Shown: positions 1-39,948 of the stretch, piece after piece
How the letters are laid out: every line of letters starts with the position of its first letter
How positions within the stretch are numbered: the stretch's first letter is position 1
DNA from: an uncultured Fusobacteriaceae bacterium
GTDB lineage: Bacteria; Fusobacteriota; Fusobacteriia; Fusobacteriales; Fusobacteriaceae
Direction: 5' to 3'
Length of the DNA: 39,948 nucleotides
Assembly: GCA_947038515.1 (NCBI GenBank)
Contig: CAMQWJ010000016.1
Location: 1 to 39,948 of the forward strand
Translations under genes and position numbers: made by a program
Notes under the pieces: generated by a model
Database searches by the model: none
Seen by the model: the letters and a program-made list of their open reading frames with translations, nothing else
Told to the model about the DNA's origin: nothing

Positions 1-70
1 TTGTTAATGTCCTGTTTCCACTTTTTTATCTCCAAAATTTCTTTTTCAATATTTCCTGTGGACAAATAAA

Positions 71-99
71 ATAATACCATAATTTTTAAAAAACGTCAA
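71..99 (-). promoter_or_regulatory. Sigma-70 promoter firing off the left edge
   Basis: On the minus strand TTGACG (94-99) is followed after exactly 17 nt by TATTAT (71-76), so transcription would begin near position 64 and run out of the window. A DnaA-box-like 9-mer, TTGTCCACA (57-65, one mismatch to TTATCCACA), lies at the predicted start site. The gene it serves is outside the window. Confidence 0.6.
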
Positions 100-120
100 C
101 CTCTTTTTTTATTTATTTTA

Positions 121-155
121 TAAAAAAAAACAAAGCAGAATTTTTTTCTGCTTTG
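121..155 (-). terminator. Intrinsic terminator after the superoxide reductase gene
   Basis: A 10-bp stem (131-140 with 146-155, CAAAGCAGAA and its complement) has a 5-nt loop. On the minus strand it is followed by a run of nine T (122-130). It lies just beyond the stop codon of the minus-strand gene at 180. Confidence 0.85.
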
Positions 156-179
156 CTCAATCTTATTTTCAATAATTTA

Positions 180-566
180 TTACAACGTCCCTTTCCATAA
201 ACCATGGATATTACAATATTCTCTTGCTGTAACTTTTTCCCCTTTTGGCATTGAAAATTCTGCCATTGGTTCCTCTCCTGGTTTTAAATATTTTCTATAT
301 ACTCTTAAATCATCTACAATAATTTCTATCATTTCTATAAAATGTTCTTCTGTCATTGGATGTAAACTTTCTTTTCCTATTTTTACTCTGTATCCATTCT
401 CTAATTCCTCTATAAATGGAACATGCTTTTCCAACGTAGCATCACTATTTTTTTCTTCTACTATACTTAAATTAGATAAGTTTTCTTTACACTCTTTACT
501 TTCACCCAGTACCATTTCAAACATACATTGATTTTTTTCATCTTGAACCATTAGAAATTTTTTCAT
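180..566 (-). CDS. dfx: Superoxide reductase (desulfoferrodoxin family) with degenerate N-terminal domain
   Basis: Reduces superoxide to hydrogen peroxide in the cytoplasm of anaerobes without releasing oxygen. All five ligands of the catalytic iron can be matched: H48 (EKHVP), H69 (HPM), H75 (EEH), and C118 and H121 in YCNIHG. The first ~35 residues sit where the desulforedoxin domain normally binds a second iron through four cysteines, but only C14 and C26 remain. This therefore resembles the class III enzymes (Treponema pallidum type), which keep the domain but lose the first centre. The start has AAGGAGG 5 nt upstream. The perR gene lies 130 nt upstream on the same strand, and an inverted repeat (AAATAGT, 607-613 with 622-628) lies in the gap. 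The family assignment is firm; regulation by PerR is inferred from position only. Confidence 0.9.
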   Translation of the reverse strand: MKKFLMVQDEKNQCMFEMVLGESKECKENLSNLSIVEEKNSDATLEKHVPFIEELENGYRVKIGKESLHPMTEEHFIEMIEIIVDDLRVYRKYLKPGEEPMAEFSMPKGEKVTAREYCNIHGLWKGTL

Positions 567-696
567 TTTTCCTCCTTATATATACTTCAATTCACAAAAT
601 ATTTATAAATAGTCACATTTAACTATTTAATTTGAATCTTAATATAATTGTTCAATATTTTTAAATCATTTCCTCTTATCCAAATAAATTTTATAA

Positions 697-1113
697 TTAT
701 TTATTGTTACATTTTTTGCAATTACCTTTAAAATAAAAATGATATTCATCTATTTCAAAATTTTCTAATTTTTCACTATTCAATATATCCTGATTTAATT
801 CAATATCAAAAATCTTTTCACAGGTATTACACTTAAAGTGCCCATGCAATCCTTGCTCTACATCATATCTAGTTTGTTTTTCATCAATAACAATTACATT
901 TATTAACTTTTTTTCTACAAAAAGATTCAAAGTATTATAAATTGTTGTTTTAGATAACGTTGGAATTTCTGGAGTTAATGTTTTGAAAATCTCATCTACT
1001 GTAGGATGTATTCTATTATTTAATAAAAATTCATATATTTTCATCCGTTGATATGATGGTTTTATTCCTCTTAACTTCAAAGATTCTGCTACTTCAGAAC
1101 TACTCACTCTCAT
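697..1113 (-). CDS. perR: Peroxide-responsive repressor PerR (Fur family)
   Basis: Metal-dependent transcription repressor that senses peroxide by oxidation of iron-binding histidines. The start chosen is the ATG at 1113, because GGGAGG stands 6 nt before it. A longer frame from 1146 has no ribosome site. In this 138-residue form H36, D84, H90, H92 and D103 match the regulatory metal ligands of Bacillus subtilis PerR (H37, D85, H91, H93, D104). The aspartate at 103 is what separates PerR from Fur. C95/C98 and C132/C135 form the structural zinc site. The winged helix covers about residues 15-80, with the recognition region near SKTTIYNTL. The superoxide reductase gene follows, suggesting an oxidative-stress pair, but no clear PerR box was found. 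Confidence 0.92.
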   Translation of the reverse strand: MRVSSSEVAESLKLRGIKPSYQRMKIYEFLLNNRIHPTVDEIFKTLTPEIPTLSKTTIYNTLNLFVEKKLINVIVIDEKQTRYDVEQGLHGHFKCNTCEKIFDIELNQDILNSEKLENFEIDEYHFYFKGNCKKCNNK

Positions 1114-1155
1114 AGAATACCTCCCTCTTAACATTTTTATACTCATTACAATTAT

Positions 1156-1184
1156 ATATTATATTTACTTTTGTTTTTTGTCAA
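1156..1184 (-). promoter_or_regulatory. Promoter of perR
   Basis: TTGACA (1179-1184) and TAATAT (1156-1161) are separated by 17 nt on the minus strand. The start site would fall close to 1149, giving a leader of about 35 nt before the ATG at 1113. Confidence 0.65.
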
Positions 1185-1235
1185 TCTTTTATTTTAAATT
1201 TTTAGACAATATATTAAAATAGACTTCTAATTTTA

Positions 1236-1745
1236 CTATTTTTTCATTTTTATCGTCTTTTTTAGTTGCTCTCTATCTACTCCAGCACCATATTCATCTT
1301 TCAAAAAAGCAGTTTTTTCATAACCTAATTTTTCATATAGTTTCAAAGCTAACTTATTTTCTGGATCAACTGTTAATGATATAGTGTTTATTCCCATTTT
1401 TTCCATTTCTAGTTCCCCATACTCTAATAATATTTTTCCATATCCTTTTTTTCTATGTTCTTCCACTGTGAAACAACCATACAAAAATAGTTCTTTTTCA
1501 TTCAAAACTTGCATATATTCAGTAACTGCTATAATTTTTTCATCTTTACTTAAAATATAAACTACTCCATAACGTACAAACGCCTTAAGTAACCAAAAAT
1601 TTATGTTACCTTTTCCATTAAAAATTTTTCTCTCAAGCTCAATTATTTCTTTAATTATATCTGTGTCTTTTAAAGTCACTCTTTTTATCATAATTTTTTT
1701 TTCTTTTAGTACTTCTAATATTTTTCTTTTTTCATCAGAATCCAT
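1236..1745 (-). CDS. GNAT-family N-acetyltransferase
   Basis: Likely acetyl-CoA-dependent N-acetyltransferase of unknown substrate. The GNAT core lies in residues ~65-160. Strand 4 leads into the pyrophosphate-binding loop RKKGYGK (R/Q-x-x-G-x-G), followed by the helix ILLEYGELEMEK. The later segment NKLALKLYEKLGYEKTA is the usual C-terminal signature of the fold. GGGAG lies 5 nt upstream of the ATG. It starts 24 nt after the stop of truA on the same strand and is probably cotranscribed with it. The N-terminal ~20 residues are charged and have no assigned role. Confidence 0.8.
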   Translation of the reverse strand: MDSDEKRKILEVLKEKKIMIKRVTLKDTDIIKEIIELERKIFNGKGNINFWLLKAFVRYGVVYILSKDEKIIAVTEYMQVLNEKELFLYGCFTVEEHRKKGYGKILLEYGELEMEKMGINTISLTVDPENKLALKLYEKLGYEKTAFLKDEYGAGVDREQLKKTIKMKK

Positions 1746-1769
1746 ATTACTCCCTAGACATCTTTTTTA

Positions 1770-2525
1770 TTAGTACTTTATTTCCCACAAGTGTAACCCA
1801 TTAGCTGGTGCAACTGTTTTTATACATTTTCCATCTTCTTTTAACATTTTTTCAAAATAATTTTTTGGTTTCCTTTTACAATAAATATCCAATGCTATTC
1901 CAATAATTATTCTAATTTGTGATTTTAAAAAACCACTTCCACTTATCTGAATATATAATCCTTTTTCTCCATTTTCTTCCCCTTCAACTGAATAAAGTTC
2001 CCTCACTTGGGTCTTACTCGTACAGCCAGCTAATCTAAAATTTTTAAAATTATGAATCCCTTTTAATATAACCATACTTTGAAGAAATTTCTTTAACTCT
2101 ATTTCAAAAGGTACATATGTTGTAAATCTATTTTTAAATGGATTTCTTTCCCATGTAAGATAATATCTGTAAACTCTTTCTTTTGCAGAAAATCTAGAAT
2201 GAAAGTCTTCTTTTACTTCCTCAACATCTTTTATAACTATACTTTCAGGTAGTCCACGATTTAAAATTTCTTTCATTTTTTCTATTGGAATTGGAGATAA
2301 CAATTGAAAGTTAGAAACTTGCATTTCAGCATGTACTCCTGTATCAGTCCTACCTGAAGAAATTAAATTGATTTTTTCTTTTGTAATTTTAAAAAGATAT
2401 TCTTCTATCGTCCCTTGGATCGTTTTCATTTTTATTTGACGCTGAAATCCATAATAATCAGTTCCATCATATGAATAAGTTATTTTTATATTTCTTTCTT
2501 TTTTTAATAATTCTACTTTATCCAT
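1770..2525 (-). CDS. truA: tRNA pseudouridine(38-40) synthase TruA
   Basis: Converts uridines 38-40 of the tRNA anticodon arm to pseudouridine. The catalytic aspartate is D61 in the TruA signature GRTDTGVHA (residues 58-66). The N-terminal ITYSYDGTDYYGFQRQ block and the later GSGFLKSQIRIIIG segment are typical of the family, as is the length of 251 residues. A purine-rich AGGAAGGGG precedes the ATG. A promoter (2556-2564) lies immediately upstream and the GNAT gene follows. Confidence 0.96.
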   Translation of the reverse strand: MDKVELLKKERNIKITYSYDGTDYYGFQRQIKMKTIQGTIEEYLFKITKEKINLISSGRTDTGVHAEMQVSNFQLLSPIPIEKMKEILNRGLPESIVIKDVEEVKEDFHSRFSAKERVYRYYLTWERNPFKNRFTTYVPFEIELKKFLQSMVILKGIHNFKNFRLAGCTSKTQVRELYSVEGEENGEKGLYIQISGSGFLKSQIRIIIGIALDIYCKRKPKNYFEKMLKEDGKCIKTVAPANGLHLWEIKY

Positions 2526-2555
2526 TTGAGACCCCTTCCTAATTTATATGCATGT

Positions 2556-2564
2556 ATTATAGCA
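2556..2564 (-). promoter_or_regulatory. Extended -10 promoter of truA
   Basis: The minus strand reads TGCTATAAT, an extended -10 (TG-n-TATAAT). No good -35 was seen; the region where it would lie is the arm of the ridA terminator. The leader would be about 25 nt. Confidence 0.5.
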
Positions 2565-2566
2565 TA

Positions 2567-2612
2567 AAACAAATAAAAATAGAAGCTTCTAAGCTCCTAT
2601 TTTTATTTGTTT
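2567..2612 (-). terminator. Intrinsic terminator of ridA
   Basis: A 16-bp perfect AT-rich stem (2567-2582 with 2597-2612) with an AAGCTTCTAAGCTC loop region lies 27 nt beyond the ridA stop. The 3' arm is U-rich on the minus strand. Because the repeat is symmetrical it could work in both directions. Confidence 0.7.
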
Positions 2613-2639
2613 TTCTCTATTCTGTTAATTTAAACTCTT

Positions 2640-3029
2640 TTACTTTGCATTTGGTTTAGAAGCTATTACTTCAATTTCAACTTTTACATCTCTTGGAAGT
2701 CTTGATACCTCTACACAAGCTCTAGCTGGTCTAACTTCTCCTAAATATTCATTATAAACTTCATTTATTATTGCAAAATCATTCATATCAGCAATAAATA
2801 CTGAAGCTTTTACTACATCTGCAAAACTGTATCCTGCAGCTGATAATATCGCTTTTATATTTTCTAATGATTGTTTTGTTTGTAACTTAACATCTTCCGA
2901 AACAACGGCCATTGTTGCTGGTACAAATGGTATTTGTCCTGAAACATAAAGTGTTCCGTTAATTTCTACCGCCTGTGAATATGGTCCTATTGCAGCTGGT
3001 GCATTTGGTGTATCAATTGTTCTTCTCAT
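2640..3029 (-). CDS. ridA: RidA family enamine/imine deaminase
   Basis: Hydrolyses reactive enamine/imine intermediates such as those released by PLP-dependent threonine dehydratase, protecting other PLP enzymes. The full-length 129-residue sequence carries the family blocks [16 protein letters not shown] and [13 protein letters not shown]. The last includes the substrate-carboxylate arginine (R103). The ATG is preceded by GGGAGG at 7 nt. The gene stands alone, with its own promoter (3072-3100) and terminator (2567-2612). Confidence 0.95.
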
Positions 3030-3071
3030 AATATTGCCTCCCTATAGTTTTATTTATTCTAATTTCATTTT

Positions 3072-3100
3072 ATTATACTCTTTTTTTTTTAAAATTTCAA
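3072..3100 (-). promoter_or_regulatory. Promoter of ridA
   Basis: TTGAAA (3095-3100), a 17-nt spacer containing a long A-tract, and TATAAT (3072-3077) lie on the minus strand. The start site would lie about 35 nt before the ridA ATG. Confidence 0.7.
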
Positions 3101-3169
3101 TAATTTTATTCTAATTAATCAAATTTGAAAATAATTCTAACTACTTTTCCTTATTGTTCAATTTTTTCT

Positions 3170-4144
3170 CTAATATCTATTTCCCAATAACCCTACCATT
3201 TTTTTCACTTCAATAATTTTATTTTTGGCAAGTCCTCTAGCTTTTTCAGCTCCTTTTCTCAGGATTTCATTAACTAGTTCAGGATTAGCTACAAATTCTT
3301 CTCTTCTCTCTCGAGCCTCTTTAAAATATTCTAAAACAGTTTCTAACAATTCATTTTTTCCATGACCATATCCATAATTCCCAGCTTTAAATTTATTTTT
3401 CATCTCTTGAACTTTCTCTGGAGTCACAAAAAGTGAATATAGTTTTACTATATTGTTTTCTGGATCTTTAGGTTCCTCCAAAGGAGTTGAATCTGTTACT
3501 ATACTCATAATTTGTTTTTTTAATTCTTTTTTTGATAAAAACATATTGATCGTATTATTATACGACTTACTCATTTTCAATCCATCAACACCCACTACAA
3601 TTGCTGTATTTTCAAGAATTTTTTCTTCTGGTAACTTAAACATTTCACCATACTTTTCATTAAATTTTATTGCAATATCTCGAGTCATCTCCACATGTTG
3701 TTTCTGATCCTTTCCAACTGGAACAATATCAGTGTCGTAAATCAAAATATCAGCAGCCATCAATATAGGATAAGAAAGTAACCCCATATTCGGAGATATC
3801 CCTTTTTCTATTTTATCTTTAAAAGAATGTCCTCTCTCCATAAGAGCCACAGGTGTCAAATTAGATAAAATCCAATAAAGTTCTGTATGTTCTGGTACAT
3901 CTGATTGTAGAAATATTGTTGATTTTTCTGGATCTAAACCTAGTGCCAAATAATCTAAAACAACATTATAACTATTTTCACGAAGACTCTCCGGACTTGT
4001 TCCTGAAGTTAATGAATGATAATCTGCTACAAAATATAGTCCTTCACATTTATCCTGACTTTCTATAAATTGTTTTATAGCTCCAAAATAATTTCCCAAA
4101 TGAAGAATCCCACTTGGTTGGATCCCTGATAAGCTTCTTTTCAT
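3170..4144 (-). CDS. trpS: Tryptophanyl-tRNA synthetase
   Basis: Charges tRNA-Trp with tryptophan (class I synthetase). The HIGH signature appears as HLGN (residues 15-18) after the QPSG block, and the KMSKS loop is intact at 190-194. The 324 residues match the compact bacterial TrpRS. AAGGAG lies 12 nt before the ATG, a little far but with no hairpin between. The 170-nt leader region to 4316 shows no T-box features. A TATAAT-like element lies in it without a clear -35. Confidence 0.97.
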   Translation of the reverse strand: MKRSLSGIQPSGILHLGNYFGAIKQFIESQDKCEGLYFVADYHSLTSGTSPESLRENSYNVVLDYLALGLDPEKSTIFLQSDVPEHTELYWILSNLTPVALMERGHSFKDKIEKGISPNMGLLSYPILMAADILIYDTDIVPVGKDQKQHVEMTRDIAIKFNEKYGEMFKLPEEKILENTAIVVGVDGLKMSKSYNNTINMFLSKKELKKQIMSIVTDSTPLEEPKDPENNIVKLYSLFVTPEKVQEMKNKFKAGNYGYGHGKNELLETVLEYFKEARERREEFVANPELVNEILRKGAEKARGLAKNKIIEVKKMVGLLGNRY

Positions 4145-4316
4145 AATTTATTTTCACTCCTTAATTATTTATTTTATCTATTAAATATTTAGAAATTTTT
4201 ATTTTTCTTTATTAAGTTTCAATAATATAATTTTAATTATACCCAATCACTTTAAAAACATTTTACGTTTTATTATACATTAATTTTTATCTATTGTATA
4301 TGTCATTTTTTATCCT

Positions 4317-4991
4317 TCATTCTAATGACCAGTCTATTGGTTTTCTCTTATTTTTTTTTAAAAATGCATTCACTTTTAAAAAGTGATTGCAACCAAAAAA
4401 GCCACGACTAGCAGCTAAAGGACTTGGATGTACTCCTTCTAATATTAAATGTTTAGAATTTTTTATTAATTCTTTTTTCTTTTTTGCACTATTCCCCCAA
4501 AGAATAAATACAACAGGTTCATCTTTTTCATCTATTATCTCAATAATTTTATCTGTTAAAATTTCCCAACCTTTTCCTTTGTGTGAAAAAGCTTCCCCCT
4601 CTCTCACTGTTAAAACTGTATTTAATAAAAAAACTCCTTGTTCTACCCATTTCATCAAATTTCCCGATTCAGGTATAGTATAATTGGGATATTCTAATTT
4701 TAATTCTTTAAAAATATTCCTTAACGATGGTGGGATTTTTACTCCTTCTTTGACTGAAAATGCAATCCCATTTCCTTGCCTTTCACCATGATACGGATCT
4801 TGTCCTAAAATAACCACTTTAATCTTTTCGACTGAAAGATGGTTAAATAAATTAAATACTTCTTCTAAATTGGGATATATTTTTTGCTCTTTATATTCTT
4901 TTTTTAAAAATAATTCTAAATTATTAATTGTTTCTTTTTGATTTTTTTCATTTAAAAGAACAGTCCATTTTTCATTTAAATTATTGAACAA
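4317..4991 (-). CDS. ung: Uracil-DNA glycosylase (family 1)
   Basis: Excises uracil from DNA to start base-excision repair. The catalytic block GQDPYHG contains D65, and the second loop HPSPLAASRGF contains H188. FLLNTVLTV is also conserved. I start it at the TTG at 4991, because GGGAGG stands 5 nt upstream and the 224-residue product has the normal family length. A longer frame beginning at a GTG (5030) would run through a TATAAT sequence (5013-5022 region) that is more likely the promoter -10. It diverges from the Bax-like gene at 5161. Confidence 0.95.
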   Translation of the reverse strand: MFNNLNEKWTVLLNEKNQKETINNLELFLKKEYKEQKIYPNLEEVFNLFNHLSVEKIKVVILGQDPYHGERQGNGIAFSVKEGVKIPPSLRNIFKELKLEYPNYTIPESGNLMKWVEQGVFLLNTVLTVREGEAFSHKGKGWEILTDKIIEIIDEKDEPVVFILWGNSAKKKKELIKNSKHLILEGVHPSPLAASRGFFGCNHFLKVNAFLKKNKRKPIDWSLE

Positions 4992-5091
4992 TTTTACCTC
5001 CCTTTTGTATACAGCAATTATATTTTGCACACATTTCTAAGATTAGCATATAGCTTTTATAACTATAATACTAAAAAAAAAAATTTATGTA

Positions 5092-5118
5092 TATACTTTT
5101 TTTTAAAATTAAAGTATA
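5092..5118. promoter_or_regulatory. Inverted repeat upstream of the Bax-like gene
   Basis: A perfect 8-bp inverted repeat (TATACTTT at 5092-5099, AAAGTATA at 5111-5118) has an 11-nt spacer. The right arm overlaps a possible -10, TATACT (5115-5120), for the plus-strand gene at 5161. No convincing -35 accompanies it. It may be an operator in the ung/bax divergent region. Confidence 0.3.
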
Positions 5119-5160
5119 CTGTTTTTCAAACAACTTTACTTTATTCAATAAGGAGACCCT

Positions 5161-5970
5161 ATGAAAGAGCAAAAATCAATTTTATTAATAATAATTTCAA
5201 TCTTTTTTTTCAACTATAACTATGTACAGTCAGAAAAAGATAACATCCTAAAAACCGTTCCCTACAAAACAATAGAAGTTAATACACTTTCTGACATTTC
5301 AAATGTTAGTCAAAATATTAAAAATGATGAACTTTTTGTTTTCTCCATTAAGAAATTAGATTTAAGAAATCTTAATGTTCCAAAAAGAAAAGAAGTTTTT
5401 GTTCAATTATTACTTCCTGCAATCAGAGTTGTTCATGAAGAAATTAAGAATCAACACAACATAATCGATCAATTAAAAATCAAACCTTCTCTTTCTGAAA
5501 AAGAAAAAAATTATTCAACTCAACTTTTTAAAAAATATAGAGTTAAATTCGGTAATTGGGAAGATTTAAAATCTAAAATGATAATATATCCTACTTCTCT
5601 TATTTTAAGTCAAGGAGCAATTGAAAGTGCATGGGGGACCTCTCGATTTTTTAGAGAAGCTAACAATATTTTTGGTATTTGGTCTACCAATCCTAACGAG
5701 CCAAGAATTGCAGCAAAGTCGTCTCGTTCAAATGGTTTCGTTCCACATCTAAAAAAATACAGCACACTCAAAGAGTCAGTGTCAGACCTTGTCCTTACTC
5801 TCTCAAGACATAATGTCTATAAAAAAGTTAGAGAACTTTCACAAAAGGGGAAATCTCCTTCTGAAATAACTGCTGGACTAACTAAATATTCAGAAGAAGG
5901 ACAAAAATATATTCGCAAAGTTAAAACAACACTAAGAGTTAATAATTTTATTAAATATGATCTCAATTAA
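5161..5970 (+). CDS. Exported Bax-like glucosaminidase (peptidoglycan hydrolase)
   Basis: Probable murein N-acetylglucosaminidase of the glucosaminidase/Bax family. Residues 1-24 are a signal peptide (short basic start, hydrophobic LLIIISIFFF core). The catalytic domain spans ~135-265. The segment QGAIESAWGTSRF carries the expected catalytic glutamate E155 and is followed by NNIFGIW, the family hallmark. The region 60-130 is helical and also present in Bax proteins. AAGGAG lies 5-6 nt before the ATG. The plus-strand DapA-like gene follows after 121 nt. Family placement is good; the exact substrate is inferred. Confidence 0.85.
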   Translation: MKEQKSILLIIISIFFFNYNYVQSEKDNILKTVPYKTIEVNTLSDISNVSQNIKNDELFVFSIKKLDLRNLNVPKRKEVFVQLLLPAIRVVHEEIKNQHNIIDQLKIKPSLSEKEKNYSTQLFKKYRVKFGNWEDLKSKMIIYPTSLILSQGAIESAWGTSRFFREANNIFGIWSTNPNEPRIAAKSSRSNGFVPHLKKYSTLKESVSDLVLTLSRHNVYKKVRELSQKGKSPSEITAGLTKYSEEGQKYIRKVKTTLRVNNFIKYDLN

Positions 5971-6008
5971 GTTTAATACCTTATCTCTTTAATTTCCATA
6001 TTATTTTT

Positions 6009-6037
6009 TTAACAATACTAATATTTTATTCTAATTA
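6009..6037 (+). promoter_or_regulatory. Candidate promoter of the DapA-like gene
   Basis: TTAACA (6009-6014), a 17-nt spacer and TAATTA (6032-6037) give a plausible but weak promoter, with a leader of about 45 nt. The ribosome site at 6078-6084 (AAGGGGG) sits in the loop of a small AAAAG/CTTTT hairpin just before the ATG. Confidence 0.35.
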
Positions 6038-6091
6038 TTCTACTAAACTTACTCCTACTAAAAGTGTTTTATGTAAAAAGGGGGCTTTTCT

Positions 6092-6982
6092 ATGTTCAAA
6101 GGTATTTTTACTCCATTAGTTTCAATCTTTAAAAAAAATGGAGACTTAGATTTACAAAGTAATTTTACTTTAATAGACTCACTTATTGAAGCTAAAATTG
6201 ATGGAATTATTCTCTTAACAAATATTGGTGAATTTTTTAATCTTTCCTTAACAGAGAAAAAATCTTATTTATCTTCTATTTATAAGTATACTAAGAATAA
6301 GATCACTTTATTAGCCTGTACCAATGACAGTAGTATTGAAAATACTATTGAACTTTCAAATTTTGCAGTGGAATTAGGCTATGATGGAGTTGTTATTGGA
6401 CTCCCTTTATTTAAAACCTTATCCCTTAAAGAAATAAAAGACTATTATAGTAGAATTGCCACAAATACCACAGCAAATATTCTTTTAGAAAATATAGAAA
6501 GTACAAAACCAGATAAAATTTCACCAGAAACTATCTCTAATCTGATTATTAAATTTCCCAACATCGTTGGGATTTACGATATTTCTTCTTCTTTTAAAAA
6601 TACTCGTGAATATATTAATAAAATAAAAAATAATTCCATAGAATTTTGTGTTTTCTCTAGTTCGGAAGATCTTTTAATTACTAATTTATTTTCTGGTGGT
6701 GACGGTATCGTAAGTCCCCTATCAAATGTTAGACCTCACTTTTTAAGGCAAATCTTTAATAGTTATTATAGGGAGGATTTTAAAGCTTTAGAAGATTGTC
6801 AATCACAAATAAATCATCTTATGTCTCTATATGATGTTTCAGATAATTTAATTTTAACTTTAAAGAAGTCGTTGCCTCTTAATATAGAAAACTACCAATT
6901 AAGGGATTCTACTGACACTCTTACAGAAGATGAGAATTTAGAGATCCAAAAAATATTATCTCATAAAATTATCCCATTTTAA
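6092..6982 (+). CDS. DapA/NanA-fold protein lacking the catalytic residues
   Basis: The overall plan is that of the dihydrodipicolinate synthase/N-acetylneuraminate lyase family: a TIM barrel of ~296 residues starting FKGIFTPLVSIF. The chemistry appears to be gone. The Schiff-base lysine in the IVGIK motif is Y162 (NIVGIYDIS). The TT of the GTTGE motif is N44-I45 (TNIGEF). The YN.P tyrosine is replaced by glutamate (LLENIES, E133). The PYYN tyrosine region reads GLPLFK. No class I aldolase reaction is possible without the lysine, so a binding, regulatory or structural role, or a new chemistry, must be considered. The frame is intact and uses the same codon style as its neighbours. The bax-like gene lies upstream and a strong terminator downstream. 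Confidence 0.75.
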   Translation: MFKGIFTPLVSIFKKNGDLDLQSNFTLIDSLIEAKIDGIILLTNIGEFFNLSLTEKKSYLSSIYKYTKNKITLLACTNDSSIENTIELSNFAVELGYDGVVIGLPLFKTLSLKEIKDYYSRIATNTTANILLENIESTKPDKISPETISNLIIKFPNIVGIYDISSSFKNTREYINKIKNNSIEFCVFSSSEDLLITNLFSGGDGIVSPLSNVRPHFLRQIFNSYYREDFKALEDCQSQINHLMSLYDVSDNLILTLKKSLPLNIENYQLRDSTDTLTEDENLEIQKILSHKIIPF

Positions 6983-7031
6983 TTTATTAATTTTATCTTT
7001 CTCTACTCTGATCATTTATAACTTTAAAAAT

Positions 7032-7073
7032 AAAAAACTTTTATACAGTCTTTTGACCATATAAAAGTTTTTT
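7032..7073. terminator. Bidirectional intrinsic terminator
   Basis: A 14-bp stem (AAAAAACTTTTATA, 7032-7045 with 7060-7073) carries a loop containing a 3-bp GTC/GAC extension. A/T runs flank both sides. It separates the convergent DapA-like gene (plus) from the long minus-strand run ending at 7090. Confidence 0.9.
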
Positions 7074-7089
7074 TATTTTTATTCTTTTT

Positions 7090-7980
7090 TTATCCTTCTA
7101 TTGTTGTTTTACTTTCGTGGAAAAGTGTCCCAAAACTTACAAGATCTTGAAGGTTACTAGGAACAATTATTTTTGTAGCTTGCCCATTTGCTACTTTTTC
7201 AAGTGCTACCATTCCTCTAAGGGCTAGAACATTTTTATCTGCCCCGGCTTCTTTTATTAATTTAATAGCTGCTGCTTCTCCTTCAGCCTCTAATACCAAA
7301 GTATTTCTTATTGCTTCAGCCCTCAATATCATTGACTCTTTTTCTCCCTCTGCATCTAGTATCGCAGAGCTTTTTTTCCCTTCTGCAACAAGTATTAATG
7401 AAGTTTTTTGACCTTCAGCAATAAGAATTTGTTCTCTTCTCTCTCTTTCTGCTCTCATTTGTTTTTCCATAGCTTCTAAAATTCCTTTTGGTGGAAGGAT
7501 ATTTTTAAGTTCTATTCTATTTATTTTTATTCCCCAAGCATCAGTAGCTTCATCTAATATTAGTCTCATTTTAGTATTAATAACATCTCTTGAAGTTAAA
7601 GTTGAATCTAATTCCATCTCTCCAATTATATTTCTAAGAGTTGTAGCCGTTAAATTTTCAATAGCATTTAAAGGTCTTTCAACTCCATATGTATATAATT
7701 TAGGATCTGTTATTTGAAAATAAACAACTGTGTCAATTTGCATCGTAACATTATCTTTTGTTATTACTGGTTGAGGTGGAAAATCTATAACCTGTTCTTT
7801 CAAAGAAATTCTCTTTCTAACTCTATCTATAAATGGAACCAAAAAATTAATTCCAACTTCCCAAGTCGTGTGATAAGGTCCTAATCTTTCTATTACAAAT
7901 GTCTCTGACTGTGCCACTATTTTTATGTTAAATACAACGATTACAACTATAATTAAAACGATAATAAATATAAATATCAT
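7090..7980 (-). CDS. SPFH/band-7 membrane protein (stomatin-like, QmcA type)
   Basis: Membrane-anchored scaffold protein of the stomatin/prohibitin family, thought to organise membrane microdomains and protease or channel partners. Residues 1-17 are a single N-terminal membrane anchor. The band-7 domain follows (~22-180, starting VAQSETFVIERLGPYH). Residues ~180-260 form the usual Ala/Glu-rich coiled coil with repeated AEG steps, used for oligomer assembly. TAGGAGG precedes the ATG. The NfeD partner gene lies 18 nt upstream; SPFH-NfeD pairing is widely conserved and supports the call. It is the last gene before the terminator at 7032. Confidence 0.92.
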   Translation of the reverse strand: MIFIFIIVLIIVVIVVFNIKIVAQSETFVIERLGPYHTTWEVGINFLVPFIDRVRKRISLKEQVIDFPPQPVITKDNVTMQIDTVVYFQITDPKLYTYGVERPLNAIENLTATTLRNIIGEMELDSTLTSRDVINTKMRLILDEATDAWGIKINRIELKNILPPKGILEAMEKQMRAERERREQILIAEGQKTSLILVAEGKKSSAILDAEGEKESMILRAEAIRNTLVLEAEGEAAAIKLIKEAGADKNVLALRGMVALEKVANGQATKIIVPSNLQDLVSFGTLFHESKTTIEG

Positions 7981-7998
7981 ATATTCCTCCTAGTATTT

Positions 7999-8406
7999 TT
8001 AAAATTTATTTTTTTCTAAAATCAACTTTATTCCTTTTATATCTTTTACTTTTGCAATTTCACCTACAATTAATTCTTTTTCACAAATTCCAATCCAATG
8101 TTTACCATCTAATTTTCCTTCATAAATACCATCTTTTATCGAATCAATTTTAAAGTTTGCACCTCTTATTCTATCACTTTCTTTAGATTTTCCTTTTACA
8201 TATTTCATAGAAATTTTTCTAAAGCTAATTAGAGTCACTAAAGAGACAATTACAAAAATATAAAATTGATGTTCAAGGGTTAAACTTGTAAAAAACATTG
8301 TAACTATAGCTCCAATAGCAAACCATATTGATACTAAACCTAGTGTCATCAGTTCTAAACCTATACAAACTATTGTAACTATAAACCATATTAACATTTT
8401 TCTCAC
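7999..8406 (-). CDS. Short NfeD-family membrane protein
   Basis: Partner of the adjacent stomatin-like protein. It has two to three hydrophobic segments in residues 1-63 and a C-terminal ~70-residue β-rich OB-fold (RGANFKIDSIKDGIYEGKLDGKHW). At 135 residues it belongs to the short NfeD class without the ClpP-like protease domain. It lies between tpiA (14 nt upstream) and the SPFH gene (18 nt downstream), a gene pair like E. coli ybbJ-qmcA. Function beyond partnership with the SPFH protein is not evident from sequence. Confidence 0.87.
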   Translation of the reverse strand: MRKMLIWFIVTIVCIGLELMTLGLVSIWFAIGAIVTMFFTSLTLEHQFYIFVIVSLVTLISFRKISMKYVKGKSKESDRIRGANFKIDSIKDGIYEGKLDGKHWIGICEKELIVGEIAKVKDIKGIKLILEKNKF

Positions 8407-8420
8407 CTCCTTTTTATTAA

Positions 8421-9182
8421 TTATTTTGTCATTCCAGCTTTGATAACAACATCAAAAACTTTTACATCCAAAGACGCACCCCCTACCAGTCCACCATCTA
8501 TATTTGATTGTGCCATTAGTTCAGCAGCATTATTGGCATTCATAGATCCACCATATTGAATAATAACTTCATGTGCAACCTCTTCTCCAAACATTTCAGT
8601 AATTATTCCTCTTATTTCTTTATGGGTTTCTTCTGCCATGGCTGGAGTTGCTGTTTTTCCTGTTCCTATTGCCCAAATTGGTTCATAAGCAATAATTACT
8701 TTTTTAGCTTCTTCTTTTGTAAGATTAGCCATTCCTTCTTTTAGTTGTTTAAAAATTACTTCAAATGTTTTTCCTGTTTCTCTCTCCTCTAGCTTTTCAC
8801 CAATGCAAAGAATAGGAGTAATCTCATAAGCCAGTGCTGCTTTTATCTTTTCATTAATAAATTGATTAGTCTCAAAAAAATACTCTCGACGCTCTGAATG
8901 TCCTAATATTACATATTCTACACCTATTGATTTTAACATAGCTGGAGAGGTTTCACCTGTAAAGGCTCCCGATTCTTTATAGTGCATATTTTGAGCAGCA
9001 ATTTTAACAGTTCCCCCTTCACTAGCTTTGACAAGAGCTTCTAACATAATTGTTGGAGCCCCTATTATAATATCAATATTTTTATAGTCTTTCGTTAATT
9101 TAACTAACTCTTTTATTGCACTTACTCCTTCAATGTTAGTCTTATTCATTTTCCAGTTACCAGCCACCATTTTTCTTCTCAT
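8421..9182 (-). CDS. tpiA: Triosephosphate isomerase
   Basis: Interconverts glyceraldehyde-3-phosphate and dihydroxyacetone phosphate in glycolysis. The catalytic residues are K11 (GNWKMN), H95 (LGHSERR) and E167 (AYEPIWAIGTGK). The phosphate-gripping loop after E167 and the QYGGSMNANN block are intact. The ATG at 9182 is chosen because GGAGG stands 6 nt upstream, giving 253 residues, the normal length. An upstream ATG at 9197 overlaps the ribosome site region. It sits in the middle of the minus-strand run. Confidence 0.97.
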   Translation of the reverse strand: MRRKMVAGNWKMNKTNIEGVSAIKELVKLTKDYKNIDIIIGAPTIMLEALVKASEGGTVKIAAQNMHYKESGAFTGETSPAMLKSIGVEYVILGHSERREYFFETNQFINEKIKAALAYEITPILCIGEKLEERETGKTFEVIFKQLKEGMANLTKEEAKKVIIAYEPIWAIGTGKTATPAMAEETHKEIRGIITEMFGEEVAHEVIIQYGGSMNANNAAELMAQSNIDGGLVGGASLDVKVFDVVIKAGMTK

Positions 9183-9202
9183 TTTTACCTCCATCATTTT
9201 TT

Positions 9203-9805
9203 TTAGCTTAAAAATCGTGATATTCCATCTTCTTTAAATAACTCATCTTTGAATCTGTCATAATTCTCTAAAAATTCACCAAGCAATATTCCCATTTCAT
9301 TCTCTAATATATCCAAAACATAGTTTATATTTCCTTCATCATAGGCTTCTTTTAATCCAACTATCTCCTCTTCATATCTATAGAGATATTCACCTAATTC
9401 AGAATTTTGTAATTGATAATTTTCAACGGTAGCTATTAAAAGACCATAAAACCACCCTGTTAAATCCAATAATTCTTTCACTCCTTCTTTAATATCTAAA
9501 AACTGCTCCTCTTCAAAATTTATTTCAGTTAAAATATCAAAATATTTTGTGAGGTACTCTCTTGAAAGAAGTATTCCATCCAGTAATATGGTTGATTGAG
9601 TTTTGGTTTTTATTTCTAAAATTTGTTTTTTATCAGTATAAAGATAATTTTCATCAAACTCGCTGCCATTAACATCAATAGAAATAATTAATTTTCCTTT
9701 TTTTCTTAATAACATATTAGCTTCTTTTATTGCTAATCCTATTGTTTTAAATGTTTTTTTAAGAGTCTTCATTTTTTCATTATCTATATAAATTTCAAAT
9801 TCCAT
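9203..9805 (-). CDS. Conserved-looking hypothetical protein (200 aa)
   Basis: I do not recognise this protein. The N-terminal ~65 residues look β-rich (EFEIYIDNE, KLIISIDVNG). The rest is predicted helical and acidic, ending in long amphipathic stretches (EYLYRYEEEIVGLKEAYDEGN). There is no signal peptide, membrane segment, cysteine motif or nucleotide-binding loop. It lies 20 nt upstream of tpiA and ~20 nt after comF, with a purine-rich GGGAGGGG ahead of its ATG, so it is a translated member of the run. No function is proposed. Confidence 0.75.
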   Translation of the reverse strand: MEFEIYIDNEKMKTLKKTFKTIGLAIKEANMLLRKKGKLIISIDVNGSEFDENYLYTDKKQILEIKTKTQSTILLDGILLSREYLTKYFDILTEINFEEEQFLDIKEGVKELLDLTGWFYGLLIATVENYQLQNSELGEYLYRYEEEIVGLKEAYDEGNINYVLDILENEMGILLGEFLENYDRFKDELFKEDGISRFLS

Positions 9806-9826
9806 ATCCCCTCCCTTTCATATTTT

Positions 9827-10465
9827 TTATTTTTTAGACTTCAAAGCTAAAGCTACTGTAAAGACAAATATATTTTTTATAATATATTTTTTTTCTATTT
9901 CTCTTGTTATCTCTTCTATTGTAGCTCCTGTTGTTAGTATATCATCAACAAGTAAAATTGTTTTTCCTGTTAAATCCACATTTATAGAAAATGCTCTATC
10001 TAAATTTTCAATTCTCTCTTTTTTCCCTTTTAAACCATACATATATTTTGTATTCTTAACTCTTTCAATAGAAATAAATTCAATATCACTCTCTTTTAAT
10101 ATTTCTTCCACTTGATTAAATCCTCGTTCTAAATATCTATTTAAATTCAAAGGAACAGGAATTATAAAATCTATATTTTCTATCTCTTTTATATATTTTA
10201 TCTTTTGTCCTACCAATAAAGCAAGTTTTTTAGAAATATTCTTTCTATTTTTTAATTTAAAATTTTTTAATAATTCTCTTATTTCACCATCATATTCATA
10301 AATATGGTATTTATTTCCTATTTTTTTCAAATTATTCTTCTCTTTTAATTTAAAAAAACATTTTTCACATATATATTCTTCATTTTTTATCAATTGTTCC
10401 TTACATACCGAGCATTTATTATCGAAAATTAACCTTTTAATAACTTGGGTTAGGAATTTTCTCAA
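9827..10465 (-). CDS. comF: ComF-family phosphoribosyltransferase-like protein
   Basis: Competence-type protein related to amidophosphoribosyltransferases. The N-terminal zinc finger has C18-x2-C21 and C33-x2-C36. The C-terminal phosphoribosyltransferase domain carries the PRPP loop ILLVDDILTTGAT and the IPVPLNLNRYLERGFNQ block typical of ComFC. It starts at a TTG (10465) with AAGGAG at a proper distance. The start lies inside the preceding zinc-ribbon gene (29-nt overlap), so translation is probably coupled. A role in DNA uptake is known for the family and inferred here. Confidence 0.9.
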   Translation of the reverse strand: MRKFLTQVIKRLIFDNKCSVCKEQLIKNEEYICEKCFFKLKEKNNLKKIGNKYHIYEYDGEIRELLKNFKLKNRKNISKKLALLVGQKIKYIKEIENIDFIIPVPLNLNRYLERGFNQVEEILKESDIEFISIERVKNTKYMYGLKGKKERIENLDRAFSINVDLTGKTILLVDDILTTGATIEEITREIEKKYIIKNIFVFTVALALKSKK

Positions 10466-10655
10466 TTTTTACTCCTTTTTTATTCTTTTCATCATCTAAT
10501 ATTTCTGCTGCATACATCTCCACAAATCCGCATTCACTACATATCTTTAAATAGTATACACCTAATTTTATTTTTAAACCAATGTTTTTTTCAGGACAAA
10601 CAATTGTTTTAACATAGTATTCACTGCTACCACACTTTAAACAACTACTATTCAT
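10437..10655 (-). CDS. Small zinc-ribbon protein
   Basis: A ~72-residue protein with CLKCG near the start and CSECGF near residue 40, two CxxC knuckles that would bind one zinc. The central region (NIGLKIKLGVYYLKIC) is β-rich. The ATG at 10655 is preferred because GGGGTG lies 6 nt upstream; a GTG at 10664 would add three residues. It overlaps yraN upstream and comF downstream, so all three are likely translationally coupled. Specific function unknown. Confidence 0.75.
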   Translation of the reverse strand: MNSSCLKCGSSEYYVKTIVCPEKNIGLKIKLGVYYLKICSECGFVEMYAAEILDDEKNKKGVKIEKIPNPSY

Positions 10656-11073
10656 ATTCTTCACCCCACAAAATATTTTCTAACCACTCATATACTTCAC
10701 CATTATAAGCTATAAGATCAAATCTATATGAAAAATCATAACATTTTTTGTTATATAAATATTTTTTAGCTGTTCTATAAATTCTTCTCATTTTTTCTCT
10801 ATTTACTGCTTCGATTCCACTACCATAATTACTTGTTCTTCTATATTTAATCTCAAAAAATACTATACAATCATTTTTTTGAGCTATTATATCTATCTCT
10901 CCACCTTTTACAGTATAATTTTTTTCAAGAACTTCATATCCTTCTGACTCCAACAACTTAATTGCTTTTCCCTCATAATGATATCCCTTTTCTTTATTTG
11001 TCATTTTATCACTTTTTAAATTTTCTTTAAAGTTTAATTTACACTGGTTTTTTAAAAATTTTTTTTCATCCAT
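10648..11073 (-). CDS. yraN: YraN/UPF0102 family nuclease-like protein
   Basis: Restriction-endonuclease-fold protein of the UPF0102 family. The core runs from about residue 30 (YHYEGKAIKLLESEGYEVLEKNY). It contains GGEIDIIA and the following FFEIKYRR, i.e. the D-x(n)-E-x-K nuclease arrangement. The ATG at 11073 overlaps the end of rnhB, while an internal ATG (11004) would give a product closer to the usual length. The ~23-residue extension is lysine-rich, so the start is uncertain. Position next to rnhB is common for this family. The biological substrate is not established. Confidence 0.85.
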   Translation of the reverse strand: MDEKKFLKNQCKLNFKENLKSDKMTNKEKGYHYEGKAIKLLESEGYEVLEKNYTVKGGEIDIIAQKNDCIVFFEIKYRRTSNYGSGIEAVNREKMRRIYRTAKKYLYNKKCYDFSYRFDLIAYNGEVYEWLENILWGEEYE

Positions 11074-11704
11074 TTGATTCTTCTATTTTTTCATTTATAG
11101 TTAGAATTTTTTTTAAAAATGACACTCTATGAATTGGAGTTTTTCCTTTTTTTATTAAAGCCTCTCTATGTCTTTTGGTTCCATATCCTTTATGTCTATC
11201 AAAGCCATACTCTGGATATTTCTCACTCATTTCAACCATTATTCTATCTCTTGTAACTTTAGCTATTATTGACGCAGCAGCTATAGAAAGGCTTTTTCCA
11301 TCTCCTTTCACGATTGCTTCTTGATTTAAGCTACATTCTCTAATTTTTTGATTTCCATCCACTAATATTTTTTTATCCTTTAAAGAAATACCGGTTTTTT
11401 CCAAATCTTCAATAGCTCTTCTCATACTTAAGAATGTAGCATTTAAGATATTGATTTCATCTATTTCATTTTCTGTACTTATTCCAATTCCAACATAAAA
11501 ATTTTCTTTTATAATATCAAAAAATTTTTCTCGTTTTTTTTCTGTTAACTTTTTAGAATCATTAATTTCACTGAGTTCAGATGTATATTTTTTTAAGTAA
11601 ACTGCACTTGCAACTACTGGACCAGCAAGTGGACCCCGCCCTGCTTCATCAATACCAATTATATCTCCAAACTCTAAATCAAATTGATACATTATACTTT
11701 TCAT
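11066..11704 (-). CDS. rnhB: Ribonuclease HII
   Basis: Cleaves the RNA strand of RNA/DNA hybrids and removes single ribonucleotides from DNA. The active site is seen as D19 and E20 in GIDEAGRGPLAGP, D116 in ILVDGNQ, and a further aspartate in KVTRDRIM. The C-terminal FDRHKGYGTKRH block is also conserved. Length is 212 residues, as expected. AAGGAG lies 9 nt before the ATG. The gene follows the RluD-type gene after 13 nt and its stop overlaps yraN. Confidence 0.97.
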   Translation of the reverse strand: MKSIMYQFDLEFGDIIGIDEAGRGPLAGPVVASAVYLKKYTSELSEINDSKKLTEKKREKFFDIIKENFYVGIGISTENEIDEINILNATFLSMRRAIEDLEKTGISLKDKKILVDGNQKIRECSLNQEAIVKGDGKSLSIAAASIIAKVTRDRIMVEMSEKYPEYGFDRHKGYGTKRHREALIKKGKTPIHRVSFLKKILTINEKIEESNG

Positions 11705-11717
11705 GATTTCTCTCCTT

Positions 11718-12740
11718 CTAAATTAAATCTAAATTTAATTTAAGCTTTCTGATACTTTCTTTGAAATCTTCTGGAATTTCAGCTAATATATTAATTTCGT
11801 GTTCTTCAATAGGGTGTTTAAATCTCAAATTATAAGCATGTAACATCTGTCTTTTTGCAACTTCACTTTCATTTCCATATACATTATCCCCAATAATTGG
11901 ATGGTTTAAATATTTCATATGTACTCTTATTTGATGGGTTCGCCCTGTTTCTATTCTCACTTTAAGCAGAGAAAAATTCCCTTGTTCATCAATAACTTCA
12001 TAATTAGTTATTGCATTTTTCCCATTTTCTTCCACAACAGCCATTTTTTTTCTAAATATTGGATTTCTTCCTATTAATGTCTCTATTCTACCACTTTTAG
12101 ATGTAAAGATACCTTTTACAATACAAATATATATCTTTTCAATATGTTTATTTTTAAACATATCAGAAAGTTTCAAATGTGCTTTATCATTTTTGGCTAT
12201 AATTATTGCGCCACTGGTATCTTTATCAAGTCTATGAACAATTCCAGGTCTAATAATTCCATTAATTCCAGATAAATCTTTAACATGATAAAGAATAGCA
12301 TTTACAAGGGTTCCAGTTGTATAACCTTGTGCTGGATGAACTATCATTCCTGGACTTTTATTTATAACTATAAGATCTTTATCTTCTCTTATAATGTTCA
12401 AAGGTAAATTTTCTGCTTTTATATCAAGCATAGAATCTTCTGGTATACTTATTTTTATCTTCTCATTACCTTTCAATTTCATACTATTTTTAATTTTATT
12501 ATTTCCTAATATTTCCACTCTATTTTCTACAATAATTTTTTGAACATAAGCTCTTGTTTCACCAAGAAATTCCTGTACAATAGTATCTAATCTTTCTCCT
12601 TGTTTCTCTTCTGTAACATCTAAATATTTAATCGTACGAATTGCCACCTTAGTCAGTTCTAATTCTCTTTCTTCACTGACTCTTAATTTTCTCTCTTCTT
12701 TAGCTTCTTTTAGTCTTTCTGATTTCTTTATTTTTTTCAT
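11718..12740 (-). CDS. RluD-family 23S rRNA pseudouridine synthase with charged N-terminal extension
   Basis: Isomerises uridine in large-subunit rRNA. An S4 RNA-binding domain (~residues 47-110) precedes the RluA/RluD catalytic domain. Its signature HRLDKDTSG holds the catalytic D172, with ETGRTHQIRVHM later. The first ~40 residues are a Lys/Glu/Arg-rich extension (KKIKKSERLKEAKEERK) absent from the typical member, which begins near KYLDVTEEKQGERLD. The exact target uridine cannot be read from sequence, so no gene symbol is given. It lies between era (68 nt) and rnhB (13 nt). Confidence 0.92.
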   Translation of the reverse strand: MKKIKKSERLKEAKEERKLRVSEERELELTKVAIRTIKYLDVTEEKQGERLDTIVQEFLGETRAYVQKIIVENRVEILGNNKIKNSMKLKGNEKIKISIPEDSMLDIKAENLPLNIIREDKDLIVINKSPGMIVHPAQGYTTGTLVNAILYHVKDLSGINGIIRPGIVHRLDKDTSGAIIIAKNDKAHLKLSDMFKNKHIEKIYICIVKGIFTSKSGRIETLIGRNPIFRKKMAVVEENGKNAITNYEVIDEQGNFSLLKVRIETGRTHQIRVHMKYLNHPIIGDNVYGNESEVAKRQMLHAYNLRFKHPIEEHEINILAEIPEDFKESIRKLKLNLDLI

Positions 12741-12808
12741 ATTAGTCCCTATTTATATTTTTTATTCACTTATACTTTGCTCCATTTCTTAGATTATTAC
12801 TCTATAAA

Positions 12809-13705
12809 TTAATCTTTATCTATATGGTAACCCATTTCCTTCAAAAATGGTTTTTTCTTTCTCCAATCATCTTTCACTTTTACCCATAATTGTAAGTAAA
12901 TCTCTTTTCCTATTAGGGTTTGTATATCTTTCCGCGCTTCTGTTCCAATCTCTTTTAACATTGCTCCATTTTTACCTATGATTATTCCTTTTTGAGAATC
13001 TCTCTCCACATAAATATTAATATCAAATTTATCTTTTCCATTAGGTCTTTTTTTCACATTTATGATTTCAATTGCAACAGAATGAGGAATTTCTTCTCTT
13101 GTTCTTTGCAAAATTTTCTCTCTTACTGCTTCTGTAATAACTCTATACATGGGCATATCTGTATACATGTCATCTGGATAAAACTTTATTCCTTCTTCTA
13201 AAAATGGTTCTAGTATATTTAAAAGTTTATGTAATCCTAGAGCATATTGACCAGATATTTCTATTATTCCGTCAAATTCACCTAATTTTTCTTTTATTTC
13301 CTTTCTTTTTAAAACCAATTCTTCATCACTCATTTTATCTATTTTATTTACTACTAAAATTCTTGGTGTTGCCTTTGCTCCCATAACTTTTTCCATAACA
13401 AATTTATCACCCGTTGAAATCCCTTGAGTTCCATCCAGTAAAAAAACTATAACATCTACATCTCTCAATATTTTAATTGCACTATTAGTCATATGTTCTC
13501 CAAGCAAATGCTTAGGTTTATGGATACCTGGTGTATCAATAAAAATATATTGATTTTCTCCAAAGTTTAGAATTCCTTTTATATTATCTCGCGTTGTTCC
13601 GGCCTTGTCAGAGACAATAGCTACTTTTTCAGCTACTAATTTATTTATAAGTGTTGATTTCCCCACATTAGGTCTACCTACCACTGCTATAAAACCTGCT
13701 TTCAT
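12809..13705 (-). CDS. era: GTPase Era
   Basis: Essential GTPase that binds the 3' end of 16S rRNA during 30S assembly. G1 is GRPNVGKST (residues 10-18), G3 DTPGIH and G4 NKID. The C-terminal KH RNA-binding domain contains IIGKNGAMLKEIG. The ATG at 13705 is chosen because GGAG is 9 nt upstream. An ATG at 13714 abuts the ribosome site directly. The product is 298 residues. The start lies at the very end of the preceding recombinase-like gene. Confidence 0.97.
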   Translation of the reverse strand: MKAGFIAVVGRPNVGKSTLINKLVAEKVAIVSDKAGTTRDNIKGILNFGENQYIFIDTPGIHKPKHLLGEHMTNSAIKILRDVDVIVFLLDGTQGISTGDKFVMEKVMGAKATPRILVVNKIDKMSDEELVLKRKEIKEKLGEFDGIIEISGQYALGLHKLLNILEPFLEEGIKFYPDDMYTDMPMYRVITEAVREKILQRTREEIPHSVAIEIINVKKRPNGKDKFDINIYVERDSQKGIIIGKNGAMLKEIGTEARKDIQTLIGKEIYLQLWVKVKDDWRKKKPFLKEMGYHIDKD

Positions 13706-13706
13706 C

Positions 13707-14513
13707 TCACTCATCTCCTATTTTAATCCTCATATATTCTTCTCTAATTTTTTCTAACTTTAAACTATTATTCTCTAAAGATTCTCGAACTTCTATTTTC
13801 TGAATTGTATTTTTTATTTGACTAGGGGACATCTCTTTTAAACCTAAGTTTTTACAATAATTTTGAAATCTTATTCTAAAATTTTGTCTTGTTAATCCTT
13901 TAAATAATTTTTCTTCAAAACCTTCTTCAATTAAATCTCGATTTGCCAAATATTCTTCTAAAAGTTTCTCCTCACAGGGTTCAAGAAAAATTACCTTAAT
14001 CTCTGTTTTCTTTAAACTACAAATTTCATTTTTTTTTATAACATCTTTCATTTTTATATTAACAATATCATTAATTTTGATATTGTTTTTCATAAGTAAA
14101 GTTATAAAAAATTTATCTCTAATTCCTTTTGGAGTCTCATCACAACTTTGTTTTATTTTTTCAAATTCATAAAATGGAATTTCAACCCTTTGTTCAACAG
14201 TTTTTCCAACTACAAATTTTATACCAAAAAAAGGGTTAGTTTCTACATCTCCTCTTTTCTGTAAATATTTATAGAACCCATTTAAAGATGCTATTTTCCT
14301 CTTTACAGATACTTCTGAATAAATTTCTTTCATTTTTTTGATATAAAAATCAATTTTTAAAGCACCTATTTTTAAGGCATCCTCTTCCTTTAAATACTCT
14401 ATGAATTCAACAATTTCTTTTTCATATATAGAGATTGTTGTCCCAGACACCTTCTCTAATTTTTTCAATTCACTTATATATTTATTTTTTAATTCTTTAA
14501 TATCAGTTTCCAT
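13707..14513 (-). CDS. Tyrosine-recombinase-fold protein with catalytic residues lost
   Basis: Resembles XerC/XerD. Residues ~5-85 form the SAM-like core-binding domain (SVKRKIASLNGFYKYLQKRG, then NPF). Residues ~113-268 follow the catalytic domain outline. The first catalytic arginine in GLRxSEL is K146 (NNIKINDI). The HxLRH box reads SPSQIKN, with S231, K234 and N235. No YxH tyrosine motif is seen; Y260 near the C-terminus is the nearest candidate. The protein should not cut DNA. The frame is intact and overlaps recN by 11 nt, with era starting at its end, so it is maintained in a DNA-repair/ribosome-assembly operon. It might bind DNA or act as a Xer accessory factor; this is inference. Confidence 0.72.
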   Translation of the reverse strand: METDIKELKNKYISELKKLEKVSGTTISIYEKEIVEFIEYLKEEDALKIGALKIDFYIKKMKEIYSEVSVKRKIASLNGFYKYLQKRGDVETNPFFGIKFVVGKTVEQRVEIPFYEFEKIKQSCDETPKGIRDKFFITLLMKNNIKINDIVNIKMKDVIKKNEICSLKKTEIKVIFLEPCEEKLLEEYLANRDLIEEGFEEKLFKGLTRQNFRIRFQNYCKNLGLKEMSPSQIKNTIQKIEVRESLENNSLKLEKIREEYMRIKIGDE

Positions 14514-16167
14514 TTAAAAGCTCCCTAGCATGTGCTAGAACTGATTCTGTAGGATTTTCTCCTGCGAGCATTCTTCCTATCTCTCCTACCCGTTCTTCAA
14601 ATGTTAAATTTTTAACCGAACTAAAAGTTTCACCATTTTTAATTTGTTTTTCTATATAAAATTGTTGGTTTGCTCTTGCGGCTATTGGGGGTGAATGTGT
14701 TATACAAATCACTTGAGATTTACTTCCAATTTCTCTTAGTTTTTCACCTATTTTTTTTACTGTTTCTCCTCCAACACCTGAGTCAATTTCATCAAAAAGA
14801 AGCATTGATATATTGTCAACTTTGGAAAATATAACTTTTAAAGCTAGCATTATTCGGCTTACTTCTCCACCTGAGGCTATTTTAGATAAAGGTTTTATAC
14901 TTTGACCTAGATTTGTAGAGATTAGAAATTCAATTTTATCTGCACCATTTGGACTTACAACTTCCAAATTTTCAAAGGCAATTTTAAACTCTATATTTTT
15001 CATATTTAAAAATTCCATTTGAACTTTCAAATGGTCTTCAATTTCTTTACTTCTTTCTTTTCTTATATCAGTTAATATTTTAGCTTTTTCAAAATACTCT
15101 GTTTCTTTTTTTACTTTTTTTTCTAAAAGATACTTTAATTCCATTCCAACTTCTTCAAGATTTTTTAGCTTTTCTTCTATTTTATCTCGATATTCAAGAA
15201 TCTCTTTTATTGTACTTCCATATTTTAATTTTAATTTATTTATAGATTCTAATCTCATTATTATTTTCTCTAATTTGTTATCATTCACTTCTATGTTTCT
15301 ATTTATTGTAAGGAGACTATCCACTGTATCTTCTAACTCATAATATACTTTTTCAATTCTTTCTAATATTTCATTGAATTCATCACCATATTTTACTAAC
15401 ATATCTAGAGATTTTCTAGTTGTATTTAAATTTGACAAGGCATTACTATCCCCTTCTCTTAAAAGAATTATTGCGTTCTGCAACTTTTCTTTTATTTTAC
15501 TAGCATTAAACAATTTTTTATATTCTAACTCTAATAAAATATCTTCTTCCTCTCTTAAATCTAACAAATTAATTTCTGAAAGTTGATACTCATAAAAATC
15601 TTTTTTTTCTTCAAAATCTTTTTTTTCATTTGCTAACTCTAAAATTTCAAAATTTATTTTATTATATTCCGAATAGAGAGTACTAACATTAGCCTTTACT
15701 GTCTTACCTTTATCCTCTAAAAATTTATCTAAAAGTTTTATATGATTACTTTTAGATAATAACATTTGATGTGAATGTTGTCCAACAATATCAACTAAAG
15801 TACTCATTATTTCTTTCAAACTACCTAATGGAACTCGAATATTATTAACAAATGCTTTTCCTTTTCCACTTCTATCCAAATATCTTCTTATTATAACTTC
15901 ATTATCTTCTATATTTTCTATCCCTAAATTGGCAAGTTCCTCACTTTGATCCTTATTTACCTCAAATATCCCCTGAGCTAAAAGTGTCTCTTCCCCATCT
16001 CTAATCATATCAATGCTACCTTTCTCTCCAATTAAAAGGTTTATAGCATTCATAATAATAGATTTTCCTGCTCCAGTCTCACCGGTTAAAACAATAAATC
16101 CCTCTTTAAATTCTAAGTCAAGTTTTTCTATAATAGCCAAATTTTCTATTTTCAACTCTTTTAGCAT
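14503..16167 (-). CDS. recN: DNA repair protein RecN
   Basis: SMC-like ATPase in double-strand break repair. The Walker A GETGAGKS lies near residue 30. VDIVGQHSHQMLL is a RecN hallmark. Two long coiled-coil arms (~155-360) flank a hinge-like middle. The C-terminal head has the ABC signature KIASGGEVSR and Walker B LLFDEIDSGVGGE. The 554 residues match the family. It overlaps nadK by 7 nt upstream and the recombinase-like gene by 11 nt downstream. Confidence 0.97.
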   Translation of the reverse strand: MLKELKIENLAIIEKLDLEFKEGFIVLTGETGAGKSIIMNAINLLIGEKGSIDMIRDGEETLLAQGIFEVNKDQSEELANLGIENIEDNEVIIRRYLDRSGKGKAFVNNIRVPLGSLKEIMSTLVDIVGQHSHQMLLSKSNHIKLLDKFLEDKGKTVKANVSTLYSEYNKINFEILELANEKKDFEEKKDFYEYQLSEINLLDLREEEDILLELEYKKLFNASKIKEKLQNAIILLREGDSNALSNLNTTRKSLDMLVKYGDEFNEILERIEKVYYELEDTVDSLLTINRNIEVNDNKLEKIIMRLESINKLKLKYGSTIKEILEYRDKIEEKLKNLEEVGMELKYLLEKKVKKETEYFEKAKILTDIRKERSKEIEDHLKVQMEFLNMKNIEFKIAFENLEVVSPNGADKIEFLISTNLGQSIKPLSKIASGGEVSRIMLALKVIFSKVDNISMLLFDEIDSGVGGETVKKIGEKLREIGSKSQVICITHSPPIAARANQQFYIEKQIKNGETFSSVKNLTFEERVGEIGRMLAGENPTESVLAHARELLNGN

Positions 16168-16964
16168 AAACTATTCCCCCATTTTAAAGTTTCTCTTAGG
16201 ATTGAATAATGATTTTGTTCTTCACCATTCAATACAATCATTTTCAATTTTTTCCCTAGTACCTTAATTACTACATTATCTTCACATGAAATTAAATCTA
16301 TATTTTCACCATCGATCAGAACATTAGCAAACTTATCTTCACCATTAACTGTAATTGTTAGCTCTTCCTCTTCTCCTATTACAACAGGTCTTGTTGACAA
16401 ATTATGTGCTGCAATAGGAGTTAATATTATAGCATTTACATTGGGTGAAACTATTGGTCCCCCTGCAGACATAGAATACGCTGTCGAACCAGTAGGGGTA
16501 CAAACTATGAGTCCATCCCCACGATAATTACTCATAAATTCAGAATTAGAATAAACACTTAGTTTAACTAAGTTAACTCCTACATTATTTTTATAAAATA
16601 CAACTTCATTAAGAGCATCATATTGTCTATTTTTTATATTTACTGTCAAAAATTTCCTTTCTTTAATCTTGTAGTCACCATTTAAATATTTTTGAATAGA
16701 TTCAATTGCTTTTTCAAGTTTTATCTCAGTTAAAAACCCTAAATTTCCTCCATTGACAGCAAAAACTTCAATTTCAGGGTTTTTTATTATGGTTTTTGAA
16801 GCCCTAAGTAAGGTACCATCTCCACCAATTACTATTGCAAAATTTGCCTCTTCTATTTTTTCAACGACTTCTATTTTTTTTTCTTTTAGAAATAAATTTA
16901 CTTTACCAAAAAATTCCATAGCTTTTTTTTTTTCTTTATTTACAAAAATATAACACTTTTTCAT
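16161..16964 (-). CDS. nadK: NAD kinase
   Basis: Phosphorylates NAD to NADP. The GGDGT motif (residues 47-51) and NGGNLGFLTE are present. CTPTGSTAYSMSAGGPIV, the second nucleotide-binding block, is also intact. The 267-residue length is normal. AGGAG lies 7 nt before the ATG. It lies between the EnvC-like gene (20 nt upstream) and recN (overlap), an order seen in many Gram-positive-type genomes where nadK and recN are linked. Confidence 0.97.
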   Translation of the reverse strand: MKKCYIFVNKEKKKAMEFFGKVNLFLKEKKIEVVEKIEEANFAIVIGGDGTLLRASKTIIKNPEIEVFAVNGGNLGFLTEIKLEKAIESIQKYLNGDYKIKERKFLTVNIKNRQYDALNEVVFYKNNVGVNLVKLSVYSNSEFMSNYRGDGLIVCTPTGSTAYSMSAGGPIVSPNVNAIILTPIAAHNLSTRPVVIGEEEELTITVNGEDKFANVLIDGENIDLISCEDNVVIKVLGKKLKMIVLNGEEQNHYSILRETLKWGNSLC

Positions 16965-16983
16965 AATTCAACTCCTAAAAAAT

Positions 16984-18102
16984 TTAAAAGAATTCTTCCG
17001 GATTAATTGATTTTAATTTAAATCTTAATTCATAGTAAAGATCTGGTTTTCCACCATTAGCAAAACCTAGTACTCCTATTACTTCCGATCGTTTTAAAAT
17101 TTTTCCTTTTGCTACACTAGTTGAAATTAAATTACCATAAACACCAATCAAATTATTTCCATAATCAATCATAACAACTTTTCCTAAACCTTGAAAAGTA
17201 TCTGAATAAATTACTTTTCCTGCTCCTGCAGCTTTTATCGAAGAACCTAACTCCCCTCTTATTTCTAAACCATTACTTGCTATAGTGTTTCTCTTTTGAC
17301 CATATCTAGTTACAATTTTTCCATTTAATGGAATTGATAGTTTTCCTATATTTTTTCTAGCTGTTTTCAAATTTAATTTTTTATCAACTTTTGTTGACTT
17401 ATTAATAACATTCCTTATTTGACTTTCGATTCTTTTCTTTTCTTTAATTAATTTTGCTATTCTAGATCTATGTCCACCTTTCTCTCTTTCAAGTTTCTTT
17501 ATTAAAATCCCATGATTAGAAATCTTTTGATCTAGATTTATTCCATTGCTCTTAAGACGATCTTGTAGGCTTTGTAACTTTTTTTTCTCTTTTTCTACAT
17601 TTGACTTTGATTCTATGATATCTATTTTAATTGTTGAAACCTTTTCTATTCGATTAGTATCATTATTTAATATTTTTTTAAATGAAATAATAACTTCAGG
17701 CGAAAATTCCTCTGAAGTTTTATCTATACTATATCTATTCCAAGATTTTAATTTTAATTTATTATTAGATTTTATACTTTTAAGTACTTCATTACTAACT
17801 TTCAAGCTTTTTTCACTATAATCAATATTTTTACTTAAAACATTGATTTCAGATAATATTTTTATTTGTTCTTCTTTTATTTTCTCTATCTCTTTGGTAT
17901 TTTTATAAATTTGTTTTTCAAGACTGTTTTTTTCAGTATCAATTTTTTTTATTCTAATATTTTTACTTTTTATCTCTTTATTTATCTTCCAAATATCTTT
18001 TTTCATTTCATCAGCAGTATTCATAAAAACAGTTGAGTTAATGAAAAAACTTAAAAATAAGAGCAAGAAAGAGTATTTAGATATTTTTTTCAATATTTTC
18101 AC
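16984..18102 (-). CDS. EnvC-like murein hydrolase activator with degenerate LytM domain
   Basis: Exported coiled-coil protein. A signal peptide covers ~1-28, long coiled coils ~30-230, and a C-terminal LytM/M23 domain ~258-372. The zinc ligands are missing. The HxGxD position reads SNGLEI, HYGHL reads VYGNL, and HLHFE reads DLYYE. Such a dead LytM domain is the mark of amidase activators (E. coli EnvC) rather than endopeptidases. The upstream gene (4-nt overlap) encodes an FtsX-like protein, the known membrane partner of EnvC, which supports the call. It probably activates a cell-wall amidase at the septum. Confidence 0.85.
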   Translation of the reverse strand: MKILKKISKYSFLLLFLSFFINSTVFMNTADEMKKDIWKINKEIKSKNIRIKKIDTEKNSLEKQIYKNTKEIEKIKEEQIKILSEINVLSKNIDYSEKSLKVSNEVLKSIKSNNKLKLKSWNRYSIDKTSEEFSPEVIISFKKILNNDTNRIEKVSTIKIDIIESKSNVEKEKKKLQSLQDRLKSNGINLDQKISNHGILIKKLEREKGGHRSRIAKLIKEKKRIESQIRNVINKSTKVDKKLNLKTARKNIGKLSIPLNGKIVTRYGQKRNTIASNGLEIRGELGSSIKAAGAGKVIYSDTFQGLGKVVMIDYGNNLIGVYGNLISTSVAKGKILKRSEVIGVLGFANGGKPDLYYELRFKLKSINPEEFF

Positions 18103-18905
18103 TTCCTTGGTCTGTCTTTAAATTTAATTGGAATAAAAATTAGCATTAATACAATACAAAAAACAAGTCCAAAAGTACTATAAACTATTTCAATCTCACT
18201 CACTCTAAAGATTTCTACAATTTCTTCACTATACTTCCTCTTAAATAGTAAATATAGATTATAGTATATTGCACTACCACTAATAGCACTTGCAACTAAA
18301 GGTAGAAACAAAACTTTTTTCCCTAATTTTATAGCTTTTTCTTCATCTTGAGAATTCTGATAATAATATAAATACTTTTCATAAACCAAATTTATAAACA
18401 TTGAATAAATCATATAAATAATTGGAACTATTCCTAATATTAAAACTGCTAAAAGGATATTTTTCAAGTTTTTACTTTCTTTAGTTGTCTGTTCTGTGAC
18501 TACTTCATTAAAATGAAAACTCACAATATTTTTTTCTGTTTCTAGCAAAGTATCTATAATTTTTTTCTTATTTTCTACTCCCAGAACATTTATTATTATT
18601 AGATCAGATAGAGGATTATTTACTTCTGGTATTGAAATTTCCAGTTCTTTCACTAGTCTTTTCAATCCTCTCTCTTTAGAATAATATTTTAAGTTTTTCA
18701 CTTCTTTTATTTTCCATAATTTTTGTTCTAAAACTTCAATTTCATTTTGTTTTAATTCTTCTTTTAATTCTATTTGAAGAGTACTTTTATTTTCAATTAT
18801 TTCTCTATATTTATTAATATTTAGAAATAAAGAGATAAAAAAAACAAATAAAAAAAACAAATATGTTAATATAAAAAAATTACTCTTCTTTCTTTCAAAA
18901 TTCAT
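18099..18905 (-). CDS. ftsX: FtsX-like cell-division membrane protein
   Basis: Permease-like partner of the FtsE ATPase that relays its activity to periplasmic murein hydrolase activators. The topology fits. One transmembrane segment lies at ~10-32. An extracellular domain follows at ~33-150, with the FtsX pattern KIKEVKNLKYYSKERGLKRL. Three C-terminal membrane segments lie at ~152-268. The ATG at 18905 is chosen (GAGG 6 nt upstream; upstream ATGs overlap that site). It overlaps the EnvC-like gene by 4 nt. No ftsE lies next to it: the upstream gene is a transketolase subunit. Confidence 0.82.
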   Translation of the reverse strand: MNFERKKSNFFILTYLFFLFVFFISLFLNINKYREIIENKSTLQIELKEELKQNEIEVLEQKLWKIKEVKNLKYYSKERGLKRLVKELEISIPEVNNPLSDLIIINVLGVENKKKIIDTLLETEKNIVSFHFNEVVTEQTTKESKNLKNILLAVLILGIVPIIYMIYSMFINLVYEKYLYYYQNSQDEEKAIKLGKKVLFLPLVASAISGSAIYYNLYLLFKRKYSEEIVEIFRVSEIEIVYSTFGLVFCIVLMLIFIPIKFKDRPRK

Positions 18906-18956
18906 CATACACCTCATATACCTTTATAATTTTAGCCCAACTCTTTTGGTCAGCTT

Positions 18957-19886
18957 CTATTTTAAATTTTCTTTTACTGTTAAAACAATTTTTTCAGCTG
19001 TTAAATTATATTTTTCTAATAATTCTTCTCCCTTACCACTTTGTCCAAATTTATCATATATTCCTACTTTCTTTACTAATGTTGGATGAGTTTCTGATAA
19101 AAATTCAGAAATTGCAGAACCCAAACCTCCTATTACTGAATGTTCTTCAGCCGTAACAATAAATTGAGTTTCTTGTGCAGCTTTTAATATAGTTTCTCCA
19201 TCCAATGGTTTTATAGTCCCTACATTTAGAACTCTTGCAGAAATATTATCTTTTTTTAATAATTCACAAGCTTCTAATGCCTTTTCAACCATGAGTCCTG
19301 TCGCTGCAATAGTCACATCAGTTCCTTCTTTCAATGTATTGATTATCCCAATTTGAAATTCATAAGTAGATTCATCAAATAAAACTTCAGTATCAAGCCT
19401 TCCCATTCGTAAATAAACTGGTCCTTCATACTCTGCTGCTGCAAAAACCATTTTTTTTGTTTCGGTTGCATCTGCAGGTGATAAAACTACCATTCCTGGA
19501 ATGCTTCGCATTAAAGCTATGTCCTCTATCGCTTGATGAGACCCACCATCTTCCCCTACAGATATCCCCGCATGTGTAGGAGCTATTTTTACATTTAGTT
19601 TAGGATATGCAACAGAATTTCTAATTTGTTCAAAACCTCTTCCAGCAGCAAAAATAGCAAAAGTTGAGGCAAAAACTATTTTACCCGTTGTAGCTATTCC
19701 AGCAGCAGTTCCAATTAAATCTGCTTCTGCTATTCCAACATTTATATGTCTTTCTGGAAATTTATTTTGAAACATACTAGTTTTAGTTGATTTTGTTAAA
19801 TCAGCATCTAAAACAATCACATTTTTATTTATTGAACCAAGTTCTACTAAAGCTTCTCCATATCCTTGTCTAGTTGATTTTTTCAT
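18957..19886 (-). CDS. Transketolase, C-terminal subunit
   Basis: Pyrimidine-binding and C-terminal domains of a two-polypeptide transketolase of the pentose phosphate pathway. VGIAEADLIGTAAGIA includes the catalytic glutamate that activates thiamine diphosphate. The HAGISVGEDGGSHQAIEDIALMR block is typical, and the last ~120 residues form the transketolase C-domain. The ATG overlaps the stop of the N-terminal subunit by 4 nt (ATGA), with AGGAGG just upstream, so the two are translationally coupled. The split arrangement is intact, not a frameshift. Confidence 0.95.
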   Translation of the reverse strand: MKKSTRQGYGEALVELGSINKNVIVLDADLTKSTKTSMFQNKFPERHINVGIAEADLIGTAAGIATTGKIVFASTFAIFAAGRGFEQIRNSVAYPKLNVKIAPTHAGISVGEDGGSHQAIEDIALMRSIPGMVVLSPADATETKKMVFAAAEYEGPVYLRMGRLDTEVLFDESTYEFQIGIINTLKEGTDVTIAATGLMVEKALEACELLKKDNISARVLNVGTIKPLDGETILKAAQETQFIVTAEEHSVIGGLGSAISEFLSETHPTLVKKVGIYDKFGQSGKGEELLEKYNLTAEKIVLTVKENLK

Positions 19887-20710
19887 TTTTTTCCTCCTAC
19901 TGATAATTCTTTAATAGCTTGTTCTGTTTCTTCCACTGTTGGTGCGACACCATGAAACCCACAAACATTTTCCATGAAAGAAACACCCTTTCCTTTTGTA
20001 GTTTTAGCGATGATTACTGTTGGTTGTCCTTTTGTTGCTTTAGCTTTATCTAGAGCTACAAAAATTTCTTCGAAGTTATGTCCATCGATCTTAATTACAT
20101 TCCAACCAAAAGCTTCCCATTTTTTATCCAAAGGTTCCACACCTTTTATTTTATCCACATTACCATCAATTTGAAGATTATTAGCATCTATGAAAGCACA
20201 AACAGAATCCAATTTATAGTGAGCACTGGTCATGGCTGCTTCCCATATTTGACCTTCTTGCATTTCACCATCTCCCATAATAATATATGTTCTATAATCA
20301 AGTCCCGAAATTCTTCCAGATAGGGCCATTCCATTGGCTACTGATAAACCTTGTCCTAAAGAACCTGTTGACATCTCTATTCCTGGAACTTTTCTCATAT
20401 CTGGGTGTCCTTGTAAAATTGAACCATATTCTCTTAAAGTGGATAATACTTCTTTTTTTATATAGTCTTTTTCAGCTAAAACAGCATATAAAGCAGGTGC
20501 TGCATGTCCCTTTGACAACACAAATCTATCTCTATTTTCCATAGTTGGGGTTTTAGAATCTACATTCATTTCTCCAAAGTATAATGCTGTTAAAATTTCC
20601 ACTATGGAAAGTGACCCTCCTGGATGACCAGATTTTGATTTACAAATCATTTTCACTATGTTTTTTCTTATCTCTACTGCTGTTTCTTTTAAAAATCTCT
20701 CTTCTCTCAT
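19883..20710 (-). CDS. Transketolase, N-terminal subunit
   Basis: Thiamine-diphosphate-binding domain of the split transketolase. SGHPGGSLSIVEIL and KGHAAPALYAVLA bind substrate and cofactor. The GDG...NN thiamine motif runs from MGDGEMQEGQ to DANNLQIDG. GGAG lies 6 nt before the ATG. A promoter with an extended -10 (20742-20750) lies 32 nt upstream, making this the first gene of the long minus-strand run. Confidence 0.95.
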   Translation of the reverse strand: MREERFLKETAVEIRKNIVKMICKSKSGHPGGSLSIVEILTALYFGEMNVDSKTPTMENRDRFVLSKGHAAPALYAVLAEKDYIKKEVLSTLREYGSILQGHPDMRKVPGIEMSTGSLGQGLSVANGMALSGRISGLDYRTYIIMGDGEMQEGQIWEAAMTSAHYKLDSVCAFIDANNLQIDGNVDKIKGVEPLDKKWEAFGWNVIKIDGHNFEEIFVALDKAKATKGQPTVIIAKTTKGKGVSFMENVCGFHGVAPTVEETEQAIKELSVGGKK

Positions 20711-20741
20711 TTCATTCTCCTTTTTTATTTTTTCTACTCAA

Positions 20742-20750
20742 ATTATATCA
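20742..20750 (-). promoter_or_regulatory. Extended -10 promoter of the transketolase-led run
   Basis: TGATATAAT on the minus strand (TG-n-TATAAT). The -35 region has no strong match. The start site would lie ~25 nt before the ATG at 20710. This is the only clear promoter I find ahead of the 17-gene run. Confidence 0.5.
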
Positions 20751-20797
20751 AATTTTATTCTAAAAAGTAATATTTTCCTTAATTAAATTTAATTTAA

Positions 20798-21370
20798 TTA
20801 TTTTTTATTAATCTGAGACACTAATTTTGATGTTACAGTATAAATATCCTTTTTTAGTTCTGGAAACTTCAGACCACTCAAGGACAAAAACACCACTAAA
20901 AATGTAATAAAAGGTCTAAAAAATTTCTCTTCTTTAACTGTATTCTTAAAAATAGTAAAGAGGCTCAGTGCTCCCAATATATAAGTTACTACTATTGTTT
21001 GGGTATAATGTATTGCCAAATAAAAAGAATATACACTTGAAAAAAATATAATCATTTTACTCATTCTTATCCCTACACTGGTATTTATAACCGGAAAATG
21101 TATTAAAGCTCCCATTGCCCAACCTTTAGGAAAAAAATCAAACAATAAGTGAATTCCCATCGCTAATGAAAATCCAATAATAAAATATTCAAATACCTCA
21201 CTATTCGATTGTCGTTTATAAAAATATATCATCATCCACAAAATAATCGGACTATGTGTTAATATATTTCGATGCTTTATTTTCAACTTAAAATCCCAAT
21301 CTGGAAATCTCATTCCAATAATAAAAGATGTGAAAAGCAATACCAATTCTATGCCACTTGGAAACTTCAT
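20798..21370 (-). CDS. YdjM-like inner-membrane protein (putative metal-dependent hydrolase)
   Basis: Integral membrane protein, 190 residues with about four to five hydrophobic segments. The pattern of the YdjM/LexA-regulated membrane hydrolase family can be seen. An acidic PDWD (~24-27) is followed by HRNILTHS (~33-40) and a helix with GIHLLFDFFPKG (~72-83), giving the His/Asp set expected for a metal site. Biological role in this family is unsettled. GGAGG lies 5 nt before the ATG. It follows the carboxypeptidase gene by 33 nt on the same strand. A weak AT-only inverted repeat lies downstream (20778-20796). Confidence 0.7.
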   Translation of the reverse strand: MKFPSGIELVLLFTSFIIGMRFPDWDFKLKIKHRNILTHSPIILWMMIYFYKRQSNSEVFEYFIIGFSLAMGIHLLFDFFPKGWAMGALIHFPVINTSVGIRMSKMIIFFSSVYSFYLAIHYTQTIVVTYILGALSLFTIFKNTVKEEKFFRPFITFLVVFLSLSGLKFPELKKDIYTVTSKLVSQINKK

Positions 21371-21403
21371 TTTTCCTCCACAAATTATTTTTCAAATATT
21401 ATT

Positions 21404-22636
21404 TTACCAAAAAACATACCATTTTTTAGGGATATTTTCTTTTAATATCAAATTTCCATTTTCTATTTCTATACCATTTTTATACACTGTATAAAATCCA
21501 CATACTTCATCCATCTTCAGTGGAGCTTCTAAAACTTTTGGTCTAGTGACAATTATATCAATATTATCAGTTATTACTTTCTTTATTTCTTTATTTTTAT
21601 CTGGATATAAAGACACATGTTTTTTTGTCCCCTTTATTACATCGATAGTCACAAGAGAAGTTTCTTTATTGGTAATCTCTTCAATCCAGTTTTCTTCATG
21701 AAATTTTTTATCCAGTTCAATAACTTTCTTATTCCTTATTTTTGCATTTTTTCCACCTAAGACTACATAAAAGTTCTTATATCCTAATTTTTCATTATAT
21801 ATAGCTATATTAGAGCCAGCATCATTATGACTTCCTGTTTTCAAACCTTTTATTCCCTCAACACCAAGTAAAGAATTAGTGTTTTTAATTTTTATTTTAT
21901 CACCAAAAATTTTAGTTTCTTTTATTTTTGTAATTTCTAAAATTTCTGGATATTTCATTACCTCAAGCATTATTTTATAAACTCCATAAGCAGTTCCTAT
22001 ATCCATCTTTTTTTTGGTGATTCTATCAGGTAATCCTGCTGGGCTATAAAGTTTCACTATGTTTTCTAATCCAATACTTTTTACTTTTTTTGACATTTTT
22101 TTTATAAAAGCGTCATAATTACCATTAGTAACATAATCTGCTAAAGCGTAAGTAGCATTATTTGCAGACCTTATAAGAGAGGCTTTTATCAACTCTTCAA
22201 CAGTTAAAACATCACCTTTCTTTACCTTTATTTTACTTCCTCCAACTTTTGAAATTTTTTCTGAAATTTCTATTTTATCTTTTAATTTTATTCTCCCCAC
22301 TCGTATTTCATCAAAAACTACCATAATAGTCACTAATTTTGTTAAAGAGGCGTAAGGATGGACTTTATCTATATTTTCACCATAATAGACATTTCCATTT
22401 TCATCTCCAATCAAAGCAGCGACTACATCTTCCTCTACTTCTTCTATTTTTACTTCTTCTATTTTTATTTCTTCTATCTTTTCTTCTTCTGACTTTTCTT
22501 CTTCTGACTTTTCTTCTTCTATTCCTCTAATTTCTGTAGTAACAATACTTTTATTTTGTTCTTCCTCTTTAACAGTATTCCCTAAAGCCATATTAATAAT
22601 CAATAACCACATAAAAACAAATATTCTTTTTTTCAT
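21404..22636 (-). CDS. dacA: D-alanyl-D-alanine carboxypeptidase (S11 family) with Glu/Lys-rich linker
   Basis: Penicillin-binding protein that trims the terminal D-Ala of peptidoglycan stem peptides. A signal peptide covers ~1-19. Residues ~37-70 are a tandem acidic linker of SEEEK and EEIKI/EEVKI units. The catalytic domain then follows with S97-L-T-K100, S157-A-N159 and K266-T-G268, all three active-site motifs intact. The β-rich C-terminal domain is also present. I start it at the ATG at 22636; a TTG at 22651 overlaps the promoter -10. There is no Shine-Dalgarno, and the mapped promoter would leave a leader of only about 9 nt. Confidence 0.9.
   Translation of the reverse strand: MKKRIFVFMWLLIINMALGNTVKEEEQNKSIVTTEIRGIEEEKSEEEKSEEEKIEEIKIEEVKIEEVEEDVVAALIGDENGNVYYGENIDKVHPYASLTKLVTIMVVFDEIRVGRIKLKDKIEISEKISKVGGSKIKVKKGDVLTVEELIKASLIRSANNATYALADYVTNGNYDAFIKKMSKKVKSIGLENIVKLYSPAGLPDRITKKKMDIGTAYGVYKIMLEVMKYPEILEITKIKETKIFGDKIKIKNTNSLLGVEGIKGLKTGSHNDAGSNIAIYNEKLGYKNFYVVLGGKNAKIRNKKVIELDKKFHEENWIEEITNKETSLVTIDVIKGTKKHVSLYPDKNKEIKKVITDNIDIIVTRPKVLEAPLKMDEVCGFYTVYKNGIEIENGNLILKENIPKKWYVFW
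22440..22525. repeat. 15-nt tandem repeat coding for the carboxypeptidase linker
   Basis: Within the dacA-type gene the plus strand shows repeated 15-nt units: CTTCTTCTGACTTTT twice, followed by diverged CTTCTATTTTTACTT-type units. They code for SEEEK and EEVKI/EEIKI. Such repeats can change copy number by slippage without changing frame. Confidence 0.75.
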
Positions 22637-22650
22637 TATTTTAATCGACA

Positions 22651-22678
22651 AATCTATAATTTCTTATAGAATGGTCAA
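22651..22678 (-). promoter_or_regulatory. Promoter of the carboxypeptidase gene
   Basis: TTGACC (22673-22678), a 16-nt spacer and TAGATT (22651-22656) lie on the minus strand. The start would fall near 22645, just 9 or so nt before the ATG at 22636, suggesting a very short leader. Confidence 0.5.
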
Positions 22679-22687
22679 CCCTCCCTT

Positions 22688-23329
22688 TTATTTTAATTTA
22701 TTTATTCCGAAATTACACCATTCTAAAACTTCACATTCTGAGCATTGTGGTCGTCTCGCTACACAAGTACTTCTACCGTGTAAAACCATATAGTGAGAAA
22801 ATACAATCCAGTATTTTTTAGGTATAATTTTCATTAATTCCTTTTCTATTTTAATAGGGTTTTCACTTTTTACAAGCCCCATTAAATTTGTAATTCTTTT
22901 CACATGTGTATCAACAGTTACACCATCTGCTAATCCAAAAATTTCCCCCCTGACAACATTCGCTGTTTTCCTCCCTACACCTGCAAGATTTGTTAGTTTC
23001 TCCATATCTTGTGGAACTTCACTATTATATTCAGACACGAGAATTTTAGAGGTCAATTGAATATTTTTTGATTTATTTTTATAAAATCCAGTACTATAAA
23101 TCATTTTTTCTATTTGACTTAATGAAGCTTCTGAAAATTCCAAAGGGGTATTCATTATTTCAAACATTTTTTCTGTAACAATATTTACTCTTGCATCTGT
23201 GCATTGGGCCGAAAGAATTACTGCTATCAGTAATTCAAATGCTGTTGTATAATTTAATTCACATTTTGGATTTCCAAATTTCTTTTCCATTATAGGGATA
23301 ATTTTTTTTACTTTTTCTTTTTTTGTCAC
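22688..23329 (-). CDS. nth: Endonuclease III
   Basis: DNA glycosylase/AP lyase for oxidised pyrimidines. The helix-hairpin-helix LAGVGRKTANVV includes the catalytic K121, and D140 lies in TVDTHVKR. The [4Fe-4S] cluster ligands C189, C196, C199 and C205 fit the C-x6-C-x2-C-x5-C pattern. It begins at a GTG (23329) with AAGGAG 5 nt upstream. It diverges from nifS across a 226-nt region containing a promoter for each gene. The gene needs an Fe-S cluster, and the NifS/NifU pair lies next door. Confidence 0.97.
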   Translation of the reverse strand: MTKKEKVKKIIPIMEKKFGNPKCELNYTTAFELLIAVILSAQCTDARVNIVTEKMFEIMNTPLEFSEASLSQIEKMIYSTGFYKNKSKNIQLTSKILVSEYNSEVPQDMEKLTNLAGVGRKTANVVRGEIFGLADGVTVDTHVKRITNLMGLVKSENPIKIEKELMKIIPKKYWIVFSHYMVLHGRSTCVARRPQCSECEVLEWCNFGINKLK

Positions 23330-23376
23330 AAGATCTCCTTATTTCAAATTTTTTCACAACAAATATCCGTATATAT

Positions 23377-23406
23377 AGTATATCACATGTTGTAAAATTT
23401 TATCAA
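23377..23406 (-). promoter_or_regulatory. Promoter of nth
   Basis: TTGATA (23401-23406), an 18-nt spacer and TATACT (23377-23382) preceded by TG-A (extended -10) lie on the minus strand. The leader is about 40 nt. Confidence 0.6.
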
Positions 23407-23469
23407 AAAAAATACATATCTAACTAAATTTTTACTCATTTTTCTCCCTTTCACCCCTAAAATTAATTC

Positions 23470-23498
23470 TTGACAATAAAAATAAAGAATGATATAAA
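23470..23498 (+). promoter_or_regulatory. Promoter of nifS-nifU
   Basis: TTGACA (23470-23475), a 17-nt spacer and TATAAA (23493-23498). Transcription would start near 23505, about 50 nt before the nifS GTG. No clear operator repeat was noticed. Confidence 0.7.
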
Positions 23499-23555
23499 TA
23501 ATATATAGCTTGCATCAAATCAAATTAAAAAAAATCAATCTAGGAGATGTTAAAA

Positions 23556-24734
23556 GTGAATATATACTTAGATAATAATGCAACAACCAAATTAAGTAAA
23601 GATACTTTAGATAAAATGATTCCTTACTTGACTGAACATTTTGGAAATGCTTCTAGTCAACATAGTTTTGGATCTGCTGCTGCCAAAGGAATGAATGCTT
23701 CTCGAGAGACTATAAGTAAAATTTTAGGTGTTGAAAGTAAAGAACTTTTCTTTACTGGTTCTGGAGTTGAAGGTGATAACCTTGCTATTCGTGGGGTAGT
23801 AAAAGCCTATAAAAATAGAGGAAAACATCTAATCACCTCTTCAATTGAACATCCAGGAGTAAAAGAAACTTTTGCAGATTTAGAAAAAGAAGGATTCCAA
23901 GTTACTTATTTACCTGTAGATACAAATGGTTTAATTTCAATCTCAGATTTAAAAAATGCCATTACTGATGAGACAATTTTAATTTCTATTATGTATGCCA
24001 ATAATGAAGTTGGAACTATTCAACCTATAAACGAAATTGGTAAAATAGCAAAAGAACATAAAATAATATTCCATTGTGATGCTGTACAAGCCGTGGGAAA
24101 AATACCTGTAAATCCTAAAAATGATAATATTGATATTCTAGTTTTTACTGCTCATAAATTTCATGGACCTAAAGGCATTGGTGCAATGTATATTCGAAGT
24201 GGTGTAAGAATTGGAAAAACAATCACTGGAGGGGGGCAGGAAGGAAAATTAAGACCTGGTACCTCTAATGTTGCTGGAATGGTGGGAATGGCACATGCTT
24301 TGGAGCAGGCTGTTTCATCAATGAATGAACATATCATTTATGAAAGTCAGTTAAGAGATTATTTTGAAGCTGAACTTCTTAAGTCTATCCCAGAGATAGT
24401 CTTTAATGCACAAAAAGCTAATCGTTTACCTGGAACCTCTAGTATTACTTTTAAATATCTAGAAGGAGAATCAATATTACTTTCTCTTAACTATAAAGGG
24501 ATCGCAGTAAGTTCTGGTTCTGCTTGTTCTTCAACAGAACTTCAACCTTCTCATGTCTTAATCGCTATGGGAATACCTATTGAATTTGCTCACGGAACAA
24601 TACGTTTTAGTCTAGACTTCACTAATACAAAAGAAGAAATTGACTATGTAATTATTACACTCAAAGAAATTATTACCAGACTCAGAGAAATATCTCCACT
24701 TTGGAATAATAATATGGAGAATAAAATAAAATAA
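23556..24734 (+). CDS. nifS: Cysteine desulfurase (NifS/IscS type)
   Basis: PLP enzyme that takes sulfur from cysteine for Fe-S cluster assembly. I begin at the GTG at 23556, giving MNIYLDNNATT, the usual N-terminus; GGAG is 9 nt upstream. An ATG at 23547 abuts the ribosome site. H99 (SIEHPGV) and the PLP lysine K201 (AHKFHGPKG) are intact. The persulfide cysteine C324 lies in SSGSACSS, and the TGGGQEGKLRPGT block is present. The nifU scaffold follows 48 nt later. Confidence 0.95.
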   Translation: MNIYLDNNATTKLSKDTLDKMIPYLTEHFGNASSQHSFGSAAAKGMNASRETISKILGVESKELFFTGSGVEGDNLAIRGVVKAYKNRGKHLITSSIEHPGVKETFADLEKEGFQVTYLPVDTNGLISISDLKNAITDETILISIMYANNEVGTIQPINEIGKIAKEHKIIFHCDAVQAVGKIPVNPKNDNIDILVFTAHKFHGPKGIGAMYIRSGVRIGKTITGGGQEGKLRPGTSNVAGMVGMAHALEQAVSSMNEHIIYESQLRDYFEAELLKSIPEIVFNAQKANRLPGTSSITFKYLEGESILLSLNYKGIAVSSGSACSSTELQPSHVLIAMGIPIEFAHGTIRFSLDFTNTKEEIDYVIITLKEIITRLREISPLWNNNMENKIK

Positions 24735-24740
24735 TTTTTA

Positions 24741-24785
24741 TAAGGAGGACAATGCTAAGACGAAGTCTTATCATTAAAAAATATG
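24741..24785 (+). promoter_or_regulatory. nifU initiation region: Shine-Dalgarno, hairpin, AUG
   Basis: TAAGGAGG (24741-24748) is 34 nt from the nifU ATG (24783), too far for normal initiation. Between them is a hairpin (24751-24775): AATG/CATT, one C·T mismatch, then TAAGAC/GTCTTA around a GAA loop. With the hairpin folded, 2 nt before and 7 nt after it leave a 9-nt gap. A decoy ATG (24752) lies in the stem, 3 nt from GGAGG, and would open a 24-codon frame. Confidence 0.7.
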
Positions 24786-25151
24786 GAGTATACAGAAAAA
24801 GTTATGGAACATTTTATGGCACCTAAAAATGTAGGTGTTATTGAAAACCCTTCTGGTTATGGTAAAGTAGGCAATGCCAGTTGTGGTGATATTATGGAAC
24901 TTTATATTAAAGTAGAAAACAATATTATTACAGATGTAAAATTTAGAACTTTCGGTTGTGCTTCTGCAATTGCCTCATCATCGGTTTCAACTGAATTAAT
25001 TCTTGGTAAGACTATTGATGAAGCTCTAAAACTTACAAATAAAGCAGTTGTTGAAGAGCTCGGTGGTTTACCACCAGTAAAGATACACTGTTCTGTTTTA
25101 GCAGAAGAAGCTATCAAACTGGCAATTGAAGACTATTTAAGTAAAAAATAG
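24783..25151 (+). CDS. nifU: NifU/IscU-type Fe-S cluster scaffold
   Basis: Scaffold on which NifS builds clusters before transfer. The three ligand cysteines C34 (NASCGD), C59 (FGCASAIASS) and C103 (KIHCSVLAEEA) are intact, as is D36. At 122 residues it is the single-domain IscU-like form without the extra NifU domains. The N-terminus MEYTEKVMEHFMAPKNVG matches the family, so the ATG at 24783 is the true start despite the distant ribosome site (see 24741). A terminator follows. Confidence 0.95.
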   Translation: MEYTEKVMEHFMAPKNVGVIENPSGYGKVGNASCGDIMELYIKVENNIITDVKFRTFGCASAIASSSVSTELILGKTIDEALKLTNKAVVEELGGLPPVKIHCSVLAEEAIKLAIEDYLSKK

Positions 25152-25171
25152 TTTTATTAATCTTAAAAATA

Positions 25172-25212
25172 AAAATTGGACATATTCTTCAGTGAAGAAT
25201 ATGTCCAATTTT
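25172..25212 (+). terminator. Intrinsic terminator of nifS-nifU
   Basis: A perfect 19-bp stem (25172-25190 with 25194-25212) with an AGT loop and a 3' end rich in T lies 20 nt past the nifU stop. Confidence 0.85.
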
Positions 25213-25477
25213 ATTTAAAAAACAATTAATAACCTCTGACCTTTCATCCTATCACAGTTTTTTTTAAGATATAACATCAAAAAATTTTTTTTGTTTCATT
25301 CTCTTAGTTTGACTCTATATACTATTTTTTAATACAATATATTAAGTTTAAGTAGTTGATAACTATTCATACTTTAGAATTTTAATCACTCTATAAAGAA
25401 AACCCTTGAAAAAACTACTTTTAAATGGTATCTTATAATATAAAATTCAATATTATAATTATGGAGGTATATTTACA
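25213..25477 (+). promoter_or_regulatory. Leader region of tyrS with promoter and inverted repeat
   Basis: This stretch has no gene. A promoter TTGAAA (25406-25411), 17 nt, TATCTT (25429-25434) is the best candidate. A perfect 9-bp inverted repeat, TTATAATAT (25433-25441) with ATATTATAA (25450-25458), overlaps its downstream edge and contains a second TATAAT. The GGAGG for tyrS is at 25462-25466. No T-box stem or specifier was recognised. The part 25213-25400 shows nothing I can name. Confidence 0.45.
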
Positions 25478-26698
25478 ATGAAAAATATTTTAGATATTTT
25501 AGAAGAAAGAGGTTATATCAAACAATTTACCCATGAAAAAGAAACACGTGAACTTCTTGAAAAAGAGAAAGTTACTTTTTATATAGGATTTGACCCTACT
25601 GCTGATTCTCTTCACGTAGGACATTTTATAGCTATGATGTTTATGTCACATATGCAGAAAGCTGGACATCGTCCGATTGTCCTTATTGGTGGAGGAACTG
25701 CTATGATTGGAGATCCTAGTGGTCGAACAGACTTAAGAAATATTTTAACTCCTCTACAAATAGAAACTAATGTCTCTGCAATAAAAAAACAAATGGAGAA
25801 ATTTATAGATTTTTCTGATGACAAAGCTATTCTTACAAACAATGCTGATTGGCTTCTTAATCTTAATTATGTTGATTTTATTAGAGATATCGGTTCTCAT
25901 TTTTCTGTTAATAGAATGCTCAATGCTGAATGTTTTAAATCTCGTATGGAAGCTGGACTCTCTTTCCTTGAATTTAACTATATGTTGATGCAAGGTTATG
26001 ATTTTCTTGTTCTTAATCAAAAATACAACTGTAAAATGCAACTTGGTGGTGATGACCAATGGTCTAATATGATCGCTGGAGTAGATTTAATTAGAAAAAA
26101 AGATCAAAAATCTGCTTTTGCAATGACTTGTTCTCTGCTTACAAATAGTGAAGGTCAAAAAATGGGAAAAACAGCTAAAGGTGCATTATGGCTTGATCCT
26201 GAAAAGACTTCCCCTTATGACTTTTATCAATATTGGAGAAACATTGCTGACTCTGACGTTGAAAGATGTTTATCATTACTTACGTATATTCCAATAGAAG
26301 AAGTTAAGAGACTCTCTTCATTAAAAGATTTTGAAATAAATTTAGCAAAAAAAACTTTAGCCTTTGAAGTTACAAAAATAGTGCATGGTCTTCAGGAAGC
26401 AGAAAAAGCAGAAAAAACATCTGAAGCTCTTTTTTCTGATGGAAAAGATATGTCCAATGTTCCCAGCCTTAACTTGGATCGAAAAGATTTAGGAGTTGAA
26501 ATTATTGCTTTTTTAGCAACTAATAAAATTATTCCTACTACTAGTGAAGGAAGACGTTTAATTAAGCAAGGTGGACTATATATAGGAGAAGAAAAAATAT
26601 TAACTCATGACTATCCTCTTTTACAAGAGCTTTTTGAAAATGATGAAATTCTTATTAAAATAGGTAAAAAAAGATTTTATAAAGTGATTTTAAAGTAA
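25478..26698 (+). CDS. tyrS: Tyrosyl-tRNA synthetase
   Basis: Charges tRNA-Tyr. The HIGH signature is LHVGH after GFDPTADS (~residues 36-48), and the KMSKS loop reads KMGKT. The [11 protein letters not shown] block binds tyrosine and ATP, and a C-terminal S4 domain covers ~340-406. Length 406 is standard for the TyrRS with an S4 domain. The GNAT gene begins 3 nt after its stop. Confidence 0.97.
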
Positions 26699-26701
26699 CT
26701 T

Positions 26702-27187
26702 ATGAAAATACTAAAAGATGACCTTATTATAAAAAAAATGGATAGCTCTCATATAAAAAAACTTTATGATATACTTAATTTACCCTATATCAATAAATAC
26801 TACAGTAATGAACTAGATACACAATGGGATTCTCATAACAAATGGTATAATTTTATTCTTAATTCACCTTACTATAAAATGTTTATATTAAGTAATTTTA
26901 ACAATGATATTTTAGGTAATATCAAATTTGAAATTGATGATTCAAAAGTTATCTTAAGTATTTTTATTATTCCAGAAATCCGTAATAATAAATTTTCTTA
27001 TTTTTTTATTGAGGAATCCTTAAAAGAACTAAAAAAAGAAATTTCAATTGAAACAATTGAAGCTTTTATTTTAGAAGAAAACAGTACCTCTATCTCTATA
27101 TTTGAAAATCTTGGTTTTGATTTTTCTAACATTGAAAATTACAATGGAATCCCACATAAATTATATGTAAAACACATAACCAAATAG
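26702..27187 (+). CDS. GNAT-fold acetyltransferase-like protein with atypical CoA loop
   Basis: A 161-residue protein with a RimJ/RimL-like outline. It opens with DDLIIKKMDSSHIKKLYDIL, has a central ILSIFIIPEIRNNKFSYFFIEESLKEL and ends EENSTSISIFENLGFDF. The usual R/Q-x-x-G-x-G loop for CoA pyrophosphate is RNNKFS, with both glycines missing, so acetyl-CoA binding may be weak or lost. There is no ribosome site of its own; it starts 3 nt past tyrS and is probably translated by coupling. Substrate unknown. Confidence 0.7.
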   Translation: MKILKDDLIIKKMDSSHIKKLYDILNLPYINKYYSNELDTQWDSHNKWYNFILNSPYYKMFILSNFNNDILGNIKFEIDDSKVILSIFIIPEIRNNKFSYFFIEESLKELKKEISIETIEAFILEENSTSISIFENLGFDFSNIENYNGIPHKLYVKHITK

Positions 27188-27234
27188 ATTTTTATTTAGT
27201 GGAGAAATTTTCCACTCATTATGTCTCGATTAAT

Positions 27235-27282
27235 AAAAAAATGGTATTAATTCTATTAAATATAGATTAATACCATTTTTTT
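27235..27282. terminator. Bidirectional intrinsic terminator
   Basis: A 17-bp stem (27235-27251 with 27266-27282, AAAAAAATGGTATTAAT and its complement) ends in T runs in both directions. It lies between the convergent GNAT-like (plus) and TetR (minus) genes. A smaller AGTGGA/TCCACT hairpin (27198-27216) lies just left of it. Confidence 0.9.
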
Positions 27283-27285
27283 ATC

Positions 27286-27846
27286 TTATTTTACACTAAA
27301 AGCTTTATATACCCATGTTGTAGGAGCAACTAAAAGTCGTTTTTTTAAAAATTCATCACAAGGATTTTGAAAATAATTATTAACAATTAATGTTGAAAGA
27401 CCATGTGCATAGATCCAACAATCTAATAATAACGTTTCTTTTAGTTCATCATCTACCTTTATAAATCTTTCATCTTTATAAATTTCAGTTTTAACAATAT
27501 CATGAAATTCTGATATCAAATCCTTATACGATACGTCTCTTAGAAAAATAGTCGTAAAAAGTTGTTTTTCTTCCCTGGCAAATTTACAAATTCCTAGTCC
27601 AATATTTAATAAAGCCATTTCTGTTTCATTGTTTTTTATATAAAAGAGAAAAGAATCTTTTGCACGTTCAATAAGTTCGTCCTTTAGCTCATCCATTGAA
27701 AGATAAGAAGCATATATAGGTGCTGAAGAACACTGCAAAGCTTTCGCAAGTTCTCTAGCAGTAATTTTATTTAACCCATTAGTTTTAAATAATTCATAAG
27801 CCTTATTATGAATCTGTTCTTTTGTAAAAACTATTTTTTTGGCCAT
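27286..27846 (-). CDS. TetR-family transcription regulator
   Basis: Repressor with an N-terminal helix-turn-helix (~residues 8-55: KITARELAKALQCSSAPIYASY) and a helical ligand/dimer domain (~60-186). It is the second gene of a unit, 20 nt after the FadL-type gene, with AAGGAG before its ATG. Two matching 14-bp palindromes over the promoter of that unit (29184-29212) are the likely operator, implying autoregulation. In related systems such regulators respond to fatty acids or drugs; the ligand here is unknown. Confidence 0.87.
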   Translation of the reverse strand: MAKKIVFTKEQIHNKAYELFKTNGLNKITARELAKALQCSSAPIYASYLSMDELKDELIERAKDSFLFYIKNNETEMALLNIGLGICKFAREEKQLFTTIFLRDVSYKDLISEFHDIVKTEIYKDERFIKVDDELKETLLLDCWIYAHGLSTLIVNNYFQNPCDEFLKKRLLVAPTTWVYKAFSVK

Positions 27847-27866
27847 AGTGTAGCTCCTTTAATCAA

Positions 27867-29159
27867 TTAAAGTTTATATGTAATCCCCACTCCAACAGCA
27901 GTCATTCTTTTTTTATAATCATGTCCATTACTCGATTCTGGTAAATAGAAATAGTGTGAAACTGAACCAATAAGTGTTAACTTTTGAGTAGCAGTATATT
28001 TTATTCCCGTTCCTAACATTATAGAATCTAGAGCATATTCTGAATCATGATAATTTTCAGTAGAAGCTCCTGTAACTGAATAGTTTATTCCTGCTAACCA
28101 AGATATTTTTTCACTAATCTGTAATTCAGAACCAATTGCAATTTCATATCCATCATTATAAACTCTCGAAGCACCTTCTCCAATTTTAACTTTTTCTTTA
28201 ACAGCTTCATCTATATTAGCAGACTTATTAAAGTAATAAGTAACTCCTGAGTATAAATTCCAAGAATCCGTAACTTTATACTGAGCCCCTAATGCTAATA
28301 GAGCTGGTAAATCTCTTCGATATTTACTACCGTTTATATATTCAGGATAGAATTGTCCAAAAAGATTATTCCCTGCAATAGGTTTTTTTCCTAAAGAGGA
28401 AACTGAAGATGAATCAGTTTTAAAGTTTAATTTAACTTTTGAATCATATCTTAATCCTACATTTAATTTTTCTGTAACTAAATAATTTAAACCAAGTTGA
28501 ATTCCAAATCCATAAGCTTCTCTTTCAGCATCAATTTCAGCTCTAATAGGAAGTTTAGGGAAAGGGGCTGGAAGAACTGGGATACTTCCTTCTACTTTTC
28601 CTGTAAAATCTCTTTTTCCACGAACAACTCTTCCAGCAATTGATCCAGACAATTTTGGCGTTATATTAAAAGCTGCACCAATAGTTGTTTGAAGATATCT
28701 ATTTTCTCCTGTTGCAGATGAAAAATTAATTCTAGAACCTGGAAACTGACCATTTAATGTATTTTCCATCATAGTGTATGTACTTATTCCACTCTTATAA
28801 TCTACTGCAGCACCTCCAGCTAGACCTCCAAAAGTTAAATAAAGTGCATATTTATCATATTTTTTAAAAACTGAAAAACTTCCGGTAGCTGAAAGAAGAT
28901 CTGTACTATGATCTTTTCCACTATATCCAACTTTATATTTTCCAATACCAAGCTGAAGTCCTCCATTAAAATAAAGACCATTTTCAAGTCTCATAAGTCC
29001 AGCTGGATTGTAATTTACAGTTGAAGTACTATTAATTGCCCCTTGAAGAGCTGGATTAGCATTGTATTCAGGAGTATAATTCATTATATGATCAATTGAA
29101 GCTCCTTTAGCCATTGTAGTCATTACTAAAAATGATAAAATTATTTTTTTGTTTTTCAT
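27867..29159 (-). CDS. FadL/OmpP1/TodX-type outer membrane protein
   Basis: Probable outer-membrane β-barrel for hydrophobic substrates such as long-chain fatty acids. A signal peptide covers ~1-20 (KNKKIILSFLVMTTMAKGAS). The mature start SIDHIMNYTPEYNANPALQGA, the NYNPAGLMRLENGLYFNGG plug region and repeated amphipathic β-strands follow, ending in GVGITYKL, a normal barrel terminus. The ATG at 29159 has AGAGGAG 6 nt upstream. A longer frame from 29207 would start within the promoter. The tetR gene follows in the same unit. Confidence 0.87.
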   Translation of the reverse strand: MKNKKIILSFLVMTTMAKGASIDHIMNYTPEYNANPALQGAINSTSTVNYNPAGLMRLENGLYFNGGLQLGIGKYKVGYSGKDHSTDLLSATGSFSVFKKYDKYALYLTFGGLAGGAAVDYKSGISTYTMMENTLNGQFPGSRINFSSATGENRYLQTTIGAAFNITPKLSGSIAGRVVRGKRDFTGKVEGSIPVLPAPFPKLPIRAEIDAEREAYGFGIQLGLNYLVTEKLNVGLRYDSKVKLNFKTDSSSVSSLGKKPIAGNNLFGQFYPEYINGSKYRRDLPALLALGAQYKVTDSWNLYSGVTYYFNKSANIDEAVKEKVKIGEGASRVYNDGYEIAIGSELQISEKISWLAGINYSVTGASTENYHDSEYALDSIMLGTGIKYTATQKLTLIGSVSHYFYLPESSNGHDYKKRMTAVGVGITYKL

Positions 29160-29183
29160 TATTTTCTCCTCTGATGTAATATT

Positions 29184-29224
29184 ATAACACCAGTTATTAT
29201 AACGCATGTTATTTTATTTGTAAA
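29184..29224 (-). promoter_or_regulatory. fadL-tetR promoter with two tandem palindromic operators
   Basis: On the minus strand TTTACA (29219-29224), 17 nt, TATAAT (29196-29201). Two 14-bp palindromes of form ATAAC-n4-GTTAT overlap it: ATAACATGCGTTAT (29199-29212) and ATAACTGGTGTTAT (29184-29197), separated by one base (15-bp period). They cover the spacer end, the -10 and the start site, the layout expected for repression by the TetR protein encoded in the unit. Confidence 0.75.
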
Positions 29225-29254
29225 GTTTTTTTTCTGAAACCATTAAATTGTAAA

Positions 29255-29283
29255 TTGCTAAAAAAAGTAAAATGTAGTAAAAT
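29255..29283 (+). promoter_or_regulatory. Promoter of the EamA transporter gene
   Basis: TTGCTA (29255-29260), a 17-nt spacer and TAAAAT (29278-29283) lie on the plus strand, about 65 nt before the chosen start. It is divergent from the fadL promoter, with no copy of the ATAAC-n4-GTTAT site on this side. Confidence 0.5.
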
Positions 29284-29352
29284 ATGCTACACTCATAAAA
29301 TAATATTTTAGTAGTAAATCTTTAAAAAATAATGAAAATGGAGAGATACAGA

Positions 29353-30261
29353 ATGTTAAATAATGGTTATTTTAATGCTATCATGGCTGGAGCTATTTGG
29401 GGACTCATAGGAATTGGAAGTCATAACCTTAGCTCGTTAGGGTTAAACTCTTATGAAATTAGTTTTTTAAGAGTTTTTTATGCCTTTTTATTTGGTTTAA
29501 TATATTTAAAAATTGGAAAAATAAAAAATGAAAGAACCAGTAATAAAATTCATAGAAAATTTTATAAAAAACATATCCCTTGGGATGTTTGGAAATATTT
29601 AATAGTAATAGGATCTCTATCACAAGGGGCTCTCAATATTTTTTTTTCAAAAGCTGTAACTGAATTAGGAACTATTACTGCTGTTTTATTATTAGCAACA
29701 GGTCCACTATTCACTGTTATTATGTGTCGAGTATTTTTTAATGAAAAACTGAGTTTTTATAAAGGAATAGCAATAATTGCAATATGTTTCGGTGCTACGC
29801 TACTTTTAACCGAGGGTAATTTTTATTCTTTAAAATTTGGATATTATGGAATCTTTCTAGGATTGATGTCTGGTGTCTGCTATGGTTTTTATCCTATTGG
29901 AATAAAAAAAATTGGTTTAGATTATGATCCTGTAAAATTAACTATCTATACTTTTGGTATTGCGTCTCTTTTTTTAATGCTTTTTATAAAACCTGATTTT
30001 ATAAAAATAGCAGTAATGCCCAAAGTCATTTTAGGAGGCCTTTTCTATGGTATTATTCCAACTTTAATTGCATATATTTTGTTTGCAAGAGCAGTACGAA
30101 CTATTCCAGTTTCAACAGTAAGTATTCTCTCTTTAATTGAAATTCCTTCTGCAACACTCTTTGGAGTATTTTTTTTAAGCGAAACTATTGGTTTCTATAA
30201 AGGGCTAGGGATCTTAATAATGGCAGTAGGAATGGTTGCTTTAAAATTAATTAGAAGATAA
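29353..30261 (+). CDS. EamA/DMT-superfamily transporter
   Basis: Integral membrane exporter or importer of the drug/metabolite transporter superfamily. It has ten predicted membrane segments in two EamA repeats of five each (~1-145 and ~160-300). The first repeat ends in GPLFTVIMCRVFFNEKLSFYKGIAI and the second in ATLFGVFFLSETIGFYKGLGI, the paired family hallmark. The ATG at 29353 has GGAG 9 nt upstream and puts the first helix at the normal distance from the start; an ATG at 29332 has none. Substrate cannot be predicted. Confidence 0.88.
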   Translation: MLNNGYFNAIMAGAIWGLIGIGSHNLSSLGLNSYEISFLRVFYAFLFGLIYLKIGKIKNERTSNKIHRKFYKKHIPWDVWKYLIVIGSLSQGALNIFFSKAVTELGTITAVLLLATGPLFTVIMCRVFFNEKLSFYKGIAIIAICFGATLLLTEGNFYSLKFGYYGIFLGLMSGVCYGFYPIGIKKIGLDYDPVKLTIYTFGIASLFLMLFIKPDFIKIAVMPKVILGGLFYGIIPTLIAYILFARAVRTIPVSTVSILSLIEIPSATLFGVFFLSETIGFYKGLGILIMAVGMVALKLIRR

Positions 30262-30308
30262 CTAGCATATAAAGTAATAATATAAATAGTCTTATCTATA
30301 AAATACAA

Positions 30309-30338
30309 AAAAATTCTTAGTAATTACTAAGAATTTTT
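30309..30338. terminator. Bidirectional terminator with a gene stop inside it
   Basis: A 30-bp perfect palindrome (AAAAATTCTTAGTAA and its complement, centre 30323/30324) is flanked by A and T runs. It serves the plus-strand transporter and the minus-strand flavoprotein, whose TAG stop (30327-30329) lies within it. Confidence 0.85.
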
Positions 30339-31592
30339 TATTTTAGAAATATTTAAACTGGCAGTATAACCTGTGGAGAAACCTGCCTGAATATTATAAC
30401 CACCTGTATCTCCATCTATATCCAAAACTTCTCCAACAAAATATAGATTTTTACAAAGTTTTGACTCCATTGTTTTAGGATTTATTTCTTGTAAACAAAC
30501 CCCACCACTTGTAGCCATGGCAATATTAATATCTCCCACTCTAGTAACTGTAAACGGATAGTCTGATAAAGATAAAATTATTTTTCTTTCACTCTTATTT
30601 ATTTCTGCTATTTTCCTATTTTCATCAAGTTTATGAATAAACAGGATTTTTTGTATTAATCTTTTTGGCAAAAGAAGAGAATATAAAAATGTTTTAACAC
30701 TATGAGCACCATTTAAGTTTGAATAATTTTGGAACAAAAGAAAAAATTCATTTGGCTCCAGATTCACAAAATTTATTTTTAGAACATCATTTTTTTTGAC
30801 ATAACGAGAAAAATCAATAATTCCAGGACCACTCAAATTATGATGGGTAAAAAGAATATCACCTCTATTTTCTTTAATTAGTATATTTTCACGAAAAAGT
30901 CCTATTTTTACTTTTGCTACAGAAATACCAGAGATTTCAGCAAAAGAATAGTTATCCACAAAAATAGGAGTTAAACACGGACTTGGCGTTACAATACTAT
31001 GTCCCAATTTTTTAGCAAACTTGTATCCATCACCTGTTGTCCCTGTCTGTGGATATGTCATTCCACCTGTTGCAACAACAATATTCTGTGCATAAAAAAC
31101 TTCATTATCATTAGTAGTTATAACTTTAAAATAACCACTATTTAAAGTTTCATCTTCATTTTTTCCATTAATTTTTGTAGTTGAAAGTACACACGTATTA
31201 TTTTTAAAGATAACTCCAGCTTTTTTACACGAATCTATCATAACTTTTAAAACATCTTGGCTACTCATGGTACTAGGAAAATATTTTCCTGTTTCTTCTA
31301 GAAGAACAAGAGGTAACCCTAGACTCTCAAACCAATCTTTAAGGTTTTGAGGATTAAAATTATTAAGACTTTGTTTTAAAAATTTTCCATTATCTCCAAA
31401 TTTTGTAAGAAAAGACTTTATATCTCCATTGTGAGTAAGGTTACACTTCCCTTGTCCAGCAATAAGTAGTTTTTTTCCAAACTGTAAATTTTTTTCAAGA
31501 ATTAGAGTACTCTTTCCTGAAAGTGCTGTATTATAACCACAAAAAAGACCACTCGGTCCTGTACCAATAATTATCAAATCCCAAAGTTTCAT
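30327..31592 (-). CDS. HI0933/YhiN-family FAD-dependent oxidoreductase
   Basis: Flavoprotein of the HI0933 family. The Rossmann FAD loop GTGPSG lies at ~9-14. Family-typical blocks GKKLLIAGQGKCNLTH, GKYFPSTMSSQDVL and the C-terminal GEVLDIDGDTGGYNIQAGFSTG follow. The 421 residues match the family. AAGGAG is 5 nt before the ATG. The reaction catalysed by this widespread family is not established. It stands alone between a terminator and a 336-nt intergenic region. Confidence 0.88.
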   Translation of the reverse strand: MKLWDLIIIGTGPSGLFCGYNTALSGKSTLILEKNLQFGKKLLIAGQGKCNLTHNGDIKSFLTKFGDNGKFLKQSLNNFNPQNLKDWFESLGLPLVLLEETGKYFPSTMSSQDVLKVMIDSCKKAGVIFKNNTCVLSTTKINGKNEDETLNSGYFKVITTNDNEVFYAQNIVVATGGMTYPQTGTTGDGYKFAKKLGHSIVTPSPCLTPIFVDNYSFAEISGISVAKVKIGLFRENILIKENRGDILFTHHNLSGPGIIDFSRYVKKNDVLKINFVNLEPNEFFLLFQNYSNLNGAHSVKTFLYSLLLPKRLIQKILFIHKLDENRKIAEINKSERKIILSLSDYPFTVTRVGDINIAMATSGGVCLQEINPKTMESKLCKNLYFVGEVLDIDGDTGGYNIQAGFSTGYTASLNISKIKNS

Positions 31593-31928
31593 ATAACTCC
31601 TTCTCTATAATTGCTCTATTTTTTATTTATACTTTCTTTTTTTATTTTTATTATATCACAATAATTAATCTTATTTTTATACTATTCTCAATTTAAAAAA
31701 ATAATTAAAAATTAAGTTCAAATATTCTAATCTCAAGTTAAGTTCCCTTACTTAATCTTATACAATATAAATAAATTGACAAAACAAAGATAAAAAGGTA
31801 CCCTATACTTAATAAAATAAAAGATTTTTCTTCTATTCTAAAGTATATTATAATAAAATATTAAAATCAAATTACTATTTATCTTAAGAGAAAGGATTAA
31901 GTTCTTTCTCTATTTTTTTAGGAGGAAA
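31593..31928 (+). promoter_or_regulatory. Intergenic region upstream of ruvC: promoter and terminator-like leader hairpin
   Basis: No protein gene. A plus-strand promoter candidate is TTGACA (31776-31781), 17 nt, TACCCT (31799-31804). About 75 nt later comes AGAGAAAG/CTTTCTCT (31887-31894 with 31904-31911) followed by ATTTTTTTA (31912-31920). This has the form of an intrinsic terminator ending right at the ruvC ribosome site (GGAGG, 31921-31925). CTTAA (31883-31887) and TTAAG (31897-31901) could pair in a competing structure. Read as attenuator or as the end of a ~110-nt RNA. The left half shows only AT-rich sequence. Confidence 0.45.
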
Positions 31929-32498
31929 ATGAGAGTATTAGGAATAGACCCTGGAACTGCTATTGTTGGTTATGGCATTGTTGACTACAACAAAAATATT
32001 TATAAGAACATAAAATATGGTTGTATTTATACCGATAAAACTCTAGATTTAGAAACAAGACTCTTTAATATTTATGAAGAACTAGATTTACTTATAAAAG
32101 AGTATAAACCTGATGCTATAGCAATAGAAGAATTATTTTTCTTTAAAAATGCAAAAACAGTTATAAGCGTTGGACAAGCCCGAGGAGTCATTGTTGTTGT
32201 TAGTATGAAAAACAAATTAAAGCCTGTTGGATATACTCCTCTTCAAGTGAAAATGGGGGTAACAGGATATGGTAAAGCAGAAAAAAAACAAATTCAAGAA
32301 ATGGTTCAAAAAATTTTAAAATTAGAAAAAATACCTGAACCTGATGATGCCGCTGATGGACTTGCTATTGCCATAACCCATATTAATTCCTTAACCTCCC
32401 TATATCTAGTTGGAGAAAAAACTACCCTAAGTAGTAAAGCAATTACAAAAAATAAAATGTCTCTAAAAGATTATCGAGAAATTATTCTTAAAAAATAG
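31929..32498 (+). CDS. ruvC: Holliday junction resolvase RuvC
   Basis: Cuts four-way junctions in recombination. The acidic active site is visible: D7 (GIDPGTAIVGYG), E67 (AIEELFF), and D140 and D143 in PEPDDAADGLAIA. The 189 residues are slightly longer than usual because of a C-terminal tail after AITHINS. GGAGG sits 3-4 nt before the ATG, directly after the terminator-like hairpin. ruvA and ruvB are not adjacent. Confidence 0.97.
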   Translation: MRVLGIDPGTAIVGYGIVDYNKNIYKNIKYGCIYTDKTLDLETRLFNIYEELDLLIKEYKPDAIAIEELFFFKNAKTVISVGQARGVIVVVSMKNKLKPVGYTPLQVKMGVTGYGKAEKKQIQEMVQKILKLEKIPEPDDAADGLAIAITHINSLTSLYLVGEKTTLSSKAITKNKMSLKDYREIILKK

Positions 32499-32515
32499 AA
32501 AAAATCTGAAAAAAA

Positions 32516-32524
32516 TGTTATAAT
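32516..32524 (+). promoter_or_regulatory. Extended -10 promoter of pncB
   Basis: TGTTATAAT (TG-n-TATAAT) lies in the 59-nt gap after ruvC, about 27 nt ahead of the predicted leader end. No -35 match. It may start the pncB-to-dtd run. Confidence 0.5.
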
Positions 32525-32557
32525 TTAAGAAAAGAATCTGAAAATTGGAGGTTATAG

Positions 32558-34063
32558 GTGAATAAAAGAATTATACTTGATGAATTTGCAAAAGTAATCA
32601 ATTCAGATAGATATCAATATACCGAAAGTGATGTATTTCTACATGAAAGTATGCAAAATAAAATAGCTACTTTTGATATGTTTTTTAGAACCACTGAAGA
32701 TGGTGGATTTGGTGTTGTTGCAGGAGTACAAGAAGTCTTAGAACTAATAGAAATTCTAAATACAACTGATGAAAAGATAAAAAGAGAATATTTTGAAAAA
32801 GTAATAGTTGAACAAGAGTTATTAGAATTCCTTGTTCGATTAAAATTTACAGGTAGCTTACATGCCATGCGAGATGGTGAAATAGCTTATCCTAATGAGC
32901 CTATAATAACAATAAAAGCTCCATTAATAGAAGCAAAAATATTAGAAACACCTATTTTGAATATTATGAATATGCAAATGGCAATAGCCACAAAGGCCTC
33001 TCGAATTACAAGAGTAGCTTTTCCTGTCCCTGTTATAGCTTTTGGTAGTAGACGTGCCCATGGTTTTGACAGTGCTCTTACAGGTAATAAGGCTGCAATT
33101 ATAGGAGGGTGTTCAGCTCACTCTAATTTAATTACAGAGTACAAATATAATTTAAAAAGTGTAGGAACAATGTCTCACTCCTATATTCAAGTTTTTGGTG
33201 TTGGAAGTGAAGCAGAAAAATTAAGTTTTGATGCTTTTATAAAGTGTAGGAAAGAAAGAGCTGACAACTCTTTATATCTATTAATAGATACATATAGTAC
33301 TCTTAAAATAGGGTTAGAAAATGCTATTTCTGCATTTAAAGAAAATAATATTGACGATAATTACCATGGTAATTATGGTGTTCGTATAGATTCTGGTGAT
33401 TTAGCATATTTATCAAAAAAAATTAGAGAAAGATTTGATAATGAAGGATTTAAAAAAGCAAAAATCATATTAACAAACTCTCTATCTGAAAAAGTCATAA
33501 AATCTTTAAAAGAACAAGGGGCATCTGTTGATCTTTATGGTGTTGGTGATGCGATTGCAGTAAGTAAATCAAGACCATGCTTTGGAGGTGTCTACAAAAT
33601 TGTAGAAATTGATAATAAACCATTAATAAAAATATCAGAAGACACTATCAAAATATCAAATCCAGGTTTCAAGGAAGTTTATAGAATCTATGATTCCAAC
33701 GGTATAGCTTATGCTGATTTAATAACACTTGTTGGAGAAGATTCTGATAAATTAAAAATGATAAATAGTGAAGAACTTCTATTAAAAGATGAAAAAGATG
33801 AGTTTAAAAAAAGTTTTTTAAAACATGGTGAATACACTTATAAAAAGTTAACAAAACTTTTTATTGAAAATGGTATTATAACCAATGAATATAAAAGTAT
33901 GTGTGACCCTTTAGATTCACAAAATTATTATTTTGAAAATCTTAAAAATGTTGCTATTGAAAGAAAAAGATTAGAAAATCCACATAAATATAAAATAAAT
34001 ATGTCAACAGATTTATTAAAGCTAAAGTATCGACTAATCACAGAAATTAACAAAGATATTTAG
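32558..34063 (+). CDS. pncB: Nicotinate phosphoribosyltransferase
   Basis: Joins nicotinate to PRPP in NAD salvage (Preiss-Handler route). The sequence follows the NAPRTase family: FFRTTEDGGFGVVAG, RITRVAFPVPVIAFGSRRAHG, then GTMSHSYIQVF with the phosphorylatable histidine, and the phosphate site GVRIDSGDLAYL...YGVGDAIAVS. Length of ~501 residues is normal for the long class. It starts with GTG after GGAGG (6 nt). Together with nadK elsewhere in the window it covers part of NAD(P) supply. Confidence 0.94.
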   Translation: MNKRIILDEFAKVINSDRYQYTESDVFLHESMQNKIATFDMFFRTTEDGGFGVVAGVQEVLELIEILNTTDEKIKREYFEKVIVEQELLEFLVRLKFTGSLHAMRDGEIAYPNEPIITIKAPLIEAKILETPILNIMNMQMAIATKASRITRVAFPVPVIAFGSRRAHGFDSALTGNKAAIIGGCSAHSNLITEYKYNLKSVGTMSHSYIQVFGVGSEAEKLSFDAFIKCRKERADNSLYLLIDTYSTLKIGLENAISAFKENNIDDNYHGNYGVRIDSGDLAYLSKKIRERFDNEGFKKAKIILTNSLSEKVIKSLKEQGASVDLYGVGDAIAVSKSRPCFGGVYKIVEIDNKPLIKISEDTIKISNPGFKEVYRIYDSNGIAYADLITLVGEDSDKLKMINSEELLLKDEKDEFKKSFLKHGEYTYKKLTKLFIENGIITNEYKSMCDPLDSQNYYFENLKNVAIERKRLENPHKYKINMSTDLLKLKYRLITEINKDI

Positions 34064-34104
34064 TATAACACACGTGAATTATTACTTTTATGCTACAATA
34101 CCAA

Positions 34105-34141
34105 GGAGGATATAAGTTTTGACTTATATAAAACTAAAATG
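34105..34141 (+). promoter_or_regulatory. psd initiation region: Shine-Dalgarno, hairpin, AUG
   Basis: GGAGG (34105-34109) is 29 nt from the psd ATG (34139). The intervening sequence begins with a perfect 8-bp hairpin, ATATAAGT (34110-34117), TTTG loop, ACTTATAT (34122-34129), directly abutting the GGAGG. When it folds, 9 nt (34130-34138) remain before the ATG. A TTG within the loop opens only a 7-codon frame that ends over the ATG. The layout repeats that of nifU with an unrelated hairpin sequence. Confidence 0.72.
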
Positions 34142-35050
34142 ACCTTTAAGCCAATAAAATATCTCGAAAGAAAAACAGGGGAAGAAAAACAAGAATATGT
34201 CCCTGGTGAAAAATATTTGAAGTTTCTTTATTATTCACCATTAGGAAAATTAACCCTAGAAAGTATTGTTAAAAGAAAGTGTTTAACCTCTTACTATGGT
34301 AGACAAATGGACAGCTATTCCTCATGTGAAAAAATAAAAGAATTTATATCTAATAATAATATCAATATGAATGAAGCACTTAATTCTATTGAAGAGTATC
34401 AATCTTTCAATGAATTTTTTATTAGAAAGTTAAAAAATGATTCTAGACCCATTGCTGGTGATGACACTACATTGGTTTCCCCTGCTGATGGAAAAATCTT
34501 TGCATTTGAAAATTTATCAGAAATAAAAGATTTTTTTGTGAAAGGTGAAAATTTTACATTGTCTGAGTTTTTAAAAGATGATAATTTAGCAAAAAAATAT
34601 GAAAACGGTTCTATGATAATAATCCGATTAGCACCTGTAGACTACCATCGTTTACATTTTCCTACATCTGGTATTATTGGAGCTTCTAAACAAATAAAAG
34701 GATACTATTATTCCGTTTCAACTCATGCAATTAGGAAAAACTTTAGAATTTTTTGTGAAAATAAAAGGGAATATTCTATCTTAAAAAGTGATAATTTTGG
34801 AAATATATTAATCTCAGAAATTGCTGCTACAATGGTTGGTGGTATTACTCAGCTATATATTCCCAATACAAAGATTGAAAAAGGAGAGGAAAAAGGATAT
34901 TTCTCTTTTGGTGGCTCAACTACAATTCTTTTGTTTGAAAAAGATAGTATTGAAATAGACAAAGATCTAATAGAAAATAGTAGAAAAAACTTAGAAACAA
35001 AAGTATATATGGGAGAAAAAATTGGAGCAATCAAAAAAAAGACTTTCTAA
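34139..35050 (+). CDS. psd: Phosphatidylserine decarboxylase
   Basis: Makes phosphatidylethanolamine from phosphatidylserine at the inner membrane; a pyruvoyl enzyme formed by self-cleavage. The cleavage motif is GGST (residues 258-261; S260 becomes the pyruvoyl group), and D117 (SPADG) and H170 (DYHRLH) belong to the self-processing triad. At 303 residues it is the long bacterial type. The N-terminal IKYLERKTGEEK...GEKYLKFLYYSPLGK segment fits the family, confirming the ATG. The pncB gene lies 75 nt upstream and a NusG-II protein gene 30 nt downstream. Confidence 0.95.
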   Translation: MTFKPIKYLERKTGEEKQEYVPGEKYLKFLYYSPLGKLTLESIVKRKCLTSYYGRQMDSYSSCEKIKEFISNNNINMNEALNSIEEYQSFNEFFIRKLKNDSRPIAGDDTTLVSPADGKIFAFENLSEIKDFFVKGENFTLSEFLKDDNLAKKYENGSMIIIRLAPVDYHRLHFPTSGIIGASKQIKGYYYSVSTHAIRKNFRIFCENKREYSILKSDNFGNILISEIAATMVGGITQLYIPNTKIEKGEEKGYFSFGGSTTILLFEKDSIEIDKDLIENSRKNLETKVYMGEKIGAIKKKTF

Positions 35051-35066
35051 ACATTTGTTTTAGAAA
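35044..35066 (+). other. Intercistronic hairpin at the psd stop
   Basis: TTTCTAAA (35044-35051) pairs with TTTAGAAA (35059-35066) around a 7-nt loop. It covers the psd stop codon and ends just before the AGAGG of the next gene. There is no U-run, so it is more likely an mRNA-processing or coupling element than a terminator. Confidence 0.4.
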
Positions 35067-35080
35067 CTAAAGAGGAAAAA

Positions 35081-35467
35081 ATGAGAAAAGTATCTTTTTT
35101 TAAGAAAGGTGACATTTTTATTTATTTAATTCTATTTTTTATTTTTCTATTTTTAGGAAAAAATATTCTAAAAAAAAATAAAATTGAAAATAAAAAAGTA
35201 GAAATATATGTGAATTCTAAACTAGTTTATGTTCATAAATTGATCACTGATGAAAAAATATTATTTATTGATACTGAAATAGGTGGTATCAATATTCAAT
35301 TCAAAGATAAAAAAGTTAGAGTATTAACTTCTAACTCCCCTAAAAAAATAGCTGTAAAACAAGGGTGGATAAAAAATTCAGGAGAAATTATTTTAGGAAT
35401 TCCAGATAAACTGGTAATTAAGATAATTGGAGAAGGAGAAGAAGAATTAGATTATGTTGCAAAATAA
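35081..35467 (+). CDS. NusG domain II-containing membrane-anchored protein
   Basis: A small protein with one N-terminal membrane segment (~10-26) and an outward β-domain matching the NusG_II family. The most conserved part is VRVLTSNSPKKIAVKQGWIK followed by GEIILGIPDKLVIKI. In many members the block carries cysteines (CPDKxCVxxGWI), but here both positions are other residues. Function of the family is not known. It overlaps the AI-2E-type permease gene by 14 nt. AGAGG precedes the ATG. Confidence 0.82.
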   Translation: MRKVSFFKKGDIFIYLILFFIFLFLGKNILKKNKIENKKVEIYVNSKLVYVHKLITDEKILFIDTEIGGINIQFKDKKVRVLTSNSPKKIAVKQGWIKNSGEIILGIPDKLVIKIIGEGEEELDYVAK

Positions 35468-36584
35468 AATAGGTGCATTAAAATTATTTACTATTTTACT
35501 ATTAATCGTTGTACTACAAAGTTTTTTTCAGAATACAACAGAACTTACCAGAATATTTGGAACTTTTATAAATTATTTTAGTCCTTTTATATATGGAGTA
35601 TTTTTTGCTATTCTTTTACAACCACTAAGTGTATTTTTAGAAAACAAACTTAAAATTAGCAGAGTCTTTGCCCTTATAGGAGCTGTAATTATTGTTTTTA
35701 TTTCAATAGTTATCTTAGTCGCTTCAATTTTACCTGGATTAAATGATAGTTTTTCAGAAATTTTTACAAAATTACCTGAATATAAAGAAAAGATGAATAT
35801 TCTTAACAATCAAATCATGGATTTCTTAACCGAAAAAAAAATACTCAATAAAAATTTATTAGAAGGAAAAGACACTTTAAAAACTACAGTAGATAGTTTT
35901 TTTAAAGCAAATATAGGAACATTAAAAAAAATAGCTATTTCCTTTAGCTCAAATATTCTAAATATCGCTTTATTTTTAGGAAAACTAGGTTTAGGTTTTA
36001 TTCTTGCTATCTTTTTAATTATTGATAAAGAATACTTCCAAAAGCTCATTTTTAATATTGCATATCTCATTGTAGGAAAAGAAAAAGCTACTATAACAGT
36101 TAAATTTCTAGACGATGTTAGAAAAATATTTTTAAATTATTTATGGGGAAAAACTCTTTCTTCATTTGCAGTGGGTATTATAGTTTTTATTGTCATGTAT
36201 CTTGCAAATGTTCCATATGCTGGACTTATATCAGTAATGCTTGGAATAGGAAATATGATTCCTTATGTAGGTGCTACTTTTGCTGGTATTATTGGGGGAA
36301 TTCTAATTATGATTTCAGATCCCAGTAAAATATGGTGGTTAATCATTGCAAATATATTAGCCCAAAATATAGAAGGGTTCTATTTAGCCCCTAAAATTAT
36401 AGGAAAAACTGTAGGATTAGGAAGCTTTTGGGTTTTAATAGGGGTCATGCTAGGAGGGGCTATTATGGGGCCTATCGGTATGATTTTTGGAGTCCCTGTT
36501 GTTGCCGTAATTAAACTTATTTATACAACTTTTTTGAAAAAAAAACAAAATGAAATTATAGTTGAGAATATCCAAAAAAAATGA
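35454..36584 (+). CDS. AI-2E/PerM-family permease
   Basis: Integral membrane protein of the AI-2 exporter-like family (PF01594). There are two N-terminal membrane segments (~8-26, 30-48), a third at ~66-90, and a soluble coil (~95-165). The C-terminal membrane bundle (~168-365) has the family motifs VPYAGLISVMLGIGNMIPYVG and GFYLAPKIIGKTVGL. Family members export autoinducer-2 or act as sodium/proton antiporters; which applies here cannot be said. Its start overlaps the preceding gene, with purine-rich AAGGAGAAGAAG 10-20 nt upstream. Confidence 0.9.
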   Translation: MLQNKIGALKLFTILLLIVVLQSFFQNTTELTRIFGTFINYFSPFIYGVFFAILLQPLSVFLENKLKISRVFALIGAVIIVFISIVILVASILPGLNDSFSEIFTKLPEYKEKMNILNNQIMDFLTEKKILNKNLLEGKDTLKTTVDSFFKANIGTLKKIAISFSSNILNIALFLGKLGLGFILAIFLIIDKEYFQKLIFNIAYLIVGKEKATITVKFLDDVRKIFLNYLWGKTLSSFAVGIIVFIVMYLANVPYAGLISVMLGIGNMIPYVGATFAGIIGGILIMISDPSKIWWLIIANILAQNIEGFYLAPKIIGKTVGLGSFWVLIGVMLGGAIMGPIGMIFGVPVVAVIKLIYTTFLKKKQNEIIVENIQKK

Positions 36585-36615
36585 TAAACTATATAATATA
36601 AAAAGGGAGCAAATC

Positions 36616-37749
36616 ATGAAAAAAATAACAATGATAGCCTCAGCTTCAATGGGTATAGAGGGTATAATAAAAGAAGAATGTATAAAATTAAACTTTCAAA
36701 ATATAAATACATTTAATGGTAGAGTTGAATTTGATGGTACATACTTTGATGTTGCAAAAGCAAACATTCATTTAAGGTGTGCTGACAGAGTTTATTTAAA
36801 AATGGGTGAATTCTCAGCTAAAAGTTTTGAAGAATTATTTCAAGCGATTTTATCTCTACCATGGGAAGATATCATTCCAGAAGATGGTGCTTTTCCTATT
36901 TCTTGGGTAAGTGCTGTTAACTGTAAATTATTTTCAAAGTCTGATATTCAAAAAATAGTTAAAAAAGCTATTGTAGAAAGATTAAAGAAATCATTTAAAT
37001 CTGTAGTTTTTACTGAAACTGGTGCTAACTATGCAATAAAAATTCAAGGATTAAAAGATATCTTCTTAGTCATGATAGATACAAGTGGAGAAGCTCTGCA
37101 TAAAAGGGGATATAGGGCTATTAAAAATGAGGCTCCTATTAAAGAAACCATGGCAGCCAGCATGATCTACTTATCAAGATGGAAAGGGGGGGATCTTCCT
37201 CTAATTGATCCTATGTGTGGAACAGGAACTATTCCTATAGAGGCTGCAATGATAGCTCGAAATATTGCACCTGGAATCTATCGTAATTTTGTTTCAGAAA
37301 AATGGGGGATTTTAACTAGTCAAGACTGGATTGATCTTAGAGATGAAGCTATGAGTAATGAAGATCATGAAAAGCTAGTTAAAATATATGCTAGTGATAT
37401 TGATGAAGTTACTCTGGAAATCGCAAAAAAAAATGCAATTTTAGCAGGTGTCGAAGATGATATTGAATTTGAAACTAAAAATATTTTAATGCTTGAAGCT
37501 ATTGAAAATAAAGGTGCACTAATCACAAACCCACCATATGGTGAGAGATTATCTGATCTTGAAGGTGTTCAAAGATTATATACTCTCATGGGGGATCTTT
37601 ACAGAATGAGATTTCCAAAATGGTCATGGTATCTAATCACATCCTATGAAGAATTCCAAGATTATTTTGGAAAAAAAGCAACTAAAAATAGAAAACTTTA
37701 TAATGGTGGAATTAAATGTTATTTTTATCAATATCATGGTGAAAGATAA
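36616..37749 (+). CDS. THUMP-domain class I rRNA methyltransferase (RlmL/YpsC type)
   Basis: Likely makes N2-methylguanosine in 23S rRNA. The N-terminal ferredoxin-like and THUMP region (~1-165) is followed by a Rossmann methyltransferase domain. SAM-binding DPMCGTGTIPIEAA, the acidic ASDIDE and the catalytic NPPYGERL (motif IV, N-P-P-Y) are intact. The start is the ATG at 36616 with GGGAG 7 nt upstream; a frame from 36562 overlaps the permease gene and lacks a ribosome site. The 377-residue length fits the single-domain relatives of RlmL. Exact target position is not determinable. Confidence 0.9.
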   Translation: MKKITMIASASMGIEGIIKEECIKLNFQNINTFNGRVEFDGTYFDVAKANIHLRCADRVYLKMGEFSAKSFEELFQAILSLPWEDIIPEDGAFPISWVSAVNCKLFSKSDIQKIVKKAIVERLKKSFKSVVFTETGANYAIKIQGLKDIFLVMIDTSGEALHKRGYRAIKNEAPIKETMAASMIYLSRWKGGDLPLIDPMCGTGTIPIEAAMIARNIAPGIYRNFVSEKWGILTSQDWIDLRDEAMSNEDHEKLVKIYASDIDEVTLEIAKKNAILAGVEDDIEFETKNILMLEAIENKGALITNPPYGERLSDLEGVQRLYTLMGDLYRMRFPKWSWYLITSYEEFQDYFGKKATKNRKLYNGGIKCYFYQYHGER

Positions 37750-37773
37750 TAAAAGAAATAATTAGGAGTAGCA

Positions 37774-38493
37774 ATGAAAAAAAAAGTTAAACAACCACCT
37801 ATTTCATCTCTAAATCTACTTTTAGAAAGTGAGTCATTTTTAGAATTTTCAAAAGAAGTGGTTCTACAATCTTTAAAAACTATAAATGATAAACTTACAA
37901 AGCTTGAATTAGTAGGTGATATGGTGGAAATAGAATTTCTTAATAAAGAATTTGTTCAAAAATATGAAAAACTATATACTATACTTGATTGTAGCCAAAC
38001 AAAAGAATTATTTACAATAAAAAATGATGATAATCTCTCTACTGAGTTAAAAGTAAAAAAAGAAAATTTTATGAATATCATAGAAAATATAATGAAAAAA
38101 AATGATCATACTCAAGATTCTATATTAATTGCTCTTGAAAAAAGAAAAAAGAACGGCAATGAAGCAGCATCTATTGTTGTTAAAAATTTATACGAATATG
38201 AGTTAAAAGAAATAAATAAAAAATATACTAAAATATTAAGTTTATCTAATTCTCTTTTAAATAAATTAGATAAACTTAATGCAGAACTTTCAAACTCTAT
38301 TCAACAAATAGACCAAGAAAAAATAATAGAACAGATATTTTTACTTCAACAAAAACATAAAGTTATTGAAAATGAAATTTTTAAAGTAAAAAATATAAAG
38401 CAAAAACTAGAAGATACATTAAATTTAAAATGGAGATACGAAATTTATGGAACACTTCATAAAAATAACTTAAGAGAATCTATTCAAAAATAG
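37774..38493 (+). CDS. Cytoplasmic coiled-coil protein of unknown function
   Basis: I do not recognise this 239-residue protein. It is highly charged, Lys/Glu-rich and predicted almost wholly helical, with heptad-like stretches at ~95-160 and ~165-225 (LSLSNSLLNKLDKLNAELSNS). There is no signal peptide or membrane segment; C73 is the only cysteine noted. AGGAG lies 5 nt before the ATG. It sits 24 nt after the methyltransferase and 10 nt before the cyclophilin gene, so it is part of the same transcript. Confidence 0.75.
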   Translation: MKKKVKQPPISSLNLLLESESFLEFSKEVVLQSLKTINDKLTKLELVGDMVEIEFLNKEFVQKYEKLYTILDCSQTKELFTIKNDDNLSTELKVKKENFMNIIENIMKKNDHTQDSILIALEKRKKNGNEAASIVVKNLYEYELKEINKKYTKILSLSNSLLNKLDKLNAELSNSIQQIDQEKIIEQIFLLQQKHKVIENEIFKVKNIKQKLEDTLNLKWRYEIYGTLHKNNLRESIQK

Positions 38494-38503
38494 GAGGTAA
38501 CAA

Positions 38504-39145
38504 ATGAAAAAAATATTTAATCTATCCATTTTATCATTATTATTAGTAGGAACATACTTTATTAGCAGACAAGTTAAAGCAGATACATCTAAATCTTCAA
38601 AAGTAGAAAGCTTAAATACTAAAAAAACAAAGGGAGGAACAAAAATGAAATTAGTTGCACAAATTAAAACAAACAAAGGGGAAATTAATATAAATTTATT
38701 TCCGGAGCAGTCACCTAAAACAGTTACAAATCTTGTTGTATTATCTCAAAATAAATATTATGATGGACTAAAATTCCACAGAGTAATCTCTGACTTTATG
38801 GTACAAGGTGGGGACCCTACAGGTACAGGTTCTGGTGGACCTGGATATAATTTTGAAGATGAAGTTAAAAATGGACTAGAATTTAATAAACCTGGTCTTC
38901 TTGCAATGGCTAATGCTGGACCAGGTACAAATGGTTCACAATTTTTTATAACTCACGTAGAGACACCATGGTTAACTGGTAACCATACAATATATGGAGA
39001 AGTAGTTAGTAGTAAAGATCAAGATATTGTAAATTTAATAAAGCAAGGGGATATAATTGAAACAATCAATATTATTGGTGATACTAGTACTTTACTAAAA
39101 GAAAATGCTACTTTTGCGACTATGATTAAAAATAAAATAAAATAA
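38504..39145 (+). CDS. Cyclophilin-type peptidyl-prolyl isomerase with signal peptide and internal start
   Basis: Catalyses proline cis-trans isomerisation. The full product has a signal peptide (~1-26, basic start, ILSLLLVGTYF core, cleavage likely after VKA), a ~20-residue linker and the cyclophilin domain from residue 48. Active-site residues are seen in FHRVI, MVQGGDPTGTGSGG, NGSQFFIT and TPWLTGNHTIYG. Both the first ATG (GGAGG 6 nt upstream) and the in-frame ATG at 38645 (GGGAGG 7 nt upstream) have excellent ribosome sites. Two products, exported and cytosolic (166 residues), are therefore plausible. Confidence 0.93.
   Translation: MKKIFNLSILSLLLVGTYFISRQVKADTSKSSKVESLNTKKTKGGTKMKLVAQIKTNKGEININLFPEQSPKTVTNLVVLSQNKYYDGLKFHRVISDFMVQGGDPTGTGSGGPGYNFEDEVKNGLEFNKPGLLAMANAGPGTNGSQFFITHVETPWLTGNHTIYGEVVSSKDQDIVNLIKQGDIIETINIIGDTSTLLKENATFATMIKNKIK
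38632..38647 (+). promoter_or_regulatory. Internal ribosome site and start codon within the cyclophilin gene
   Basis: GGGAGG (38632-38637), 7 nt, ATG (38645-38647), in frame with the longer product. The codons for the site read Lys-Gly-Gly-Thr in the linker between signal peptide and enzyme. The downstream start MKLVAQIKTNKGEI is a typical beginning of a cytosolic cyclophilin. Confidence 0.65.
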
Positions 39146-39158
39146 AATAATTAATATA

Positions 39159-39189
39159 AAAAAAAGGTAATTAATAATTACCTTTTTTT
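39159..39189 (+). terminator. Intrinsic terminator after the cyclophilin gene
   Basis: A 14-bp stem (39159-39172 with 39176-39189; GGTAATT core extended by A7/T7) with a 3-nt loop and a T-tract. It lies 14 nt past the cyclophilin stop, so dtd either has its own promoter or depends on readthrough. Confidence 0.75.
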
Positions 39190-39223
39190 AAATCAAATAA
39201 AATTAATATTAAAGGTGGTAAAG

Positions 39224-39670
39224 ATGAGAGCTGTTATCCAAAGAGTAGTAAATGCACAAGTTGAAATTGATGAAAATATAGTTGGAAAAATTAATACTGG
39301 TTTTGTTATCTTGCTAGGTATAAAGAATACTGATACTTCCAAAGATGCTATTTGGCTTGCCAATAAAATCATTTCTCTTAGAGTCTTTGAAGATGAAAAT
39401 GGTAAAATGAATAGAGGAATAGAAGAAATCAACGGTGAAATTCTATTAATATCACAATTTACACTTTATGGGGATTGTAGAAAAGGAAAAAGACCTAGTT
39501 TTATAGAGGCGGCTCGTCCTGAAATAGCTATTCCTCTCTATGAAGAATTTAAAACTATTATTTCTAACTATAATATAAAAATAGAAACAGGAGTTTTTGG
39601 TGCTGATATGAAAGTCTCACTTATAAATGATGGACCTGTAACTCTGATTATAGATAGTATTGAATCTTAA
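39224..39670 (+). CDS. dtd: D-aminoacyl-tRNA deacylase
   Basis: Hydrolyses D-amino acids mischarged on tRNA. The catalytic signature [17 protein letters not shown] and the cross-subunit [10 protein letters not shown] (the GP motif) are intact. It starts at the ATG at 39224, giving [13 protein letters not shown], the standard N-terminus; GGTGG lies 5 nt upstream. A GTG at 39215 falls in that ribosome site. The 148 residues match the family. A terminator shared with the 5S rRNA follows. Confidence 0.96.
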
Positions 39671-39681
39671 AGATAAAATAA

Positions 39682-39723
39682 AAAAGAGTAAAAAACTAAT
39701 AGCTTTTAGTTTTTTACTCTTTT
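39682..39723. terminator. Bidirectional terminator between dtd and 5S rRNA
   Basis: An 18-bp perfect stem (39682-39699 with 39706-39723) with a 6-nt loop, ending in T runs both ways. It ends dtd on the plus strand and the 5S rRNA transcript on the minus strand. Confidence 0.9.
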
Positions 39724-39758
39724 TTATTTTATTAAATTTATTTTATTGCATAAAAAAA

Positions 39759-39876
39759 CTTGGCAAATTCTTATTCTCCCGGGCAGCTTCCCACCAAGTA
39801 CCTTCAGCGTTTATGGGCTTAACTTCTGGGTTCGAAATGTGACCAGGTGTACCCCCATAGCTATTTTCACCAAGCT
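39759..39876 (-). rRNA. rrf: 5S ribosomal RNA
   Basis: On the minus strand, GCTTGGTGA at the 5' end pairs with the 3' TTGCCAAG (stem CTTGG/CCAAG). Internal conserved segments are ACACCTGGTC, TTCGAACCCAGAAGTTAAG (loop A and helix III region) and GGTACTTGGTGGGAAGC. The length of about 118 nt is normal. The ends are set from the terminal helix, so they may be off by 1-3 nt. Confidence 0.93.
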
Positions 39877-39900
39877 ATTTTTTATTTATAAAATTTTAAA

Positions 39901-39948
39901 TGGCGCTTCTTGCTGGACTTGAACCAGCGACAACACGATTAACAGTCG
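39901..39948 (-). tRNA. tRNA-Asn (GTT), 5' part cut off by the window edge
   Basis: On the minus strand the visible part is the anticodon arm with loop CTGTTAA (anticodon GTT at 39941-39943), the variable region, the T arm GCTGG-TTCAAGT-CCAGC, part of the acceptor stem and an encoded CCA (39901-39903). It lies 24 nt upstream of the 5S rRNA in the direction of transcription. Confidence 0.9.

What the first reader, a model, noticed from the sequence alone, without database searches (positions are those of the whole stretch)
34105..34141. psd: a second, unrelated hairpin giving the same 9-nt effective spacing
The sequence shows GGAGG directly abutted by a perfect 8-bp hairpin (ATATAAGT, TTTG, ACTTATAT), then 9 nt and the psd ATG. 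Linear distance is 29 nt. The hairpin differs in sequence from that of nifU but leaves the identical effective spacing. Two cases within 10 kb suggest a recurrent initiation device in this lineage, possibly a class of regulated starts.
Basis: partly seen in the sequence, partly recalled or inferred. Interest (0 to 1): 0.6.

Follow-up and report, generated by a model that had tools for sequence, protein, structure and literature searches.

The report
Hairpin-split ribosome-binding site, IS110-linked
The psd gene carries a small RNA hairpin between its ribosome-binding signal and its start codon; many other genes of this bacterial family carry a similar one, and the same signal-plus-hairpin forms the end of a transposable element that inserts into ribosome-binding sites, so the hairpin probably lets a gene stay translatable after such an insertion.

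Summary
In detail: GGAGG (34105-34109), a perfect 8-bp hairpin (34110-34129), 9 nt, then the psd ATG at 34139. One such case could be chance, but the class is real. In 840 kb of this Fusobacteriaceae genome, 6 genes have GGAGG followed by a stem of at least 8 bp and then an ATG, against 0.25 in shuffles. A covariance model built without psd or nifU ranks psd first and nifU second in the window. It finds the element in 36 of 61 Fusobacteriaceae genomes and 0 of 14 control genomes. Across 65 matches the stem covaries. Hairpin-to-ATG distance peaks at 8-9 nt although SD-to-ATG runs from 28 to 48 nt. psd and nifU orthologues lack the hairpin. The same SD+hairpin is the outward end of IS110-family elements. 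Seven copies sit inside a Shine-Dalgarno sequence; joining their flanks restores AGGAG with a nearby start codon. A second IS110 clade inserts 3 nt earlier, leaves the SD whole and has no SD+hairpin. Solo copies identical to IS ends exist. Best reading: a split ribosome-binding site of the T4 gene 25/38 kind, spread as IS110 ends or scars. No expression data exist, and this genome has no IS110 gene, so the origin at psd is inferred.

The parts
34105..34109 (+). GGAGG, the only Shine-Dalgarno sequence of psd
34110..34129 (+). Hairpin ATATAAGT-TTTG-ACTTATAT, 8 perfect pairs, abutting the SD
   Evidence: rank 1 in the window with model R1, 21.5 bits, E 0.014
34130..34138 (+). 9-nt A-rich spacer from hairpin to start codon
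   Evidence: 8-9 nt is the mode of the family
34139..35050 (+). psd, phosphatidylserine decarboxylase, start ATG 34139
   Evidence: PF02666 E 3e-59; start aligned in 30 orthologues
34119..34142 (+). Possible mini-ORF TTG ACT TAT ATA AAA CTA AAA TGA, TGA overlapping psd ATG (ATGA); rival reading
   Evidence: not a shared feature of the family
24744..24748 (+). GGAGG of nifU
24751..24775 (+). nifU hairpin AATGCTAAGAC-GAA-GTCTTATCATT, 10 pairs and 1 mismatch
   Evidence: rank 2 in the window with model R1, 16.5 bits, E 0.18
24783..25151 (+). nifU-like scaffold gene, start ATG 24783, 7 nt after the hairpin
   Evidence: PF01592 E 2.3e-48; orthologues have a plain SD and no hairpin

Best explanation
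The psd leader is a split ribosome-binding site: 16S rRNA pairs with GGAGG at 34105, the hairpin 34110-34129 folds in the mRNA and is looped out, and the ATG then lies at an effective 9 nt. psd is a solo member of a Fusobacteriaceae family of SD+hairpin elements (AAGGAGG, 0-4 nt, stem with outer arms near GUAUGAUA/UAUCAUAC, variable loop, 6-13 nt, AUG). The family is the terminal sequence of one clade of IS110 insertion sequences whose predicted bridge RNA guides them into SD sequences (core AG in AGG-AG). Insertion separates the gene from its own SD, and the element end supplies a new SD whose distance to the ATG is corrected by the hairpin, so the target gene stays translatable. Deletion between the target SD and the SD carried by the element leaves a solo SD+hairpin. 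Shown from sequence: the family, its slot between SD and ATG, stem covariation, IS110 ends, SD target sites, solo copies identical to IS ends. Inferred: looping-out and translation in this organism, the deletion route, the bridge-RNA assignment, and descent of the psd and nifU hairpins from IS110 ends.
For: Excess in the genome: stems of 8 or more, 6 against 0.25 (maximum 2 in 100 shuffles); 7 or more, 8 against 1.03. GGAGG..ATGATA..TATCAT: 34 hits in 61 genomes (8 in this one) against 4 with the 3' arm scrambled (0 in this one). R1: 36 of 61 Fusobacteriaceae genomes, 16 hits here, 0 of 14 Clostridium and flavobacterial genomes; psd and nifU, not in its training set, rank 1 and 2 of the window. 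Pairing: 94.2% of cells paired against 85.1% shuffled, 48 double changes against 11.5 +/- 2.8, 0/500 shuffles as high; slid controls at most 10. Spacing: mode 8-9 nt from hairpin to ATG while SD-to-ATG runs 28-48 nt. IS110 link: three 1.55-kb copies in G073 end exactly in SD+hairpin; seven copies in three genomes have left flank AGGAG and rejoin to an SD with a nearby start codon; clade 2 inserts 3 nt earlier, keeps the native SD, and has no SD+hairpin. The left-end guide-like segment matches its own targets (TAGGAG in G073, AAGGAG in G006 and G018; AGGAGGAGA and AGGAGTGA in two clade-2 elements). Solo copies identical to IS ends over about 44 nt: L353 versus L338 in G018, L307 in G077 versus the G025 element. 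Mechanism precedent: T4 genes 38 and 25 (PMC3014915).
Against: This genome has no IS110 and no Y1 transposase, although it has the most elements; its hairpins are diverse and few keep the AG core after the stem. The psd score is modest (E 0.014) and its stem lacks the outer GTATG/CATAC. No expression, probing or ribosome data exist. A -10-like TGCTACAAT (34091-34099) would put a transcription start at or in the SD. The pair counts use an alignment fitted to the model.
Confidence: 0.6

Rival explanations
1. Native RNA device: the SD+hairpin is a host feature (a site for an RNA-binding protein, or a heat-labile AU stem) gained gene by gene, which one IS110 clade later adopted as its end.
For: This genome has at least 16 elements and no IS110. 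The stem base GUAUGAUA/UAUCAUAC is conserved while loops vary. Elements persist at orthologous loci with compensatory change (YfcC in G006 and G018).
Against: Genes are unrelated (rsmH, dnaB, aroC, fabH, kdsC, lepB, secD, tpiA); all psd and nifU orthologues examined lack it; solo copies identical to IS ends exist.
Confidence: 0.22
2. Leader mini-ORF: GGAGG serves TTG 34119 (psd) or ATG 24752 (nifU), and the main gene is translated by coupling; the hairpin is incidental.
For: psd TTG is 9 nt from GGAGG and its TGA overlaps the psd ATG; 40 of 53 elements have an ATG near the SD, mostly in the 5' arm.
Against: Frames of the inner start are spread evenly (19/15/13), 10 of 53 stop within 4 nt of the gene start, and 6 of 53 have no inner start. 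It does not explain paired double changes.
Confidence: 0.08
3. Chance AT-rich palindrome at psd, unrelated to the family.
For: Leader fold z only -1.45, 18 of 200 shuffles fold as well; stem weak.
Against: Exact abutment to GGAGG and 9 nt to ATG as in the family; first of all R1 matches in the window; 0.25 such stems expected in 840 kb.
Confidence: 0.1

Closest known systems
Bacteriophage T4 genes 38 and 25, split ribosome-binding sites (PMC3014915)
   Same: A hairpin between SD and AUG brings a long spacing (22 to 5 nt, 27 to 11 nt) to a working distance; destabilising it lowers initiation
   Different: There two phage genes; here a dispersed family in bacterial chromosomes with a shared stem sequence, also carried by IS110 ends
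IS110-family insertion sequences with bridge RNA, e.g. IS621 (PMC11208160)
   Same: DEDD transposase, long non-coding left end with a guide-like segment matching the target, dinucleotide core, site-specific insertion
   Different: IS621 is known to target REP palindromes; these elements insert into Shine-Dalgarno sequences, and one clade ends in an outward SD+hairpin
REP palindromes and RAYT transposases
   Same: Short dispersed palindromes with a fixed motif at the foot
   Different: No Y1 transposase in this genome; the foot motif is an SD at a fixed distance from a start codon

Membership tests
Split ribosome-binding site (T4 gene 25/38 type) | SD too far from AUG, no nearer SD | tested here: met
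   29 nt at psd, 28-48 nt in 53 elements; spacer at psd A-rich without SD
Split ribosome-binding site (T4 gene 25/38 type) | Intervening stem restores a spacing of about 5-11 nt | tested here: met
   9 nt at psd; 6-13, mode 8-9, in the family
Split ribosome-binding site (T4 gene 25/38 type) | Stem needed for efficient initiation | not testable with these tools
   needs reporters; covariation is indirect support
Fusobacteriaceae SD+hairpin element (model R1) | psd matches a model built from other copies | tested here: met
   21.5 bits, E 0.014, rank 1 of the 40-kb window; modest
IS110 end or solo scar | SD+hairpin is the terminal sequence of IS110 elements | tested here: met
   G073 three copies, G006, G018, G025
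IS110 end or solo scar | Descent of the psd hairpin from such an end | tested here: inconclusive
   no IS110 in this genome; resemblance in stem and layout only
REP/RAYT or IS200/IS605 element | Y1 (PF01797) transposase in the genome | tested here: not met
   none in G000 or G001
Rfam family | Match at gathering score | tested here: not met
   0 matches in 8 loci holding elements

The most novel reading that the evidence does not exclude
A clade of IS110 elements is RNA-guided into Shine-Dalgarno sequences and carries at its outward end a replacement SD plus an RNA hairpin that resets the spacing, so insertion inside a ribosome-binding site is nearly silent; solo ends left behind have turned many housekeeping genes of Fusobacteriaceae, psd and nifU included, into hairpin-split ribosome-binding sites.
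Probability: 0.5. Interest if true: 0.85.

Novelty: new variant of a known kind. Interest (0 to 1): 0.75.

Why it matters
Hairpin-split ribosome-binding sites are known to me mainly from two T4 genes; here they occur by the dozen in cellular genomes, with natural compensatory variants. They also suggest how a mobile element can use one of the most common motifs in a bacterial genome, the Shine-Dalgarno sequence, as a target without silencing the gene. For annotation, a distant GGAGG with a stem can be the true ribosome-binding site.

Tried and rejected
In-frame upstream start: none. Frameshift or wrong start: orthologues start at the same ATG. DNA operator of a transcription factor: half-site spacing varies with loop lengths of 3-20 nt while the position to SD and ATG is fixed. 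Phospholipid regulon (psd, CDP-alcohol phosphatidyltransferase, lepB): dropped when unrelated genes appeared. REP/RAYT: no Y1 transposase here. Rfam: no match. Mini-ORF coupling: frames evenly spread. Control for stem sequence: ATGATA had 6 SD-slot hairpins, the other 59 permutations at most 2, median 0. Not done: comparison with another strain of the same species (none held).

Full report
Observation. The reported sequence is there exactly. The psd start at 34139 is sound: the reading frame has no earlier start codon, and 30 Fusobacteriaceae orthologues begin at the same position; most have an ordinary SD close to the ATG and none has this hairpin. Taken alone the psd stem is weak and could be chance.

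The class is real. A scan of 840 kb of this genome found GGAGG, a stem, and an ORF-starting ATG far more often than in shuffled spacers: 6 against 0.25 for perfect stems of 8 bp or more, 8 against 1.03 for 7 or more. Many share arms ATGATA/TATCAT. The pattern GGAGG-ATGATA-TATCAT occurs 34 times in 61 related genomes, 8 of them here, against 4 and 0 when the 3' arm is scrambled. The genes include rsmH, dnaB, aroC, fabH, hldD, thiD, kdsC, lepB and a CDP-alcohol phosphatidyltransferase (named from their translations), so it is no obvious regulon. Start codons such as those of AroC, ThiD, HldD, FabZ and TpiA are the usual ones.

RNA-level evidence. A covariance model from 22 elements matches 36 of 61 Fusobacteriaceae genomes and none of 14 Clostridium and flavobacterial genomes. 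psd and nifU were not in the model and come first and second in the window. On 65 aligned matches 94.2% of pair cells are standard pairs, with 48 double changes against 11.5 expected, and sliding the partner destroys the signal. G-U cells (25) outnumber A-C cells (9); the alignment is model-fitted, but a plain pattern search points the same way, with ATGGTA/TATCAT common and ATGATA/TACCAT seen three times among the rows listed. The distance from hairpin to ATG peaks at 8-9 nt while the SD-to-ATG distance runs from 28 to 48 nt. This is what a looped-out hairpin predicts, and it is the arrangement shown by mutation for T4 genes 38 and 25 (PMC3014915).

Origin. Identical SD+hairpin units in front of unrelated genes in G073 and G025 proved to be ends of IS110-family elements. 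The three G073 copies agree over about 1.55 kb and end in GGAGG, hairpin, ATACAAG. In seven copies from G073, G006 and G018 the left flank ends in AGGAG, and joining the flanks restores a Shine-Dalgarno sequence with a nearby start codon; the third G073 site is the weakest of them. The core appears to be AG. A second IS110 clade in G036, also in G027 and G069, uses an AG three bases earlier, so its insertions leave AAGGAGG next to the gene, and that clade lacks the SD+hairpin. The left ends hold a conserved segment with a guide-like stretch that matches each element's own targets, as bridge RNAs do (PMC11208160); no bridge-RNA structure was modelled here. Solo copies identical to IS ends over about 44 nt exist in G018 and G077.

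What stays open. This genome has no IS110 and no Y1 transposase, so descent of the psd and nifU hairpins from IS110 ends is inferred from likeness and from solo copies elsewhere. The reverse order, a native device adopted by the element, is not excluded. A -10-like sequence just upstream could start transcription at the SD. No expression data were available. Paper searches found no report of IS110 elements that target Shine-Dalgarno sequences, within an open-access library only.

Noticed in passing
34091-34099: Extended -10-like TGCTACAAT; a start 6-8 nt further on would fall at or inside the psd SD, so only read-through from pncB would carry the whole leader.
   Followed up: no
L324, L340, L346, L321, L317, L337: A second IS110 clade also sits directly at SD sequences of genes, with guide-like segments matching the bases after AGGAG (AGGAGGAGA, AGGAGTGA).
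   Followed up: partly
L208 (G052) and hits in G044, G060: A repeated GGAGGATTATGATATTTTTATCAT in genomes of another family of the order, so the device may reach beyond Fusobacteriaceae.
   Followed up: partly
L189 (G000 C8, rsmH): The ATG inside the 5' arm is in frame with the gene (320 against 311 aa), so two starts are possible there.
   Followed up: no
L298 (G000 C4:23424-23455): A long GTATGATA hairpin without SD or start codon, perhaps a terminator.
   Followed up: no
elements listed: In most elements the 5' arm holds an ATG 2-4 nt after GGAGG, hidden by CAT of the 3' arm; a possible decoy start when the stem is open.
   Followed up: partly
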